Assembly (NCBI GenBank): GCA_021845725.1
Contig: JAJZVL010000015.1
Coordinates: 1-51,006, forward strand
Length of the DNA: 51,006 bases
DNA from: Actinomycetes bacterium
GTDB lineage: Bacteria > Actinomycetota > Acidimicrobiia > Acidimicrobiales > RAAP-2
Reading direction: 5' to 3'
Shown here piece by piece: positions 1-51,006 of this stretch; the stretch's first letter is position 1; every line of letters starts with the position of its first letter. Both the position numbers and the translations under genes were made by a program. The notes beneath the pieces were generated by a model that was not told where the DNA came from, searched no databases, and worked only from the letters and a program-made list of their open reading frames with translations.

Positions 1-735
1 ACCCCGCTCAGTGTGGTGGAGGCGGAGGTCGACCTGGCACTGCGGCGGCGCCGAGCCCCCGAGGAGTACGAAGCCGTCCTGCGTCGCATCGCAGGTGAGA
101 GCCGACGGCTCCGGCGCATCGTGGACGACCTTCTGTGGCTCGCTCGCGCCGACAGCGGGACCGAGGTGGCGCGCCACGGAGAGGTGTCCGAGGTCGAGGC
201 GGTGGTCGCAGGCTGCGTCGACAGGTTCGAGGCGGTCGCCGCGCGCGGCCACGTGAGCCTCGGGTTCAGCTCCGAGGGGATGGGGAGCGGCCTGGTGGAG
301 GCCCCCCCCGAGCTGGTCGACCGCCTCGCGGGGGTCCTCATCGACAATGCGTGCAAGTACGCGGGGGAGGGAGGGACCGTGTCGGTCGTCGTGCAGACGA
401 CCCCCAGCCGAGTGGTCCTGCGAGTGGACGACAGCGGACCGGGGATCCCGCCGGACCAGCGCGCTGCGGTCTTCGACCGTTTCCACCGGGCGACGCCGGT
501 GAGCGGGGGGTCTGGACTGGGACTCGCGATCGCGGATTCCGTGGTGCGGATGACGGGGGGCACCTGGTCGGTCGGGGACGCGCCCCTCGGGGGCGCGCGC
601 ATGGAGGTGTCATGGCGGGCCGTGCCCGACGCTGATCGTTCGCCGCGGCTGGCCGAGCAGCCGCTCCCGATCGCCCCGCGCTCGGCGGAAGGCCCGGCGC
701 ACGCGCGAGGCGACGCGCAGCTCACACCGACCTGA
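1..735 (+). CDS. Sensor histidine kinase, C-terminal part (5' truncated by window edge)
   Basis: This is the cytoplasmic transmitter half of a two-component sensor kinase. The first visible residues, TPLSVVEAEVDLAL, are the tail of the HisKA H-box, so the phospho-accepting His lies just outside the window. The ATPase domain follows: N-box LIDNACKYAGEGG near residue 112 of the visible part, G1 box DDSGPGIPP near 142 and G2 box GGSGLGLAIA near 170. The last 35 or so residues are a low-complexity Pro/Ala/Arg tail. The sensor region and the partner response regulator, normally immediately upstream, are not visible, so the signal sensed cannot be named. The reading frame is open from base 1, and an internal GTG at 13 is not the real start. 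Confidence 0.93.
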   Translation, partial: TPLSVVEAEVDLALRRRRAPEEYEAVLRRIAGESRRLRRIVDDLLWLARADSGTEVARHGEVSEVEAVVAGCVDRFEAVAARGHVSLGFSSEGMGSGLVEAPPELVDRLAGVLIDNACKYAGEGGTVSVVVQTTPSRVVLRVDDSGPGIPPDQRAAVFDRFHRATPVSGGSGLGLAIADSVVRMTGGTWSVGDAPLGGARMEVSWRAVPDADRSPRLAEQPLPIAPRSAEGPAHARGDAQLTPT

Positions 736-813
736 GGCTCGGCCGCACGTGCAGCGGCAGGTTCATCCCACTGTCACCTCGGACCCCTACCGTCAGGGTG
801 TGCGCTTCGACGG

Positions 814-2187
814 ATGCCCATGCGCCGAGCGGTCGGTGCTGTCGCAACGGCCGTGAGCCGCCGGCCCGCTCCGGTTCGCCCCGAGCTCGACCAGCGTTTC
901 GCCGGGCTCGAGGAGCTCGGCAACGCCGTCGACGGCGCGGGTGCACCCCGACGGCGCGTCGTGCATATCGCGACACCCCGGACGCTGGCGCCGCCCGAAG
1001 GCTCTCGCCATGGCCCGAAGCGCGCGAGGCGTCGCGGGTCGATCCGTCGCCGGCGCGTGCGTGCCGTGGTGGGGCTCGTCGTCGCCGGTCTCCTGATCTG
1101 GGTCGCGGTCTCGCTCGGGTCTGCGCTCACGAACCCCATGCTCGGAAGCTCACTGCCCGCCCGGGGCGCTGAGTGGGTGCGCCAGCACGGTGGCTCCGCC
1201 GTCGTCAACTGGATCGAGAACGAGTGGTACCGGCACCACGCGCCGAAGGTGGGTGGGAAGCCGCCGCCGGGCGCGATCAAGAGGCCCACGTCGTCGACGA
1301 AGGTGGCCGCGGCGGCGGGCGTGCCCCAGCTGCCGGCCCCCCCTCCCGTCGTGCCGTTCGCGAAGCCGGCCCTTCCAGGCGAGGGGCAGTGGTCGCCGGC
1401 CGGTCGGCTCGTCGACGGGGTGCCTGCGGTCTACGAGACGACGCTTCGCCCCGACGCACTTCATACGAGCTACGTGGTCGGCGTCGCGTGGATGGACACG
1501 AAGCTGCTCCGGGCGACGCTGTACTCAGGGAACTGGATCCCCGGTGGCGGCCCCTACACCCACACGGCACCGGTGCCCCCGTCCGCCGCGCGGACCCTCG
1601 TCGCCGCGTTCAACGCCGGTTTCCTCATGTCGGCAGCCGATGGCGGCTACTACACGGACGGCCGGACCATCATCCCATTGCGAAACGGTGCGGCATCGTT
1701 CGTCGTGTACAAGAACGGGAGCGCGACCGTGGGCGCATGGGGAGCGACAGTGGGCATGACGCCCTCGGTCGTCTCGGTCCGCCAGAACCTCGACCTGCTC
1801 GTCCGAGGCGGCAAGCCCGTTCCCGGGCTCACAGCGACAACAACGACGCGATGGGGCGCCACGCTCGGCAACGCGGTCTACGTCTGGCGGTCCGGCCTCG
1901 GCATCACCCGAGACGGGGCGCTCGTCTACGTGGGCGGTCCTGGTTTGAACATCACCGACCTCGCCAACATCCTCGTGCGGGCCGGCTGCGTCCGGGCCAT
2001 GGAGCTGGACATCAACACGACATGGGTGAACCTCACCACCTACAAGCCCTCCACGCCGACAGGCGAGGCAAGCGGAGCCAACGGGACGGAGCTCCTCCCC
2101 CAGATGGCCGGGACGCCCGCGCGCTACTTCCAGACGTGGTGGCAGCGGGACTTCATCACCATGTCGGCGGCACCGCCGAAGGGCTGA
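814..2187 (+). CDS. Membrane-anchored phosphodiester glycosidase-like (NAGPA domain) protein
   Basis: The 457-residue protein has a basic, disordered N-terminus, one membrane segment at about residues 82-103 (VVGLVVAGLLIWVAVSLGSAL), a Pro/Lys-rich linker and an extracytoplasmic C-terminal domain from about residue 190. That domain carries the AFNAGF motif near 265 and ELDIN near 397, typical of the phosphodiester glycosidase / NAGPA fold that cleaves sugar-phosphodiester bonds, often on cell-envelope polymers. The substrate cannot be told from sequence. An ATG at 820 is an alternative start. The gene lies 78 bases after the histidine kinase and could be cotranscribed with it, although a TACCGT -10-like element at 788-793 could give it its own promoter. 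Confidence 0.75.
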   Translation: MPMRRAVGAVATAVSRRPAPVRPELDQRFAGLEELGNAVDGAGAPRRRVVHIATPRTLAPPEGSRHGPKRARRRGSIRRRRVRAVVGLVVAGLLIWVAVSLGSALTNPMLGSSLPARGAEWVRQHGGSAVVNWIENEWYRHHAPKVGGKPPPGAIKRPTSSTKVAAAAGVPQLPAPPPVVPFAKPALPGEGQWSPAGRLVDGVPAVYETTLRPDALHTSYVVGVAWMDTKLLRATLYSGNWIPGGGPYTHTAPVPPSAARTLVAAFNAGFLMSAADGGYYTDGRTIIPLRNGAASFVVYKNGSATVGAWGATVGMTPSVVSVRQNLDLLVRGGKPVPGLTATTTTRWGATLGNAVYVWRSGLGITRDGALVYVGGPGLNITDLANILVRAGCVRAMELDINTTWVNLTTYKPSTPTGEASGANGTELLPQMAGTPARYFQTWWQRDFITMSAAPPKG

Positions 2188-2241
2188 GCGGGCACGAGCG
2201 ACCAGGTCGTGAGCATCAGCGGCCTGGCCCACGGCCGTTGG

Positions 2242-2247
2242 TACGCT
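2242..2247 (+). promoter_or_regulatory. -10 element for a leaderless transcript of the PH/SHOCT gene
   Basis: TACGCT sits seven bases before the GTG start at 2255, which would place transcription initiation at or next to the start codon. The same arrangement recurs at other genes in this window, supporting a leaderless mRNA. Confidence 0.45.
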
Positions 2248-2254
2248 CAGGAAC

Positions 2255-3031
2255 GTGGGGTCCGCGCGCGACCTTCTGCACGAGGACGAGGAGCTCCTCG
2301 TCGAAGCCCGTCCCCACCTGGTGACGGTGGCGGTCCCTCTCTTGGTTCTCGTCGCCGCGGCCGGCGGCGCGGCGGTGATCGCGCTGCGCTATCCGGGTGC
2401 ACCGGTGGTGGTCGGATGGCTGCTGGCGGCGATGGTCGTGCTCCCGGCGCTGTGGAGCGCCGCACGGGTCCTGCGTTGGCGGTCTTCGAGGTTCCTCGTG
2501 ACGACGAGCCGGCTGCTCTACCAGCGCGGGGTGCTCGGGCGCGACGTCGTCCAGCTCCGGCTCCAGCGGGTCGCCGAGGTGCATTGCCGCCAGTCGTTGG
2601 GGCAGCGGCTGATCGGGACCGGCCGGTTGGTCTTCGAGGTCGCAGGAGGTGCCGATCCCCTCTTCGTCGAGGACGTTCGCCGGCCGCGCCGGCTACAGCG
2701 GGTCATCACCGCTCAGCTCGATCGATTCGGCACCTTCTACGACTCCTACGACACCGGGGCTGGCGTGAGCAGGTACGCATCGGGCGCGCGGGGAGCGCCG
2801 GCTCCGAACGCCGGCTGGGGATCGACCTGGGGCAGGGCTGGGACCTCGCGGGGCCGGAGCGCTCGAGAGCGGCCATGGACGGACACCCCCCCGCACGGCG
2901 TGGCCATCGACGACGAGGGCGCTCGCTCCGTTCCCGGGCAGATCCTCCAGCTCGACGAGCTCCGCCGGCGTGGCCTCCTCTCGGATGACGAATTCGCCGC
3001 CAAGAAGGCAGAGCTGCTCGGCCGCCTGTGA
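2255..3031 (+). CDS. PH domain-containing membrane protein with C-terminal SHOCT domain
   Basis: The 258-residue protein has two hydrophobic segments near residues 22-47 and 52-74, followed by a bacterial PH-like (bPH2/YdbT type) region that includes SSRFLVTTSRLLYQRGVLG, where W/F-rich strands precede a basic loop. A variable Arg/Gly-rich linker leads to a short SHOCT module (about 226-258, ILQLDELRRRGLLSDDEFAAKK). SHOCT modules are short C-terminal oligomerisation-type motifs, and PH/SHOCT proteins are membrane-associated with no assigned reaction. The GTG at 2255 is chosen because of the -10 hexamer just upstream and because the protein then begins at the usual charged N-terminus (DLLHEDEELL). 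Confidence 0.75.
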   Translation: MGSARDLLHEDEELLVEARPHLVTVAVPLLVLVAAAGGAAVIALRYPGAPVVVGWLLAAMVVLPALWSAARVLRWRSSRFLVTTSRLLYQRGVLGRDVVQLRLQRVAEVHCRQSLGQRLIGTGRLVFEVAGGADPLFVEDVRRPRRLQRVITAQLDRFGTFYDSYDTGAGVSRYASGARGAPAPNAGWGSTWGRAGTSRGRSARERPWTDTPPHGVAIDDEGARSVPGQILQLDELRRRGLLSDDEFAAKKAELLGRL

Positions 3032-3074
3032 CCAGCCTCCCTTGACCTTGCCACCCCCGACGACACCGACGATC

Positions 3075-3584
3075 GTGGCGCGACCCGAGCTCGAGCACGT
3101 GGTCGCCATCCCCACGGGCAGCCCTCGGTCGCCTGCGTTCGATGTGGACGGCTCGGACCTGTGGGGAAGGGACCGGACCGTACGTGTCGCCTCGCCGGGG
3201 TCCTGGACGCTCCTGCTGTTCCTCGGCTCGCACTGCGACGGCTGCCGGCCGTTCTGGGAGCTGCCGAGGTCGCCGTCGGCCTGCGGGCTCGAACCTCAGG
3301 ACGCTGCCGTCATCGTGACGCGCGGCCCGCGTCGCGAGCGTGCAGACGTGCTGGCGGTGCTGATGGGTGAGGGCCTTGCCGAGATGCCGCATGCGCTCGT
3401 GATGTCCGACAGTGCCTGGGTGCGGTACAGGGTGCACGGCGCTCCCTTCTTCGTGCTGCTCGACGGTGCCTGCGTGGTGAGCGAGGGTGTGGCGTGGAGC
3501 GTCGAGCAGCTCGCCTCCGACGTGAGGCGCGCGAGGAGGCGCCAGTGCGGGCAGGCGGACGACGCTCACCACGCGCGACGCTGA
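3075..3584 (+). CDS. Thioredoxin-fold (peroxiredoxin/TlpA-like) protein
   Basis: This is a 169-residue cytoplasmic protein. A beta-strand (WTLLLFLGSHCDGCRPFWEL) carries a CxxC pair (C-D-G-C) at the position of the thioredoxin active site, and the later APFFVLLDG strand matches the cis-Pro region of thioredoxin folds. It therefore resembles a TlpA- or AhpC-type oxidoreductase, without the full family signature. The GTG at 3075 is used because it lies after the preceding gene's stop and just ahead of the folded part. No clear ribosome binding site precedes it, so the start is uncertain. It follows the PH/SHOCT gene by about 45 bases and precedes yjbQ by 7 bases, so cotranscription is likely. 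Confidence 0.65.
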   Translation: MARPELEHVVAIPTGSPRSPAFDVDGSDLWGRDRTVRVASPGSWTLLLFLGSHCDGCRPFWELPRSPSACGLEPQDAAVIVTRGPRRERADVLAVLMGEGLAEMPHALVMSDSAWVRYRVHGAPFFVLLDGACVVSEGVAWSVEQLASDVRRARRRQCGQADDAHHARR

Positions 3585-3591
3585 CTGGCTC

Positions 3592-3996
3592 ATGGACACC
3601 GAGCTCTTCTCCGTCACCACCGGCGACCAGGCCGTCACGGACGTCACGGCGACGGTCGCGACGTTCTGCGCGGGCCGTGGGGACGGCCTCTGCCACGTGT
3701 TCGCCCCGCACGCCACGGCAGGGCTCGCGTTGATGGAGACCGGATCGGGGTCCGAGCTCGATCTCGCCGAGCTGCTCGCACGGCTCTTGCCGCGTGACGA
3801 CCGCTACCGCCATCGGCACGGCTCCACCGGGCACGGGGCGGACCACCTCCTGGCGGTGCTCGTCTCGCCTTCCCTCGTCCTCGCGGTCCAAGGCGGGGAG
3901 CCGCTGCTCGGCACCTGGCAGTCGGTCGTGCTCGTCGACGTGAACCCGGACAACCCGAGCCGCCAGCTGCGCTGCACGTGGGTGGCGGCGCATTGA
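3592..3996 (+). CDS. YjbQ family protein (UPF0047)
   Basis: The 134-residue protein matches the full length of the YjbQ/UPF0047 family. Recognisable family blocks are CHVFAPHATAGLALME, HRHGSTGHGADHLLAVLVSPSL and the C-terminal GTWQSVVLVDVNP. The two conserved His-rich blocks form the putative metal/phosphate site, and the family has been called secondary thiamine-phosphate synthase on the basis of weak in vitro activity; its main role is unsettled. The ATG at 3592 gives a standard N-terminus. The gene is close behind the thioredoxin-fold gene. Confidence 0.9.
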   Translation: MDTELFSVTTGDQAVTDVTATVATFCAGRGDGLCHVFAPHATAGLALMETGSGSELDLAELLARLLPRDDRYRHRHGSTGHGADHLLAVLVSPSLVLAVQGGEPLLGTWQSVVLVDVNPDNPSRQLRCTWVAAH

Positions 3997-4091
3997 TCCC
4001 TGCGCTCCGGTGAACGAGTCACACCCCTGCAGCATGCTGGCCCCGACAGGCGAACTGTGGCGGCACACCGGGTGCCGCGAGAAAGGGGACA

Positions 4092-4292
4092 GTGATGGAC
4101 ACGATCACCGTGGAGTGCGACTCGTGTGCGGCGCGGAGCACGACTGCGTGCGACGACTGCGTCGTGACGTTCCTCCTCGGCCGGGATCCCGATGACGCAG
4201 TGGTCATCGACGCGGACGAGGCCCGGGCGATGCGGATGCTCGAGCAGTCCGGGCTCCTTCCCGCTCTCAGGTTCGAGGGCCGTGCAGGGTGA
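4092..4292 (+). CDS. Small two-CxxC protein, conserved type in actinobacteria
   Basis: This 66-residue protein has two CxxC pairs close together near the N-terminus (CDSC and CDDC, about residues 9-12 and 20-23), a spacing that could bind zinc or iron. The rest is short and acidic (GRDPDDAVVIDADEARAM) and ends in a hydrophobic Leu-rich helix. It resembles a short hypothetical protein I associate with actinobacterial genomes; I cannot assign a function. A GAAAGGGGAC purine-rich stretch lies just upstream of GTG 4092 and ATG 4095; either may be the start. The gene is 21 bases ahead of the glycosyltransferase gene. Confidence 0.65.
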   Translation: MMDTITVECDSCAARSTTACDDCVVTFLLGRDPDDAVVIDADEARAMRMLEQSGLLPALRFEGRAG

Positions 4293-4313
4293 CGTCCAAG
4301 AGGTGGGGCACGC

Positions 4314-5477
4314 GTGACCCCGCCTCGTCGGCACCTGCTGGTCACCAACGACTTCCCACCCAAGGTGGGGGGCATCCAGGCCTACCTGTGGGAGCTCTGG
4401 CGGCGCCTCGACCCTCAGAGCTTCGTCGTGCTCACCGCCCGCTCGGATCCGCACGCCGAGGCGTTCGACCTCGCCGCGGCGAAGCAGGGGATCAGGATCG
4501 AGCGCGTGCCGGGCCGGCTCGTGTACTTCCCCACGCCAGCTGTCCGCTCAGCCGTCACGTCGCTCGCGTCCGAGATCGGTGCGTCGCTCGTGCTGCTCGA
4601 CCCGGTGCTGCCGCTCGGGCTCCTCGGCCCACGGCTCGACATCCCCTACGGCGTCGTGCTGCACGGCGCGGAGGTCGCCGTGCCCACGCGGCTCCCCGGC
4701 GCGCGCGGGATGGTCGCTCGAGTGCTCGCGGGCGCCTCCCTGGTCGTGTCGGCAGGCCGGTACCCGAGGGCCCAGGCAACCCGTGCGCTCGACAGGAACG
4801 CGGGTGCGAGCCCGCGCCACGTCGAGGTGCCTCCGGGCGTGGACTGCGTGAGCTTCTGCCCGCTCGGTGCCACCGAGCGAGACGCCGCGCGAGTGGCGCT
4901 GGGGCTTCCGGTTGGTGCGCCGGTCGTTGCAAGCGTGAGCCGGCTCGTTGCGCGTAAGGGCATGGACGTCCTCATCGAGGCCGTGAGCCGGCTGCGGCCT
5001 TCGTACCCGGATCTCGTCCTCGCAATCGCAGGAAGCGGGCGAGAGGCGCACCGTCTCGAGGCGCTGTCGCGGCGCTCCGGAGCCCCGGTGCGCTTCCTCG
5101 GACGGGTGAGCGAAGCGGACAAGCGTGCGCTCCTTGCCTGTGCAGACGTCTTCGCGATGGCCTGTCGCAGCCGTTGGATGGGGCTCGAAGAGGAGGGCTT
5201 CGGCATCGTCTTCCTCGAAGCGGCCGCCGCGGGGACGCCACAGGTGGCTGGCGACAGCGGAGGCGCAGCCGAGGCCGTGGAGGACGGGGTGACCGGGGTG
5301 GTCGTTGAGAAGCCGCACGACCCGGGCGCAGTCGCGCAGGCGATCAGGCGCCTCCTCTCTGACGAAGACCGACGCAGGCGCATGGGTGTCGCCGCGCGTG
5401 AGCGGGCATGCCGCAGCTTCGACTACACAGTGCTTGCGGGAAGGTTGGCCGCGGCCCTCTCGGAAGTGCAAGGCTGA
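4314..5477 (+). CDS. GT4 family glycosyltransferase, PimB'-like mannosyltransferase
   Basis: This 387-residue GT-B glycosyltransferase opens with LLVTNDFPPKVGGIQAYL, the nucleotide-sugar family 4 N-terminal motif characteristic of the PimB'/PimB-like mannosyltransferases that add the second mannose of phosphatidylinositol mannosides. LHGAEVAVP near residue 115 and the C-terminal donor-binding EEEGFGIVFLEAAAAGTP (about 293-310, the EX7E motif) are also present. The likely donor is GDP-mannose and the acceptor a phosphatidylinositol mannoside on the inner membrane face; this is family knowledge, not proven here. GTG 4314 is chosen because it begins right at the conserved N-terminus. The SRPBCC gene follows after 38 bases. 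Confidence 0.85.
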   Translation: MTPPRRHLLVTNDFPPKVGGIQAYLWELWRRLDPQSFVVLTARSDPHAEAFDLAAAKQGIRIERVPGRLVYFPTPAVRSAVTSLASEIGASLVLLDPVLPLGLLGPRLDIPYGVVLHGAEVAVPTRLPGARGMVARVLAGASLVVSAGRYPRAQATRALDRNAGASPRHVEVPPGVDCVSFCPLGATERDAARVALGLPVGAPVVASVSRLVARKGMDVLIEAVSRLRPSYPDLVLAIAGSGREAHRLEALSRRSGAPVRFLGRVSEADKRALLACADVFAMACRSRWMGLEEEGFGIVFLEAAAAGTPQVAGDSGGAAEAVEDGVTGVVVEKPHDPGAVAQAIRRLLSDEDRRRRMGVAARERACRSFDYTVLAGRLAAALSEVQG

Positions 5478-5515
5478 TCAGGCCTGCACCCAGGCCGGTC
5501 GAGGGAGGAGCGAGG

Positions 5516-5959
5516 GTGTCGGAACAGGCGACGGAGCACACGACGGTGTCGGCACCGCCCGAGCGGTGCTACGCGGTCGTGACCGACATCGAGCGCTATC
5601 CCGAGTGGGCCGCGGACATCAAGCAGGTCACGGTCGAGCGCCGCGACGGCGACGGCCGCCCGCTCGTCTGCACGTTCCGTGCGGCAGCGTTCGGCAGGAG
5701 CACGAGCTACACCCTCGAGTACGACTACTCGGAGGCCCCCCACGTCTTGTCGTGGCGCCAGACCCGCGGCGACATCACGACGAAGCTCGACGGCAGGTAC
5801 GTGTTCGAGCCGGCGGTGGGCGGTGGCACGGACGTCACCTACCACTTGGAGGTCGAGCTGCGTGTCCCTATCCCCGGGTTCATCAAGCTGCGCGCCGCGA
5901 GTCGCATCATCTCGACGGCGCTGCGGGAGCTGAAGGCGCGCGCCGAGTCGAGCGGGTGA
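5516..5959 (+). CDS. SRPBCC family protein (polyketide cyclase/lipid-transfer fold)
   Basis: This 147-residue protein starts at GTG 5516, preceded by a strong GGGAGGAG ribosome binding site. The sequence VSAPPERCYAVVTDIERYPEWAADIKQVTVE is the standard opening of the START/SRPBCC fold (helix-grip, hydrophobic pocket), and GRYVFEPAVGGGTDVTYHLEVEL is the central sheet. Family members bind hydrophobic ligands or act as aromatase/cyclases; in actinobacteria they often sit next to acyl-CoA or glycolipid genes, as here. Ligand unknown. Confidence 0.85.
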   Translation: MSEQATEHTTVSAPPERCYAVVTDIERYPEWAADIKQVTVERRDGDGRPLVCTFRAAAFGRSTSYTLEYDYSEAPHVLSWRQTRGDITTKLDGRYVFEPAVGGGTDVTYHLEVELRVPIPGFIKLRAASRIISTALRELKARAESSG

Positions 5960-5966
5960 GGGCCCC

Positions 5967-7055
5967 GTGACCGATCCTGGCAATGTCCTGGCGGCCTACG
6001 GTGTGGATGTCGGCGGGACGAAGATCCTGGGCGTGGCCATCGGGCGCGACGGGGACGTGCTGGCGGAGCGCCGTGTGCCCACGCCATCGCAGGCGGCGGC
6101 GACGGCGGCCGCGGACCACGCCACGTGCGGGCCGTTGGAGCCGGACGGAGCGGTGCACCCCGCCCTGGTCGTGGCCGACACGGTCGTGGCAATGCTCGTG
6201 GAGCTCGGGCATGCCGTGGGCACAGGCGATCCGCGCACCGCCAGGACCGCCGTCCCCGTGGGGATCGGGATCGCCGGGCTGGTCGATGCGGAGGGGGTGC
6301 TGCGCTTCTCGCCGAACCTCGCGGCAGCGAGCGGCGTCGCGATCGGTGACCTGGTGTCCGAGCGCCTCGCCGAGGTGCTCCCCGTCACGGGGGTGCACGC
6401 GTACAACGACGCCAACTGCACGGGCTTCGCGGAGCTCGTGCTCGGCGCGGCCCGCGGCACGCGCGACGGGCTCGTCGTCACGCTCGGGACGGGCATCGGC
6501 GGTGCGCTGATCCTCGACGGGCACGTGTACGCCGGCGCCCGGGGGCTCGCCGGCGAGGTGGGTCACATGGTGATCGATCCCAACGGCCCTCCCTGCACGT
6601 GTGGCAAACGGGGCTGCTGGGAGCGCTACGCGTCGGGAGGCGGGCTGGCGCGCCTCGCGCGGGAGGCGGCTCTCGCGGGCACGTTGCACGAGTCGGTGCG
6701 CTTGGCGGGCGGGGATCCCGAGCTCGTCACCGGTGAGCACGTGACGGCTGCGGCGGCAGCCGGGGACGCGGAGGCGCTGCGTGTCATGGGGGAGCTCGGC
6801 TGGTGGGTCGGTCTCGGCCTCGCCAACCTCGTCGCCATCTTCGACCCGGAGCAGATCGTGGTGGGCGGAGGCCTCGGGCACGCCGGCGAGATGCTGCTCG
6901 AGCCGGCCCGTCAGGCGCTCGCGCGCCTGGTGGTGGGCGCTCGCGCACGTGACACGGTGCCGGTGGTCGAGGCCGCCCTGGGGGTGCAGAACGGCGCGGT
7001 CGGCGCGGCGCTTGCGGCGCTTGCGGAGCCCGCCGAGGCATCGGGCGCCGGCTGA
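5967..7055 (+). CDS. ROK family sugar kinase (glucokinase type)
   Basis: The 362-residue protein begins with YGVDVGGTKILGVAI, the phosphate-binding loop of ROK kinases (about residues 11-25). The second phosphate motif is GTGIGGALILDGHVY from about residue 174, followed by GEVGHMVIDPNG containing the zinc-ligand His200 and the CTCGKRGCWERYASG zinc-binding block from about residue 210. Family members phosphorylate glucose, or another hexose, using ATP or polyphosphate. The intact zinc and catalytic motifs favour an active kinase over a ROK repressor, and no N-terminal HTH is present. The start GTG at 5967 lies 7 bases after the previous stop. Confidence 0.9.
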   Translation: MTDPGNVLAAYGVDVGGTKILGVAIGRDGDVLAERRVPTPSQAAATAAADHATCGPLEPDGAVHPALVVADTVVAMLVELGHAVGTGDPRTARTAVPVGIGIAGLVDAEGVLRFSPNLAAASGVAIGDLVSERLAEVLPVTGVHAYNDANCTGFAELVLGAARGTRDGLVVTLGTGIGGALILDGHVYAGARGLAGEVGHMVIDPNGPPCTCGKRGCWERYASGGGLARLAREAALAGTLHESVRLAGGDPELVTGEHVTAAAAAGDAEALRVMGELGWWVGLGLANLVAIFDPEQIVVGGGLGHAGEMLLEPARQALARLVVGARARDTVPVVEAALGVQNGAVGAALAALAEPAEASGAG

Positions 7056-7075
7056 CACCTGGCGGGGCGCGACAC

Positions 7076-7756
7076 GTGCGGACCGGCCTGTTGCTGCCGA
7101 TCTTCCAGGAGCGCGCCGACCCCGCGCTCGACGCCGCGCAGAGCGCCGAGCGAGCAGGGGTCGACGGCGTGTTCTGCTACGACCACCTCTGGCCGATCGG
7201 CCAGCCGAAGAGGCCGGCACTCGCGCCCTTTCCCGTGCTCGCGCTCGTTGCCGCGCGGACGCGGCGCGTTGCGGTGGGCACGCTCGTGGGGCGCGTCGGC
7301 CTCGTGCCTGACGCGGTCCTGCTCGCCGAGCTGGCCGCGCTCGCGACGATCGCGCCGGGGAGGGTCGTGGCCGGCTTGGGCACGGGTGACCGACTGAGTG
7401 CGAGGGAGAACGAGGCCTACGGCGTGCCCTTCGAGCCCGCGCAGGTGCGCCGGGCGCGCCTCACGCGCTGCGTGCGCGCCGCGATGGATCTCGGGTTGCC
7501 GGTGTGGGTCGGAGACGGGGGCGCGCGGACTCGCCGAGTCGCCGCCGCCGAGGGGGCAGCCCTGAACCTGTGGGAAGCGAGCCCTGCTGACGTGCGAGAG
7601 CAGTCGCGGTGCACGGAGGTGACGTGGGGAGGGGCTGCCAAGGGCCCGATCGCGCCGACGGTCGTGCGCCTCGCCGAGGCTGGCGCGAGCTGGGCGGTGT
7701 TCGCCTGGCCGGTCGACGTGCAGGAGCTGGCTGCGGCTGGCGCGGCGGTCCGCTGA
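7076..7756 (+). CDS. Luciferase-like (LLM class) flavin/F420-dependent oxidoreductase, short
   Basis: This 226-residue TIM-barrel protein begins MRTGLLLPIFQERADPAL and continues with FCYDHLWPIGQP and ARTRRVAVGTLVGRV, matching the first strands of the bacterial luciferase-like monooxygenase family, whose actinobacterial members mostly use F420. VVAGLGTGD and WVGDGGARTRRVAA match later family blocks. It is about 70-100 residues shorter than the usual family length; the central insertion region appears missing, while both ends look normal. The cofactor and substrate are not predictable. It is 21 bases behind the ROK kinase. Confidence 0.75.
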   Translation: MRTGLLLPIFQERADPALDAAQSAERAGVDGVFCYDHLWPIGQPKRPALAPFPVLALVAARTRRVAVGTLVGRVGLVPDAVLLAELAALATIAPGRVVAGLGTGDRLSARENEAYGVPFEPAQVRRARLTRCVRAAMDLGLPVWVGDGGARTRRVAAAEGAALNLWEASPADVREQSRCTEVTWGGAAKGPIAPTVVRLAEAGASWAVFAWPVDVQELAAAGAAVR

Positions 7757-7882
7757 CGAGGAGCCGGCGTCGTAGATGGCCCAGCGCCAACGGCGGGGCG
7801 GGTAGCGTGGCCATGCGTCGGCGTGCTCGACCACCGTGCTCGACCGCCGTGCCGTGCTCACGTCGCAGGCAAGGAGGTGCGC

Positions 7883-9700
7883 ATGACCCGGGTCGACTCG
7901 GCGCCCGGCAGGCAGTCCCCGCCGGGGTGGCCGTCGACATGGCCGCCGACGGTGGCCGGTGCCGTGGTGGCCACCGTCGCCGCACGGCCGGACGAGGTGG
8001 CGCTCAGGTGGCGGGTCCCGGACGGGTGGTCCTCGTGGACGTGGCGTGACTACGCCGAGCGCGCCGCCCGGGTGGCCACCGGCTTGCACGAGCTGGGTGT
8101 CGAGCGGGGGGATCGCATCGTCCTTCTGACCCGCAACCGTCCCGAGTTCCACGCGGCCGACATGGCGGCGCTCCTCGTGGGAGCAGTGCCGGTGTCGGTC
8201 TACGAGTCGTCCTCGGCCGAGCAGGTTCGCTACGTCGCCGGTCATGCCGAAGCGGTGATGGTGATCGTCGAGGCCGCGCTCTTGGAGCGTGTCGTCGGGG
8301 CTCGTGAGGCGCTCGGCGGTCCTCGCCACATGGTGGTCATCTCGGACCCTGGCTTCGACCTCGCGCCGGGGCTCGTCCCGTTCTCGACGCTGCTCGACGC
8401 TGCGCCGACCGACCTCGGTGCCGCTGCAGCTGAGGCACGGCCGGCGGATCTCGCGACGCTCATCTACACGTCGGGCACGACGGGCCCGCCCAAGGCAGTC
8501 CAGATCACCCATGGCAACGTGGCGTGGACCGTTCGGAGCCTCGTCCAGGCCGTCGGCCACCGCCTGGCTGGATGGCGGATGGTCTCCTTCCTGCCGATGG
8601 CGCACGTGGCCGAGCGGGTGGCGACGCACTACCTCCACGTCTACGAGGGGACCGAGGTGACGACCTGCAGCGACGCGCGACTCGTCCTCGACTACCTACG
8701 CGACGTCCGTCCCCGCGGCGTTTTCAGCGTCCCGCTCGTCTGGGAGAGAGCCTACGCGTCGATCCGGGCGCTGGCTGCCGCCAACCCCGAGCAGCGAGCA
8801 TTGGTCGAGCCGGCGTTGGCGGTCGGCCGGCAGGTGGTCGAGGCGCGCTCGACCGGTCGCTTGCTCGGCCCCGACCTGGAGCGGCAGTGGGCGGAGGCGG
8901 ACCGCGTCCTGTCCGTCGTCCGGGAGCTCATGGGGCTGGACCAGGTCGAGGTGGCGATCAGCGCGGCAGCCCCCATCGATCCCGAGATCGTGGTCTTCTT
9001 CCGGTCGCTCGGGGTGCCGCTGTCGGAGCTCTACGGGCTTTCGGAGTCCACCGGCCCGCTGACCTGGGATCCATACGAGGTCCATCCCGGCGACGTGGGG
9101 CGTCCGATCCCTGGCTGCGAGATCCGCCTGGGCCCCGACGGGGAGATCCTCGCGCGGGGTGGGAACGTGTTCACCGGCTACTTCAAGGACCCCGGGCGCA
9201 CCGCCGAGGCGATCGACGCGGACGGGTGGCTGCACACCGGCGACCTCGGAATGCTCGAGGAGGGACGCCTACGGATCGTGGGGCGCAAGAAGGACCTGAT
9301 CGTCACCACTGGTGGCGAGAACGTCTCGCCCGCCAACATCGAGACGGCGCTTCGCAGCGCCCCCCTCGTGGACCAGGCCTGCGTTGCCGGGGACGGCCGA
9401 CCCTACGTCGTGGCGCTCGTGACCGTGGATCGCGAGGCGCTGCGTTCCTGGGCGCTCGAGCACGATCTGGCGACCGTGCCGACCGCCGAGCTGCTCCACC
9501 GTCCGGAGCTGCGTGCGGAGATCGCCCGGGAGCTGTCCGACGCCACCGGTCGTTTTGGCCGCGCCGAGCGGCCCAGGCGGTTCGCGATCCTCGACGACGA
9601 GTGGCCGGTGGACTCGGAGCTGGTGACGGCGACCATGAAGGTGCGACGCGACCGGGTGCTGGCCAAGTACGCGGCGCAGATCGAGGCGCTGTACGCGTGA
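7883..9700 (+). CDS. Long-chain acyl-CoA synthetase (AMP-forming)
   Basis: This 605-residue ANL-superfamily enzyme activates fatty acids to acyl-adenylates and then acyl-CoA. The ATP-binding motif YTSGTTGPPK is at residues 195-204; LYGLSESTGPLTWDP, DGWLHTGDLG and IVGRKKDLIVTTGGENVSP follow, covering the A3, A5, A7 and A8 motifs. The catalytic C-terminal Lys region (VTATMKVRRDRVLAKY) is present. It resembles FadD15-type long-chain ligases. The ATG at 7883 is chosen over upstream in-frame starts because AAGGAGGT lies at the right spacing before it. A TAGCGT at 7802-7807 and a repeated CGTGCTCGACC element sit in the intergenic stretch upstream. Confidence 0.92.
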   Translation: MTRVDSAPGRQSPPGWPSTWPPTVAGAVVATVAARPDEVALRWRVPDGWSSWTWRDYAERAARVATGLHELGVERGDRIVLLTRNRPEFHAADMAALLVGAVPVSVYESSSAEQVRYVAGHAEAVMVIVEAALLERVVGAREALGGPRHMVVISDPGFDLAPGLVPFSTLLDAAPTDLGAAAAEARPADLATLIYTSGTTGPPKAVQITHGNVAWTVRSLVQAVGHRLAGWRMVSFLPMAHVAERVATHYLHVYEGTEVTTCSDARLVLDYLRDVRPRGVFSVPLVWERAYASIRALAAANPEQRALVEPALAVGRQVVEARSTGRLLGPDLERQWAEADRVLSVVRELMGLDQVEVAISAAAPIDPEIVVFFRSLGVPLSELYGLSESTGPLTWDPYEVHPGDVGRPIPGCEIRLGPDGEILARGGNVFTGYFKDPGRTAEAIDADGWLHTGDLGMLEEGRLRIVGRKKDLIVTTGGENVSPANIETALRSAPLVDQACVAGDGRPYVVALVTVDREALRSWALEHDLATVPTAELLHRPELRAEIARELSDATGRFGRAERPRRFAILDDEWPVDSELVTATMKVRRDRVLAKYAAQIEALYA

Positions 9701-9705
9701 GGCCG

Positions 9706-9735
9706 TTGACAACGGCGTAACTACAGTGCTGTAAT
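9706..9735 (+). promoter_or_regulatory. nrdJ promoter with overlapping palindromic operator
   Basis: TTGACA (9706-9711) is followed after 18 bases by TGTAAT (9730-9735), a near-consensus sigma70-type promoter. The spacer and -10 contain the perfect palindrome TACAG-TG-CTGTA (9722-9733), positioned where a repressor would block transcription. The palindrome does not fit the usual NrdR box. The transcript would carry a leader of about 215 nt before nrdJ, in which I cannot recognise a cobalamin riboswitch. Confidence 0.6.
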
Positions 9736-9955
9736 GAGCCTAGATCTCGCGTCAGGGATGGGCTCGACCACAAGATGTAGTGGTTCGGACCTTCAAGCGC
9801 CACCGAGCCTGGAGGCGGGATGCACGTCGGTCGAAGGGGGGTGTCGGCGATCCCGGGTGGCGGCGAGAGGCCCCAGGTGTCCCTCGTCGCCAGTACGGAC
9901 GGGTGGAGCTGGTGCAAGAAACGAGCAGCTGAGGCAGCAAAGGAGCTACGACGAC

Positions 9956-12826
9956 ATGGCCATCGCACCGCATCGCGCCGCGATTGGGATCCGCCGGCAC
10001 TTCACGACCGAAGGGGTCCACCCCTACGAAGGGGTCCGCTGGGAACGGCGTGACGCGCGCATCACGAACTTCCGCGACGGCACGGTCGCCTTCGAGCAGC
10101 TCGGCGTGGAGGTGCCCGAGTCCTGGAGCGTGAACGCCACGAACATCCTCGCCCAGAAGTACTTCCGAGGCACGCTCGGCACCCCTGAGCGCGAGTGGTC
10201 GCTGAAGCAGGTCGTCGACCGCGTCGTGGACACGATCACGGCGTGGGGGATGAAGGACGGCTACTTCGTCGACGAGGCGGAGGCAGAGATCTTCCGCGAC
10301 GAGCTCAAGCACCTCATCGTTCACCAGAAGGCGGCGTTCAACTCGCCCGTCTGGTTCAACATCGGCGTCGACGGCGTCCCCCAGCAGGGCTCCGCATGCT
10401 TCATCCTCTCGGTCGACGACTCCATGGACTCCATCCTCAATTGGTACGTGGAGGAGGGCGTGATCTTCAAGGGCGGGTCGGGCGCCGGCGTCAACCTCTC
10501 GCGGATCCGCTCGTCGCAGGAGCTCTTGAAGGGTGGGGGAACCGCATCGGGTCCTGTGAGCTTCATGCGCGGCGCGGACGCCTCGGCCGGCACCATCAAG
10601 TCGGGCGGCAAGACGCGCCGAGCCGCGAAGATGGTCATCCTCGACGTCGACCACCCTGACATCGAGGACTTCATCTGGTGCAAGGCGATCGAGGAGCGCA
10701 AGGCGCGCGTGCTGCGCGACGCTGGCTTCGACATGGACCTCGACGGCGCCGACATCCACTCCGTGCAGTACCAGAACGCCAATAACTCCGTGCGTGTCAC
10801 CGACGAGTTCATGCATGCGGTGCTCGCCGACGCCGATTGGGAGCTCACCGCTCGGACCGACGGATCGGTCGTCCGGCGGGTGAGGGCTCGTGACCTGTTC
10901 CGCCAGATCGCGCACGCCGCCTGGGAGTGCGCAGACCCCGGCATGCAGTTCGACACCACCATCAACAAGTGGCACACGGCTTCGCAGACCGGCCGGATCA
11001 ACGCCAGTAACCCGTGCAGCGAGTACATGCACCTCGACAACTCTGCGTGCAACCTCGCGAGCCTGAACCTGCTCGAGTTCCTCGACGCCGGCGGGTCGTT
11101 CGACGTGGAGGGGTTCAAGGCCGCCGTCGAGGTGGTCTTCACGGGCCAAGAGATCATCGTCGGGAACGCCGACTACCCGACCGAGAAGATCGCGGAGAAT
11201 TCCCGCAGGTTCAGGGAGCTGGGCATCGGCTATGCCAACCTCGGCGCCCTGCTGATGGCCAACGGGCTGCCGTACGACTCGGACGCCGGTCGCGCGTGGG
11301 CTGCTGCCGTCACCGCGCTCATGACCGGTCACGCCTACGTGACGTCGGCGAGGACTGCGAGCCGCATGGGCCCCTTCGCCGGGTTCCACGAGAACGCCGA
11401 GCCGATGCTCAACGTGCTGCGGATGCACCAGAGCGAGGCGTCCAAGATCGACGAGGAGCTCGTTCCTCCGGAATTGCTGTCAGCGGCGCAGCAGGCTTGG
11501 GACGAGGCGGTGGAGCTCGCCGAGCAGTTCGGCGTGCGGAACTCCCAGGCGAGCGTGCTGGCCCCGACCGGCACGATCGGGCTGCTCATGGACTGCGACA
11601 CGACCGGAGTCGAGCCCGACCTCGGGCTCGTGAAGACGAAGAAGCTCGTGGGCGGCGGGACGATGTCGATCGTCAACCAGACGGTGCCGAGGTCGCTCCG
11701 CCAGCTCGGGTACGCGCAGGACCAGGTCGACCAGATCGTCGCGTACATCGACGAGCATAAGACGATCGTCGGCGCGCCGTACCTGAGGGGCGAGCACCTT
11801 GCGGTGTTCGCGTGCTCGATGGGCGACAACACGATCCACTACTCGGGTCACATTCGGATGATGGGTGCGGTGCAGCCGTTCATCAGCGGCGCCATCAGCA
11901 AGACGGTCAACATGCCCGAGAACGCCACCGTGGAGGAGGTCGAGCAGCTTCATGTCGAGGCGTGGCGCCTCGGCATCAAGGCGATCGCCATCTACCGCGA
12001 CAACTGCAAGGTCGCCCAACCCCTCTCCACGACGAAGAAGGAGGGAACGGTCGCGGAGGGCGCTGATGGGGCCCCGCCGGGATCCGCCGCGGAGGCGAGG
12101 GATCGCGCGGCGGCGGCGCGGATCGCCGAGCTCGAGGCCGCCCTCGAGCGCGAGAAGCAGAAGAAGCCCGAGCCGCTGGTCGTCGGCGCCGTTCGCGAGC
12201 GCCTGCCGAGGCGTCGCCGCTCGAGCACCTTCGCCTTCAGGGTGGCCGACTGCGAGGGCTACGTGACGGTCGGGGAGTACGAGGACGGGCGTCCCGGAGA
12301 GGTGTTCGTGAAGGTCTCGAAGCAAGGGTCGACCCTCGCTGGCATCATGGACGCCTTCTCCATCTCGATCAGCCTCGGGCTCCAGCACGGGGTGCCGCTG
12401 GCGACCTACGTGCGCAAGTACTCGAACATGAAGTTCGAGCCGGCCGGGATCACCGACGACGCCGACCTGCGGATCGCCACGAGCCTGGTGGACTACATCT
12501 TCCGGCGCCTCGCGCTCGACTACCTCACCTACGAGGAGCGTCTCGACCTCGGCGTGCTGTCGACGTCCGAGCGGATCCAGCCGACCCTGCCCGGGGTCGA
12601 GGAGAGCGCCACGCCGTCGATGGGCTTGGTCGACGACGTCCCGGCGACGGCGGAGCCTCCGACGGCGGTTGCGTGGGCGGCGCGCCCGCCGGTGGGCGAC
12701 GCAGCGACCCTGGCCAGGGCCGAGCAGCGCGACGCTCCGTTCTGCTACAGCTGCGGCAACGTGATGCAGCGTTCGGGGTCCTGCTACGTCTGCCCGAGCT
12801 GCGGGTCGACGAGCGGGTGCTCATGA
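9956..12826 (+). CDS. nrdJ: Vitamin B12-dependent ribonucleotide reductase (class II)
   Basis: This 956-residue enzyme reduces ribonucleotides to deoxyribonucleotides using adenosylcobalamin-derived radicals, so it needs no oxygen and no NrdB subunit. Key blocks: NSPVWFNIGV and SACFILSVDD (with an active-site Cys), FKGGSGAGVNLSRIRS near 172-186, NPCSEYMHLDNSACNLASLN with Cys354, and SVLAPTGTIGLLMDCDTTGVEPD. The C-terminus carries the zinc/redox module FCYSCGNVMQRSGSCYVCPS then GSTSGCS from about residue 929, typical of the long NrdJ form. Start ATG 9956 is preceded by AAAGGAG and begins the conserved HFTTEGVHPYEGVRWE region; upstream in-frame codons belong to the leader. This is probably the cell's main or only RNR, but other RNR genes could lie outside the window. 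Confidence 0.95.
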   Translation: MAIAPHRAAIGIRRHFTTEGVHPYEGVRWERRDARITNFRDGTVAFEQLGVEVPESWSVNATNILAQKYFRGTLGTPEREWSLKQVVDRVVDTITAWGMKDGYFVDEAEAEIFRDELKHLIVHQKAAFNSPVWFNIGVDGVPQQGSACFILSVDDSMDSILNWYVEEGVIFKGGSGAGVNLSRIRSSQELLKGGGTASGPVSFMRGADASAGTIKSGGKTRRAAKMVILDVDHPDIEDFIWCKAIEERKARVLRDAGFDMDLDGADIHSVQYQNANNSVRVTDEFMHAVLADADWELTARTDGSVVRRVRARDLFRQIAHAAWECADPGMQFDTTINKWHTASQTGRINASNPCSEYMHLDNSACNLASLNLLEFLDAGGSFDVEGFKAAVEVVFTGQEIIVGNADYPTEKIAENSRRFRELGIGYANLGALLMANGLPYDSDAGRAWAAAVTALMTGHAYVTSARTASRMGPFAGFHENAEPMLNVLRMHQSEASKIDEELVPPELLSAAQQAWDEAVELAEQFGVRNSQASVLAPTGTIGLLMDCDTTGVEPDLGLVKTKKLVGGGTMSIVNQTVPRSLRQLGYAQDQVDQIVAYIDEHKTIVGAPYLRGEHLAVFACSMGDNTIHYSGHIRMMGAVQPFISGAISKTVNMPENATVEEVEQLHVEAWRLGIKAIAIYRDNCKVAQPLSTTKKEGTVAEGADGAPPGSAAEARDRAAAARIAELEAALEREKQKKPEPLVVGAVRERLPRRRRSSTFAFRVADCEGYVTVGEYEDGRPGEVFVKVSKQGSTLAGIMDAFSISISLGLQHGVPLATYVRKYSNMKFEPAGITDDADLRIATSLVDYIFRRLALDYLTYEERLDLGVLSTSERIQPTLPGVEESATPSMGLVDDVPATAEPPTAVAWAARPPVGDAATLARAEQRDAPFCYSCGNVMQRSGSCYVCPSCGSTSGCS

Positions 12827-12939
12827 CAATGACCAAGCACCGCGTGTCGCCGCTGACCGGGCCGACGGAGCGCCCCCTGCGAACGTGACCGGAGGGGCGT
12901 GTGCTCTTCGCATGCTCTTCCCATCGGGCCCATCGCGGT

Positions 12940-13062
12940 CCCGTCATGCTGCCAGCCATAGACGTTCTTCGTCGCGGTGACGATCTCCTGGTCCTGGAGC
13001 GGACAGCACGGTGAGGGAACGCGCTCGGCGAGGTAGGCCTACGTCCTCGTAGAGCGGCGAGA
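12940..13062 (-). pseudogene. Decayed C-terminal fragment of a peptide-type ABC substrate-binding protein
   Basis: Read on the minus strand, this stretch translates to PLYEDV, then after a one-base frameshift AYLAERVPSPCCPLQDQEI and VTATKNVYGWQH. This aligns, base by base as well as by residue, with the end of the intact binding protein at 14093-15997 (PLYKDEAYLAKQVPSLWWPL, QDWEIVAAKKNLAGWQH). The similarity covers about 110 bp and stops abruptly on both sides; no start codon, upstream domain or matching terminal residues (LNAYANYMPQTWYYTK) remain. It is therefore a relic of a second copy, separated from the intact gene by the GntR gene. Confidence 0.7.
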
Positions 13063-13136
13063 AGCTGCGGTCACCCGGCATCGTCTCTGCAGGGGCGGAT
13101 GCGGGATGGAGGATGTACGATACTACGGACAATCAG

Positions 13137-13337
13137 ATGTTTGGCCTCCACGCGCTCCTCGGTCCCGCCGTCGTGCTCCACGAGCACGGAGGTGACGTCA
13201 CGGCGGTCGAGCTTGCTTGTCTGGCGGCGCCGTTCGGCAGTGGTTCGCCTGGACGGGTCGGAGAGTGGATCATGGTCGTTGCCGGCTTCGCGGTGGACGT
13301 TCTTGGCGCCGAGGCCGCTGTCGGGTTCGCCGGGTGA
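13137..13337 (+). CDS. Short hypothetical ORF overlapping the GntR gene start (doubtful)
   Basis: This 66-residue reading frame (MFGLHALLGPAVVLHEHGG at its start) ends in TGA overlapping the GTG of the GntR gene (GTGA), which would allow translational coupling. A TACGAT -10-like hexamer lies at about 13116-13121. I recognise no family, the composition is not clearly coding, and all frames are open here because of the GC content. An earlier in-frame GTA/ATG region starts at 13113. It could simply be the leader of the regulator gene. Otherwise, apart from the decayed binding-protein fragment, I see nothing in 12827-13333. Confidence 0.22.
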   Translation: MFGLHALLGPAVVLHEHGGDVTAVELACLAAPFGSGSPGRVGEWIMVVAGFAVDVLGAEAAVGFAG

Positions 13338-14077
13338 ACTGGCTCGATCACCGCACACTGGACCGCGCGAGCCCCCTTCCACTGTGGGCGCAGATCGTGG
13401 CCGACCTGCGCGTCCAAATGGCCGCCGGTGCCTTCGACGAGCGGTTCCCCACCGATGAGGAGTTGACCGACGCGTACGGCGTCAGTCGCCAGACCGCGCG
13501 TGAGGCGGTCCGGCGACTCCAGGCTGAAGGGCTCGTCGAGCGTCACCGAGGACGGGGTTCGACGCTCACCCGCCCCATGCTCGAGCAGCCGCTCGCCACG
13601 CTCTACAGCGTGTCGCTCACCGTGAGTGAGCATGGCCTCATCGACCGCAGTGAGATCCTCGCCGCTGAGCACCGACCCGCCTCCGGGTGGGTTGCCGACG
13701 GCCTGCAAGTGAAGGACGGGGTGCCCGTGGTGTTCCTGGAGCGGTTGCGCTTCGCCGGGGACGACCCCCTGTCACTCGAGCGGTCGTGGCTGCCGTCCCC
13801 ACTTGCCGACGACCTGCTGTCCGCCGATCTCGAGCGTGGACCCCTCTACGTCGCGCTGCGCGAGACGTGCGGAGTGCAGATCACGTCGGGGAGCGAGCGG
13901 ATCTCCCCGGTCATTCCGCCGTCTGCAGACCGAGCGCGGCTCAGGATGCCGGCGCGTACCGCGGCGTTCCTGGTCGAACGGCTGGCGCTCTCGGGTGCTC
14001 AGCCCGTCGAGCTGCGGCAATCGACCGTGCGCGGCGATCGGTACCGGTTCGTGGCGGAGTGGCCCGCTCGCTCTTAG
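13334..14077 (+). CDS. GntR family transcriptional regulator with UTRA (HutC-type) domain
   Basis: The 247-residue protein has an N-terminal winged helix-turn-helix (PLWAQIVADLRVQMAAGAF then TDEELTDAYGVSRQTAREAV and EGLVERHRGRGSTLTRP, about residues 14-77) and a C-terminal ligand-binding UTRA domain including LQVKDGVPVVFLERLRF and a terminal GDRYRFVAEW strand. HutC/UTRA regulators usually repress transport or catabolic genes and are released by a small-molecule ligand, often a sugar, amino acid or phosphonate. It is convergent with the substrate-binding protein gene that ends 16 bases downstream; that gene, read from its own promoter, is the obvious candidate target. Start GTG 13334 begins just before the wHTH domain. 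Confidence 0.88.
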   Translation: MNWLDHRTLDRASPLPLWAQIVADLRVQMAAGAFDERFPTDEELTDAYGVSRQTAREAVRRLQAEGLVERHRGRGSTLTRPMLEQPLATLYSVSLTVSEHGLIDRSEILAAEHRPASGWVADGLQVKDGVPVVFLERLRFAGDDPLSLERSWLPSPLADDLLSADLERGPLYVALRETCGVQITSGSERISPVIPPSADRARLRMPARTAAFLVERLALSGAQPVELRQSTVRGDRYRFVAEWPARS

Positions 14078-14092
14078 CGGATGCGTGCCCGA

Positions 14093-15997
14093 CTACTTGG
14101 TGTAGTACCAGGTCTGGGGCATGTAGTTGGCGTACGCGTTCAGGTGCTGCCAGCCCGCGAGGTTCTTCTTCGCTGCGACGATCTCCCAGTCCTGCAGCGG
14201 CCACCACAGGGAGGGAACCTGCTTGGCGAGGTAGGCCTCGTCCTTGTAGAGCGGCTTGAGCCCGTCCTTGGCGGGCGCGGTCTCCACCGCGTCGATGAGC
14301 TTCTGCGCCGTGGCTGTGTAGTAGCCGCCGCCGAAGAAGGCACCCAGGCCCCATTCGTCTGTGCCCGCAGGGACGAGCTGGTACTGCCCGTAGTTCCAGA
14401 ACCACAGGGCGTCGAGGGAGATGCCCCATTTGCACGACCCTGTCGCGAGTGTCTTGGGCACTTTCTGGTGCGGTGTGACGCACAGACCCGCAAGGGAGTA
14501 GATGGATGTGACGGTCTGGCCATCCAGCCCGATGTCGATCCCGACGCTCTTCGCCTCGGTCTTGAACGCGGTCGCCTGCGTGAGGAGCGCTGTTGTCCCG
14601 GTCGCGTAGTAGGTGAAGAATGTGAGCTTCCTGCCCTTGGCAATCCCCTTGCCGCAGCGTGACGGCCCTGTCCCGGGGCGCTTGCAGACGTCGATGCCCC
14701 CCGGACCTTTCACCCAGCCGTGCGCCTTCAGCAGCTTCGCCGCAGCCTGTGGGTCGTAGGGATAGGGATCCTTCTTGATCGCCGCACCGACATAGCTCGA
14801 ACCGGGGTAGATGGCGACCGGGCCGTAGTCCGCAAGACCGTAGCCGCCGAGGGTCCGTGTGATGTAGAGGTGGTCTGTGATGAGGTGCTGGAGGGCCTGG
14901 CGGATGTAGAGCTGTCTGACCAGTGGACCCCAGGTCGGAGAGGTGTAGCTCAGCTCCGCGACGTTGTTGTAGAAGATCGGCCAAGATTTGATGTCGTAGC
15001 CGTGGCTCTTGTAGTACGACATCTGGGACAGGTCGCTGTAGGGGATGTACCCGAAGGTGATCGCGCCAGAGCGCAGGGCGTCGAGCTCCGTGGTCCCTGT
15101 TGTGAAGCTGTAGACCGTGTAGGCCGCGAGATGCGGCTTTGTCGCCCCGGTGTAGTGGGTGTTGCGGTCGAAGGTCGCCTCGTGGGTGACCGAGTTGTAG
15201 GCGCTGATGAAGAACGGGCCGTCGACGACCTTCCACATCGGGTTCGTGGCGTAGGTGTTCCGGGACTTCGCCTGGTCGAAGATGAATGTGAACACCGCCT
15301 TCGCACCTGCAGGGGTCGACGAGTTCGAGAACGAGGCGGCGGCGGCGAGCGACGTGCGGTCCCACGACTGGATCGGGAGAGGGTAGATCCATCCGAGCTG
15401 GTTGCCCTCGTACCAGGTCGGGTTGTAGGCGCGCGTCAGGTGCAGGACGAAGGTGTAGGCGTTCGGGTATGTGATACGCGAGATGTTTGTGGGCATCAGA
15501 CCTGGCGCGTAGTTGCCGATGTTCGTCTTGCCTGCCTGGTAGAGCTCGAAGAAGAACTTCACGTCGTTCGATGTGACCGGCGCGCCTGTGGACCACTTGA
15601 GCGTCTTCTTCATGTGGATGGTGACGGTCTTGTCACCATCCGACCACACGGGCTTGTTCCCGATGGAGAGCTTGTAGTCGATCCCGGTCTTCGATCCTGT
15701 GCCGAACCAGTAGAGCGGCAAGTACATCTCGTCCTCGACGTTGGTCTGGTAGGGCTCGTACGCGACCAGGCTCTCGATCGGGATGACCCATGTGAAGACG
15801 TCGCCCGGCGGGAGGGCGTAGCTGGCGGTCCCGCCTGTGACGACCGTGGTGCTCGCGCCGGCCGGCGTCGCGGCGCCGACGGCGCCGACCCCCGCGACCG
15901 TGGCGAGCAAGATCAGCGACGCCCACAAGACCCGGAGGTTTCGCAGCGGGGTCCTGCCCCTCGATGACTCGGACAGCCTTCGGGCAACGTGGATCAT
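14093..15997 (-). CDS. Peptide/nickel-type ABC transporter substrate-binding protein (SBP family 5)
   Basis: This 634-residue exported protein has an N-terminal signal or anchor (RNLRVLWASLILLATVAGVG, about residues 22-50) followed by a long mature domain rich in Tyr, Trp and Thr. Family 5 features include the N-terminal domain VWSDGDKTVTIHMKKTLKWS with TGAPVTSNDVKFFFEL (the classic 'F-S-x-G-x-x-(V/L)TA-x-D' region) and RQALQHLITDHLYI. It would deliver oligopeptides, or another organic ligand, to an ABC permease, but no permease or ATPase genes are adjacent. Start ATG 15997 is chosen because GAAAGAG lies just upstream; longer in-frame starts would extend into the promoter region. Both the neighbouring decayed copy and the convergent GntR gene make this a small accessory locus. 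Confidence 0.85.
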   Translation of the reverse strand: MIHVARRLSESSRGRTPLRNLRVLWASLILLATVAGVGAVGAATPAGASTTVVTGGTASYALPPGDVFTWVIPIESLVAYEPYQTNVEDEMYLPLYWFGTGSKTGIDYKLSIGNKPVWSDGDKTVTIHMKKTLKWSTGAPVTSNDVKFFFELYQAGKTNIGNYAPGLMPTNISRITYPNAYTFVLHLTRAYNPTWYEGNQLGWIYPLPIQSWDRTSLAAAASFSNSSTPAGAKAVFTFIFDQAKSRNTYATNPMWKVVDGPFFISAYNSVTHEATFDRNTHYTGATKPHLAAYTVYSFTTGTTELDALRSGAITFGYIPYSDLSQMSYYKSHGYDIKSWPIFYNNVAELSYTSPTWGPLVRQLYIRQALQHLITDHLYITRTLGGYGLADYGPVAIYPGSSYVGAAIKKDPYPYDPQAAAKLLKAHGWVKGPGGIDVCKRPGTGPSRCGKGIAKGRKLTFFTYYATGTTALLTQATAFKTEAKSVGIDIGLDGQTVTSIYSLAGLCVTPHQKVPKTLATGSCKWGISLDALWFWNYGQYQLVPAGTDEWGLGAFFGGGYYTATAQKLIDAVETAPAKDGLKPLYKDEAYLAKQVPSLWWPLQDWEIVAAKKNLAGWQHLNAYANYMPQTWYYTK

Positions 15998-16106
15998 CTC
16001 TTTCGCCCCTCCGAGGCCTGAGCGGCCCCCAGTGAGATCGCCTCCATCGGTGGCGAACGCGCCGTTGCTCGTACGCAGCCGAAAGACGCAGCTTGTCGTC
16101 GAGCAA

Positions 16107-16135
16107 TCGTTACCGATCGATGACGCGAGTGTCAA
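16107..16135 (-). promoter_or_regulatory. Promoter of the substrate-binding protein gene
   Basis: On the minus strand TTGACA (complement of 16130-16135) is followed after 17 bases by TAACGA (complement of 16107-16112). The predicted leader to ATG 15997 is about 100 nt. The sequence between the hexamers contains ATCGATCGG, a short symmetric element that could be an operator. Together with the DedA promoter it lies in a divergent, roughly 345-bp intergenic region (15998-16344) in which I see no other gene. Confidence 0.55.
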
Positions 16136-16307
16136 ATTCGCGCGCCGCGGCCGACACCGAGCTCCCATTCGAGCAGCTGGCAGCATCCGAGCGACCGAAT
16201 CCGTCCGGGAGGCGGGACCGTCCGGGTTTAGGTGTTCTTCAACTCGATCGTCTCAGATGGGGGGCGAGGAACACCGGTCCTCGCGCGCTGCCTACCATCG
16301 AGCATCC

Positions 16308-16337
16308 ATGACCAACACGAACGAGGAAGCTGCCTGA
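16308..16337 (+). CDS. Possible nine-residue leader ORF upstream of the DedA fusion (doubtful)
   Basis: ATG 16308 encodes MTNTNEEAA followed by TGA at 16335-16337, seven bases before the GTG start of the DedA fusion. TACCAT at 16293-16298 would place transcription initiation within a few bases of this ATG. The sequence could be a leaderless leader peptide that couples translation, or it may just be chance. The purine-rich GAGGAAG inside it could serve as ribosome binding site for the downstream gene. Confidence 0.2.
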   Translation: MTNTNEEAA

Positions 16338-16344
16338 CGTCGCC

Positions 16345-18060
16345 GTGCTCGGCCTGCTGAACTTCACCCACCTCGTCTCTACGGCCGGGTACGCCGCGAT
16401 CTTCGTCTTGTGCGTGCTCCAGTCCTGCTGCGTGCCGACGTCGTCGGAGCTGACGATGGGCTTCGCCGGTGCGCTCGCCGCCCAGGGGAAGCTGAGCCTG
16501 CTCGCCGTCATCGTCGTAGGGGCCTCGGGTGAGGTGATCGGCGCCTACATCGCGTGGGTGGTGGGTCGCTACGCGGGGCGGGCGGCGGTCGACCGCTTCG
16601 GTCGCTACATCCTGCTCAGCCATCATGACCTCGACCGGGCCGAGGCCTGGTACGACCGCCACCAGCGTTTCGGTGTGTTCGGGAGCCGGTTGCTGCCCGT
16701 GATCAGGAACTTCGTCGCTCTGCCGGCGGGGATCGCCGAGGTGCCGCTCGGGCGGTTCGGGCTCTTCACGGCCGCCGGGTCGCTGCTGTGGGACGGCGCC
16801 TGGGCCGTCATCGGCTATGGCGTAGGGACCCGCTGGCACACGATCGCCTCGGGGTTCGGGGACGTCGGGTACGTGCTCGCAGCCCTGGTCGTGGCCGCGA
16901 TCGTCTATGTCATCTACCATCGCTATCGCAACTACATCCGGGCCACGTTGCACGAGGGGGAGCCCGGATCTGAGAACGGGTCCGTCGGTCCCGGCATCGG
17001 TGAGACCGCGCCGGTCGGAGACAGGGGAACGGACAACGCAGGACGGAGGCCCGCGCACGCGCCGCGCGGGCGCTACCCCTATGACGTGATGGCCCCGCAG
17101 CCGGCCCTGACGGATCGAAGGGGGGGTGCGCCTCCATCTCGCCTGCCCGCCGCGGGTCCGTCCGGCACGGTCAGATGGGTCGCCAGCTCCTCCGGTCGCC
17201 CACCTGTCACGCGGCCGCTGGCGACCGTGGCGACTCCCACGCGAACCGCTCCGCCGCCCGGCACAGACCGGTGGGTCGCCAGCTCCTCCGGCCGTCCTGT
17301 CACGCGTGCCCGACGTGGCGACTTCCCGAACTCGCCGATCGCGGCCTGGGAGGCGGCCGTCACGCACGGCCGGACGGCGCCTGCCGAGCCCGTCGACGAC
17401 CTCTTGGCGGGGGCGGGGCAAGGTGTCGAGGCGAACGGCCGCTTCACTGCCATGCTCGGCGCGCTCCTCCTCGTCCTCCTTGCGATCGAAGGGGTGTCGA
17501 TCCTGCGGATCAGTCCGCTCCTCGCGGTCCACGTCGTGGTCGGCATGGTGATGCTGCCCGTCATCGCGCTCAAGATCGGCAGCACGACCTGGCGGTTCGC
17601 CAAGTACTACCTCGGGTCCCCGGAGTACCGTCGCAAGGGACCCCCGCCGCCCCTCCTCCGCCTTCTCGGTCCATTCGTCGTGGTGTCCACGGTCGCCGTC
17701 GTCGCCACCGGCATCGCCACGCTGCTGACGACTGCCACACCCCTTCGCAACGACCTGCTGCTGGCCCACAAGGTCACGTTCGTGCTGTGGTTCGCCGCCA
17801 TGGTCGTCCATGTCCTCGGCCACCTGCTCGACGTCGCCCACTTGGCGCCGAGGGACTTCTACTGGCGCACCAGACGCCAGATTCGCGGCGCGAGCCTCCG
17901 CCAGTGGGCGATCGTCAGCGCGGTGTGCGTGGGGATCCTCCTGGCCGTCGTCATGCTGCCGAAGGTGGGCCCGTGGCTCTCGGGGTACCACCCGGGGAGC
18001 AGGGTTGTCTCCCACGTGCACGCGGTCTCCCGTTCCCCAGGCGTCGCCCAGCAGCCCTGA
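16345..18060 (+). CDS. DedA family membrane protein fused to a cytochrome b561-like membrane domain
   Basis: The 571-residue protein combines two membrane modules. Residues 1-205 are a DedA/SNARE-associated (VTT) domain: LQSCCVPTSSELTMGFAGALAAQG, the reentrant loop with conserved Glu, and FGSRLLPVIRNFVALPAGIAEV with the conserved Arg/Pro. Residues about 205-365 are a soluble Gly/Arg/Pro-rich linker with two copies of RWVASSSGRP. Residues about 370-560 hold four hydrophobic segments with paired histidines (LLAVHVVVGMVML, and LLLAHKVTFVLWFAAMVVHV then LGH), the layout of heme-b-binding cytochrome b561/DUF4405-type proteins. DedA proteins flip phospholipids or undecaprenyl phosphate. The frame is continuous across the junction, so the fusion looks genuine, not a sequencing artefact. 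GTG 16345 has a weak, distant ribosome site. Confidence 0.75.
   Translation: MLGLLNFTHLVSTAGYAAIFVLCVLQSCCVPTSSELTMGFAGALAAQGKLSLLAVIVVGASGEVIGAYIAWVVGRYAGRAAVDRFGRYILLSHHDLDRAEAWYDRHQRFGVFGSRLLPVIRNFVALPAGIAEVPLGRFGLFTAAGSLLWDGAWAVIGYGVGTRWHTIASGFGDVGYVLAALVVAAIVYVIYHRYRNYIRATLHEGEPGSENGSVGPGIGETAPVGDRGTDNAGRRPAHAPRGRYPYDVMAPQPALTDRRGGAPPSRLPAAGPSGTVRWVASSSGRPPVTRPLATVATPTRTAPPPGTDRWVASSSGRPVTRARRGDFPNSPIAAWEAAVTHGRTAPAEPVDDLLAGAGQGVEANGRFTAMLGALLLVLLAIEGVSILRISPLLAVHVVVGMVMLPVIALKIGSTTWRFAKYYLGSPEYRRKGPPPPLLRLLGPFVVVSTVAVVATGIATLLTTATPLRNDLLLAHKVTFVLWFAAMVVHVLGHLLDVAHLAPRDFYWRTRRQIRGASLRQWAIVSAVCVGILLAVVMLPKVGPWLSGYHPGSRVVSHVHAVSRSPGVAQQP
17176..17306 (+). repeat. Two imperfect direct repeats in the DedA-fusion linker
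   Basis: The segments 17176-17213 and 17272-17306 share the exact 20-base core TGGGTCGCCAGCTCCTCCGG followed by a similar CGYCC..CTGTCACGCG tail. They encode RWVASSSGRPPVTR and RWVASSSGRPVTR in the same frame within the hydrophilic linker between the two membrane domains. This looks like a recent internal duplication in a disordered region. Confidence 0.7.
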
Positions 18061-18078
18061 GCGTTGGTCTCGGCCTGG

Positions 18079-19077
18079 TCAGGGGCGCTGGGCCGGGCTC
18101 CGAGTGAGTGCGGGGTCGCGCTTGACGACGGGGCCGAGCACCTGCTCGATGGCGCGTACGAGCTCGGGCTCCAGCTCGATGTCGAGCGCCTTGACGTTCT
18201 CGTCGAGCTGCTCGGGACGGGTCGCGCCGACGATCGCGGCGGACACGTTGTGGTTCGACAGCACCCACGCGAGCGCCACGGCCGCCGGGCTGTGGCCTGC
18301 CGCCCGCGCGAGCGCAGCGAACTCCTGGACGGGCCGGAGCACCTCGTCGGAGAGGAGGTCCGCGATGAAGGCGCGGCCGTCCGAGGACGTCGCTCGGGAG
18401 CCTGGTGGGGGCGCTTGGCCGGGTTGGTACTTGCCGGTGAGCACGCCTTGCGCGAGCGGCGACCACACGATCTGGCCGATGCCCTCGCGTTCGCACAGCG
18501 GGACCACCTCGGACTCGATGACCCGCCACAGCAGCGAGTACTCGGGTTGGTTCGAGATGATCCGGTCGAAGCCCATGTCGTCCGCGATCTGCAGTGCTGC
18601 CTCGATCTGGTCCGCCCTCCACTCCGACACTCCGACGTAGAGGACCTTCCCGCGACGCACGAGGTCGTCGAACGCCCGAAGCGTCTCTTCGAGCGGCGCC
18701 TCGACGTCGTAGCGGTGCGCCTGGTAGAGGTCCACGTAGTCGGTCCGAAGGCGCCGCAGGGACGCGTCGATCGACTCCACGATGTGCTTGCGAGCGAGGC
18801 CCCGGTCGTTCGGGCCGGGGCCGGTTGGCCAGTACACCTTGGTCGAGATCTCGAGGGACTCCCGCCGCTGGCCCTCGAGCGCATGGCCGAGCACTTCTTC
18901 GGCTCGCCCCTGTGCGTAGACGTCCGCCGTGTCGAACGTGGTGATCCCGAGATCGAGCGCCCTGTGCACGCAGGCCAGCGCGGTCTCTTCTTCGACCTGA
19001 CCACCGTGGGTGATCCAGTTGCCGTACGCCAGTGCCGAGACGACGAGGCCGCTCCGCCCGAGGTGATGGTATTGCAT
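18079..19077 (-). CDS. Aldo/keto reductase (AKR6/AKR11-like, Kv-beta type)
   Basis: This 332-residue NADPH-dependent TIM-barrel oxidoreductase shows the catalytic tetrad Asp49 (FDTADVY), Tyr54, Lys80 (STKVYW) and His121 (QAHRYD). NQPEYSLLWRVIESEVVP and GVLTGKYQPG are characteristic of the voltage-gated K+ channel beta-like and YghZ-like branch. The substrate is likely a methylglyoxal-type or aromatic aldehyde but this cannot be fixed from sequence. Start ATG 19077 is chosen because TACGCT lies seven bases upstream (leaderless pattern) and the protein begins at the family's usual N-terminus (MQYHHLGRSGLVVSALAYGN). Longer in-frame extensions lie across the divergent ArfB-like gene and are not credible. 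Confidence 0.9.
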   Translation of the reverse strand: MQYHHLGRSGLVVSALAYGNWITHGGQVEEETALACVHRALDLGITTFDTADVYAQGRAEEVLGHALEGQRRESLEISTKVYWPTGPGPNDRGLARKHIVESIDASLRRLRTDYVDLYQAHRYDVEAPLEETLRAFDDLVRRGKVLYVGVSEWRADQIEAALQIADDMGFDRIISNQPEYSLLWRVIESEVVPLCEREGIGQIVWSPLAQGVLTGKYQPGQAPPPGSRATSSDGRAFIADLLSDEVLRPVQEFAALARAAGHSPAAVALAWVLSNHNVSAAIVGATRPEQLDENVKALDIELEPELVRAIEQVLGPVVKRDPALTRSPAQRP

Positions 19078-19084
19078 GCGTTCG

Positions 19085-19090
19085 AGCGTA
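19085..19090 (-). promoter_or_regulatory. -10 element for a leaderless aldo/keto reductase transcript
   Basis: TACGCT on the minus strand lies seven bases before ATG 19077. Together with the ArfB-like -10 at 19141-19146 it forms a compact divergent promoter of about 75 bp. Confidence 0.5.
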
Positions 19091-19140
19091 ACTGGGTGAC
19101 GCGCACCTCGATGTGCCAGACGATGGCGGACCGTCCCCCG

Positions 19141-19146
19141 TAGGCT
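19141..19146 (+). promoter_or_regulatory. -10 element for a leaderless ArfB-like transcript
   Basis: TAGGCT is followed by seven bases and ATG 19154, matching the leaderless layout of the divergent gene (TACGCT then seven bases then ATG). Confidence 0.5.
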
Positions 19147-19153
19147 CGGCTCG

Positions 19154-19609
19154 ATGGTGCGTCGTGAAGGGATCGGTGCGTCCAGGGACGGTGTGAGCGA
19201 CGTGCTGCGTGTCTCCCCGTCCCTGCAGATCCCCCTCGAGGAGATCAGCTGGCGCGCCACGACGCCCGGTGGCCCCGGTGGGCAGCACGCCAATCGCACC
19301 GCGAGCAGGGTCGAGGTCCGCTTCGATGTCGAGCGCTCGCCGACGCTGAGCTCGCGCCAGCGAGCTCTCCTCCTCGGGCGTCTGGGGCCGGTGGTGACCG
19401 CGTCGTCGGCCGACGAGCGCTCCCAGGCGCGTAATCGGCAGCTCGCGCTCGAACGTCTGGCCGAGCGCCTCGCGGCCGGCCTTCGGGTGCCGCGCCGACG
19501 ACGCCCGACGGCGCCGACCGGTGCGGCACGGGCTCGCCGTCTCGAGGGCAAGCGGCATCGGGCCGTGACCAAGGAGCGTCGCCGCCCCCCGGGCCTCGGA
19601 GACGAGTGA
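19154..19609 (+). CDS. ArfB/YaeJ-like peptidyl-tRNA hydrolase (RF-1 domain protein)
   Basis: This 151-residue protein contains the release-factor catalytic GGQ motif within TPGGPGGQHANRTASRVEVRF (GGQ at about residues 42-44), preceded by the short N-terminal domain and followed by a basic, Arg-rich C-terminal tail (RRLEGKRHRAVTKERRR). This is the ArfB/ICT1 layout: the tail inserts into the empty mRNA channel of stalled ribosomes and the GGQ hydrolyses peptidyl-tRNA. It lacks the codon-recognition domain of RF1/RF2. Start ATG 19154 is supported by the leaderless -10; GTG 19191 is a shorter alternative that would still keep the GGQ domain. Confidence 0.88.
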   Translation: MVRREGIGASRDGVSDVLRVSPSLQIPLEEISWRATTPGGPGGQHANRTASRVEVRFDVERSPTLSSRQRALLLGRLGPVVTASSADERSQARNRQLALERLAERLAAGLRVPRRRRPTAPTGAARARRLEGKRHRAVTKERRRPPGLGDE

Positions 19610-19634
19610 CCGCGGGGCACGTCGTGCATTCGCC

Positions 19635-20498
19635 TCAGCGCTCGAGGACCCGGTGCACCGTCGCGAGGGCGGTCCGGACGATCTCGTCGGTGCCTGGGGC
19701 CATGTCCTCGTGGACGCCGACGATCGGGGTGATCGCGGCGTAGCCGGCGGCGACGAGCGCAGCGTCGTCTTCGGGATCCTCCGATTCGTCGAGCCTGCCG
19801 AGGGTCGGAACGGCAGTGCCGAGCGTCATGCGGATCTCACCCTCGTCGACGGGCGTCGCGCCCGACGGCCCGGCCGCTCCGCCGCCCACGCCGATGGTCG
19901 CCTCCTTCACGATCCCCGAGGTGCTGATGCGAGCGCGGCGCACGCCGCGCAGCTCCTCGATTGGCACCGAAGGGACGTTCAGGTTCAACACGGTCCGAGG
20001 AGGCGCCTCACAGAGCGCCGGGAGCAACGCCACCGCGATGGTCGACGCGGTGCACCACTGCTCTGGCGGGAACCCTGCGCGCAGCGACACCGCGAGGCCG
20101 CGCAGGCCGAGCTGCGCACCCGCAAGCGTGGCGCCGACCGTTCCGGAGTAGAGGACCGACCGCCCGACGTTGACGCCGAGGTTGATCCCCGACACGACGA
20201 TGTCGGGTCTCGGTCCGAAACCCCCCAGGCCACCGATGAGCGCCGCAAGCGCCGGCGAGGCGTCGACGCCGTAGGTGGGCACGTCCTCCGCCCCGTCGAT
20301 GCGCACACGGCGGTAGGAGACCGTCTCACGTTCGTAGACGGTGCCCACCGCAGCCGACGCGCCACTGTGATTGGCGAGTGGCGCCACGACGATGATCTCG
20401 TGCTCCCGGTGCTCCTCGGCCCATCGTGCCAGCGCACGCGTGAGCGCGGCGAGCCCGGGCGCGTGCACGCCGTCGTCGTTGGTGACCAGGAGTCGCAC
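19635..20498 (-). CDS. surE: 5'/3'-nucleotidase SurE (acid phosphatase, stationary-phase survival)
   Basis: This 287-residue protein begins with RLLVTNDDGVHAPGLAALTR, the metal-binding N-terminus of SurE (Asp8, Asp9), followed by VVAPLANHSGASAA (the Ser ligand), DIVVSGINLGVNVG (the Asn ligand) and LYSGTVGATLAGA. SurE hydrolyses nucleoside monophosphates and polyphosphate in the cytoplasm and is metal-dependent. GTG 20498 gives the standard start; a TTG two codons upstream is an alternative. TATCGT at 20507-20512 (minus strand) is close enough for a near-leaderless transcript. The reading frame remains open far upstream through the aldose epimerase, but that extension is antisense GC-rich noise. 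Confidence 0.92.
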   Translation of the reverse strand: MRLLVTNDDGVHAPGLAALTRALARWAEEHREHEIIVVAPLANHSGASAAVGTVYERETVSYRRVRIDGAEDVPTYGVDASPALAALIGGLGGFGPRPDIVVSGINLGVNVGRSVLYSGTVGATLAGAQLGLRGLAVSLRAGFPPEQWCTASTIAVALLPALCEAPPRTVLNLNVPSVPIEELRGVRRARISTSGIVKEATIGVGGGAAGPSGATPVDEGEIRMTLGTAVPTLGRLDESEDPEDDAALVAAGYAAITPIVGVHEDMAPGTDEIVRTALATVHRVLER

Positions 20499-20546
20499 GC
20501 GCAAGTACGATACCCGCCGACCTGCACGACCCCGGGAGGACGTCGC

Positions 20547-21479
20547 ATGCCACAGAGCGCTTCGGCGGTTTCGCCGACGGGGGAGCAGTGGGTCATCGCG
20601 CATGGCCATCAGGAAGCAGTCATCACCGAGGTGGGCGCGACCCTTCGCAGCTACACGCTCGGGGGCAGTGTGGTCGTCGACGGGTTCGGTCCCGACGAGT
20701 GGAGTCACGCTGGCCGCGGGCAGGTGCTGGCCCCCTGGCCCAATCGGCTCGGCGACGGCAGGTACGAATGGCGGGGCGTCCGCGCCCAGGCAGCGCTCGA
20801 CGAGCCCGAGCTGAACAACGCCATCCATGGGCTCGTGCGCTGGTTGCCATGGCGGCTCGAGGCCAGCGCGCAGAACGTCGTCTCGCTGCGTTGCACGATC
20901 AGGCCCACCCCCGGCTACCCCTGGTCGGTGGAGTTGCGCTGCGAGTACCGGCTGCGCCGCGACGGCCTGGTCGTGACGACCGAGGCCATCGGCGCTGGCG
21001 TGACGGCGGCACCCTTCGGCGTCGGGTTCCATCCGTACCTGAGCGCGGGCACCGAGCTGATCGACACCGCCACGCTCGTCGTGCCGGCCGCGCGGCGCCT
21101 CCTGCTCGACGCGCGCGGCTTGCCGACCGGCGAGGTGCAGGATCTCGCCGGGACCGAGCTCGATTTCAGAGCGGGCCAGGTCATCGGCACCGTGCGTCTC
21201 GACACAGCGTTCACCGACCTCGAGCGAGGGGCAGACGGCATCGCACGGGCCAGCCTCGAGGATCCGCTGACCGGCAGAGGCGTCGAGCTGTGGGCCGACG
21301 ACAGGTTCCGTTACCTCATGTGCTTCACCGCCGACACCGTCGAGACCGAGCGCAGACGGCGGTCGATCGCCATCGAGCCGATGACCTGCCCGCCAGATGC
21401 CTTCCACTCTGGCAAGGACCTCGTCGTGCTGGAGCCTGGAGAGACGTGGGAGGCGAGCTGGGGGCTGCATCCTCACTGA
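20547..21479 (+). CDS. Aldose 1-epimerase family protein
   Basis: This 310-residue beta-sandwich protein interconverts alpha and beta anomers of hexoses. Visible family features are VLAPWPNRLGDGRYEW (substrate-binding Asn-Arg near 66), NNAIHGLVRWLPW with a catalytic His, and VGFHPYLSAG with the second catalytic His at 162. The C-terminal block includes the catalytic Glu in SIAIEPMTCPPDAF. Start ATG 20547 follows a good CGGGAGGA ribosome site. It is divergent from surE with roughly 50 bp between starts. It could work with the ROK kinase further upstream, though they are not adjacent. Confidence 0.88.
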   Translation: MPQSASAVSPTGEQWVIAHGHQEAVITEVGATLRSYTLGGSVVVDGFGPDEWSHAGRGQVLAPWPNRLGDGRYEWRGVRAQAALDEPELNNAIHGLVRWLPWRLEASAQNVVSLRCTIRPTPGYPWSVELRCEYRLRRDGLVVTTEAIGAGVTAAPFGVGFHPYLSAGTELIDTATLVVPAARRLLLDARGLPTGEVQDLAGTELDFRAGQVIGTVRLDTAFTDLERGADGIARASLEDPLTGRGVELWADDRFRYLMCFTADTVETERRRRSIAIEPMTCPPDAFHSGKDLVVLEPGETWEASWGLHPH

Positions 21480-21547
21480 GCAGGTCGCGGGTCCCCGGTC
21501 GGATCGCACCGCTGCTACGCAGCGCGCTTCGTCGGGTTCGTGGTCGC

Positions 21548-22510
21548 TCAGGGCCGCAGCGCCAAGCGCATGGCTCCGCAGGCCACGCGGCCGGATGGGA
21601 CGACCAGCATGTCGTCGAGAAGTGGCAGCGTGGGGATGCCGAGCTCCGCCCGGGCCCATCTCGGCACGACCGGGAGGGCTGCGGCGACGATGGCGAGGTA
21701 CATCGCTCGGGCGCGAGGTGTGCGGGCGACGCCGCGCAACAAGAAGTTGCGCGCATCGATCGCCTGGGGGCCCGCGTACAGCTCGGGTCTGATCCGTTCG
21801 AAGTAGACCTGCACCTCGTCGCCGGTCTCGGGCACCCAGCGAGCTCCGAGCCGCCGGGCCACCACGGCCGTCTCTGCGAAGTAACGATCGCGCTCGTCCG
21901 CACGAAGCCGGCGTGGTCCGTACCGATCGGCAGCCGCCAGGAAGCTCGATACCTCCGCGACGTGCACCCACGTGAGGAGCTCGGGGTCTTCGGCCGAGTA
22001 CCTGCGGCCATCCGGCGCGCGTCCGTTGATGTGCCGATGGATCTCCCGAACCTGTTGGATTGCTCGGTTCGCCTCCTCCACGGTGCCGAAGGTGGTCGCG
22101 CCCACGAACGCCGCCGTGCGCCGGAGCCGACCGATCGGGTCCTCTCGGTAGCTGGAGTGCTCCGCCACGCCGGCCATGGCAAGGGGATGGAGGGTCTGGA
22201 GAAAGAGCGCCGCAAGGCCTCCGACCACCATCGCGGGCAGGTCGCCGTGCACCCTGCGCGCCATGCCTCCTGGCGGTAAGAACGCGTCCCTGGCGCGTTC
22301 GGCCCGCGGTGGCGGGTCGGCGGGCACTCCGAGCGCTCGGCGGATGCTGCGGCGGACGCCGGCGCGCAGCGGGGCGACGGCGCGCCCACCTGCGACGATA
22401 GGAGCGCGAAGGGGGGCCGACACCAGCTGCACCCCACGGAAGACTGCCTCGGCAAGAGCGGTCGGCGGACCAGCGCCGAGGTCGTCCCGGCATCTCTCGG
22501 GCTCAGGCAC
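21548..22510 (-). CDS. MpaB-type oxygenase (DUF2236 family)
   Basis: This 320-residue protein has the DUF2236/ER-bound oxygenase MpaB layout: an N-terminal helix followed by RRVHGDLPAMVVGGLAALFLQTLHPLAMAGVAEHSSYREDPIGRLRRTAAFV and, further on, the conserved His-containing LLTWVHVAEVSSFLAA block. MpaB-related proteins are heme-linked oxygenases, and latex-clearing proteins belong to the same superfamily; His residues in the LHP and WVHV motifs are the expected heme ligands. The reaction here is unknown. GTG 22510 is the start. It sits 63 bases after the ApbE gene, separated by a 9-bp tandem repeat, and may be the last gene of that minus-strand cluster. Confidence 0.82.
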   Translation of the reverse strand: MPEPERCRDDLGAGPPTALAEAVFRGVQLVSAPLRAPIVAGGRAVAPLRAGVRRSIRRALGVPADPPPRAERARDAFLPPGGMARRVHGDLPAMVVGGLAALFLQTLHPLAMAGVAEHSSYREDPIGRLRRTAAFVGATTFGTVEEANRAIQQVREIHRHINGRAPDGRRYSAEDPELLTWVHVAEVSSFLAAADRYGPRRLRADERDRYFAETAVVARRLGARWVPETGDEVQVYFERIRPELYAGPQAIDARNFLLRGVARTPRARAMYLAIVAAALPVVPRWARAELGIPTLPLLDDMLVVPSGRVACGAMRLALRP

Positions 22511-22530
22511 GCGATGCTGAGTCTACGTTT

Positions 22531-22574
22531 CTCCCGGGTCTCCCGGGTCTCCCGGGTCTCCCGGGTCTCCGGGT
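22531..22574 (-). repeat. Tandem repeat of CTCCCGGGT between apbE-like and MpaB genes
   Basis: Four perfect copies of the 9-bp unit CTCCCGGGT (22531-22566) are followed by one shortened copy CTCCGGGT (22567-22574). The array abuts the TGA stop of the ApbE gene. Each unit contains the palindrome CCCGGG, so the transcript could fold into alternative short hairpins. Nothing else occupies this intergenic gap. Confidence 0.9.
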
Positions 22575-23416
22575 CAACCGTCGAAGGGCATGCCTTGGGT
22601 CCACGCCTCGGTTCCGTCCGTGCGTATGAGGTATCCCTCGTAGCCGGGGATCTCGGCGAGACGCTCGAGGACGTCGTCACCGCCGACGCACAGCGCGGTG
22701 GCGAGGCCGTCTGCGATGGCGAGGCTCGGCCCGACCACGCTGGCCGAAACCGCGCGGGCCGAGAATTGACGCGCGTGGGGATCGAAGAGATGCAGGCCGC
22801 GCTCGTACGTGCCGGACGTGGCAAGCGAGCGCTCGACGAAAACGGTGCACGCCAATGCGTCGGGTCGCCACGGATGGCGTATGCCCATCCTCCAGCGCTC
22901 TGCGGTCGCGGGCTTCCCGAGCACTGCGATGTCCCCTCCCGCGTTCACGTACGCCGCGAGCGCGCCATGGGTTCGGAGCATCTCGAGCGCGCGCTCGGCA
23001 GCCCAGCCCTTGACGAGGCCGGTCGGGTCGACACCCCCGGGCATGGTCCACGGATCGAACCAACCGCCCGTCATCTCCCGAACGTCGTCGCACAGGTCGA
23101 GAACTCGGTGGATCTCGTCAGGCGCTGTCTCGAGCAGGAGGACCCCGCGCCTGATCCTGCTCATCGGGCTCCCGTTCTTCCACGTGCTGAAGAGGGCGTC
23201 CGCGCGGCGCAGCTCGGCGCAGGCCAGTCCAAGAACGCGACGAGCGGTACCGGGAACCTCCTTGGGTGAGCCGGAGCGAGCTGCACGGGTGCCGGAGCGC
23301 ATGCGCAAGCGGATCGAGACCGCCGTGCCCATCACGTGCTCTACGTGCGCGACGTCGTGCGAGGCCTCAGGCGGCCTGGATGGCGCGACGTGTGCTGCGC
23401 CCACAGCGGTCGTCAC
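22574..23416 (-). CDS. FAD:protein FMN transferase (ApbE family flavinyltransferase)
   Basis: This 280-residue enzyme transfers FMN from FAD onto a Thr of target proteins through a phosphodiester bond, using Mg2+. It shows the ApbE motifs: VMGTAVSIRL early (MGT...), DPTGLVKGWAAERALEML, YVNAGGDIAVLG (substrate-binding), and the metal-binding ADGLATALCV block. No signal peptide is obvious, so it probably acts before export or has an uncertain location. Its GTG start overlaps the TGA of the FMN-binding protein by four bases, implying translational coupling, so that protein is the likely substrate. Length and motifs are close to the family norm, slightly shorter than the 330-residue exported forms. 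Confidence 0.9.
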   Translation of the reverse strand: MTTAVGAAHVAPSRPPEASHDVAHVEHVMGTAVSIRLRMRSGTRAARSGSPKEVPGTARRVLGLACAELRRADALFSTWKNGSPMSRIRRGVLLLETAPDEIHRVLDLCDDVREMTGGWFDPWTMPGGVDPTGLVKGWAAERALEMLRTHGALAAYVNAGGDIAVLGKPATAERWRMGIRHPWRPDALACTVFVERSLATSGTYERGLHLFDPHARQFSARAVSASVVGPSLAIADGLATALCVGGDDVLERLAEIPGYEGYLIRTDGTEAWTQGMPFDG

Positions 23417-23919
23417 TTACGGAGCTTGTCGAGCGCCGACTGCAACGAGTACGCGTACGCTTCGCTCGTATAGGTCGCGCCGGACAATCCGTTGATCTTG
23501 GCACTTTGAGCGTGAAGCACCTCGCGCTGCAGGATCGGGATGACGTAGCTCGCGAGCTGCTGGGAGTATGTGTCGGCGGTCTGCAGCTTTGCCAGCGTCA
23601 CGTTCGTGATCTTCCCGCCGGCCATGGTGACGCGGACGGACAGCTGGCCGTAGCCGTACTGCTCGAGCGTGCCGGTCGCGCGCGTCGTCGATGACCCGGG
23701 CGCCGAGCGTGTCGAGGGAACCGTCTTGCCGGGTGTCCTTGCCTTGCCCTTGGCGGGCGCTGCGGTCTTCGGCGACGTCGTGTGCGAGCTGCCTCGCGGC
23801 GGCGTAGCAGAATTCGTCTGCGGGCTCCGCAGTGCCTCCGAGGCGCTGTGACTGTGGAAGCTCAGGACCCCGGCGAGACCGGCGGCGGTCGCGCTGATGA
23901 CGAGCGGGTAGCGCTTCAT
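23413..23919 (-). CDS. FMN-binding domain protein (covalently flavinylated electron carrier)
   Basis: This 168-residue protein has an N-terminal signal/anchor (MKRYPLVISATAAGLAGVLS), a Ser/Thr/Pro-rich spacer to about residue 80, and a C-terminal FMN_bind domain. GYGQLSVRVTMAGGKITNVTL and the flavinylation motif SGATYTSEA (Thr151 the expected FMN-linked residue, close to the C-terminus) match the RnfG/NqrC-like single-domain carriers. It should sit outside the membrane and receive electrons from the ferric-reductase-like protein encoded immediately upstream (77 bp). ATG 23919 is the natural start; upstream in-frame residues would overlap the flavocytochrome gene. Confidence 0.85.
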   Translation of the reverse strand: MKRYPLVISATAAGLAGVLSFHSHSASEALRSPQTNSATPPRGSSHTTSPKTAAPAKGKARTPGKTVPSTRSAPGSSTTRATGTLEQYGYGQLSVRVTMAGGKITNVTLAKLQTADTYSQQLASYVIPILQREVLHAQSAKINGLSGATYTSEAYAYSLQSALDKLRK

Positions 23920-23995
23920 CGGAGCGCTCCGGCGCGCCGCACCGTTGAAATGTGATCGACGGTGCACCCCGGAGCCGAGACGTGACGGAGCCCGT

Positions 23996-25399
23996 TCACC
24001 AGTCGTAGACCTCGTAGTGGATGGAGCGACGGTGCACGCCGAGCTCCTGTGCCGCAGCGATGACTTCATGTACGAAGCCCTCCGGGCCGCACACGTAGAC
24101 GTCACGGTCGGTCAGGTCGGGGACGAGCCTGGGCAGGAACGTACGAGGGCCGCCGGTGGCAGAGCGTGGACCGACCAACTCGTGGAGCGTGCCGTGGGTT
24201 TTCTTCACGAGCGCAGCCGTCTCGTTCCGGAGCACGACCTGTTCGGCCGTCGGCGCGCGCACGATGACGGTCGGCCGTGCGCTCTTCGGGAGCCCTTCGA
24301 GCACCGCTCGGATCGAGGTGATGCCGATGCCACCCGCGATGAGCACCACTTTGTCGTGCGTCCGTGCGTCGGGGGTCACCGAGCCGTAGGGGCCCTCGAT
24401 CGCGACGCGGGTGCCAGGGAGGAGATGAGCGACCGCAGCCGAGTGATCACCGATCTGGCGCACGGTGAGCCTCAGGTGCGGAGGGCGGGGGAGCGCCGAC
24501 ACCGTGTAGGGATGGGCCTGCCACCACAATCCGCGCTTCATGAATCGCCAGGCGAAGAACTGGCCTCCTGAGATGCGCAGGCGGTCGAGGTGCCGACCCG
24601 TGCAGATGACCGACACCACCCCCGGCACCTCTTGGCGGACCTCTGCCACGCGCAGCTGGTAGCGCAGCGTGCGTGCCAGCGGGAGACCGAATCGGTACAC
24701 GACCACGATGCCGGCGGTTGCCGCCCAGACCACCGCCCAGACAGCCTGCGTGAGCGGATGGCCGACGAAGGTGGGACCGAGCGCGAGGACGTGCGCGAAC
24801 GACAACGCCAGCGCGAGGTACATGTATAGGTGGATCACCCACCACGTCTCTCGCCGCATCCGTCGGCGCAGGGCGCCGATCGACGCGACGCCCGCCATCA
24901 CCATGAGCGCAAGGCCGACGACGGCGAGGAGCATGTCCGGGTAGGAGCGGAGGAAGACCGCGAGCTGGTGCAGGACCCCGGTGTGGGAGGCCTGCGCGAA
25001 ACCGACGGTGATCACGATCGCGTGCACGACGAGCAGCGCGATCGGCCAGGGACCCACCCGGCGGTGCCAGCGGAGCAGGCCGTCCTGGCCCAGGATCCGT
25101 TCGATCTGGGGGATCCTGCTGATCAAGAGGAGCTGGACGAGGGCGAGGTACATGCCGACCAGCCCGGCCATCCCGCCGAGGAACATCGCGACTCCTCCGT
25201 GCACGCGGAGGTCGGCTGCCGACTCGCTCACGACGCCGAGGACGACGACGGCGACGAGACCGAGCATGCCGGCGGCGACGGCGGCCTGGCCGACGACGCG
25301 GCGGGCCGGGGGCACGGGACGCCGTAGGGCGCGATTGGCCGAGGAGCGATACCGTGCCCCCGACTGCTCGGACACCGTCATGCTCATGAAGGGCAGCAT
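23996..25399 (-). CDS. Ferric reductase-like membrane flavocytochrome with FAD/NAD(P)H domain
   Basis: This 467-residue protein has six to seven membrane segments in residues 35-245 with paired histidines (WHRRVGPWPIALLVVHAIVI and HLYMYLALALSFAHVLALG), typical of the heme-b-binding ferric-reductase/NADPH-oxidase fold. The C-terminal half is a ferredoxin-NADP reductase-type module: HPYTVSALPR near 295 (FAD isoalloxazine loop), IAGGIGITSIRAVLE near 353 (NAD(P) phosphate loop) and VYVCGPEGFV near 434. It would carry electrons from cytoplasmic NAD(P)H across the membrane. It starts a minus-strand run with the FMN-binding protein and ApbE, suggesting the FMN protein as electron acceptor. Start ATG 25399 is tentative; ATG 25387 and nearby internal starts are equally possible. 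Confidence 0.88.
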   Translation of the reverse strand: MLPFMSMTVSEQSGARYRSSANRALRRPVPPARRVVGQAAVAAGMLGLVAVVVLGVVSESAADLRVHGGVAMFLGGMAGLVGMYLALVQLLLISRIPQIERILGQDGLLRWHRRVGPWPIALLVVHAIVITVGFAQASHTGVLHQLAVFLRSYPDMLLAVVGLALMVMAGVASIGALRRRMRRETWWVIHLYMYLALALSFAHVLALGPTFVGHPLTQAVWAVVWAATAGIVVVYRFGLPLARTLRYQLRVAEVRQEVPGVVSVICTGRHLDRLRISGGQFFAWRFMKRGLWWQAHPYTVSALPRPPHLRLTVRQIGDHSAAVAHLLPGTRVAIEGPYGSVTPDARTHDKVVLIAGGIGITSIRAVLEGLPKSARPTVIVRAPTAEQVVLRNETAALVKKTHGTLHELVGPRSATGGPRTFLPRLVPDLTDRDVYVCGPEGFVHEVIAAAQELGVHRRSIHYEVYDW

Positions 25400-25452
25400 G
25401 GCGGGGTCTCGTGACGAAGGAGTGAAGGATCTTTCGGCTGCAGCGGCCCCGA

Positions 25453-26580
25453 TCAGCCGGTGGTGGTGGTCGCCGGCGATGACGGTGTGGACTCGGCCGT
25501 CACGGGGGCTGTAGGACAGATGCCCGTGGCAGGTGGACTTGTCGGGCCTGTGGTCAGCTGCGCCACGTTCGCCACGTTGCCGTCGTGGTACATCCGTGTG
25601 AGCGCGCCGCGCTCTCCGGCGAGGTCTGCATCGAAGAAGTCAGTCGTGACGTGCGCAACCACTGCCTGCCAGGACGTGGCGTCCTCGTAGGGGCCGAGGT
25701 GTGTCGCTCCGAGCAGATCGAGGTAGTACTTGGGCGGCGCGGCGGCGTCGTAGATCTGGGCGCTGCACACCGGCGGGTTGATGGTGTCGTCGCTGCCCTG
25801 GACCACGAGCAGGGGTGGTCCAGGAGGTGTCTCCGCCGAGAAGTACTGGCCGCCGAAGTACCCGTATTCCGCCCCCGAGAGGATTGCTGCCGCCTTGATC
25901 CCCGAGTACCGGCAGCAGGAGCTGTCAGCAACCGCGAGGCTGACATCCCCCCCGTCGGACTGCCCGACGAGCCCGACCTCGCTCGCGTCGATCTTTCCCG
26001 AGAGGGTGGATCCTCGAGTGCGGTCGGCGTCGAGGAGCGCTGTGATGACCGCCCGAAGGTCGGCTGGGTGGTGCCCGAGCTCGGAAGGGGCCCGGTCCAA
26101 GGTTGTCGGGGTCGACGGCGCGGTGTGGGGATAGGTCGGTCCGGCCACGACGAAGCCAGCAGAAGCCCAATCTTCGATGAGCGTTGCGTAGCTGGCGACC
26201 GGCTGCGCGAAGCCCTCTGAGAAGACGAGCAGCGGATAGCGACGGTGCTCGGTCCGGTGGTCCGCCGGTGTGGACGGGGTCACCGGGTACCAGACGGTGG
26301 TTGGCAGCTCGTTGTCTGTAGGCGGAAGCCCTGCAACGGTGACCGTGAGAGACGTGGTCTCGACCCCGTAGGTACCGATCGGGGTCATCGCTGGTGGCGC
26401 GGTCGTGGTCGACGACGCCGCGATCGTCGTGGTGGTCGTCGCGGTGCCGCCCCCGTCGGCTCGCGTACCGCGCTCGAGCGTGACCGCGAGCGCCGCTCCA
26501 CCGACGACGAGGACGGTGAGCACCGCGACAACGACGAGTCGGGTGCGTCGCACGCGGGAGCGTGGGCGAGGGCTTGCCAT
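25453..26580 (-). CDS. Exported alpha/beta hydrolase (chlorophyllase/cutinase-like dienelactone hydrolase type)
   Basis: This 375-residue protein has a basic N-terminus and an uncleaved or signal anchor (RRTRLVVVAVLTVLVVGGAALAV), a Thr/Ala-rich linker (GGGTATTTTTIAASSTTTAPP) and an extracytoplasmic hydrolase domain. The nucleophile elbow is GLVGQSDGGDVS (Ser near 208), the acid lies within LLVVQGSDDTINPP and the His in LLGATHLGPY. The oxyanion region is YPLLVFSEGFAQ. The layout resembles chlorophyllase/PET-hydrolase-like secreted esterases. Natural substrate unknown. ATG 26580 is chosen over an earlier in-frame ATG because TAGCTT lies eight bases upstream. The C-terminal 35 residues are again Thr/Pro-rich. 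Confidence 0.82.
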   Translation of the reverse strand: MASPRPRSRVRRTRLVVVAVLTVLVVGGAALAVTLERGTRADGGGTATTTTTIAASSTTTAPPAMTPIGTYGVETTSLTVTVAGLPPTDNELPTTVWYPVTPSTPADHRTEHRRYPLLVFSEGFAQPVASYATLIEDWASAGFVVAGPTYPHTAPSTPTTLDRAPSELGHHPADLRAVITALLDADRTRGSTLSGKIDASEVGLVGQSDGGDVSLAVADSSCCRYSGIKAAAILSGAEYGYFGGQYFSAETPPGPPLLVVQGSDDTINPPVCSAQIYDAAAPPKYYLDLLGATHLGPYEDATSWQAVVAHVTTDFFDADLAGERGALTRMYHDGNVANVAQLTTGPTSPPATGICPTAPVTAESTPSSPATTTTG

Positions 26581-26588
26581 TCGCGCGC

Positions 26589-26594
26589 AAGCTA
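26589..26594 (-). promoter_or_regulatory. -10 element for a leaderless hydrolase transcript
   Basis: TAGCTT on the minus strand is followed by eight bases and ATG 26580, fitting the leaderless arrangement seen elsewhere in the window. Confidence 0.4.
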
Positions 26595-26667
26595 CCTCAG
26601 CACGCCCCGACGCAGCGGGCATCGAGGACCCTGTGCATTCACGAAGACGTCATGATCGTTCGCCACC

Positions 26668-27456
26668 ATGGTCGAGGTGGGTGTGCTTGCACGAGGCGAC
26701 GGGCGGCTACCGAGCAGTGTGGGCGCTTCGGCTTCGCCGGCCCGTGATCACCCGCCCGCGGCTGCCCGAGGTGCACGTCGGGTACGACGACTGTGGGACA
26801 GCCGGGCGTTCGTGTGGGAGCACCACGGGTCTGCGGGTCTCGAGCGCGTCGTGGACGCCGTCGTCGGCGCGGCCGCTCCTGTCGATGGGAAGGCAGTCGT
26901 CGACCTCGGGTGCGGCAACGGCCAGCTCAGCCTGCCGCTCGCCCGCCGCGGCGCCCAGGTGCTCGCGGTCGACATCAGTGAGCGGATGATCGAGACCGTC
27001 GCGCACAAGGCGGCAGGGGAGGGACTTCGCATCGAGACCGCGGTCCGACCCGCCCAGGAGCTCGTCGTCGACGCGGGGAGCATCGACCTGGTCGTGTCGA
27101 ACTACGCGATGCACCACCTCTACGACGACGAGAAGCGAGCGGTGCTCGCGGCTGCGGTCACCTGGCTCAGGCCTGGTGGAAGAGTCGTCTTCGGCGACAT
27201 GATGTTCGGTAGGGGGGCGACGAAGCAGGACCGGGAGATCATCGGCTCGAAGGTCCGGGTCATGCTGCGGCGCGGTCCGGCGGGCTGGTGGCGCATCTCG
27301 AAGAATGCGGCTCGTTTCATGTTCCGGGTGCGTGAGCGCCCGCTGCCCATGGGGACGTGGGTGAAGATGTTCCAAGAGGCAGGGCTCGCCGACGTGCAAG
27401 GAGCACGCGTGGTGGCGGAGGCAGCCGTCGTCAGCGGGACCAAGCCTGCTGCCTGA
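26668..27456 (+). CDS. Class I SAM-dependent methyltransferase
   Basis: This protein, up to 262 residues, has a standard Rossmann methyltransferase fold. Motif I is VVDLGCGNGQLSLPLARRG at about residues 76-94, with AVDISERMIETV as the acidic ribose-binding loop and SIDLVVSNYAMHHLYDDEK as motif IV. The substrate cannot be named. The N-terminal 40 residues are low complexity and the true start may be downstream, just before LWDSRAFVWEHHG, but no ATG/GTG is well placed there. The stop lies within a 20-bp duplication. Confidence 0.75.
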   Translation: MVEVGVLARGDGRLPSSVGASASPARDHPPAAARGARRVRRLWDSRAFVWEHHGSAGLERVVDAVVGAAAPVDGKAVVDLGCGNGQLSLPLARRGAQVLAVDISERMIETVAHKAAGEGLRIETAVRPAQELVVDAGSIDLVVSNYAMHHLYDDEKRAVLAAAVTWLRPGGRVVFGDMMFGRGATKQDREIIGSKVRVMLRRGPAGWWRISKNAARFMFRVRERPLPMGTWVKMFQEAGLADVQGARVVAEAAVVSGTKPAA

Positions 27457-27484
27457 CCCACGGTGCCTGCTGCCTGACCCACGG
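27444..27484 (+). repeat. 20-bp tandem duplication across the methyltransferase stop codon
   Basis: GCCTGCTGCCTGACCCACGG occurs at 27444-27463 and, one base later, at 27465-27484, identically. The first copy carries the last codons and the TGA stop of the methyltransferase; the second lies in the intergenic gap. The perfect identity points to a recent duplication. Confidence 0.95.
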
Positions 27485-27513
27485 CCAGTCGCGCCCGTCT
27501 TGGCGGTCGGGCG

Positions 27514-27993
27514 TCACTGGCTCAGCGACGGGCCCTGCTGGTGAGCGGCGTCTGGCGGTGCCTGCCCCTCCTTCGGGACGATCACCACGGGACAGGGGCT
27601 GCACTGGCCGCAGCGCGTGCTCACTGATCCGAGCGCGACCCCCGCGAACGGGCTGTGCCCTACGGAGCCGACCACGAGAAGGTCGGCTCCGGAGGCACGG
27701 TGACAGAGGACCCAGGCCGGATCGCCTTCAGCGACGATCTGCTCGATTCGCACTGCCGAGGCATCGTAGGCAGTGTCGGCGATCGTTGCCGCGAGGCGCT
27801 TGCGGGCAGCCTCTTCGATGTTGCGCTCGTCGACGTGCACGCCGAAGGTGCCGCCGAAGGCGAACGGGCTCTGCCAGACGGTGACCGCTTCGATCATCGC
27901 GTCGCTCCGCTCCGCCTCCCTGATCGCCCAGCGAAGCGCTCGGCGGGACCCCTCCGAGCCGTCGATCCCCACGATGATCCGTCGCGTCGCCAT
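27514..27993 (-). CDS. Universal stress protein (UspA family), single domain
   Basis: This 159-residue protein begins RIIVGIDGSEGSRRALRWAI, the first strand and helix of UspA folds, and has the ATP-binding signature GxxGxxxxxxxxGS in VVGSVGHSPFAGVALGSVS near residue 120. GDPAWVLCHRASGADLLVVG matches the family's central block. An unusual RCGQCSPCPVVIVPK stretch places three cysteines just before the last strand, which could be redox-sensitive or metal-binding. USPs bind ATP and modulate stress responses. Start ATG 27993; the frame stays open further upstream but the homology begins here. Confidence 0.9.
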   Translation of the reverse strand: MATRRIIVGIDGSEGSRRALRWAIREAERSDAMIEAVTVWQSPFAFGGTFGVHVDERNIEEAARKRLAATIADTAYDASAVRIEQIVAEGDPAWVLCHRASGADLLVVGSVGHSPFAGVALGSVSTRCGQCSPCPVVIVPKEGQAPPDAAHQQGPSLSQ

Positions 27994-28088
27994 GCGTCCA
28001 GGTTCGCAGGGACGGGGATCGGGGACCAGGGTCCAAGGACCCATGCCCTCGGGTGCCCGGCGGTTGCAGGCTCCGCTGGACACTTCGG

Positions 28089-28823
28089 TCAGCCGAGGCG
28101 GAACACTGCCAACGCGGCGGCGAGGAGGACGACTGCCCAGGAGAGCATGCGTAGGCCGCGCTCGAGGGGTTCGAGGAGGCAGTCCCGGTCGAGGCGTCGC
28201 TCGGTGCCGTCCGCGAGCACCACGGTGCCGCTCACGGCGTCGGTTCGCCGACGCAGAGTGCGGGCGGGGGTGCTGAGCGCGCGTTGCGCGAGCGCGAGCG
28301 CGGTCGCGCCGGCGGCAGCGAGCACTGCACCCGAAGAGATCTCGGCCGTCTGTGCGACATACGCGGTGAGGACGGGGAAGGCGCCCCACGCGAGGGCGAA
28401 CCCCATGTCCGTGTGGACCACGCCACCGAGCAGCTCGGCATTGTAGGCGACGACGAGGAGTGGGCCCACGACGAGGAACGGTACGAGCACGAGGCCGACT
28501 TCGAGGACGCCGACCGCGCCCAATGCCACCGCTCCTGACAAACCGAGCGCGCAGGCGGCGATGAGCGCCCACGTCGGGATGCCGGTGCCCAGCGGGCGGT
28601 CCTGGAGCTCGTCGTACGCGTGGGCGGCGACACCGACGGCGAGGAAGAACGCGAGCAGCGTGGCGAGCAGCCTGCTCAAGGTCACGACCGGCGCGAGGCA
28701 GGCTCCGACGACCACGTAGGAGAGATGCCACGCCGTGTAGGGGGGATGGAGCAGGGTCCACCAGTCGCGCCATCTCCCCGGACGCGCGGCGTAGAAGGCC
28801 GGGCGCGTCCGGTCCTCTCTCAC
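28089..28823 (-). CDS. Polytopic membrane protein, possibly UbiA-like prenyltransferase
   Basis: This 244-residue protein has about seven hydrophobic segments. AHAYDELQDRPLGTGIP between segments 2 and 3 resembles the Asp-rich DxxxD motif of UbiA-type prenyltransferases, but the canonical N(D/x)xxDxxxD is degenerate and the second Asp motif is unclear; the C-terminal LADGTERRLDRDCLLEPLERG loop is hydrophilic. Start GTG 28823 overlaps the stop of the upstream MenG/UbiE-like methyltransferase by four bases, so the two are cotranscribed and translationally coupled. The pairing suggests quinone or lipid modification, but the enzymatic call is tentative; otherwise it is a conserved hypothetical membrane protein. 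Confidence 0.55.
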   Translation of the reverse strand: MREDRTRPAFYAARPGRWRDWWTLLHPPYTAWHLSYVVVGACLAPVVTLSRLLATLLAFFLAVGVAAHAYDELQDRPLGTGIPTWALIAACALGLSGAVALGAVGVLEVGLVLVPFLVVGPLLVVAYNAELLGGVVHTDMGFALAWGAFPVLTAYVAQTAEISSGAVLAAAGATALALAQRALSTPARTLRRRTDAVSGTVVLADGTERRLDRDCLLEPLERGLRMLSWAVVLLAAALAVFRLG

Positions 28824-29548
28824 TTTCGGCGGCCCCACATCACGATCCCGCCGCCGAGGCTCATGCGCCGCAGCGTGACCTCGCCGATCCCCGCGCGCTC
28901 CCAGGCGCGGACGGTCCACTCGAGCGGGTAGCGCCGGTAGTGGTTCGTGATGCTCGGTCCGAGGAAGCGCCCAACCCGATACCAGGCCATGCCACCGGTG
29001 AGGAGACCGGCGAGCGGAAGTGCCGTGCGGGTGTAGAGCCACCACAGGGGGTGCCACAGGCACGACGTGGGGACCGCGAACTCGAGGTTCGCGATGACGC
29101 CCCCCGGGCGCACGACGCGGGCGAGCTCCCCGATGGTCGCGGCGGGGTCGTCGACGTAGCGCAGCAAGTAGGTGAAGCTGAGCGCGTCGACCGACGCATC
29201 CGCGAGCGGTAGCTGCTCGCCCCGCGCGACGGCGATCGCCACGTGCGAGGTGCGTGCGGCCCGGACGTTGCGCAGACCCCGGCGGGCCATCCCCTCGTCG
29301 AGGTCGACACCGACGACCTGGGCACCGGTGCGCGCCGCGAGCGCAAGTGCGACGCCCGCGGTACCGGTCGCGACGTCACAGACGACTCCGGGGTGCCCTG
29401 CGGCGACGGCATCGACGAGAGTGGCGCGCCACCGCCGGTTCTGCCAGAACGAGAGCCACTCTGCGAGGCGGTCGTAGTGGTCGGCCAGCCCCTCGAACAC
29501 CTGCCGGGCGACGAGGTTGCCCGGAGCGGGCGTCGGCGGGGACCGCAC
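28820..29548 (-). CDS. UbiE/MenG-like class I SAM methyltransferase
   Basis: This 242-residue methyltransferase has motif I VCDVATGTAGVALALAARTGAQ (about residues 53-70), QVVGVDLDEGMARRGL, and DALSFTYLLRYVDDPAATIGEL as motif IV, a style typical of the UbiE/COQ5/MenG family that C-methylates quinones. VFEGLADHYDRLAEWLSFWQNRRWR matches the family N-terminus. Start GTG 29548 is inferred from the homology start; the extended frame upstream would run through clpS antisense. It is coupled to the polytopic membrane protein by a GTGA overlap. Menaquinone methylation is plausible but not shown. Confidence 0.8.
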   Translation of the reverse strand: MRSPPTPAPGNLVARQVFEGLADHYDRLAEWLSFWQNRRWRATLVDAVAAGHPGVVCDVATGTAGVALALAARTGAQVVGVDLDEGMARRGLRNVRAARTSHVAIAVARGEQLPLADASVDALSFTYLLRYVDDPAATIGELARVVRPGGVIANLEFAVPTSCLWHPLWWLYTRTALPLAGLLTGGMAWYRVGRFLGPSITNHYRRYPLEWTVRAWERAGIGEVTLRRMSLGGGIVMWGRRK

Positions 29549-29608
29549 CCCATGACATTTCCACACATCTTCGGCGCCGGCCAGGCACCACGGGCTCGGC
29601 GGTCGACG

Positions 29609-29614
29609 TAGGGT
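29609..29614 (+). promoter_or_regulatory. -10 element for a leaderless clpS transcript
   Basis: TAGGGT is followed by six bases and GTG 29621, which would make the clpS message leaderless. Confidence 0.45.
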
Positions 29615-29620
29615 GCGAGT

Positions 29621-29941
29621 GTGGGGATCCGGATCTTCACAGCGAGCGTGGCCGGCGCGGGGGCCGCGGTCGCCGAGCGCGCGGGTATTGAAGCCGACGC
29701 GGTCGTCGCAGTCCCCTACAACGTCGTGCTGTGGAACGACCCCGTGACGCTGATGGAGGTCGTGGTGCGAGCGCTGAAGAAGGTCTTCGGCTACAGCTCC
29801 GAGAAGGCGGAACTGTTGATGCTCACGGCGCACCGTGAAGGCAAGGCCGTCGTGTGGACCGGTGAGCGTGAACGCGCCGTGCGCCACTGCCTCGAGCTCG
29901 GCACCTACGGGCTGCAGTCCACCGTGGCCCGAGCGACGTGA
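29621..29941 (+). CDS. clpS: ATP-dependent Clp protease adaptor protein ClpS
   Basis: This 106-residue protein is a ClpS adaptor, which delivers N-degron substrates (Leu, Phe, Tyr, Trp N-termini) to ClpC/ClpA-ClpP. YNVVLWNDPVTLMEVVVRAL (about residues 32-51) contains the conserved NDxxT(F/L)xxVV core, with the Asn-Asp pair that contacts the N-terminal amino group, and LLMLTAHREGKAVVWTGERE carries the conserved His-Glu-Gly loop. The first 25 residues are a short Ala-rich extension typical of the disordered N-terminus. Its TGA overlaps the GTG of the DUF2017-macro gene, so the two are translationally coupled. GTG start supported by the -10 at 29609. Confidence 0.93.
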   Translation: MGIRIFTASVAGAGAAVAERAGIEADAVVAVPYNVVLWNDPVTLMEVVVRALKKVFGYSSEKAELLMLTAHREGKAVVWTGERERAVRHCLELGTYGLQSTVARAT

Positions 29942-31005
29942 CGCGACGTCGGCGCGTGGCGTTCCAGCGCTTGGACGACGGTCGGATCGCCGTGCGCCTG
30001 CCCGCGGCGGTGCGCAGCTTCGTGGCCGCCGCGGCAGAGCGACTGCACGAGGTCGGGATGGCGCCTGGTTCCCCCGGGTTCGCCCGCCTGTTCGGCCGGA
30101 TCGACGAGACCGCGGACGCGGACGACCCGGCGTACGTCCTGGCTCGCCAGCTCGCGCTGGACGAGGTGGTGGCCGCGGTGGCGACGAGCGCCGAGAAGTC
30201 GGTGATCGATCCGGACGAGGCGGAGGCCTGGCTCGCCGTGCTCGGGATGACCCTGTCGCGGCGCGCAGAGGAGCTCGGGCTGCGAACCGAGGAGGACCGG
30301 GCAGGGATCGCCCGAGAAGACGAGGCGGTCATCCGCGTCGTCTACGCCCTTCAAGCCGCTCTGATCGACGCGTTGGACGAAGCCGGGCACACACGACGAC
30401 GGCGCGCGTCCAAGGCGCGTAGCGCAGAGGCGGCGCAGGCGCGAGGTGTCGATGTCGACGGTGTCACGATCGAGCTCGACGCTGGCGACATCGCGCGCCA
30501 GCGCGACATGGATGCGGTGGTCAATGCGGCCAATGCTCAGCTGTTGCCCGGCGGCGGCGTTGCCGGAGCGATCCACCGTGCGGCCGGCCCCGGACTCGCC
30601 GAGGAGTGCCGGCCGCTTGCTCCCATCGCCCCAGGCGAGGCGGTCATCACGAGCGGACACGGGCTGCCGAACCCCTACGTCATCCATTGCCTCGGACCGG
30701 TGTACGGCGTCGACCGACCCGCAGACGAGCTCCTCGCCGCCTGCTACCGCCACTCGCTCGAGCTCGCGGACCGCCATGGTCTGAGGTCGGTGGCGTTCCC
30801 TGCCATCTCGACGGGCGCGTTCGGCTACCCGATGGATCGCGCCGCCGAGGTCGCGCTCGGCACGGTGCTGAAGACGGCCGGTCGGCTCCAGTCAGTTCGC
30901 AAGGTGCGCTTCGTGCTGGCCGACCAGGGCGCCCTCCACGTCCATCGTGAGGTGCTGCAACACCTCCTCGAGCGTCGAGCGCGGCGTGCGCCTCCGGGGA
31001 CTTGA
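29938..31005 (+). CDS. DUF2017 domain fused to a C-terminal macro (ADP-ribose-binding) domain
   Basis: This 355-residue protein has two parts in one uninterrupted frame. Residues 1-150 match DUF2017, a helical domain of unknown function that usually follows clpS in actinobacteria as a separate gene (FQRLDDGRIAVRLP, SAEKSVIDPDEAEAWLAVLG). A basic hinge (HTRRRRASKARSAEAAQARG, about 145-165) leads to a macro domain at about 170-350: DAVVNAANAQLLPGGG near 192-207, VAGAIHRAAGPGLAEECR, and ISTGAFGYPMDRAAEVAL near 289-306. These are the ADP-ribose-binding loops of MacroD/ALC-type domains, which remove or read ADP-ribose. Coupling to clpS by the GTGA overlap suggests a role connected with Clp proteolysis. 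The last seven codons lie inside the antisense tRNA-Lys gene. Confidence 0.88.
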   Translation: MTRRRRVAFQRLDDGRIAVRLPAAVRSFVAAAAERLHEVGMAPGSPGFARLFGRIDETADADDPAYVLARQLALDEVVAAVATSAEKSVIDPDEAEAWLAVLGMTLSRRAEELGLRTEEDRAGIAREDEAVIRVVYALQAALIDALDEAGHTRRRRASKARSAEAAQARGVDVDGVTIELDAGDIARQRDMDAVVNAANAQLLPGGGVAGAIHRAAGPGLAEECRPLAPIAPGEAVITSGHGLPNPYVIHCLGPVYGVDRPADELLAACYRHSLELADRHGLRSVAFPAISTGAFGYPMDRAAEVALGTVLKTAGRLQSVRKVRFVLADQGALHVHREVLQHLLERRARRAPPGT

Positions 31006-31058
31006 ACCCCGAACCTGCGGATTAAGAGTCCGTTGCTCTGCCATTGAGCTAGAGGCGC
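30987..31058 (-). tRNA. tRNA-Lys (anticodon CTT)
   Basis: The minus strand folds into a complete cloverleaf: acceptor GCGCCTC paired with GAGGCGC, D-arm GCTC/GAGC, anticodon stem ACGGA/TCCGC-like with loop CTCTTAA (anticodon CTT, lysine), and T-arm CGGGG-TTCAAGT-CCCCG. The discriminator base is A and CCA is not encoded. Its 3' half overlaps the last codons of the DUF2017-macro gene on the opposite strand. Confidence 0.95.
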
Positions 31059-31072
31059 GCCGTGGAGTGTAG

Positions 31073-31849
31073 GTGATGGAGGAGATTCCCCGCGACCACG
31101 CTGGTCGACCCGATCCCGTAGCGGCGCGCCGCGCCTGCGCCCGCCTCGTGCCGGTCGCCGGCGCAGTGGTCGCGGCGCATTGGGTTCCCTCGGTGGCCGT
31201 GCTCGGCCAGTGGGGGCCCTTCTCCTCGCTCCCCGGCGAGCTCTGCCGCTGGCAGGGACCGCGCGACTCCGCGCGTGTTGCGCTGACCTTCGACGACGGG
31301 CCCGACCCGGAGGGGACCCCGAGGGTGCTCGACGCCCTGGACGAGCAGGGCATCCGTGCGACGTTCTTCGTTCTGGGAGAACATGCCCGCGCTCACCCGG
31401 ACCTGGTCGAGGAGGTCGCGCGCCGCGGGCACCAGCTCGGCACGCATGGTGACCAGCACGCACACCATCTGGTGCGCTCACCGCTGTGGGTGTACCAGGA
31501 CATCCTTCGTGCTCGCGGTGCCATGGCGTCGCTCGGCCACCCTCCGAGGTGGTACCGGCCCGCCTATGGGCAGCCGACCGGTTCGACCCTGGCCATCGCC
31601 CGGGCCATAGGGCTGAGGACGGTGCTGTGGTCAGCGTGGGGGCGCGAGTGGGCAGCGGCGGGGCCTGGCGAGGTCGCCGCGAGCGTCGCTCGCCGGCTGC
31701 GCTCGGGAGCCATCGTGCTCCTGCACGACAGCGACTGCTTCGGTCCTCGGGGGATGTGGCGCCGCGCGCTCGGGGCTCTTCCACTGGTCGCGGCCGAGCT
31801 GCGGCGACGAAGCCTCGTGCCGGTGACGATGGACGAGCTGTTGGTTTGA
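31073..31849 (+). CDS. Polysaccharide deacetylase (NodB homology, CE4)
   Basis: This 258-residue protein removes N-acetyl groups from a polysaccharide such as peptidoglycan or chitin-like polymer. The CE4 motifs are present: TFDDGPDPEG near residue 73 (catalytic Asp and metal-binding Asp), the metal-ligand HxxxxH block in GTHGDQHAHHL near 123-132, RWYRPAYGQPTGS (motif 3) and VLLHDSDCF with the final His. The N-terminus is short with a weak hydrophobic stretch (LVPVAGAVVAAHWVPSVAVLG), possibly a signal anchor. Either GTG 31073 or the ATG at 31076 may be used. It is followed by two hairpins and then the Liv operon. Confidence 0.87.
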   Translation: MMEEIPRDHAGRPDPVAARRACARLVPVAGAVVAAHWVPSVAVLGQWGPFSSLPGELCRWQGPRDSARVALTFDDGPDPEGTPRVLDALDEQGIRATFFVLGEHARAHPDLVEEVARRGHQLGTHGDQHAHHLVRSPLWVYQDILRARGAMASLGHPPRWYRPAYGQPTGSTLAIARAIGLRTVLWSAWGREWAAAGPGEVAASVARRLRSGAIVLLHDSDCFGPRGMWRRALGALPLVAAELRRRSLVPVTMDELLV

Positions 31850-31897
31850 CCCGGCCGTGCTCGGCCCGTTCGCCGACCAGGGCCCCGGGCCAGGATC

Positions 31898-31937
31898 CCG
31901 GGTCCGGCACCCGGATCATGACCCGAAGGGGTCATGA
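31898..31937 (+). other. Two adjacent hairpins between deacetylase and Liv operon
   Basis: CCGGGT-CCGGC-ACCCGG (31898-31914) is followed directly by TCATGACCC-GAAG-GGGTCATGA (31916-31937, nine perfect base pairs with a GAAG loop). Neither has a T-tract, so they are weak candidates for a terminator of the deacetylase gene; the second could instead be an operator or a leader structure of the ABC operon starting at 32012. Confidence 0.6.
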
Positions 31938-32011
31938 GCGGAACAAACGTTCGTCCGACCAGGGAGAACATGCTGCAACGCGGCGGGGATCCGGTGGTAG
32001 AAGGGGAGCGC

Positions 32012-33343
32012 ATGAGCACGCGCCCTAGGTCCATCGTGCTGCTGGCGCTCGCGCTCGTCCTGCTCGTGGGCGGGCTCGCGGCATGGTCTCGAGGGGATCA
32101 GGCGGGTGCAGCGGCGCGCACTCGCTCACTCGGTTGCCCGCCCGGGCTCGGAACGGGCGCGCCCGGCGTGACCCGCAGGGAGATCAAAGTCGCGTCGATC
32201 TCGACGCAGACGGGCATCCTTGCCGCGGACTTCGGTTCCCTCGTCCCCGGGGTGAGGGCGTACTTCGACATGGTGGACGCGCACGGCGGGGTCGACGGGC
32301 GCAAGATCGTGCTCGCGTACAACCTGGACGACGCAGGGCTCTCGAGCCAGTTCCAGGCGGACGTCCACACGGCGATCAACCAGGACCACGCGTTCGCGGT
32401 GGCAGTCTCGTCGTACTGGTTCACGCCGTCGTACTTCGTGGCCACGTGCACGCCGACGTACGGCTACAACGTCGACGGCAACTGGGCCGGCCCTCCCAAC
32501 CTGTTCGCGGCGAGCGGCTCCGTGCTCACACTGAAGGCCATCGTGCCCGCGGTCGCCTACCTGATCGACCGGACGCATTCGAAGTCCGTCGCGGTCCTGG
32601 CCTACAACGTCTCGACGTCCTCCGACCTCTGTCGCACCACCGTCAGCCTGCTGCGCACCGCGGGCTACCACGTGGCCTTCACAGACCTGCGGCTCCCGCC
32701 GATCGACGCGAACCTCACCCCCGACGTCCAGCGGATCCAGCGCTCGGGAGCGGACCTCATCGTCTCGTGCATGACAGTGACAGGCAACGTCGCGCTGGCG
32801 CGCGATGTGCAGGAGTACGGCCTGCACGTGCACCAGCTGTGGTTCGACGGCGCCGACGCCTCTGTCGTGAAGAAGTACGCGAGCCTGCTCCAAGGCGTCT
32901 ACTTCAACGTCTTGAACGTCCCGGAGACCGCGGCCCAGCGCTACCCGGGGGTCTACCCGGGCCTCGAGACGTACTTGAAGGTGATGCGCCGCTACGCCCC
33001 CGGTTACGCCGACAATGCCCTGGCGCTCGACGGATGGGAGTCCGCCGCGCTGATGGTCGCCGGGATCAAGGCGGCGGGCCGTCATCTGACCCAGGCGGCG
33101 GTGGTCGCGGCGACCAACCGGCTGACCGACTTCACCGCAGGAGGCCTGGAGGAGCCGGTCGACTGGCAGACCGCGCACTACCTCCCGACACGCACGTCGT
33201 GCAGCGCGTTCGAGGAGGTGAGGGGCGCGCGGGTCCTGCCCGCCCTCGGCAAGGGCAAGCAGGTCTACGTCTGCTTCTCGGCGAAGGACGTGCGGCACCC
33301 GAAGCCCATCGCGCCCGTCCCTGGCCTCCCAGGCCCGCGCTGA
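32012..33343 (+). CDS. Branched-chain amino acid-type ABC transporter substrate-binding protein
   Basis: This 443-residue protein has an N-terminal signal/anchor (RSIVLLALALVLLVGGLAAW) and a periplasmic-binding type I (Leu/Ile/Val-binding, LivJ/K) domain. Visible landmarks are TRREIKVASISTQTGILAAD, YFDMVDAHGGVDGRKIVLAY (the family's G-GV-GR block) and GADLIVSCMTVTGN. ATG 32012 is preceded by AAGGGGAG and begins directly before the signal segment. Cysteine pairs (TCTPTYG region and CRTT) are unusual for this family and could form disulfides. It is the first gene of the Liv-type operon. The ligand may be an amino acid, urea, amide or an aromatic compound. Confidence 0.87.
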   Translation: MSTRPRSIVLLALALVLLVGGLAAWSRGDQAGAAARTRSLGCPPGLGTGAPGVTRREIKVASISTQTGILAADFGSLVPGVRAYFDMVDAHGGVDGRKIVLAYNLDDAGLSSQFQADVHTAINQDHAFAVAVSSYWFTPSYFVATCTPTYGYNVDGNWAGPPNLFAASGSVLTLKAIVPAVAYLIDRTHSKSVAVLAYNVSTSSDLCRTTVSLLRTAGYHVAFTDLRLPPIDANLTPDVQRIQRSGADLIVSCMTVTGNVALARDVQEYGLHVHQLWFDGADASVVKKYASLLQGVYFNVLNVPETAAQRYPGVYPGLETYLKVMRRYAPGYADNALALDGWESAALMVAGIKAAGRHLTQAAVVAATNRLTDFTAGGLEEPVDWQTAHYLPTRTSCSAFEEVRGARVLPALGKGKQVYVCFSAKDVRHPKPIAPVPGLPGPR

Positions 33344-33359
33344 ACCCTGTCCGCCGCAG

Positions 33360-35327
33360 ATGGAGCAACTGCTCGGGTTCGCCGTCCCGGGGATCCCCTA
33401 CGGCTGCGCGTACGCGGTGTTCGCCGTGGGGCTGGTGCTCACCTACCAGACGACCGGGGTCTTCAACTTCGGCTACGGCGCGCAGGCGTACGCCTCGGCG
33501 TTCGTCTTCGCGTGGCTCGTCGACGACCATGCATGGCCGACGTGGGCGGCGTTCGTCTGCGCGGTTGCCATCCTCGGCCCGGTGCTGGGGCTCCTCTTCG
33601 ACCGGTTGTTGTTCCGGCGGATCCCGAGCGCCAACTCGACTGCGAAGATCGTCACGGGCCTGAGCCTTCTTGTCGGCATCCCCGCGCTGCTGCCGGTGGT
33701 GTTCGGCAACGGGAACCTCGTGGGTGTCCCGAGCGTCGTGTTCAATCCCGGCACGGTGTACTTCCACCTCGGTGCCGATGTCCCTGTCAACGGGACCTAC
33801 CTGAGTGCCGTGCTCTTCACGGTCGCCATGCTGGTGGTCGTCGTGCTCCTGTTGCGCGCGACGCACCTGGGGCTCGAGATGCGCGCGGCTGCGGAGAGCA
33901 GCCGCCTCCTCGAGCTCGAGGGGGTGGACGCGCCGCGCGTGACGGCGACCGCGTGGGCGGTGTCCGGTCTGATGGCGGGGATCGCTGGGGTGCTGCTCGC
34001 CCCGACGGAGGTGACGGTCCAAGCTCAGGACTACGTCACCCTTATGGTCGCGGCGATCGCCGCGGCCGCGTGTGCAGCACTGCGGTCCATGCCGGTCGCC
34101 GCGTTGTTCGGCGTGCTCATCGGCGTCGTGAGCCTGACCGCCCAGGGGTACCTGCCGACCTCGAGCTTCTGGTACTCGGCAGTCCTCCCCGCATTCCCCT
34201 TCATCGTCCTGGTGGGCGCGCTCCTCTTCGTCCCAGGGCTCCGCCGGCTCGGCCAGGCGACCGACCCTCTGTCGTCGGTGGACCCGCCGCTTCCGCCGCC
34301 TGCAGCCAGAGCTCGCGGCCGCGAGATCGACCGCATCGTGCGCACGGGGTTCTGGGCGCTCCTGTTCGCCTTCGTCGTCTCGATGCTCACCTGGATGCCG
34401 CCGGCGTGGGAGACCGTGCTGAACCAGGGAATGGCCTACTCGGTCATCTTCCTCTCGGTGACCTTCCTCACCGGGACCGCAGGGCAGCTCTCGTTGGCCC
34501 AGGCGACCCTCGCCGGGATCGCCGCGTTCACCGCCGGACAGCTCGCGATCCACCTCGGGCTCGACTTCCTGGCCGGGGCCGTGCTGGGCGCGCTCGCCGC
34601 GTCGCTCGTCGCGGGTCTGCTCGCGGTCGCCTCGCTACGGCTGCGCGGCCTGGGTCTTGCGCTCATGACCCTGGCCGCCGCCCTCCTCTTCGACGTGGCG
34701 GTCTTCCCGGCCCAAGCGGTGAGCGGAGGAACAGGGGGCTTTGCGCTCGAGTCGCACTGGCTCCCGCTCGGCCTGCTCTCGGCGAACGGCCATGCCTACT
34801 TCGTCCTTGCGTTCCTCGTGCTCGCCGTGTGCGTGGGCGGGGTGAGGCTCGTCCAACGCGGCACCATCGGGCGCTTCCTGACGGCGATGCGCGGGAGTGA
34901 GCTCGGTGCTGCAGGGGTGGGTGTGGACCTCGCGTGGCAGCGCGTGCTCGCGTTCGTGCTCTCCGGTGCGCTCGCGGGCCTGGGCGGGACGTTGCTCGCG
35001 ATCCAGCAGACGGTGATCGCTCCGGGGGAGTTCAACTACCAGCTCTCCCTCGCATTCGTCGTGATCGTCGTGACGACCGGGGTCGGGACGGTGGAGGGGG
35101 CGATCCAGGCGGGGATCGGCTTGGTCGTCCTCGAGCAACTGCTCCAGTACGCGCCGGGGCGCCTTCAAGGGCTCGCCTTCGTGGTCTTCGCCCTCGGCGC
35201 GCTCACCTACGCAGCGCACCCCGAGGGGATCGTCGAGCTCGAGAAGCGCCGCTGGACCGAACGCGCCGAGCGCGTGCTCTCGCGCCGGCACCGTGCGCCG
35301 GCGCCCGCGGTCACCGGTCGATCATGA
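33360..35327 (+). CDS. Fused LivH-LivM branched-chain amino acid ABC transporter permease
   Basis: This 655-residue protein merges two permeases that are normally separate. Residues 1-300 are LivH-like (YGCAYAVFAVGLVLTYQTTGV then FNFGYGAQAY, and LGLEMRAAAESSRLLELEGV with the EAA-type loop). Residues about 325-625 are LivM-like (VIFLSVTFLTGTAGQLSLAQ, FLTAMRGSELGAAGVGV and GTVEGAIQAGIGLVV, the GSxxGA-type block). About 16-18 membrane helices are expected in total. A cytoplasmic linker (VDPPLPPPAARARGREIDRIVR) joins the two halves. ATG 33360 is 17 bases after the binding-protein stop; the stop overlaps the LivG ATG. Confidence 0.9.
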   Translation: MEQLLGFAVPGIPYGCAYAVFAVGLVLTYQTTGVFNFGYGAQAYASAFVFAWLVDDHAWPTWAAFVCAVAILGPVLGLLFDRLLFRRIPSANSTAKIVTGLSLLVGIPALLPVVFGNGNLVGVPSVVFNPGTVYFHLGADVPVNGTYLSAVLFTVAMLVVVVLLLRATHLGLEMRAAAESSRLLELEGVDAPRVTATAWAVSGLMAGIAGVLLAPTEVTVQAQDYVTLMVAAIAAAACAALRSMPVAALFGVLIGVVSLTAQGYLPTSSFWYSAVLPAFPFIVLVGALLFVPGLRRLGQATDPLSSVDPPLPPPAARARGREIDRIVRTGFWALLFAFVVSMLTWMPPAWETVLNQGMAYSVIFLSVTFLTGTAGQLSLAQATLAGIAAFTAGQLAIHLGLDFLAGAVLGALAASLVAGLLAVASLRLRGLGLALMTLAAALLFDVAVFPAQAVSGGTGGFALESHWLPLGLLSANGHAYFVLAFLVLAVCVGGVRLVQRGTIGRFLTAMRGSELGAAGVGVDLAWQRVLAFVLSGALAGLGGTLLAIQQTVIAPGEFNYQLSLAFVVIVVTTGVGTVEGAIQAGIGLVVLEQLLQYAPGRLQGLAFVVFALGALTYAAHPEGIVELEKRRWTERAERVLSRRHRAPAPAVTGRS

Positions 35328-36085
35328 CGCTCCTGCAGGTACGCGGGCTCACGAAGTCCTTCGGGGGCACCGTTGCGGTGGCAGGCGTCGATCTCGACCT
35401 CTCGACTGGAGAGAGCGTCGGCCTGGTCGGCCCGAACGGCGCCGGGAAGACGACGCTCTTCGACTGCATCTTCGGGCAGTTGAGACCAGACGCGGGGACG
35501 ATCGAGCTCGACGGGCGCGACATCGGGGGCCTTTCGACCTGGCGGCGTGCCCGTCTCGGCATGGGACGCACCTACCAGCGCCTGGAGGTCTTCCCCGATC
35601 TTTCCGTTCGTGATCACCTCGTCATCGCCCTCGAGGCCAGTCACACGGCGCGCTGGGGGCGTCTGTGGAAAGACCTGCTCGGGCTCGGCGTGCCGAGCCG
35701 CGAAGAGCTCGCGACCGTCGACTCGGTGCTCGAGGCTGTCGGCCTGATCGACGTCGCCGACACGCCAGTCGCCGCGCTCGGCCTCGGCACCTGCAGGATC
35801 GTCGAGCTGGCCCGTGCGGTCGTGGCGAGGCCGCGTGTCCTTCTCGCGGACGAGCCCTCTTCGGGGCTCGACGAGCGTGAGACCGCGGAGCTCGCCCACC
35901 TCCTGCGCTCGTTGCAGGTCGAGCGTGCGATGGGCATCCTGCTGGTGGAGCACGACCTCGCGATGGTGGAGGCCGTCGTCGACCGCGTGGTGGTGATGGA
36001 CCTCGGCCGCGTGGTCGCTTCGGGGAGCTTCCACGAGGTGATGCGCGCGCCCGCGGTCCAGCGCGCCTACCTGGGCTCGCCGTGA
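35324..36085 (+). CDS. livG: Branched-chain amino acid ABC transporter ATP-binding protein LivG
   Basis: This 253-residue ATPase has Walker A GPNGAGKTTLF (about residues 36-46), Walker B with LLADEPSSGLDERE near 172-185, and a LivG-type H-loop in LLVEHDLAMVEAVV. The ABC signature normally read as L(S/P)xGxQRxLEIARAL is degenerate here: AALGLGTCRIVELARAV, lacking the Gln-Arg pair. The divergence is limited to this motif, since the rest is normal. ATG 35324 overlaps the permease stop (ATGA), indicating translational coupling. Confidence 0.9.
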   Translation: MTLLQVRGLTKSFGGTVAVAGVDLDLSTGESVGLVGPNGAGKTTLFDCIFGQLRPDAGTIELDGRDIGGLSTWRRARLGMGRTYQRLEVFPDLSVRDHLVIALEASHTARWGRLWKDLLGLGVPSREELATVDSVLEAVGLIDVADTPVAALGLGTCRIVELARAVVARPRVLLADEPSSGLDERETAELAHLLRSLQVERAMGILLVEHDLAMVEAVVDRVVVMDLGRVVASGSFHEVMRAPAVQRAYLGSP

Positions 36086-36828
36086 GCCACGACGACCGAA
36101 CGGCGCTCGAGCTCGATGACGTCTGTGCCGCATACGGGCCCTACCGCGCACTGTTCGCCGTGAGCTTCTCGGTGGAAAAGGGGTCGGCGATCGCGCTCCT
36201 CGGACCCAACGGCGCCGGCAAGTCGACGGTTGCGCGGGTGGTCTCGGGGCTCTTGCCCGCAAGCTCCGGGCACGTCCGCGTCGGCGGGTCGGACGTGACG
36301 GGGAAGGCACCGTGGGCGATCGCCCGCATGGGGCTGTCCCACGTCCCCGAGGGTCGCGGAGTCTTCGACTCGCTGAGCGTCGAGGAGAACCTCGTCTTGT
36401 CGTTCCGGCGGCGCGCGGGTCGCCGGAACCTCGCTGCGTCGCTCGAACGCGCCTACGCCCGCTTTCCATTGCTGGCCGAGCGCCGCCACGACCGCGCCGG
36501 GACGCTGTCGGGCGGTCAGCAGCGGCTGGTGTCGCTCGCCAAGGTGCTCGTCGTGCCGCCCGGGGTGCTCGTGGCCGACGAGCTCTCGCTCGGTCTCGCG
36601 CCCAGCGTCGTCGACGACGTCTACGCGGCACTCGCCGACGTGCGTCGTCGCGGTACCACCCTCGTCGTCGTCGAGCAGCAGGTCGACCGCGCGCTCGGGC
36701 TCGCGTCATCGGCGGTCGTCCTCGAGCACGGGTCCGTCGCCTACTTCGGGCCGGCTTCAGGGGCGCGAGCCGTCATGGCCCAGGTGCTCGAGCGGCGCTC
36801 GCGCTCCGATGGGGCCAACTCCCTTTGA
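36082..36828 (+). CDS. livF: Branched-chain amino acid ABC transporter ATP-binding protein LivF
   Basis: This 248-residue ATPase has Walker A GPNGAGKST (about residues 42-50), the Q-loop region GLSHVPEGRGVFDSLSVEENL (a LivF hallmark), signature TLSGGQQRLVSLAKVLV near 140 and Walker B VLVADELSLGLAPSVVDDVY, in which the usual DEP is DEL. It partners with LivG as the second nucleotide-binding subunit. GTG 36082 overlaps the livG TGA by four bases. It is the last gene of the operon and its 3' end is four bases from a convergent methyltransferase. Confidence 0.92.
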   Translation: MSHDDRTALELDDVCAAYGPYRALFAVSFSVEKGSAIALLGPNGAGKSTVARVVSGLLPASSGHVRVGGSDVTGKAPWAIARMGLSHVPEGRGVFDSLSVEENLVLSFRRRAGRRNLAASLERAYARFPLLAERRHDRAGTLSGGQQRLVSLAKVLVVPPGVLVADELSLGLAPSVVDDVYAALADVRRRGTTLVVVEQQVDRALGLASSAVVLEHGSVAYFGPASGARAVMAQVLERRSRSDGANSL

Positions 36829-36832
36829 CGGC

Positions 36833-37567
36833 TCAGTCTGCGACGACGAGGAAGCGGGGTGCCGTTCCCACCAGGCGTTCGGCGAGGGGGAGCGCCATGC
36901 GCTCTGCCCACTCGACGTCTCTGAGGCGGTGCAGACGCGGGGTGCGCCAGCCTGCATCGACTGCCAGCGACACGAGGGTTCCCGGGTGCGTGCCATGGCC
37001 GAGGGGGAGCGAGCGCCTGAGCTCGTCGGAGTACTCGGCATGGTGCTCAGGGGGCATCCTGTGGAGACGACCGAGGATGCGCCCGGCTGCGCTGCGAAGC
37101 GCCTCGATCGGATCGACTGCGCCCCAGATGCTCTCGACGAGGACCAGGCGGCCTGCAGGAGCGGCCTCACGCCACGACGACAGAGCGCCCGCCGGGTCGG
37201 GCAGCGTCCAGAGGAGGTGCCGCTCGATGATGGCGCCGAAGTCGCGGCCGGGAGGCTCGGCCGCGAGACCGACGACGGTGTGCACATGCAGACCCTCGGC
37301 CGCTGCACGCGCCCGCAAGCGGCCGAGCATCTCGGGGGACACGTCGAGCGCCGTCACCTGGTGCCCGAGCCGCGCGGCGATGAGTGAGAGGAACCCGGTG
37401 CCTGCTCCGCAGTCGAGCACCGCGGTCGGTGGCGGGGGAAGCGCTGCTTCGACGGCAGCCGTCCACGCAGCCATCACCGCCGGCTCGGTTGGCCGGTGCT
37501 GGCGCGCGTCGTCGTAGGTCGCGGCGTCCTCGTCCCAGTACCGGCGTATGTCGTCGATCGTGCCCAT
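36833..37567 (-). CDS. Class I SAM-dependent methyltransferase
   Basis: This 244-residue methyltransferase has N-terminal DIRRYWDEDAATYDDARQH (the YYDxxA entry region), motif I AVLDCGAGTGFLSLIAARLGH near residues 48-68, and ALDVSPEMLGRLRARAA as the acidic loop. It resembles the small UbiE/arsenite-methyltransferase-like SAM enzymes with unknown substrate. The Met-Gly start at ATG 37567 has TAGACC about six bases upstream on the minus strand. It converges on livF. No partner suggests its substrate. Confidence 0.82.
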   Translation of the reverse strand: MGTIDDIRRYWDEDAATYDDARQHRPTEPAVMAAWTAAVEAALPPPPTAVLDCGAGTGFLSLIAARLGHQVTALDVSPEMLGRLRARAAAEGLHVHTVVGLAAEPPGRDFGAIIERHLLWTLPDPAGALSSWREAAPAGRLVLVESIWGAVDPIEALRSAAGRILGRLHRMPPEHHAEYSDELRRSLPLGHGTHPGTLVSLAVDAGWRTPRLHRLRDVEWAERMALPLAERLVGTAPRFLVVAD

Positions 37568-37643
37568 GTCGGCGGTCTAGCCGATCTGTGCTCCGAGCGC
37601 GCACGGATAGGCTCGTGCGGCCACGCCGCACCCTCGAGCGGCC

Positions 37644-38534
37644 GTGCGACCCCACCCCATGAAGCGACTGAACCCGATCCAGATAGCGGCATCGGCGAGC
37701 GGGGCTGTCCTGTCTGCATTGATCGCGTCGGTCTTCGGGGTATCGGGGACCGTGATCGGCGTCGCCGTGGGCAGCATCGTGGCGACCACCGTCACCGCCA
37801 TCGTCTGGGAGTCGATCGAGCGCACGCACTCCAAGGTGCGCGACGTCGTCGTGAAGAAGGGCCACCACCTGCCGCTCGTCCATCGCTGGGGGACCCGCGG
37901 TGCAACCGGGGAGGTGGAGGCTCGAGCGGGCTCCTCCGCGATCGAGGCGTCGGTCGACGCTGGCTCCGAGTCCAAGCCGGCGACGGGGAACCAGCCGGCG
38001 ACGGGGAACCAGCCGGCGACGGCGGCGGGCGAGGGCGCTCCAGGGGCCGAGGACGTCGGAGAGACGCGGCTCGTTGCATGGAGCCGTGCCGCCCGGATCC
38101 CGTCGACGGCGCGGGCAGGCACCCATCGTCCGCCGGCGAGAAAGCCCCGCTGGCCGTTGGTCGTGACCGTCGCAGCGTCCTTCGTCCTCGCGCTCGGGCT
38201 CGTGACGCTGGTGGAGGTGCTGGGAGGCAGACCCCTGTCCTCGCTCATCGGGGCGTCCAACAGCTCTGGTGGCACGTCTGCGGGGAACTTCCTCACGTCG
38301 ACACCGCCCGAGGCCCCGCCCGCCACCACGACGAGCACCACCGCACCGCCGAGATCGACGACCACGACGTCCTCTTCTTCGACGACCACGACCACGACGA
38401 CCACGACCACGACCACGACGTCCCCCTCGACGAGCACCACGACCACGACGTCCCCCTCGACGAGCACCACGACCACGGGCTCCGCCGCTCCATCGGCTGC
38501 CACAGGGGGAGCGCCCTCCGGCGGAGGCGGCTGA
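37644..38534 (+). CDS. Two-span membrane protein with Thr-rich exposed tail (hypothetical)
   Basis: This is a 296-residue protein of unknown function. A long hydrophobic region at about residues 12-55 (small residues, Ala/Val/Ile) precedes a basic loop, then a low-complexity segment with two GNQPAT repeats, a second membrane span at about 170-193 (WPLVVTVAASFVLALGLVTL) and a C-terminal 100 residues dominated by Thr, Ser and Pro (STTTTTTTT-like stretches, STSTTTTTSPSTSTTTT). The tail resembles O-glycosylated or wall-spanning stalks in actinobacterial proteins. GTG 37644 or ATG 37659 could be the start. A TAGGCT element lies at 37609-37614. Confidence 0.65.
   Translation: MRPHPMKRLNPIQIAASASGAVLSALIASVFGVSGTVIGVAVGSIVATTVTAIVWESIERTHSKVRDVVVKKGHHLPLVHRWGTRGATGEVEARAGSSAIEASVDAGSESKPATGNQPATGNQPATAAGEGAPGAEDVGETRLVAWSRAARIPSTARAGTHRPPARKPRWPLVVTVAASFVLALGLVTLVEVLGGRPLSSLIGASNSSGGTSAGNFLTSTPPEAPPATTTSTTAPPRSTTTTSSSSTTTTTTTTTTTTTSPSTSTTTTTSPSTSTTTTGSAAPSAATGGAPSGGGG
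38376..38480 (+). repeat. Low-complexity ACG/ACC-rich tract with a 30-bp tandem repeat
   Basis: Short CGACCACGAC-type units lead into the block GACGTCCCCCTCGACGAGCA-CCACGACCAC, present twice in tandem (about 38418-38477). The repeats encode the Thr/Ser/Pro tail of the overlapping membrane protein. Length variation between strains is likely. Confidence 0.8.
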
Positions 38535-38553
38535 CCGCCGGAGGATGCGCGGC

Positions 38554-39048
38554 TCAGTGCCCCGAGGCTGTAGAGCGCGAAGGGAGCGGCACTGCTGGGG
38601 GAGGTGGTGGCGGCAAGGGCGGTCGCGCGGCCTGTGCAACGATCCAGCCGGGGCAGCGCACGGGACGTCCTTCGGGCCCGATCACGGCGTGCACCGTGAT
38701 CGCAGTGGCTCGCGGCTCGCCGCCGACGGCGAGCAGGTAGTCGATCTCGAAAGTGGCTCCCTTGGCCTGCGCCACCCTCAGGTGCACGTCGACCGCATCG
38801 TCGAACGCAAGTGGGCGCAGGTATCGGACCGTCGCCTTCACGACCGGCAGCTCGAAGCCGGACTCGCGGATCGCCGTGTAGGGGTGGCCGACCGAACGGA
38901 GGAGCTCGACGCGGGCTTCTTCGAGGTAGGGCAGGTACGCCGCGTGGTGGACGACGCCCATCGCGTCGGTCTCGGCGAAGCGGACCCTCACCCGGTGGCA
39001 GAATCCGTAGGCCCGGGCGTCGAGAGGGGGATCGTAGGAGGCTCGCAC
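38554..39048 (-). CDS. Acyl-CoA thioesterase, YbgC/4HBT hot-dog fold
   Basis: This 164-residue hot-dog-fold enzyme hydrolyses acyl-CoA thioesters. VRFAETDAMGVVHHAAYLPY then LEEAR (about 22-46) carries the 4-hydroxybenzoyl-CoA thioesterase active-site Asp28 and the helix. FELPVVKATVRYLRPLAFDD and FEIDYLLAV are further family strands, and a Pro-rich 30-residue C-terminal tail follows. Start GTG 39048 places the catalytic Asp at the usual distance. It is divergent from the condensation-domain gene (82 bp between starts), which suggests a link to acyl chains but the substrate is unknown. Confidence 0.8.
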   Translation of the reverse strand: MRASYDPPLDARAYGFCHRVRVRFAETDAMGVVHHAAYLPYLEEARVELLRSVGHPYTAIRESGFELPVVKATVRYLRPLAFDDAVDVHLRVAQAKGATFEIDYLLAVGGEPRATAITVHAVIGPEGRPVRCPGWIVAQAARPPLPPPPPPAVPLPSRSTASGH

Positions 39049-39130
39049 GAGGCCATCCTCACACGGCGCCAGGCTTCGTGGAGCCAGCGATCGCGTACCG
39101 CGGTCGGGAGTGGGGAGAGGTCGAGGATCG

Positions 39131-40468
39131 ATGAGCACGACGCGACGGGACGCGTCAGACGACGTGGTGGGAGAGCCCGTGGAAGAGCCGGGTGCGCCCA
39201 CGACCGCGCCCCTCTCGCTCACGCAGCGCTCCTCGCTGCTCATGGCGCCGCACAGCCCGGGTCGGGAGTTCATGAGCTGGGTGTACCAGCTCAACGGGAA
39301 GCTGGACGTCGGCGCGCTCGTTCGTGCGGTCGACGACGTGGTCGCGGCGCACGACCTCCTGCGCGTGCGTTTCGAGGCCGGTCCAGGCGGTGACGTCGAG
39401 ACGGCGACCCAGCACGTGACCCCGTTCCGCCCCGGAGTCGTTCGCGTCATCCGGCTCGATGACCGGCCGAAGCTCGAGGCCCTGGCTGCGGCGGTCGTCG
39501 CCGTGGAGGCCGAGTACCGGGACCTCTCGCCGTGGGACGAGCCTCGGCTCCAGGCGACGCTCTACGTCGTCGCTCCGAAGACCCACGTCCTGTCGATCTT
39601 CGTCGCGGAGGCGCTCTGCGACGGGGAGTCCGGGACGTTTGTCGCTGCAGAGCTTTCGAGGGCCTACGCGCGCCACTCAGGCAAGGCGGTGCCGGACCTG
39701 GCGCTTCCGTCCACCGGGAGCTACCTGCGATGGGTGCTCGACAACCCGGTGCCCGAGGCCGCGCAGCGGCGCGCCGTCGAGCACTGGCGATCGCTTCGCT
39801 CCGAGCCGATCGCCGCAGGGGCGTGGCCGATGACGCTGCGTCCAGGGGTGCGCCCCGCAGCGAGGTTCTTCAACGTGCCCGCGGGGCATTGGCAGCACCT
39901 GGTCGAGGCGACGCCGGGCATGGCGGCGATGCCGTTCGTGGTGGTGCTCTCCTGGCTGGAGATGGCCCTCGCTCGCGTGGCGGGCGCCGAGCGGTTCGTG
40001 GTCACCTCGGCCGTCTCGAACCGCAGCCGCCCGGGCGCCAAGGACCTGATCGGGAACTTCGTCGGTCCCGTGCGCATGCTCGCGCAGGTCGCCGTGACAG
40101 ACCGACTGGAAGACGTCTCTTCGAGAGCGCTGCACTTCTTGCGCGAAGCGTTGGCTGCGAGCGTGGTGCCCGTCCCGCTCGCCGAGGCCCGGATCCAGGC
40201 GCCAGCGGCCTTCGTTCCCCCTGAGCCCACGGTGTCGTTCTTCATGTTCGATGAGCGAGAGGGTCCTGACTTCGTCGGCGTGCGCCAGCGCCGTTTCCGC
40301 GTGCACACCGGGCGCGACGTCCTGCGGGTCAACTGCACTCCTGACGACGCAGGGGGGAGGAATTTCTTCGTGATCTCTGGGTCCGCGCCGCCAGAGCTCA
40401 TGGATGCGCTGACCGCCGCGCTGCGGGGGTACCTCGGACTGGCGGCGTCTGGCGGCCGCTTGCCCTGA
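39131..40468 (+). CDS. Stand-alone condensation-domain-like protein lacking the HHxxxDG catalytic motif
   Basis: This 445-residue protein has the fold of an NRPS condensation domain or papA/acyltransferase relative. SLTQRSSLLMAPHSPGREFM (core C1-like), LDVGALVRAVDDVVAAHDLLRVRFEAGPG (C2) and VVTSAVSNRSRPGAKDLIGNFVGP (C4/C5-like, VxxRxRPG) are visible. Where the catalytic HHxxxDG should be, the sequence reads AEALCDG (about residues 159-165), so both His are replaced while Asp-Gly is kept. It is probably not a classical condensing enzyme; a structural, carrier or altered-chemistry role is possible. ATG 39131 is used because it begins just ahead of the conserved core. Convergent with the TetR gene. 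Confidence 0.75.
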   Translation: MSTTRRDASDDVVGEPVEEPGAPTTAPLSLTQRSSLLMAPHSPGREFMSWVYQLNGKLDVGALVRAVDDVVAAHDLLRVRFEAGPGGDVETATQHVTPFRPGVVRVIRLDDRPKLEALAAAVVAVEAEYRDLSPWDEPRLQATLYVVAPKTHVLSIFVAEALCDGESGTFVAAELSRAYARHSGKAVPDLALPSTGSYLRWVLDNPVPEAAQRRAVEHWRSLRSEPIAAGAWPMTLRPGVRPAARFFNVPAGHWQHLVEATPGMAAMPFVVVLSWLEMALARVAGAERFVVTSAVSNRSRPGAKDLIGNFVGPVRMLAQVAVTDRLEDVSSRALHFLREALAASVVPVPLAEARIQAPAAFVPPEPTVSFFMFDEREGPDFVGVRQRRFRVHTGRDVLRVNCTPDDAGGRNFFVISGSAPPELMDALTAALRGYLGLAASGGRLP

Positions 40469-40475
40469 GCTGTGG

Positions 40476-41105
40476 TCAGGAGCGGTTGCGCAGGACCGCT
40501 GCGGCTTCTGCCGCTCGCTCCCGGAACACCTGGCGCACGTCGCCTGAGTCGTCGAGCACACCGGCGAGGTGCTCGAAGAACAACCCGACCAGGAACGCAC
40601 GCAGCACCCTGGCGACCGCCGGCGCCCCGGGACCGCTGCAGATGGCCGGCTCGGACTCCTCGAGCCACCGCTCCAGTGCAGCCTGCGTGGCGTCGAACAG
40701 CTCGATCCCGACGGCGTGTGCGGTCTCCTGGCCTCGCATCACCTCGCCAAGCATGAGCCGGATGAAGTCCTCGACCTCGAGCATCGAGCGCAGGATGTCC
40801 TCGAGGATGTCGACGAGCCCGTCGAGATCGTCGCGTGAGATCGCAGCCGATCCGGTCGACGCCGCCAGGTCCTCGATGAACCCGCGCTCCTGGAGCACTG
40901 CGACGAGCAGCTCGCGCTTGGAGGCGAAGTAATGGTAGAGGGAGGCGACGTTCAGCCCCGAGGCGGCGGCGAGGTCGCGCATGCTCGTGCCGTCGACCCC
41001 TTTCTGGGACATGAGCGCGAGGGCCGTGTCGAGGATGTGCTGGCGCTGGGAGACCGCGGCGCGCTCCTGGGACCCGGCGGAAGATGAGGTCGTCACGCCC
41101 CCCAT
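40476..41105 (-). CDS. TetR family transcriptional regulator
   Basis: This 209-residue regulator has an N-terminal HTH (RQHILDTALALMSQKGVDGT then SMRDLAAASGLNVASLYHYF and ASKRELLVAVLQ, about residues 21-70) and a helical ligand-binding C-terminal domain. TetR proteins bind palindromic operators as dimers and are released by small molecules, often acyl-CoAs. Seven bases separate its stop from the convergent condensation-domain gene; upstream lies the nucleosidase-like gene on the same strand. No operator is evident to me. ATG 41105 is used. Confidence 0.9.
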   Translation of the reverse strand: MGGVTTSSSAGSQERAAVSQRQHILDTALALMSQKGVDGTSMRDLAAASGLNVASLYHYFASKRELLVAVLQERGFIEDLAASTGSAAISRDDLDGLVDILEDILRSMLEVEDFIRLMLGEVMRGQETAHAVGIELFDATQAALERWLEESEPAICSGPGAPAVARVLRAFLVGLFFEHLAGVLDDSGDVRQVFRERAAEAAAVLRNRS

Positions 41106-41154
41106 TGTCGGGCGGCGCAGGGCCTTGCGTCGAGCGCGCTCCGGTCGTCCCTGC

Positions 41155-41898
41155 TCAGGCGTGTATTCCGTCTGCTGCCAGCTCGCGGACGATTGCGCCG
41201 GTCGCCGCGCGGAGCGCCCGGTTGGTGTCGATGCCGAGCCTCACGAGGCGTCTTGCAGCATGGGGACGACCAAGGACGAGGAGCACCGCCGCGAGGAGCC
41301 GCACGCGGCCTTCGGGGGACAGGAGCGCAGCGACGTCGGGCGTGAGGGTGCCGGCGACATCGCTGACCGCGCGGATGACATCCCACGCGATCCCCCGGGC
41401 TTCGGCCACCGCAGCGATCGCGGCAGTCTCCATGTCGACCGCCGTCGCGCCGCGGGGAAGCTGCGGCGCGACGGTGCCGGTGGACGTCTCGCCAGCGACG
41501 ACGAAGATCCGGTCCACGGTTGCAAGGATGCCGGCTCGTGTGCCGTCGCTTCCCTGGTGGTCGCTTCGCGGGATGTCGCGCCGGTGGGCGACCAGCACTC
41601 TTGCGGTGCGCACGTCGACGACGGCGTGGGGCCTCACGAGATCGCCGACCTCGAGGGCGGGATCGAGTGCTCCGGCAACGCCGGTGACGAGCACTCGCCG
41701 CGCGTCCACCTCGTCGAGGACCCGCGCGGTTCCGGCGCCCGCGAGCTGCGGGCCGACACCGACCGCGACTGCCACGACTCCGCAGCTGCGCCATGCCGGC
41801 AATCCGCCGAGGGGGCTTGCCCGCATGCGGAGCGCGCGCGCGAGCGGACGCAGCTCGCGCGCCATCGCGGCGAGGACGACGACCTCAGGTTCGCCCAT
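41155..41898 (-). CDS. MTA/SAH nucleosidase-like phosphorylase superfamily protein
   Basis: This 247-residue protein belongs to the purine nucleoside phosphorylase/MTAN superfamily: VVVLAAMARELRPLARALRM at the N-terminus, VAVGVGPQLAGAGTARVLDE, VLVTGVAGALDPALEVGDLV (central strands) and AVDMETAAIAAVAEARGIAW, which contains the conserved Met-Glu of the ribose site. ISDxAG-like RAVSDVAGTL follows. It may cleave or phosphorolyse nucleosides or a related N-glycoside; the lack of the full MTAN catalytic Asp context keeps the call broad. ATG 41898 begins the conserved first strand. Confidence 0.78.
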   Translation of the reverse strand: MGEPEVVVLAAMARELRPLARALRMRASPLGGLPAWRSCGVVAVAVGVGPQLAGAGTARVLDEVDARRVLVTGVAGALDPALEVGDLVRPHAVVDVRTARVLVAHRRDIPRSDHQGSDGTRAGILATVDRIFVVAGETSTGTVAPQLPRGATAVDMETAAIAAVAEARGIAWDVIRAVSDVAGTLTPDVAALLSPEGRVRLLAAVLLVLGRPHAARRLVRLGIDTNRALRAATGAIVRELAADGIHA

Positions 41899-41942
41899 GG
41901 ATCGAGCTCCGCGCCACGGCTCTCGTCCTGCTCGGGTCTCTC

Positions 41943-42503
41943 CTAGCGCGAGCGCGTCCAGCCGCCGACCCTCGAGAGGCGGTACTCGACGGTCTCTACG
42001 ATGTGCCGGGGTCCCTCGCTGGCGTCGATCCGCACGAAGACGGCGACCACGTAGCCGCTCTGGAGCTGCACCCGCGTCCGGTAGGTGCCCGTGACGCGGG
42101 TTCGTGTCGCCGAGGGGACGAGGATCGACGCCGGAAGGACGGACTGGTAGAGGGAGCCGTGAGCCGAGAACTCGGGAAGGGTGAGCAGCTCGCGCACCGG
42201 GTCGAGGACGCTCGAGGCCTGTGAGCCCGTCAGCCTCCGGCGTCCTTCCACCTTCCCCGTCGGTCCGGTCGCCACCTCCGATGCGCGGTCGGGTGCGCTG
42301 AAGTGGAACGACACGACGACGCCGTTGAGCTGGGAGGTGGTGTAGCTCCCCGCCACGCTGTCGGCGAGGAGCGTCTCGCCCGCGCCGTTGTGCACCGCGA
42401 GGTCCGTCCCTGTCGGCGCCTGGAAAGCGCCGAGGAGCGCAGCTCCCGCTGCAAGGAGGGTGAGCAATCCGAGGATGAGGAACGAAAGGGGGATCCGCCG
42501 CAC
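41943..42503 (-). CDS. Small exported or membrane-anchored hypothetical protein
   Basis: This 186-residue protein has an N-terminal hydrophobic segment (PLSFLILGLLTLLAAGAALLG) and an extracytoplasmic domain rich in Thr/Ser and Val (LADSVAGSYTTSQLNGVVVS). I recognise no family or catalytic motif. The GTG 42503 start is supported by TAGCCT on the minus strand six bases upstream, giving a leaderless message. It precedes the nucleosidase gene by 44 bases on the same strand. Confidence 0.65.
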   Translation of the reverse strand: MRRIPLSFLILGLLTLLAAGAALLGAFQAPTGTDLAVHNGAGETLLADSVAGSYTTSQLNGVVVSFHFSAPDRASEVATGPTGKVEGRRRLTGSQASSVLDPVRELLTLPEFSAHGSLYQSVLPASILVPSATRTRVTGTYRTRVQLQSGYVVAVFVRIDASEGPRHIVETVEYRLSRVGGWTRSR

Positions 42504-42509
42504 CGGTCC

Positions 42510-42515
42510 AGGCTA
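42510..42515 (-). promoter_or_regulatory. -10 element for a leaderless transcript of the small exported protein
   Basis: TAGCCT on the minus strand is followed by six bases and GTG 42503. It supports the chosen start and the view that this is the promoter of a short same-strand run. Confidence 0.45.
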
Positions 42516-42570
42516 CCTGAGCCAACCGGGCTGATCGCCCCGGCGCTCGGGCCGGCCCGGCCGGGCGGGG

Positions 42571-43668
42571 CTACGCGCCGGTCGCTCCACGCACGAGCTC
42601 GACGAACCGCGCCGTCGAGGCGCCGAGCGCGAACGTCTCGACCTGGCGTCGCGCCGCCGAGGAGAGCCTGGCGCGCAGCGCGTCGTCCGTCAGCACCCGG
42701 TGCACCGCGGTCGCGAAGCGCAACGGGCTCTTCGTCGAGAGCACGAGTCCGGCATCACCCACCGTCTCGGGCACCGCGGTCGCGCCGTACGCGACGACCG
42801 GTACGTCGTGGCCCATGGCCTCGACGACCGGTACGCAGAAGCCTTCGTGGTCGGAGGCGCAGACGAAGGCGTCTGCGGCGGCGTAGTAGGCCTCGAGGAT
42901 CGAGGGCTCGACCGAGCCCGTGATCTCGACAGCCTCGCTGAGGCCGAGATCGCCGATGAGCCCGGCGAGGGCGGGCCCGTAGCGCTCGCCGAGCGGTGAC
43001 CCGACGAGCCGCAGCCGTGCGGCGGGGTCGTACACGCGCCGGTAGACGGACAGCATCTTCACGAGGTCGTGAGGAGCCTTGTGTGGCGACACCTTGCCGA
43101 CGAAGAGGAGATCGGCCCCGCCGCGCCTCTTGTCCGCAGCCAGGCGACGGGCCGTCGAGGGGTCCGGGGCCGGTCCTGCTCGCGTCATGTCGATGAGGAG
43201 CGGGACCACCTCGGTCTTGGCGTACCCGAGCTCGACCAGCTCGAGCTCGTTGTAGCGCGAGTCCGCGATGGCAAGCACGGCTCGCGGCGCCAGCCGAGCG
43301 AGCTGGGCTCGGCCGAGGGAGGTCTCGTAGGCCACCGGCGGCTCCCAGGGCGCGAGCAGCTCGGTGGGGGTGATGTTGTGGTAGTTCACCAGCTTCGGCT
43401 CGTCGCGGGTCATGAGCGTGTCGAACACCGGGCTGCCGATCGACGCCTGGTAGAGGAGGAACCGCCCCTGCCGTTGTCGTCTCAGGGTGCCGGTGGGGCG
43501 ACCGATCTCGGCAACGGGACGCCCGATCTCGGCCATGTCCGGCGTGCAGGTCCCGTAGAAGATGTCGGACTCGATGTCTGCCGCTCGCAGCGCGCGCATG
43601 AGGTTCACGGTGTGCACGCCGATCGCGTCGCGACTCGCGAGCGACGGGATGACCTGGTCGACACGCAC
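42571..43668 (-). CDS. GT4-type glycosyltransferase
   Basis: This 365-residue GT-B enzyme opens with VDQVIPSLASRDAIGVHTVNLMRALRAADIES (acceptor-side N-terminal domain) and has FVGKVSPHKAPHDLVKMLSVY, the family GT4 linker motif, then EAYYAAADAFVCASDHEGFCVPVVEAMGHDVPVVAY, the donor-binding EX7E region. The sugar donor and acceptor are not predictable. GTG 43668 is used since TACACT lies eight bases upstream on the minus strand and the protein begins at the fold's first strand; longer versions would run into the divergent SpoIID gene's leader. It may decorate the same envelope polymer that the divergent gene acts on. Confidence 0.8.
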   Translation of the reverse strand: MRVDQVIPSLASRDAIGVHTVNLMRALRAADIESDIFYGTCTPDMAEIGRPVAEIGRPTGTLRRQRQGRFLLYQASIGSPVFDTLMTRDEPKLVNYHNITPTELLAPWEPPVAYETSLGRAQLARLAPRAVLAIADSRYNELELVELGYAKTEVVPLLIDMTRAGPAPDPSTARRLAADKRRGGADLLFVGKVSPHKAPHDLVKMLSVYRRVYDPAARLRLVGSPLGERYGPALAGLIGDLGLSEAVEITGSVEPSILEAYYAAADAFVCASDHEGFCVPVVEAMGHDVPVVAYGATAVPETVGDAGLVLSTKSPLRFATAVHRVLTDDALRARLSSAARRQVETFALGASTARFVELVRGATGA

Positions 43669-43676
43669 GGGGTTCG

Positions 43677-43682
43677 AGTGTA
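43677..43682 (-). promoter_or_regulatory. -10 element for a leaderless glycosyltransferase transcript
   Basis: TACACT on the minus strand lies eight bases before GTG 43668. Confidence 0.4.
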
Positions 43683-43775
43683 GGCAACTGCGACCCACCC
43701 GGACCCCGTTCGCGAACCGGGCACGCGAGGGTGCCGGCCGCGGCGTCGGTCCCCGGCGCGGCGCGAGCGAGCAGG

Positions 43776-43789
43776 TACCATCGAGCATC
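43776..43789 (+). promoter_or_regulatory. TACCATCGAGCATC element upstream of the SpoIID gene
   Basis: TACCAT (43776-43781) followed by CGAGCATC matches, over 14 bases exactly, the sequence in front of the DedA-fusion gene at 16293-16306. Both lie in intergenic DNA near starts of plus-strand genes, so this is probably a shared -10/initiation element. Confidence 0.4.
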
Positions 43790-43825
43790 GCCCGCCCAAC
43801 GCCCCCAGCGTCGCTGCGCCTCGCG

Positions 43826-46306
43826 GTGCGGTCCGGCACGGCTCTGTGTGCCGTGCTCGTGGCGGTCGCGCTCTGCCCGCTCACCGCGCAGGAGGCTTCT
43901 GCGGCGACTCAGGCGTCGGTCCTCACGCAGGGGGGCGTGCGGGTCGAGCACGCGACGCGTACGACGCTGCCGTCGGACTCGGTGAATGTCCGCGTCGCGA
44001 TGACCGAGAACGACACATCGGCGCTCACGGTGTTCTCGTCGACCGGTCTCGTCGCGACGGGGGGCCCCTCTGGGGCCAAGGCGGTGCGCTACACGCCGCA
44101 GGGGAGTGGGTCCTGGGCGGTCGCGACCGGGACAGGGTGCGCGGGACCATGGACGACGGTGCAAGGTGACAACGTCGAGACACCTCTCGTCCAGCCCGCT
44201 GCCTCTGGCGACCTCCTCACGCTGTGCGCGGACAACGGCACACAGCTCGTGGTCCAGGGCACGATCGAGGGCGTCTACAACGCCACAGGCGAGGCGCGGA
44301 CGGTGAACACGCTGCCGCTCGAGGACTACGTCGCCGACGTCGTCCCTGCGGAGTCGATCTCGGACTGGGGCTACGTCGGCGGTGCCGGCCCGCAGGGGCA
44401 AGCGTGGGGCTTCCAGGCGCTGGAGGCCCAGGCGGTCGCGGTGCGCTCGTACGTCCTCGCATCCCCCGGCGGGTACGGCGGCTACGCGACAACGTGCGAC
44501 CTGGGGTGCCAGAGCTACCGCGGCCTCGAGTACGCCACCACATTCGGGCGCGAGGCGGCTCAGGACACCGCCGGCGAGGTGATGGTCATGCCGAACGGAA
44601 TGATCGCCCCGACCGAGTACTCGTCGTCGACCGGCGGCTACACGGCGAGCAGCGCCGAGGGCTCTCCGTTCACCGCGGTTCCCGATACAGGGGACTCGGT
44701 GTGTCTCACAACGGGCAACCCCGGGCTGTGCAACGCGAGCCACGACTGGACGGTCAGCGTCGCACTCTCGGCGATCCACACCCACTGGCCACAGGAGGGG
44801 ACATCCCCAGCGGTGGCGGTCTCCTCCCGCAACGGCGACGGCACATGGGGTGGACGCGCGACTGAGGTCACCATCACGGGGAACGGCACCAGCCAGGTCG
44901 TCCCGGCGAGCACGTTCGTGGACGATCTCGGCCTCAAGTCCACCTACTTCACCATCACCCAGAGCGCCGGGCAGCCCCTCACGGTGACCGGCCATGGGTG
45001 GGGCGAGGGCATCGGGATGGGGCAGTGGGGAGCATTCGGGTACGCCGTCGGCACAGACAACGGGCAGGGCAACTGGACGTGGCAGCAGATCGTCGACCAC
45101 TTCTACGCGCCGGCGACCATCGAGTCGCTGCCCGGGTCGGACCCCCCGTTCACGATGGCTCGGATCTCGGGCCCGACACCCGATGCCACGGCGGCACAGG
45201 AGCTTCAGCACCAGTTCACAGCCGCGGCAGGCACCTGCCCGGGATCGGCGACGACACGGCCGGTCGTGCTCGCGACCGATGCCAGCTACCCGGACGCTCT
45301 GGCGAGCGCACCGTTGGCCCGGGCGCTCGGGACCGGGACGCTCCTCACGCCGCCGACCGGGCTGTCGGCCGTCACTGCCGCAGCGATCCGGGCCGAAGGC
45401 GTCACGCACGTCTACGTGGTCGGTGGCCCGCTCGCGGTCTCTACATCGGTCCTCGCCACGCTGCGGGACACGCCTGCCGCTGCATGCGGCGGCGGGCCGG
45501 GGCCGGGTGGGAAGATCCTGGTGACGCGCATCTTCGGAGAGACCGAGTACGACACGGCGGCACAGATCGCGACGTCAGCGGCCAAGCGCGACGGTGTGGG
45601 CGCGATGAACCTCGCTGGCGCGTACCAGGGCTCGAATGCGACAGGAGGCGATGGGCGCGACAACACGACGGCAGGGACGGGGTCGAGTGCGCCGGTGGCG
45701 CCCGGGGCGCTCCCGACGGCTGTCGTCGCCACGGGAAAGGGGTTCCAGGACGCCGAGTCGGCGAGCACCTTGGCCTACGCCGAGCGACTGCCCGTTCTGC
45801 TCACGACACCGGTCTCCCTTTCCGCGCAGGCGTCGTCGGCCATCACCTCCCTCGGGATCCGCCAGGTCGTGGTGATGGGCGGCCAGCTCGCCGTCTCGAA
45901 CGCCGTCGCCGCGTCGATCGAGCACCTCGGGGTGTCCGTGCTGCGCGTGGCGGGAAGCGACGCCACGGGGACGGCCGTCGAGCTCGCGCAGCTCGAGGAG
46001 GCGCCGTCGCCGACAGGTGCAGGCTGGCAAGGTACCGGAGGGCTCGCCGTGGCGCGAGGCGACGGCTACAGCGACGGCCTTGCCGGTGCGGTGGTCGCCG
46101 CCGACGGTCCCGGCTCGGCGGCGCCCGAGCCGCTCGTGCTGACCGAGTCGCCCACGACCGTCGGAGCGGCGCTGACGGCGTTCCTGCTCTCGGCGGGATC
46201 GACAGGCATCGGCGGGCTCCGCGTCTCCCACCTGACGGTGCTCGGCGGGACACTCGCGGTCACTCAGACAGTGGTCGATCAGATGGCGACGGACCTCACG
46301 AGCTGA
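43826..46306 (+). CDS. Secreted SpoIID/LytB domain protein with cell wall-binding repeat 2 region
   Basis: This protein, about 826 residues, has a signal peptide (SGTALCAVLVAVALCPLTAQ with EASA cleavage context) and then an extracytoplasmic part. A SpoIID/LytB-type domain lies at about residues 150-440: LPLEDYVADVVPAESISDWG, ALEAQAVAVRSYVLA (catalytic Glu/Arg region) and HGWGEGIGMGQWGAFGYA at its end. SpoIID relatives are peptidoglycan lytic transglycosylases acting on denuded glycans. Residues about 480-826 consist of CWB2-type repeats (DASYPDALASAPLARALG, IFGETEYDTAAQIATSAAKR, QVVVMGGQLAVSNAV, LTVLGGTLAVTQTVV) that bind anionic wall polymers. The start is uncertain: GTG 43826 precedes the signal peptide but lacks a good ribosome site; an in-frame ATC at 43787 lies just after a TACCAT element. 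Confidence 0.85.
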   Translation: MRSGTALCAVLVAVALCPLTAQEASAATQASVLTQGGVRVEHATRTTLPSDSVNVRVAMTENDTSALTVFSSTGLVATGGPSGAKAVRYTPQGSGSWAVATGTGCAGPWTTVQGDNVETPLVQPAASGDLLTLCADNGTQLVVQGTIEGVYNATGEARTVNTLPLEDYVADVVPAESISDWGYVGGAGPQGQAWGFQALEAQAVAVRSYVLASPGGYGGYATTCDLGCQSYRGLEYATTFGREAAQDTAGEVMVMPNGMIAPTEYSSSTGGYTASSAEGSPFTAVPDTGDSVCLTTGNPGLCNASHDWTVSVALSAIHTHWPQEGTSPAVAVSSRNGDGTWGGRATEVTITGNGTSQVVPASTFVDDLGLKSTYFTITQSAGQPLTVTGHGWGEGIGMGQWGAFGYAVGTDNGQGNWTWQQIVDHFYAPATIESLPGSDPPFTMARISGPTPDATAAQELQHQFTAAAGTCPGSATTRPVVLATDASYPDALASAPLARALGTGTLLTPPTGLSAVTAAAIRAEGVTHVYVVGGPLAVSTSVLATLRDTPAAACGGGPGPGGKILVTRIFGETEYDTAAQIATSAAKRDGVGAMNLAGAYQGSNATGGDGRDNTTAGTGSSAPVAPGALPTAVVATGKGFQDAESASTLAYAERLPVLLTTPVSLSAQASSAITSLGIRQVVVMGGQLAVSNAVAASIEHLGVSVLRVAGSDATGTAVELAQLEEAPSPTGAGWQGTGGLAVARGDGYSDGLAGAVVAADGPGSAAPEPLVLTESPTTVGAALTAFLLSAGSTGIGGLRVSHLTVLGGTLAVTQTVVDQMATDLTS

Positions 46307-46985
46307 GGTGGGGCGCAGCGACCTTCTCGAGTCGGGGGAAGCGCCGGAGACGCCCGAGGCGCCCTAGCCTGCCGGCATCGACGCCGTGGTCTGCGGCCTC
46401 GAGCAGCCTGCGGTCGCCCCGGCTGTTGCCATAGGCCCACAGCACCGGCTCGGCGGCGGCGAGGCCCTGCGAGCGGAGCCATGCCATGAGCCGGGCGTAC
46501 TTCTCCGCTCCCCGGCAGTTCTTCCCCTCGTAGCGCCCGGTGAGGAGATCCCCGCCGACGGCGAGCCGCGTCGCGAGCGCTGCGTCGGCGCCCAGTAGCG
46601 CGGCCGCCGGGCGTACGTAGCACTCCGGGGAGGCGGAGACCACCACGATGTGGTGGCCCTGGACTCGATGCCACTCGAGGCGCTCCCGGGTGTCGGAGCG
46701 CAGCCGCCGGCGAAGGTGCGCGTCGGCGAACTCGGCTCCGATGCGGTCCAGTTCGGCGGCCGGAAAACCGGCGAGGAGCCGCATGAAGAGCGCCTCTTTG
46801 GCGTCGTCGGAGACCGTTCCGCCCACGATCGCCGCATGCGCGAGCCTCGGCAGGTCCCTCAGGACCGCGAGGGCGACGGGCACGGCTCCCCGAACCCTCG
46901 CGAGGAAGCGAAGCACGCTGCCTCCGTAGGTGAGCGTGCCGTCGAAGTCGAAAGCGGCGACGGTCGGCCGTGCCCCCGTGCTCAT
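46296..46985 (-). CDS. HAD-IB family phosphatase (phosphoserine phosphatase-like)
   Basis: This 229-residue HAD hydrolase starts TVAAFDFDGTLTYGGSVLRF with the nucleophile Asp13 and general acid Asp15 (DxDGT), continues with motif II in HIVVVSASPECYVRPAAALL, and motif III/IV in ENCRG-like KNCRGAEKYARLM and YGNSRGDRRLLEAA (GDxxxD-type). The subfamily IB cap includes phosphoserine phosphatases and phosphatidylglycerophosphatase-like enzymes; the natural substrate is not clear. ATG 46985 follows GAGGAGACG, a good ribosome site. Its 3' end overlaps the SpoIID gene by 11 bases, convergently. Confidence 0.85.
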   Translation of the reverse strand: MSTGARPTVAAFDFDGTLTYGGSVLRFLARVRGAVPVALAVLRDLPRLAHAAIVGGTVSDDAKEALFMRLLAGFPAAELDRIGAEFADAHLRRRLRSDTRERLEWHRVQGHHIVVVSASPECYVRPAAALLGADAALATRLAVGGDLLTGRYEGKNCRGAEKYARLMAWLRSQGLAAAEPVLWAYGNSRGDRRLLEAADHGVDAGRLGRLGRLRRFPRLEKVAAPHLSS

Positions 46986-47181
46986 CTCGACGTCTCCTCC
47001 ATGCCGTCGGATGGTCACCGCCGCGACGTGTCGCATCGAGGCCCGGCGGCGGCGTTCGGTTGCATTCCTCGGATCATCGCACGCCGGGCAGAGCGCGCTG
47101 CGCGCTCGCGGTCGCGTCGGCGCGGACCCGGAGCGCGCAACGAGAGGGCGCGGGCGAGGCGGCGTCCCGCGATCGTGAAAC

Positions 47182-47213
47182 TCGACTTTGCCAGTCGACA
47201 ATGGTGCTAAACT
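47182..47213 (+). promoter_or_regulatory. Palindrome and -10 element upstream of the peroxiredoxin gene
   Basis: TCGACT-TTGCC-AGTCGA (47182-47198) is a perfect six-base-arm palindrome just upstream of TAAACT (47208-47213). The layout suits an operator overlapping the promoter of the peroxiredoxin gene at 47279, with a leader of about 65 nt. Confidence 0.4.
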
Positions 47214-47278
47214 CGCGAGGAGTAGTGATGTGACCATCGCAGCGTCCATGGCGACGGCTGGGACCAGGAGGGAGCCCC

Positions 47279-47914
47279 ATGGCAGTTCGACTCGGTGACA
47301 CCGCCCCGGACTTCACGGCGGAGACGACGCAGGGCACGATCCACTTCCACGAGTGGTTGGGCGACAGCTGGGGGATCCTCTTCTCCCATCCGAAGGACTT
47401 CACGCCGGTGTGCACCACCGAGCTCGGGGCCTTCGCCAAGGCGAAGCCAGAGTTCGACAAGCGGAACACGAAGCTGATCGGGCTCTCTGTCGACTCGGTG
47501 GCGTCCCACGAGGAGTGGGCGTCGGACATCGAGCAGACCCAGGGTCAGGCTCTGAACTTCCCGGTGATCGGCGACGAGGGCCATCGGGTTGCCGACCTCT
47601 ACGACATGATCCACCCCAGCGCGAACGACACGCTGACCGTTCGCTCTGTCTTCATCATCGGACCCGACAAGAAGGTCAAGCTGACGCTCACCTACCCGGC
47701 GTCGACGGGCCGCAACGTCGACGAGATCCTGCGCGTGCTCGACTCGCTGCAGCTGGCCGACAGGTACCAGGTGTCGACCCCGGTCGACTGGCGAGACGGC
47801 GACGACGTCATCATCTCGACGGCGATCAGCGACGACGAGGCCAGGGTGAAATTCCCCAAGGGGTTCACCGCCCTCCGCCCCTACCTTCGGCTCACCCCCC
47901 AGCCGAACAAGTAG
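47279..47914 (+). CDS. 1-Cys peroxiredoxin (Prx6/AhpC-TSA family)
   Basis: This 211-residue peroxidase has the peroxidatic site HPKDFTPVCTTELGAFA with Cys45, plus the conserved Thr and Arg of the active site (SVFIIGPDKKVKLTLTYPASTGRNVDEILRVLD, Arg in TGRN). The extended C-terminal half (YQVSTPVDWRDGDDVIISTA) is the Prx6-type dimerisation domain. No second cysteine exists anywhere in the protein, so it must be recycled by an external thiol. It reduces H2O2 and lipid peroxides in the cytoplasm. ATG 47279 follows GGAGGGAGC, and a promoter-like region with a palindrome lies upstream. Confidence 0.95.
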   Translation: MAVRLGDTAPDFTAETTQGTIHFHEWLGDSWGILFSHPKDFTPVCTTELGAFAKAKPEFDKRNTKLIGLSVDSVASHEEWASDIEQTQGQALNFPVIGDEGHRVADLYDMIHPSANDTLTVRSVFIIGPDKKVKLTLTYPASTGRNVDEILRVLDSLQLADRYQVSTPVDWRDGDDVIISTAISDDEARVKFPKGFTALRPYLRLTPQPNK

Positions 47915-47932
47915 GCATCGGCGCCCGGTCGG

Positions 47933-48469
47933 TCACGGGCTCCGGAAGACGGTCTGGCGGTAGTACGCGAGCTCGGCGACGCTCTCCTTCACGTCCTCCA
48001 TCGCGCGGTGCCCCCCGCGTTTACGGGGAGCTCCGGCGAGCGCTTCGGGGAGCCAACGTCGTGCCAGCTCCTTCACGGTCGACACGTCGATCGAGCGATA
48101 GTGGAAGAACCGCTCGATCTCTGGGAGCTGCGCGGCGAGGAACCTGCGGTCCATGCCGATGGAGTTCCCGCACAGCGGCACCGTCCCTGGCTCGGAGATG
48201 TGGGCCTCGAGGAACTCGAGGGTCGCCTTTCCTGCCTCCTCGAGGGAGATCGTCGACGATTCGATCGCAGCGAGGAGCCCTGACCTCGTGTGCATCTCCC
48301 GTACCAGGTCGCTCATCGCGCCCAGCTGCTCCGGGCTGGTGGCAACGACGATGTCGGGGCCGACCGCCACCACGCCGAGCTCATCGTCGGTGAGGAGCGT
48401 GGCGACCTCGACGATGACGTCCTTGGCGGGGTCGAGCCCGGTCATCTCGAGATCCATCCAGGCCAGCAT
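47933..48469 (-). CDS. orn: Oligoribonuclease (DEDDh 3'-5' exonuclease)
   Basis: This 178-residue enzyme degrades 2-5 nt RNA oligomers and pGpG-like dinucleotides. MLAWMDLEMTGLDPAKDVIVEVATLLTDDEL carries the first DEDD pair (Asp6, Glu8), GNSIGMDRRFLAAQLPEIERFFHYRSIDVSTVKEL the second Asp, and the C-terminal HRAMEDVKESVAELAYYR the catalytic His and final Asp, giving the DEDDh subtype. Length and motifs are typical. ATG 48469 is nine bases from TAGCCT on the minus strand. It converges with the peroxiredoxin gene. Confidence 0.95.
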   Translation of the reverse strand: MLAWMDLEMTGLDPAKDVIVEVATLLTDDELGVVAVGPDIVVATSPEQLGAMSDLVREMHTRSGLLAAIESSTISLEEAGKATLEFLEAHISEPGTVPLCGNSIGMDRRFLAAQLPEIERFFHYRSIDVSTVKELARRWLPEALAGAPRKRGGHRAMEDVKESVAELAYYRQTVFRSP

Positions 48470-48546
48470 CGCTGCAAGAGGCTAGTGCCACGACCGGGAC
48501 CGGGCAGTCGTGCCGGCAGCCGGGCGCCGCGCCGCTCACGATCGCT

Positions 48547-48552
48547 TACGAT
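48547..48552 (+). promoter_or_regulatory. -10 element for a leaderless dut transcript
   Basis: TACGAT is followed by six bases and ATG 48559. A second near-copy (CACGATCGC) lies a few bases upstream. Confidence 0.5.
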
Positions 48553-48558
48553 CGCCCG

Positions 48559-49011
48559 ATGCACGAGATGCTCCCCGTGCGGCTCCACAGCCTCGATGCG
48601 GACCTTCCGGTCCCCTCGTATGCCCGACCGGGCGACGCCGGAGCGGACCTGTACGCGCGGGTTGACGTGCACCTGGCAGCCTGCGGGGGCAGGGCGCTCG
48701 TGCCGACCGGAGTTGTCGTTGCCATTCCCGAGGGGTACGCCGGGTTCGTCCAGCCGCGCAGCGGGCTCGCGCTCCACCACGGCGTCACCTGCTTGAACAC
48801 CCCCGGGCTGATCGACTCGGGCTACCGGGGCGAGCTGGCGGTGCTCCTCGTGAACACCGACCCGAAGGAGGACTACGACGTGCGCCGCGGGGACCGGATC
48901 GCCCAGCTCGTCGTCCAACCCGTCGTGCATGCGCGGTTCGACCCGGTGGACGAGGACCGGCTGCCAGCTGCGGCCCGTGGCGCAGGCGGGTTCGGCCACA
49001 GCGGCCGTTAG
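48559..49011 (+). CDS. dut: dUTP diphosphatase (dUTPase)
   Basis: This 150-residue trimeric dUTPase hydrolyses dUTP to dUMP and PPi, keeping uracil out of DNA and feeding dTMP synthesis. The five family motifs are in order: PGDAGADLYARVDV (I), QPRSGLALHHGVT (II), NTPGLIDSGYRGELAVLLVN (III), RGDRIAQLVVQPV (IV) and the flexible C-terminal RGAGGFGHSGR (V). ATG 48559 is supported by the -10 at 48547. It fits functionally with nrdJ in nucleotide metabolism, although the two are far apart. Confidence 0.96.
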   Translation: MHEMLPVRLHSLDADLPVPSYARPGDAGADLYARVDVHLAACGGRALVPTGVVVAIPEGYAGFVQPRSGLALHHGVTCLNTPGLIDSGYRGELAVLLVNTDPKEDYDVRRGDRIAQLVVQPVVHARFDPVDEDRLPAAARGAGGFGHSGR

Positions 49012-49032
49012 ACGCAGAGCGATCCGAGCGGC

Positions 49033-50601
49033 GTGCGAAGAGGCGTGGAGAGAAGCTGGGAGGAAGAGGAGAGGACGCTGGAACCACTCTCGGGCCTCGA
49101 CGCCGCGTTCCTCGCGATGGAGACCCCTTCGAGCAGGTTGCACGTCGCGGGGATCTTCGTGCTCGACCCGCCGGCCACCGGCGGGACCGAGCCGAGCGCG
49201 GGGGAATGGGCGGCTCGGCGCTTCGACGCCATCCGCACGACGGTCGGGGAGAGGCTGGGCCGCGTCCCTCGCCTGACGCGCCGGGTCGTCCGGATGCCGC
49301 TCGATCTCCAGAGGCCCCTGTGGGTCGAAGAGCCGTGCATCGACCTGGACGCCCACGTGCGCCGAGCATCGGTCGCGTCGCCGGGGGGTCAGCATGAGCT
49401 CGACGCGTTGGCAGGGGAGGTGCTCAGCCAGCCACTTCCGCTCGACCGCCCGCTGTGGGAGATGGTGGTCGCAGACGGGCTGACGGGTGGGCGCACTGCA
49501 GTCGTCGCGCGGCTCCACCACGCAGTTCTCGACGGCGTCTCGGGAGCGAATGCGTTGGGCGCCTTCTTGGATCTCAGCCCCCAAGGCGATGCCCTTCCCG
49601 AGATCCGGCCCGACGTCGCGCGAGCAGGATGGTCCGTGAAGCACGAGCCCGCAGCACAACCTCGGTCGGCCCTCGCGGCGTGGGGATACCTGGCAGCGAC
49701 CGTCGCCGATCAGGCCACCGCCGTCGCCGCTGCGCTCGACCGCAGCGCGGACGCGCTCGTCGCGCTGTGGCGGCAGAACCGTGAGCTGGCGAGCCATGGG
49801 CTCACGCCGCCGCCCGCACCGTTCAGCGCACCGCGCACGTCACTCAACGGGAGGGTGACAGGAGAGCGGCGCATCGAGACCCTCTCGGTGCCGTTGGCAG
49901 ATCTCGAGCTCGTGCAGAACGCGCTCGGTAGGGGCCTCGCGGGGGCGCCGGGTGGCTCGGCGGCGACCGTGAACGACGTGATCCTTGCCGCGGTCGGCGG
50001 GGCGCTCCGCCGCTATCTGGCCTCGCGCGGCGAGCTGCCGTCCCGATCCGTGGTCGCGCTCGTGCCGGTGTCGACCCGCGGTCCCGCGGCGGTTCCGTCG
50101 TCGCGTCAGGTTCACGTCGGCAACGACGTCTCGGGGATGCTCGTCGAGCTGGGATCCACCATCGAGGATCCCGTGGCGCGGCTCCGTGAGGTGGCGCGCG
50201 CGACCGGCGTGGCGAAGATGCAGGAGGACCTCGCAGGGGGGGTGTTCCTCGAGACGCTGCTGCAGGCGGTCCCACCGGCGCTCGTCGCGGGCTTCGTGCG
50301 CATGGCAGACGCGTTCCTGCTCTTCGACCGGATCTCTCCGCCCGTGAACGTCGCCGTCTCGAACGTCGTCGTGCCCGACGTGCCGCTGTGGTGGTCCGGC
50401 AGCCCGGTGTCTGCCATCTTCCCTGCCGGACCGGTCGCCGAGGGGGTCGGGCTGAACGTGACCGCCATGACCTACCGGGGCGTCGTCCGCTTCGGCGTGG
50501 TCGGCTGCCCGCGTCTCGTCCCGGATGTCGGCCAGGTCGCCGCGCTTCTCGACGACGCTCTCGCCGAGCTGGTGGTTGCTGCGATGGGCGCATCGCGCTG
50601 A
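49033..50601 (+). CDS. WS/DGAT family wax ester synthase/diacylglycerol O-acyltransferase
   Basis: This 522-residue enzyme acylates diacylglycerol or fatty alcohols with acyl-CoA, making storage lipid. PLSGLDAAFLAMETPSSRLHVAG at the start, ARLHHAVLDGVSGANALGAF with the catalytic HHxxxDG (residues 162-168), VNDVILAAVGGALRRYLAS and the C-terminal VAVSNVVVPDVPLWWSGSPV block are all family motifs. GTG 49033 could be replaced by GTG 49045; the conserved region begins about 12 residues later. The acyl-CoA synthetase at 7883 could supply its substrate. A preceding TAGACG is too far for a leaderless start. Confidence 0.94.
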   Translation: MRRGVERSWEEEERTLEPLSGLDAAFLAMETPSSRLHVAGIFVLDPPATGGTEPSAGEWAARRFDAIRTTVGERLGRVPRLTRRVVRMPLDLQRPLWVEEPCIDLDAHVRRASVASPGGQHELDALAGEVLSQPLPLDRPLWEMVVADGLTGGRTAVVARLHHAVLDGVSGANALGAFLDLSPQGDALPEIRPDVARAGWSVKHEPAAQPRSALAAWGYLAATVADQATAVAAALDRSADALVALWRQNRELASHGLTPPPAPFSAPRTSLNGRVTGERRIETLSVPLADLELVQNALGRGLAGAPGGSAATVNDVILAAVGGALRRYLASRGELPSRSVVALVPVSTRGPAAVPSSRQVHVGNDVSGMLVELGSTIEDPVARLREVARATGVAKMQEDLAGGVFLETLLQAVPPALVAGFVRMADAFLLFDRISPPVNVAVSNVVVPDVPLWWSGSPVSAIFPAGPVAEGVGLNVTAMTYRGVVRFGVVGCPRLVPDVGQVAALLDDALAELVVAAMGASR

Positions 50602-50622
50602 CGCTGCCGGGAACGCGCGGGC

Positions 50623-50651
50623 TTCACCTCGAGAACCGCTCGGGCTAGAGT
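50623..50651 (+). promoter_or_regulatory. tRNA-Gly promoter
   Basis: TTCACC (50623-50628) is followed after 17 bases by TAGAGT (50646-50651), twelve bases upstream of the mature tRNA 5' end. This is a plausible sigma70-type promoter for the tRNA gene. Confidence 0.5.
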
Positions 50652-50662
50652 ATGAGCCGCAC

Positions 50663-50738
50663 GCGGACGTGGCTCAGTTGGTAGAGCATCACCTTGCCAA
50701 GGTGAGGGTCGCGGGTTCGAGTCCCGTCGTCCGCTCCA
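50663..50738 (+). tRNA. tRNA-Gly (anticodon GCC)
   Basis: The sequence folds as a cloverleaf: acceptor GCGGACG paired with CGTCCGC, D-arm GCTC/GAGC, anticodon stem ending in loop TTGCCAA (anticodon GCC, glycine), and T-arm CGCGGG-TTCGAGT-CCCGTCG-type pairing. The discriminator is T and CCA is encoded at 50736-50738. Glycine tRNA genes are common phage and island integration sites, and an integrase fragment lies just downstream. Confidence 0.95.
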
Positions 50739-50756
50739 CATAGGTCCAGGTCAGAG

Positions 50757-50773
50757 GCGGTACTGACTACCGC
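50757..50773 (+). other. Hairpin just downstream of tRNA-Gly
   Basis: GCGGTA-CTGAC-TACCGC gives a six-base-pair stem with a five-base loop, eighteen bases after the tRNA. There is no T-tract, so it is only a weak terminator candidate; it may instead belong to an integration junction. Confidence 0.35.
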
Positions 50774-50819
50774 GAAACAACCTAGCCGTATAGCTTGGGC
50801 GCGCTACGGGCGCGAACGA

Positions 50820-50972
50820 TCAGCGTGTCGGGCGCGATCTGGCGCGATCGGAGAGGTTCGTCACCGGAGCCTTGGTCGCCAACTCGGAGAGCGTGCGGGC
50901 GATCGCAGCGTCTCGATCTTCGGTCGCGTGCTGCAGGTCATTGACCCCAAGTGTGCGTGTGCCGAAAATCGC
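50820..50972 (-). pseudogene. Remnant of a tyrosine-type integrase C-terminus
   Basis: On the minus strand the frame reads VNDLQHATEDRDAAIARTLS followed by ELATKAP and a stop at 50820-50822. The stretch QHATEDRDxAIAxxLxxLA is the typical tail of actinobacterial tyrosine recombinases that follows the catalytic Tyr (usually ...LRYQHATEDRDxxIA). Just upstream an in-frame TGA (complement of 50973-50975) cuts the frame and the catalytic Tyr context is lost, so the gene appears broken, unless a frameshift beyond the window edge changes this. A strong GC hairpin, GCCGGGG-GTGAA-CCCCGGC (50982-51000), follows. Confidence 0.6.
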
Positions 50973-51006
50973 TCAACGAAGGCCGGGGGTGAACCCCGGC
51001 AACGAC

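Follow-up and report, generated by a model that had tools for sequence, protein, structure and literature searches.

Actinobacterial JAB/cysteine synthase operons contain ClpS together with an 'uncharacterized helical protein', according to the available portion of the study by Iyer and others (2006; PMC1779556). This helical protein is probably DUF2017 (PF09438). In our survey, clpS was present within ~1.5 kb flanks in all 29 DUF2017 loci from across the phylum. We know of no function for DUF2017, and no mention of it by that name was found in the literature searched; any partner would therefore be a clue. The second relevant group consists of the MacroD-type macrodomains (OiMacroD, E. coli YmdB, MacroD1/2). 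In the part of PMC5413906 that was available, the D40A mutant of OiMacroD lost 86% of its catalytic efficiency and kept some activity, and Af1521, which has a natural Ala at this Asp position, was reported to be active; loss of the Asp thus need not abolish activity. Papers on macrodomains together with ClpS, N-degrons or nicotinate phosphoribosyltransferase (NAPRTase), judged by title and start of abstract, did not describe the arrangement presented below. It was likewise not described in the examined parts of PMC9503650, a paper that contains 'macro domain' 39 times and may hold more.

The window (the whole 51,006-nucleotide stretch of DNA analysed) contains clpS followed by a 355-codon frame at 29938-31005 (+), whose GTG first codon overlaps the clpS stop as GTGA. 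The locus has the following features:

29621-29941 (+), clpS; 106 aa counted from the GTG start given by the gene finder; Pfam ClpS E 5.2e-21, residues 32-95.
29938-30396 (+), predicted DUF2017-like half, codons 1-153; PF09438 19.6 bits for this part alone, hhalign E 1e-15, shuffle control.
30382-30456 (+), basic linker, codons 149-173; DNA alignment, dN/dS 1.2, pLDDT <50 at residues 151-166.
30448-30972 (+), macrodomain, codons 171-345; Pfam Macro E 2.6e-41, structure model, Foldseek.
30976-31005 (+), C-terminal read-through tail, codons 347-355 plus stop; both relatives stop earlier at TGA.
30986-31058 (-), tRNA-Lys (CTT); ARAGORN.

These results confirmed the 355-residue gene overlapping clpS, and the ClpS and macrodomain identities, that had been claimed in the original prediction. 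The Pfam score of ClpS was 74.6 bits against a cut-off of 23; with the NCBIfam equivalog it was 72.3, under the cut-off of 86. At the tail of the fusion gene, the window has CGA where the relatives G004 and G012 have TGA, and the last 9 codons overrun that position; the actual stop (TGA) and the last bases lie antisense to tRNA-Lys. ATG, GTG and TTG are absent between codons 146 and 191. Codon 191 already lies beyond the first strand of the macro fold, and a separate macrodomain product is therefore hardly possible in the window. The GC content of the window is 0.70. Among its 183 long open frames, many of which are non-genes, 126 remain open for 25 codons beyond their own stop and 49 for 150 codons; joining after loss of a stop is therefore cheap at such high GC.

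The first half had been assigned to DUF2017, and this assignment held at the level of family profiles and failed at the curated threshold for a single sequence. With the whole 355-residue protein as query, no DUF2017 match was obtained in Pfam up to E 10, and the PF09438 profile gave 0 matches in the window's own genome. Residues 1-153 alone scored 19.6 bits (E 0.0011), which did not reach the curated cut-off of 25 bits. PF09438 matched 15 of the 19 members of the family alignment (genus and family, window included) at E<=1, with a best value of 3.1e-6. When 20 window-type proteins were compared with 29 DUF2017 proteins of the phylum by hhalign, 135 columns were aligned with an E of 1e-15 and a probability of 98.6. 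The window-family profile gave a best score of 40.7 bits on the 29 DUF2017 proteins, and the shuffle maximum was 11.1 (2550 reported scores), a value exceeded by only 16 of the 29 real proteins. In the reverse direction, shuffled sequences reached at most 9.2 (1892 scores), and 15 of 20 proteins scored higher, the window protein among them at 14.5. The profile-profile match and the sub-threshold Pfam score suggest that the first ~150 residues are a divergent relative of DUF2017 and no member by the curated threshold.

The model of this half was computed from two sequences and had a pLDDT of 62.6; the half is probably mostly helical, as read from this low-confidence model. In the model of the full-length protein, pLDDT was also low over the first half, where there were no alignment partners. 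Foldseek gave a haemoglobin as the best match of this half, with an E of 0.044 that is not meaningful, and comparison of the window-family profile with solved structures gave nothing under E 0.2. The locus agrees with the operons in the available portion of PMC1779556 in that a DUF2017-type gene, mostly helical in our low-confidence model, accompanies clpS. It differs from them in that the window protein is very divergent and joined to a macrodomain, and in that, by eye, no JAB or cysteine synthase gene lies near the locus.

The second half matched Pfam Macro over residues 195-306. No further Macro match was obtained in the window genome, and G004 and G012 likewise have one each (the three genomes are 89-93% complete). 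The best NCBIfam macro model was O-acetyl-ADP-ribose deacetylase (181.9, below the cut-off of 200). A macro fold with NAAN and with GxGVxGAIH and STGxxGYP loops of the MacroD type was found, and pLDDT was mostly 88-99 over residues 171-350, dropping to 80 and 70 for the blocks of ten residues in which the two loops lie. The closest solved fold was OiMacroD (5l9k; Foldseek E 3.9e-17), and the phmmer matches included DR_2288 (9w48; E 4.6e-37) and MacroD1 (3.3e-36). The motifs that had been described as intact macro loops are all present (NAAN, 196-199; GGGVAGAIH, 205-213; STGAFGYP, 291-298). However, loop 1 departs from the intact MacroD form: Ala209 (codon 30562-30564) takes the position of the MacroD Asp (GGVDGAIH), and the catalytic Asp is therefore absent. 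The window protein thus shares fold and motifs with OiMacroD, YmdB and MacroD1/2 but has the same letter at this position as the OiMacroD D40A mutant (available portion of PMC5413906). A natural Ala is also found there in Af1521 and TTHA0132, as far as that portion of the paper describes them; the similarity of the window protein to these two is lower than to MacroD1 or YmdB. These features are consistent with a module that would bind ADP-ribose or hydrolyse ADP-ribosyl or O-acetyl-ADP-ribose groups.

We then compared this position among 132 macro loci (150 loci with a macro match, 18 repeats omitted) and found Ala in 89, Asp in 41 and Cys in 2. In a quick tree, a branch with support 100 set all 89 Ala rows, which come from many phyla, apart from the others. 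As 80 of the macro loci had been picked for their similarity to the window protein, the result describes a clade and is no census. Neighbouring genes of the Ala-type clade were examined in 79 loci (the similarity-picked set minus L125) for five families, which were chosen after viewing the next frames and identified by Pfam on examples. These loci lean to Gammaproteobacteria, and related species are therefore counted repeatedly. NAPRTase was encoded on the strand of the macro gene in 12 of the 79, 11 of them within 133 bases. It is the commonest identified same-strand neighbour, not the commonest of all. A nicotinamidase-like (isochorismatase-family) gene was found in 7 loci, DUF427 in 6, histone-deacetylase-like genes in 5 and endonuclease V in 2. 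In a MAG of Anaerolineaceae, UBA7927 (L162:5001-6896), the Ala-type macrodomain and NAPRTase form one in-frame fusion, followed by a nicotinamidase-like gene; L176 begins like this macro-NAPRTase gene and ends at a contig edge. L162 resembles the window in that a member of the same clade is joined to another gene's product, and differs in that the partner is NAPRTase.

Several further arrangements were seen. In Halomonadaceae (L174, L182, L185, L189) a histone-deacetylase-like gene lies ~100 bases after the Ala-type macro gene, and in the gammaproteobacterial L146, L172, L183, L193 and L201 a DUF427 gene follows it directly. In neighbour clusters of 19 and 14 loci, proteins that by eye resemble TRAP-transporter subunits are encoded close to the macro gene but on the other strand; among the loci listed, most are from Halomonadaceae and Marinobacter (e.g., L156, L161, L165, L182, L185, L186, L189 and L191). 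Long antisense frames at high GC interfered in part with this clustering of neighbour genes. In L105 (G047:C2) the macro gene lies at 4609-5109 on the minus strand, and SmpB, JAB peptidase, cysteine synthase and glutamate racemase-like genes are found within ~4 kb (by eye). This set resembles the clpS-carrying operon of other actinobacteria in the available portion of PMC1779556, here without clpS; no clpS or DUF2017 was detected within the 20 kb examined around the G047 macro gene.

Among 204 loci, a macro gene together with clpS or DUF2017 was observed only in the window genome (G000), G004 and G012. Viral contigs were also considered as carriers, and none of 12 pattern matches was confirmed. 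The NAPRTase and nicotinamidase-like neighbours, the L162 fusion and the restriction of the clpS association to three genomes make this macro clade look like a transferred NAD/ADP-ribose gene that occasionally joins its neighbours.

The arrangement was compared in 13 genomes of the genus, window included. clpS and the DUF2017-like gene adjoin in all of them, and a macro gene lies behind the DUF2017-like gene in three (G000, G004, G012), with tRNA-Lys next. It was not found at this place in the other ten, for which 1,066 to 6,389 bases were covered in nine and 333 in G011. In G005, the genes flanking the window locus were matched on both sides (by eye, the methyltransferase, polysaccharide deacetylase and ABC transporter genes are common to both), no macro gene is present, and only 29 bases separate the stop of the DUF2017-like gene from tRNA-Lys. 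Macro genes of the same kind occur on other contigs in G003 and G006. Judged by gene order and not by a species tree, insertion of the macro gene here is more probable than its loss from the other species.

The junction is open in two of the three genomes in which both genes lie side by side, the window and G004. In G012, the DUF2017-like product ends in ...EPEHA followed by a TGA stop, at which position the window has CGA, and an 18-base insertion relative to the window and G004 follows; both lie within the linker stretch. dS was 0.23-0.25 between G000 and G012, 0.30-0.38 between G012 and G004, and 0.39-0.43 between G000 and G004. The split G012 (a MAG) is thus the nearest relative of the fused window, having the lowest dS with it. 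Yet it is split; on three taxa, this may mean that the fusion came first and was undone in G012, or that stops disappeared on two occasions. In 61 genomes and 397 genomes of the order (overlapping draws), no other match spanning both halves was seen among the matches listed. Matches reaching to the left of the macrodomain in G049, G425, G047 and G079 contained only the macrodomain in the stretches examined; others, such as those in G381 and G118, begin near residue 137-142.

Our preferred explanation, with a probability of roughly 0.72, is that a transferred NAD/ADP-ribose gene recently became joined by read-through to its DUF2017-like neighbour, the two halves keeping separate jobs. In an ancestor of the three species, a stand-alone, often transferred Ala-type MacroD-like gene would have landed behind the clpS/DUF2017-like pair and before tRNA-Lys. 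In the window species and G004, where no stop intervenes, the frames would meet to give one two-domain polypeptide; in G012 the two would be made from separate genes. The DUF2017-like half would keep its presumed ClpS-linked job, and a loose linker would hold the co-expressed halves together, the macrodomain not steering ClpS. dN/dS in the three pairs was 0.21, 0.14 and 0.16 for the DUF2017-like half and 0.20, 0.14 and 0.18 for the macro half; the linker gave 1.2 between G000 and G004 (21.0 nonsynonymous and 8.0 synonymous changes in 25 codons, a small sample). Each half is thus under similar constraint in the fused and the split genes, whereas the linker is unconstrained. The joining has the look of a chance outcome of gene order, recent and unstable, and is no proof of a new signalling link. 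On the other hand, with only three genomes to judge by, fusion may be the ancestral condition, maintained by selection, and G012 the exception; and the fusion is fixed in the window, which has no usual start for a separate macrodomain. The fused form is no spare copy either, since it holds the sole macrodomain found in the window genome.

The original prediction took the fusion as a Rosetta-stone link between ADP-ribose and the N-degron pathway. Such a functional fusion in this lineage, whose macrodomain would deliver ADP-ribosylated proteins to the ClpS/ClpC/ClpP N-degron route or act as its sensor of ADP-ribose or O-acetyl-ADP-ribose, would agree with the overlap with clpS and with a frame unbroken in two species, one of which, the window, offers no separate macro start; it would also agree with constraint on both halves and with the location of the sole macrodomain of each of the three genomes at this place. 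We nevertheless consider it unlikely, since the nearest relative is split, the linker is unconstrained, the sampled macro clade elsewhere accompanies genes other than clpS, and 10 of the 13 genus genomes have no macro gene at the place (333 bases covered in G011). No macrodomain was found within ~1.5 kb flanks of any of the 29 DUF2017 loci across the phylum. When sister species differ in whether the junction is open, and the halves are under similar constraint, the fusion is weak Rosetta-stone evidence, and the N-degron link is unsupported. Also unlikely is the related idea that the ClpS/DUF2017 operon took up an ADP-ribose-binding module, the sole macrodomain found in these genomes, and tethered it to the ClpS partner, whereby Clp proteolysis would receive ADP-ribosylated proteins or ADP-ribose metabolites, with G012 achieving the same through two co-expressed proteins. 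The observation on the sequence was partly confirmed, and its first interpretation partly supported.

An assembly or sequencing error in the window, hiding a true pair with a junction stop as in G012, is improbable. The TGA at the G012 junction and the CGA codons of the window, both there and at the C-terminal stop, are what such an error would leave; however, the junction is also open in G004, a different species, with other junction codons, and the window lacks a start codon for a separate macro gene as well. The claim of an unbroken frame and a real joining therefore stands, the open junction in G004 arguing against sequencing error, even though a search of the two relatives with both genes for a junction stop gave none in G004 and a TGA in G012. 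Very improbable is a decaying macro half that is a functionless passenger at the locus: the window misses both the junction stop and the macro-end stop, and the MacroD Asp is absent, but dN/dS of this half is 0.14-0.20 in all three pairs, NAAN and both loops are kept, Ala is the rule in the clade, and the three genomes yielded no second macrodomain.

As a clue to the function of DUF2017, the fusion is weak, because the joint differs even between sister species. A more useful by-product is the widely spread Ala-type macro clade, which is linked in some lineages to NAPRTase and a nicotinamidase-like gene; these ties make its substrate testable.
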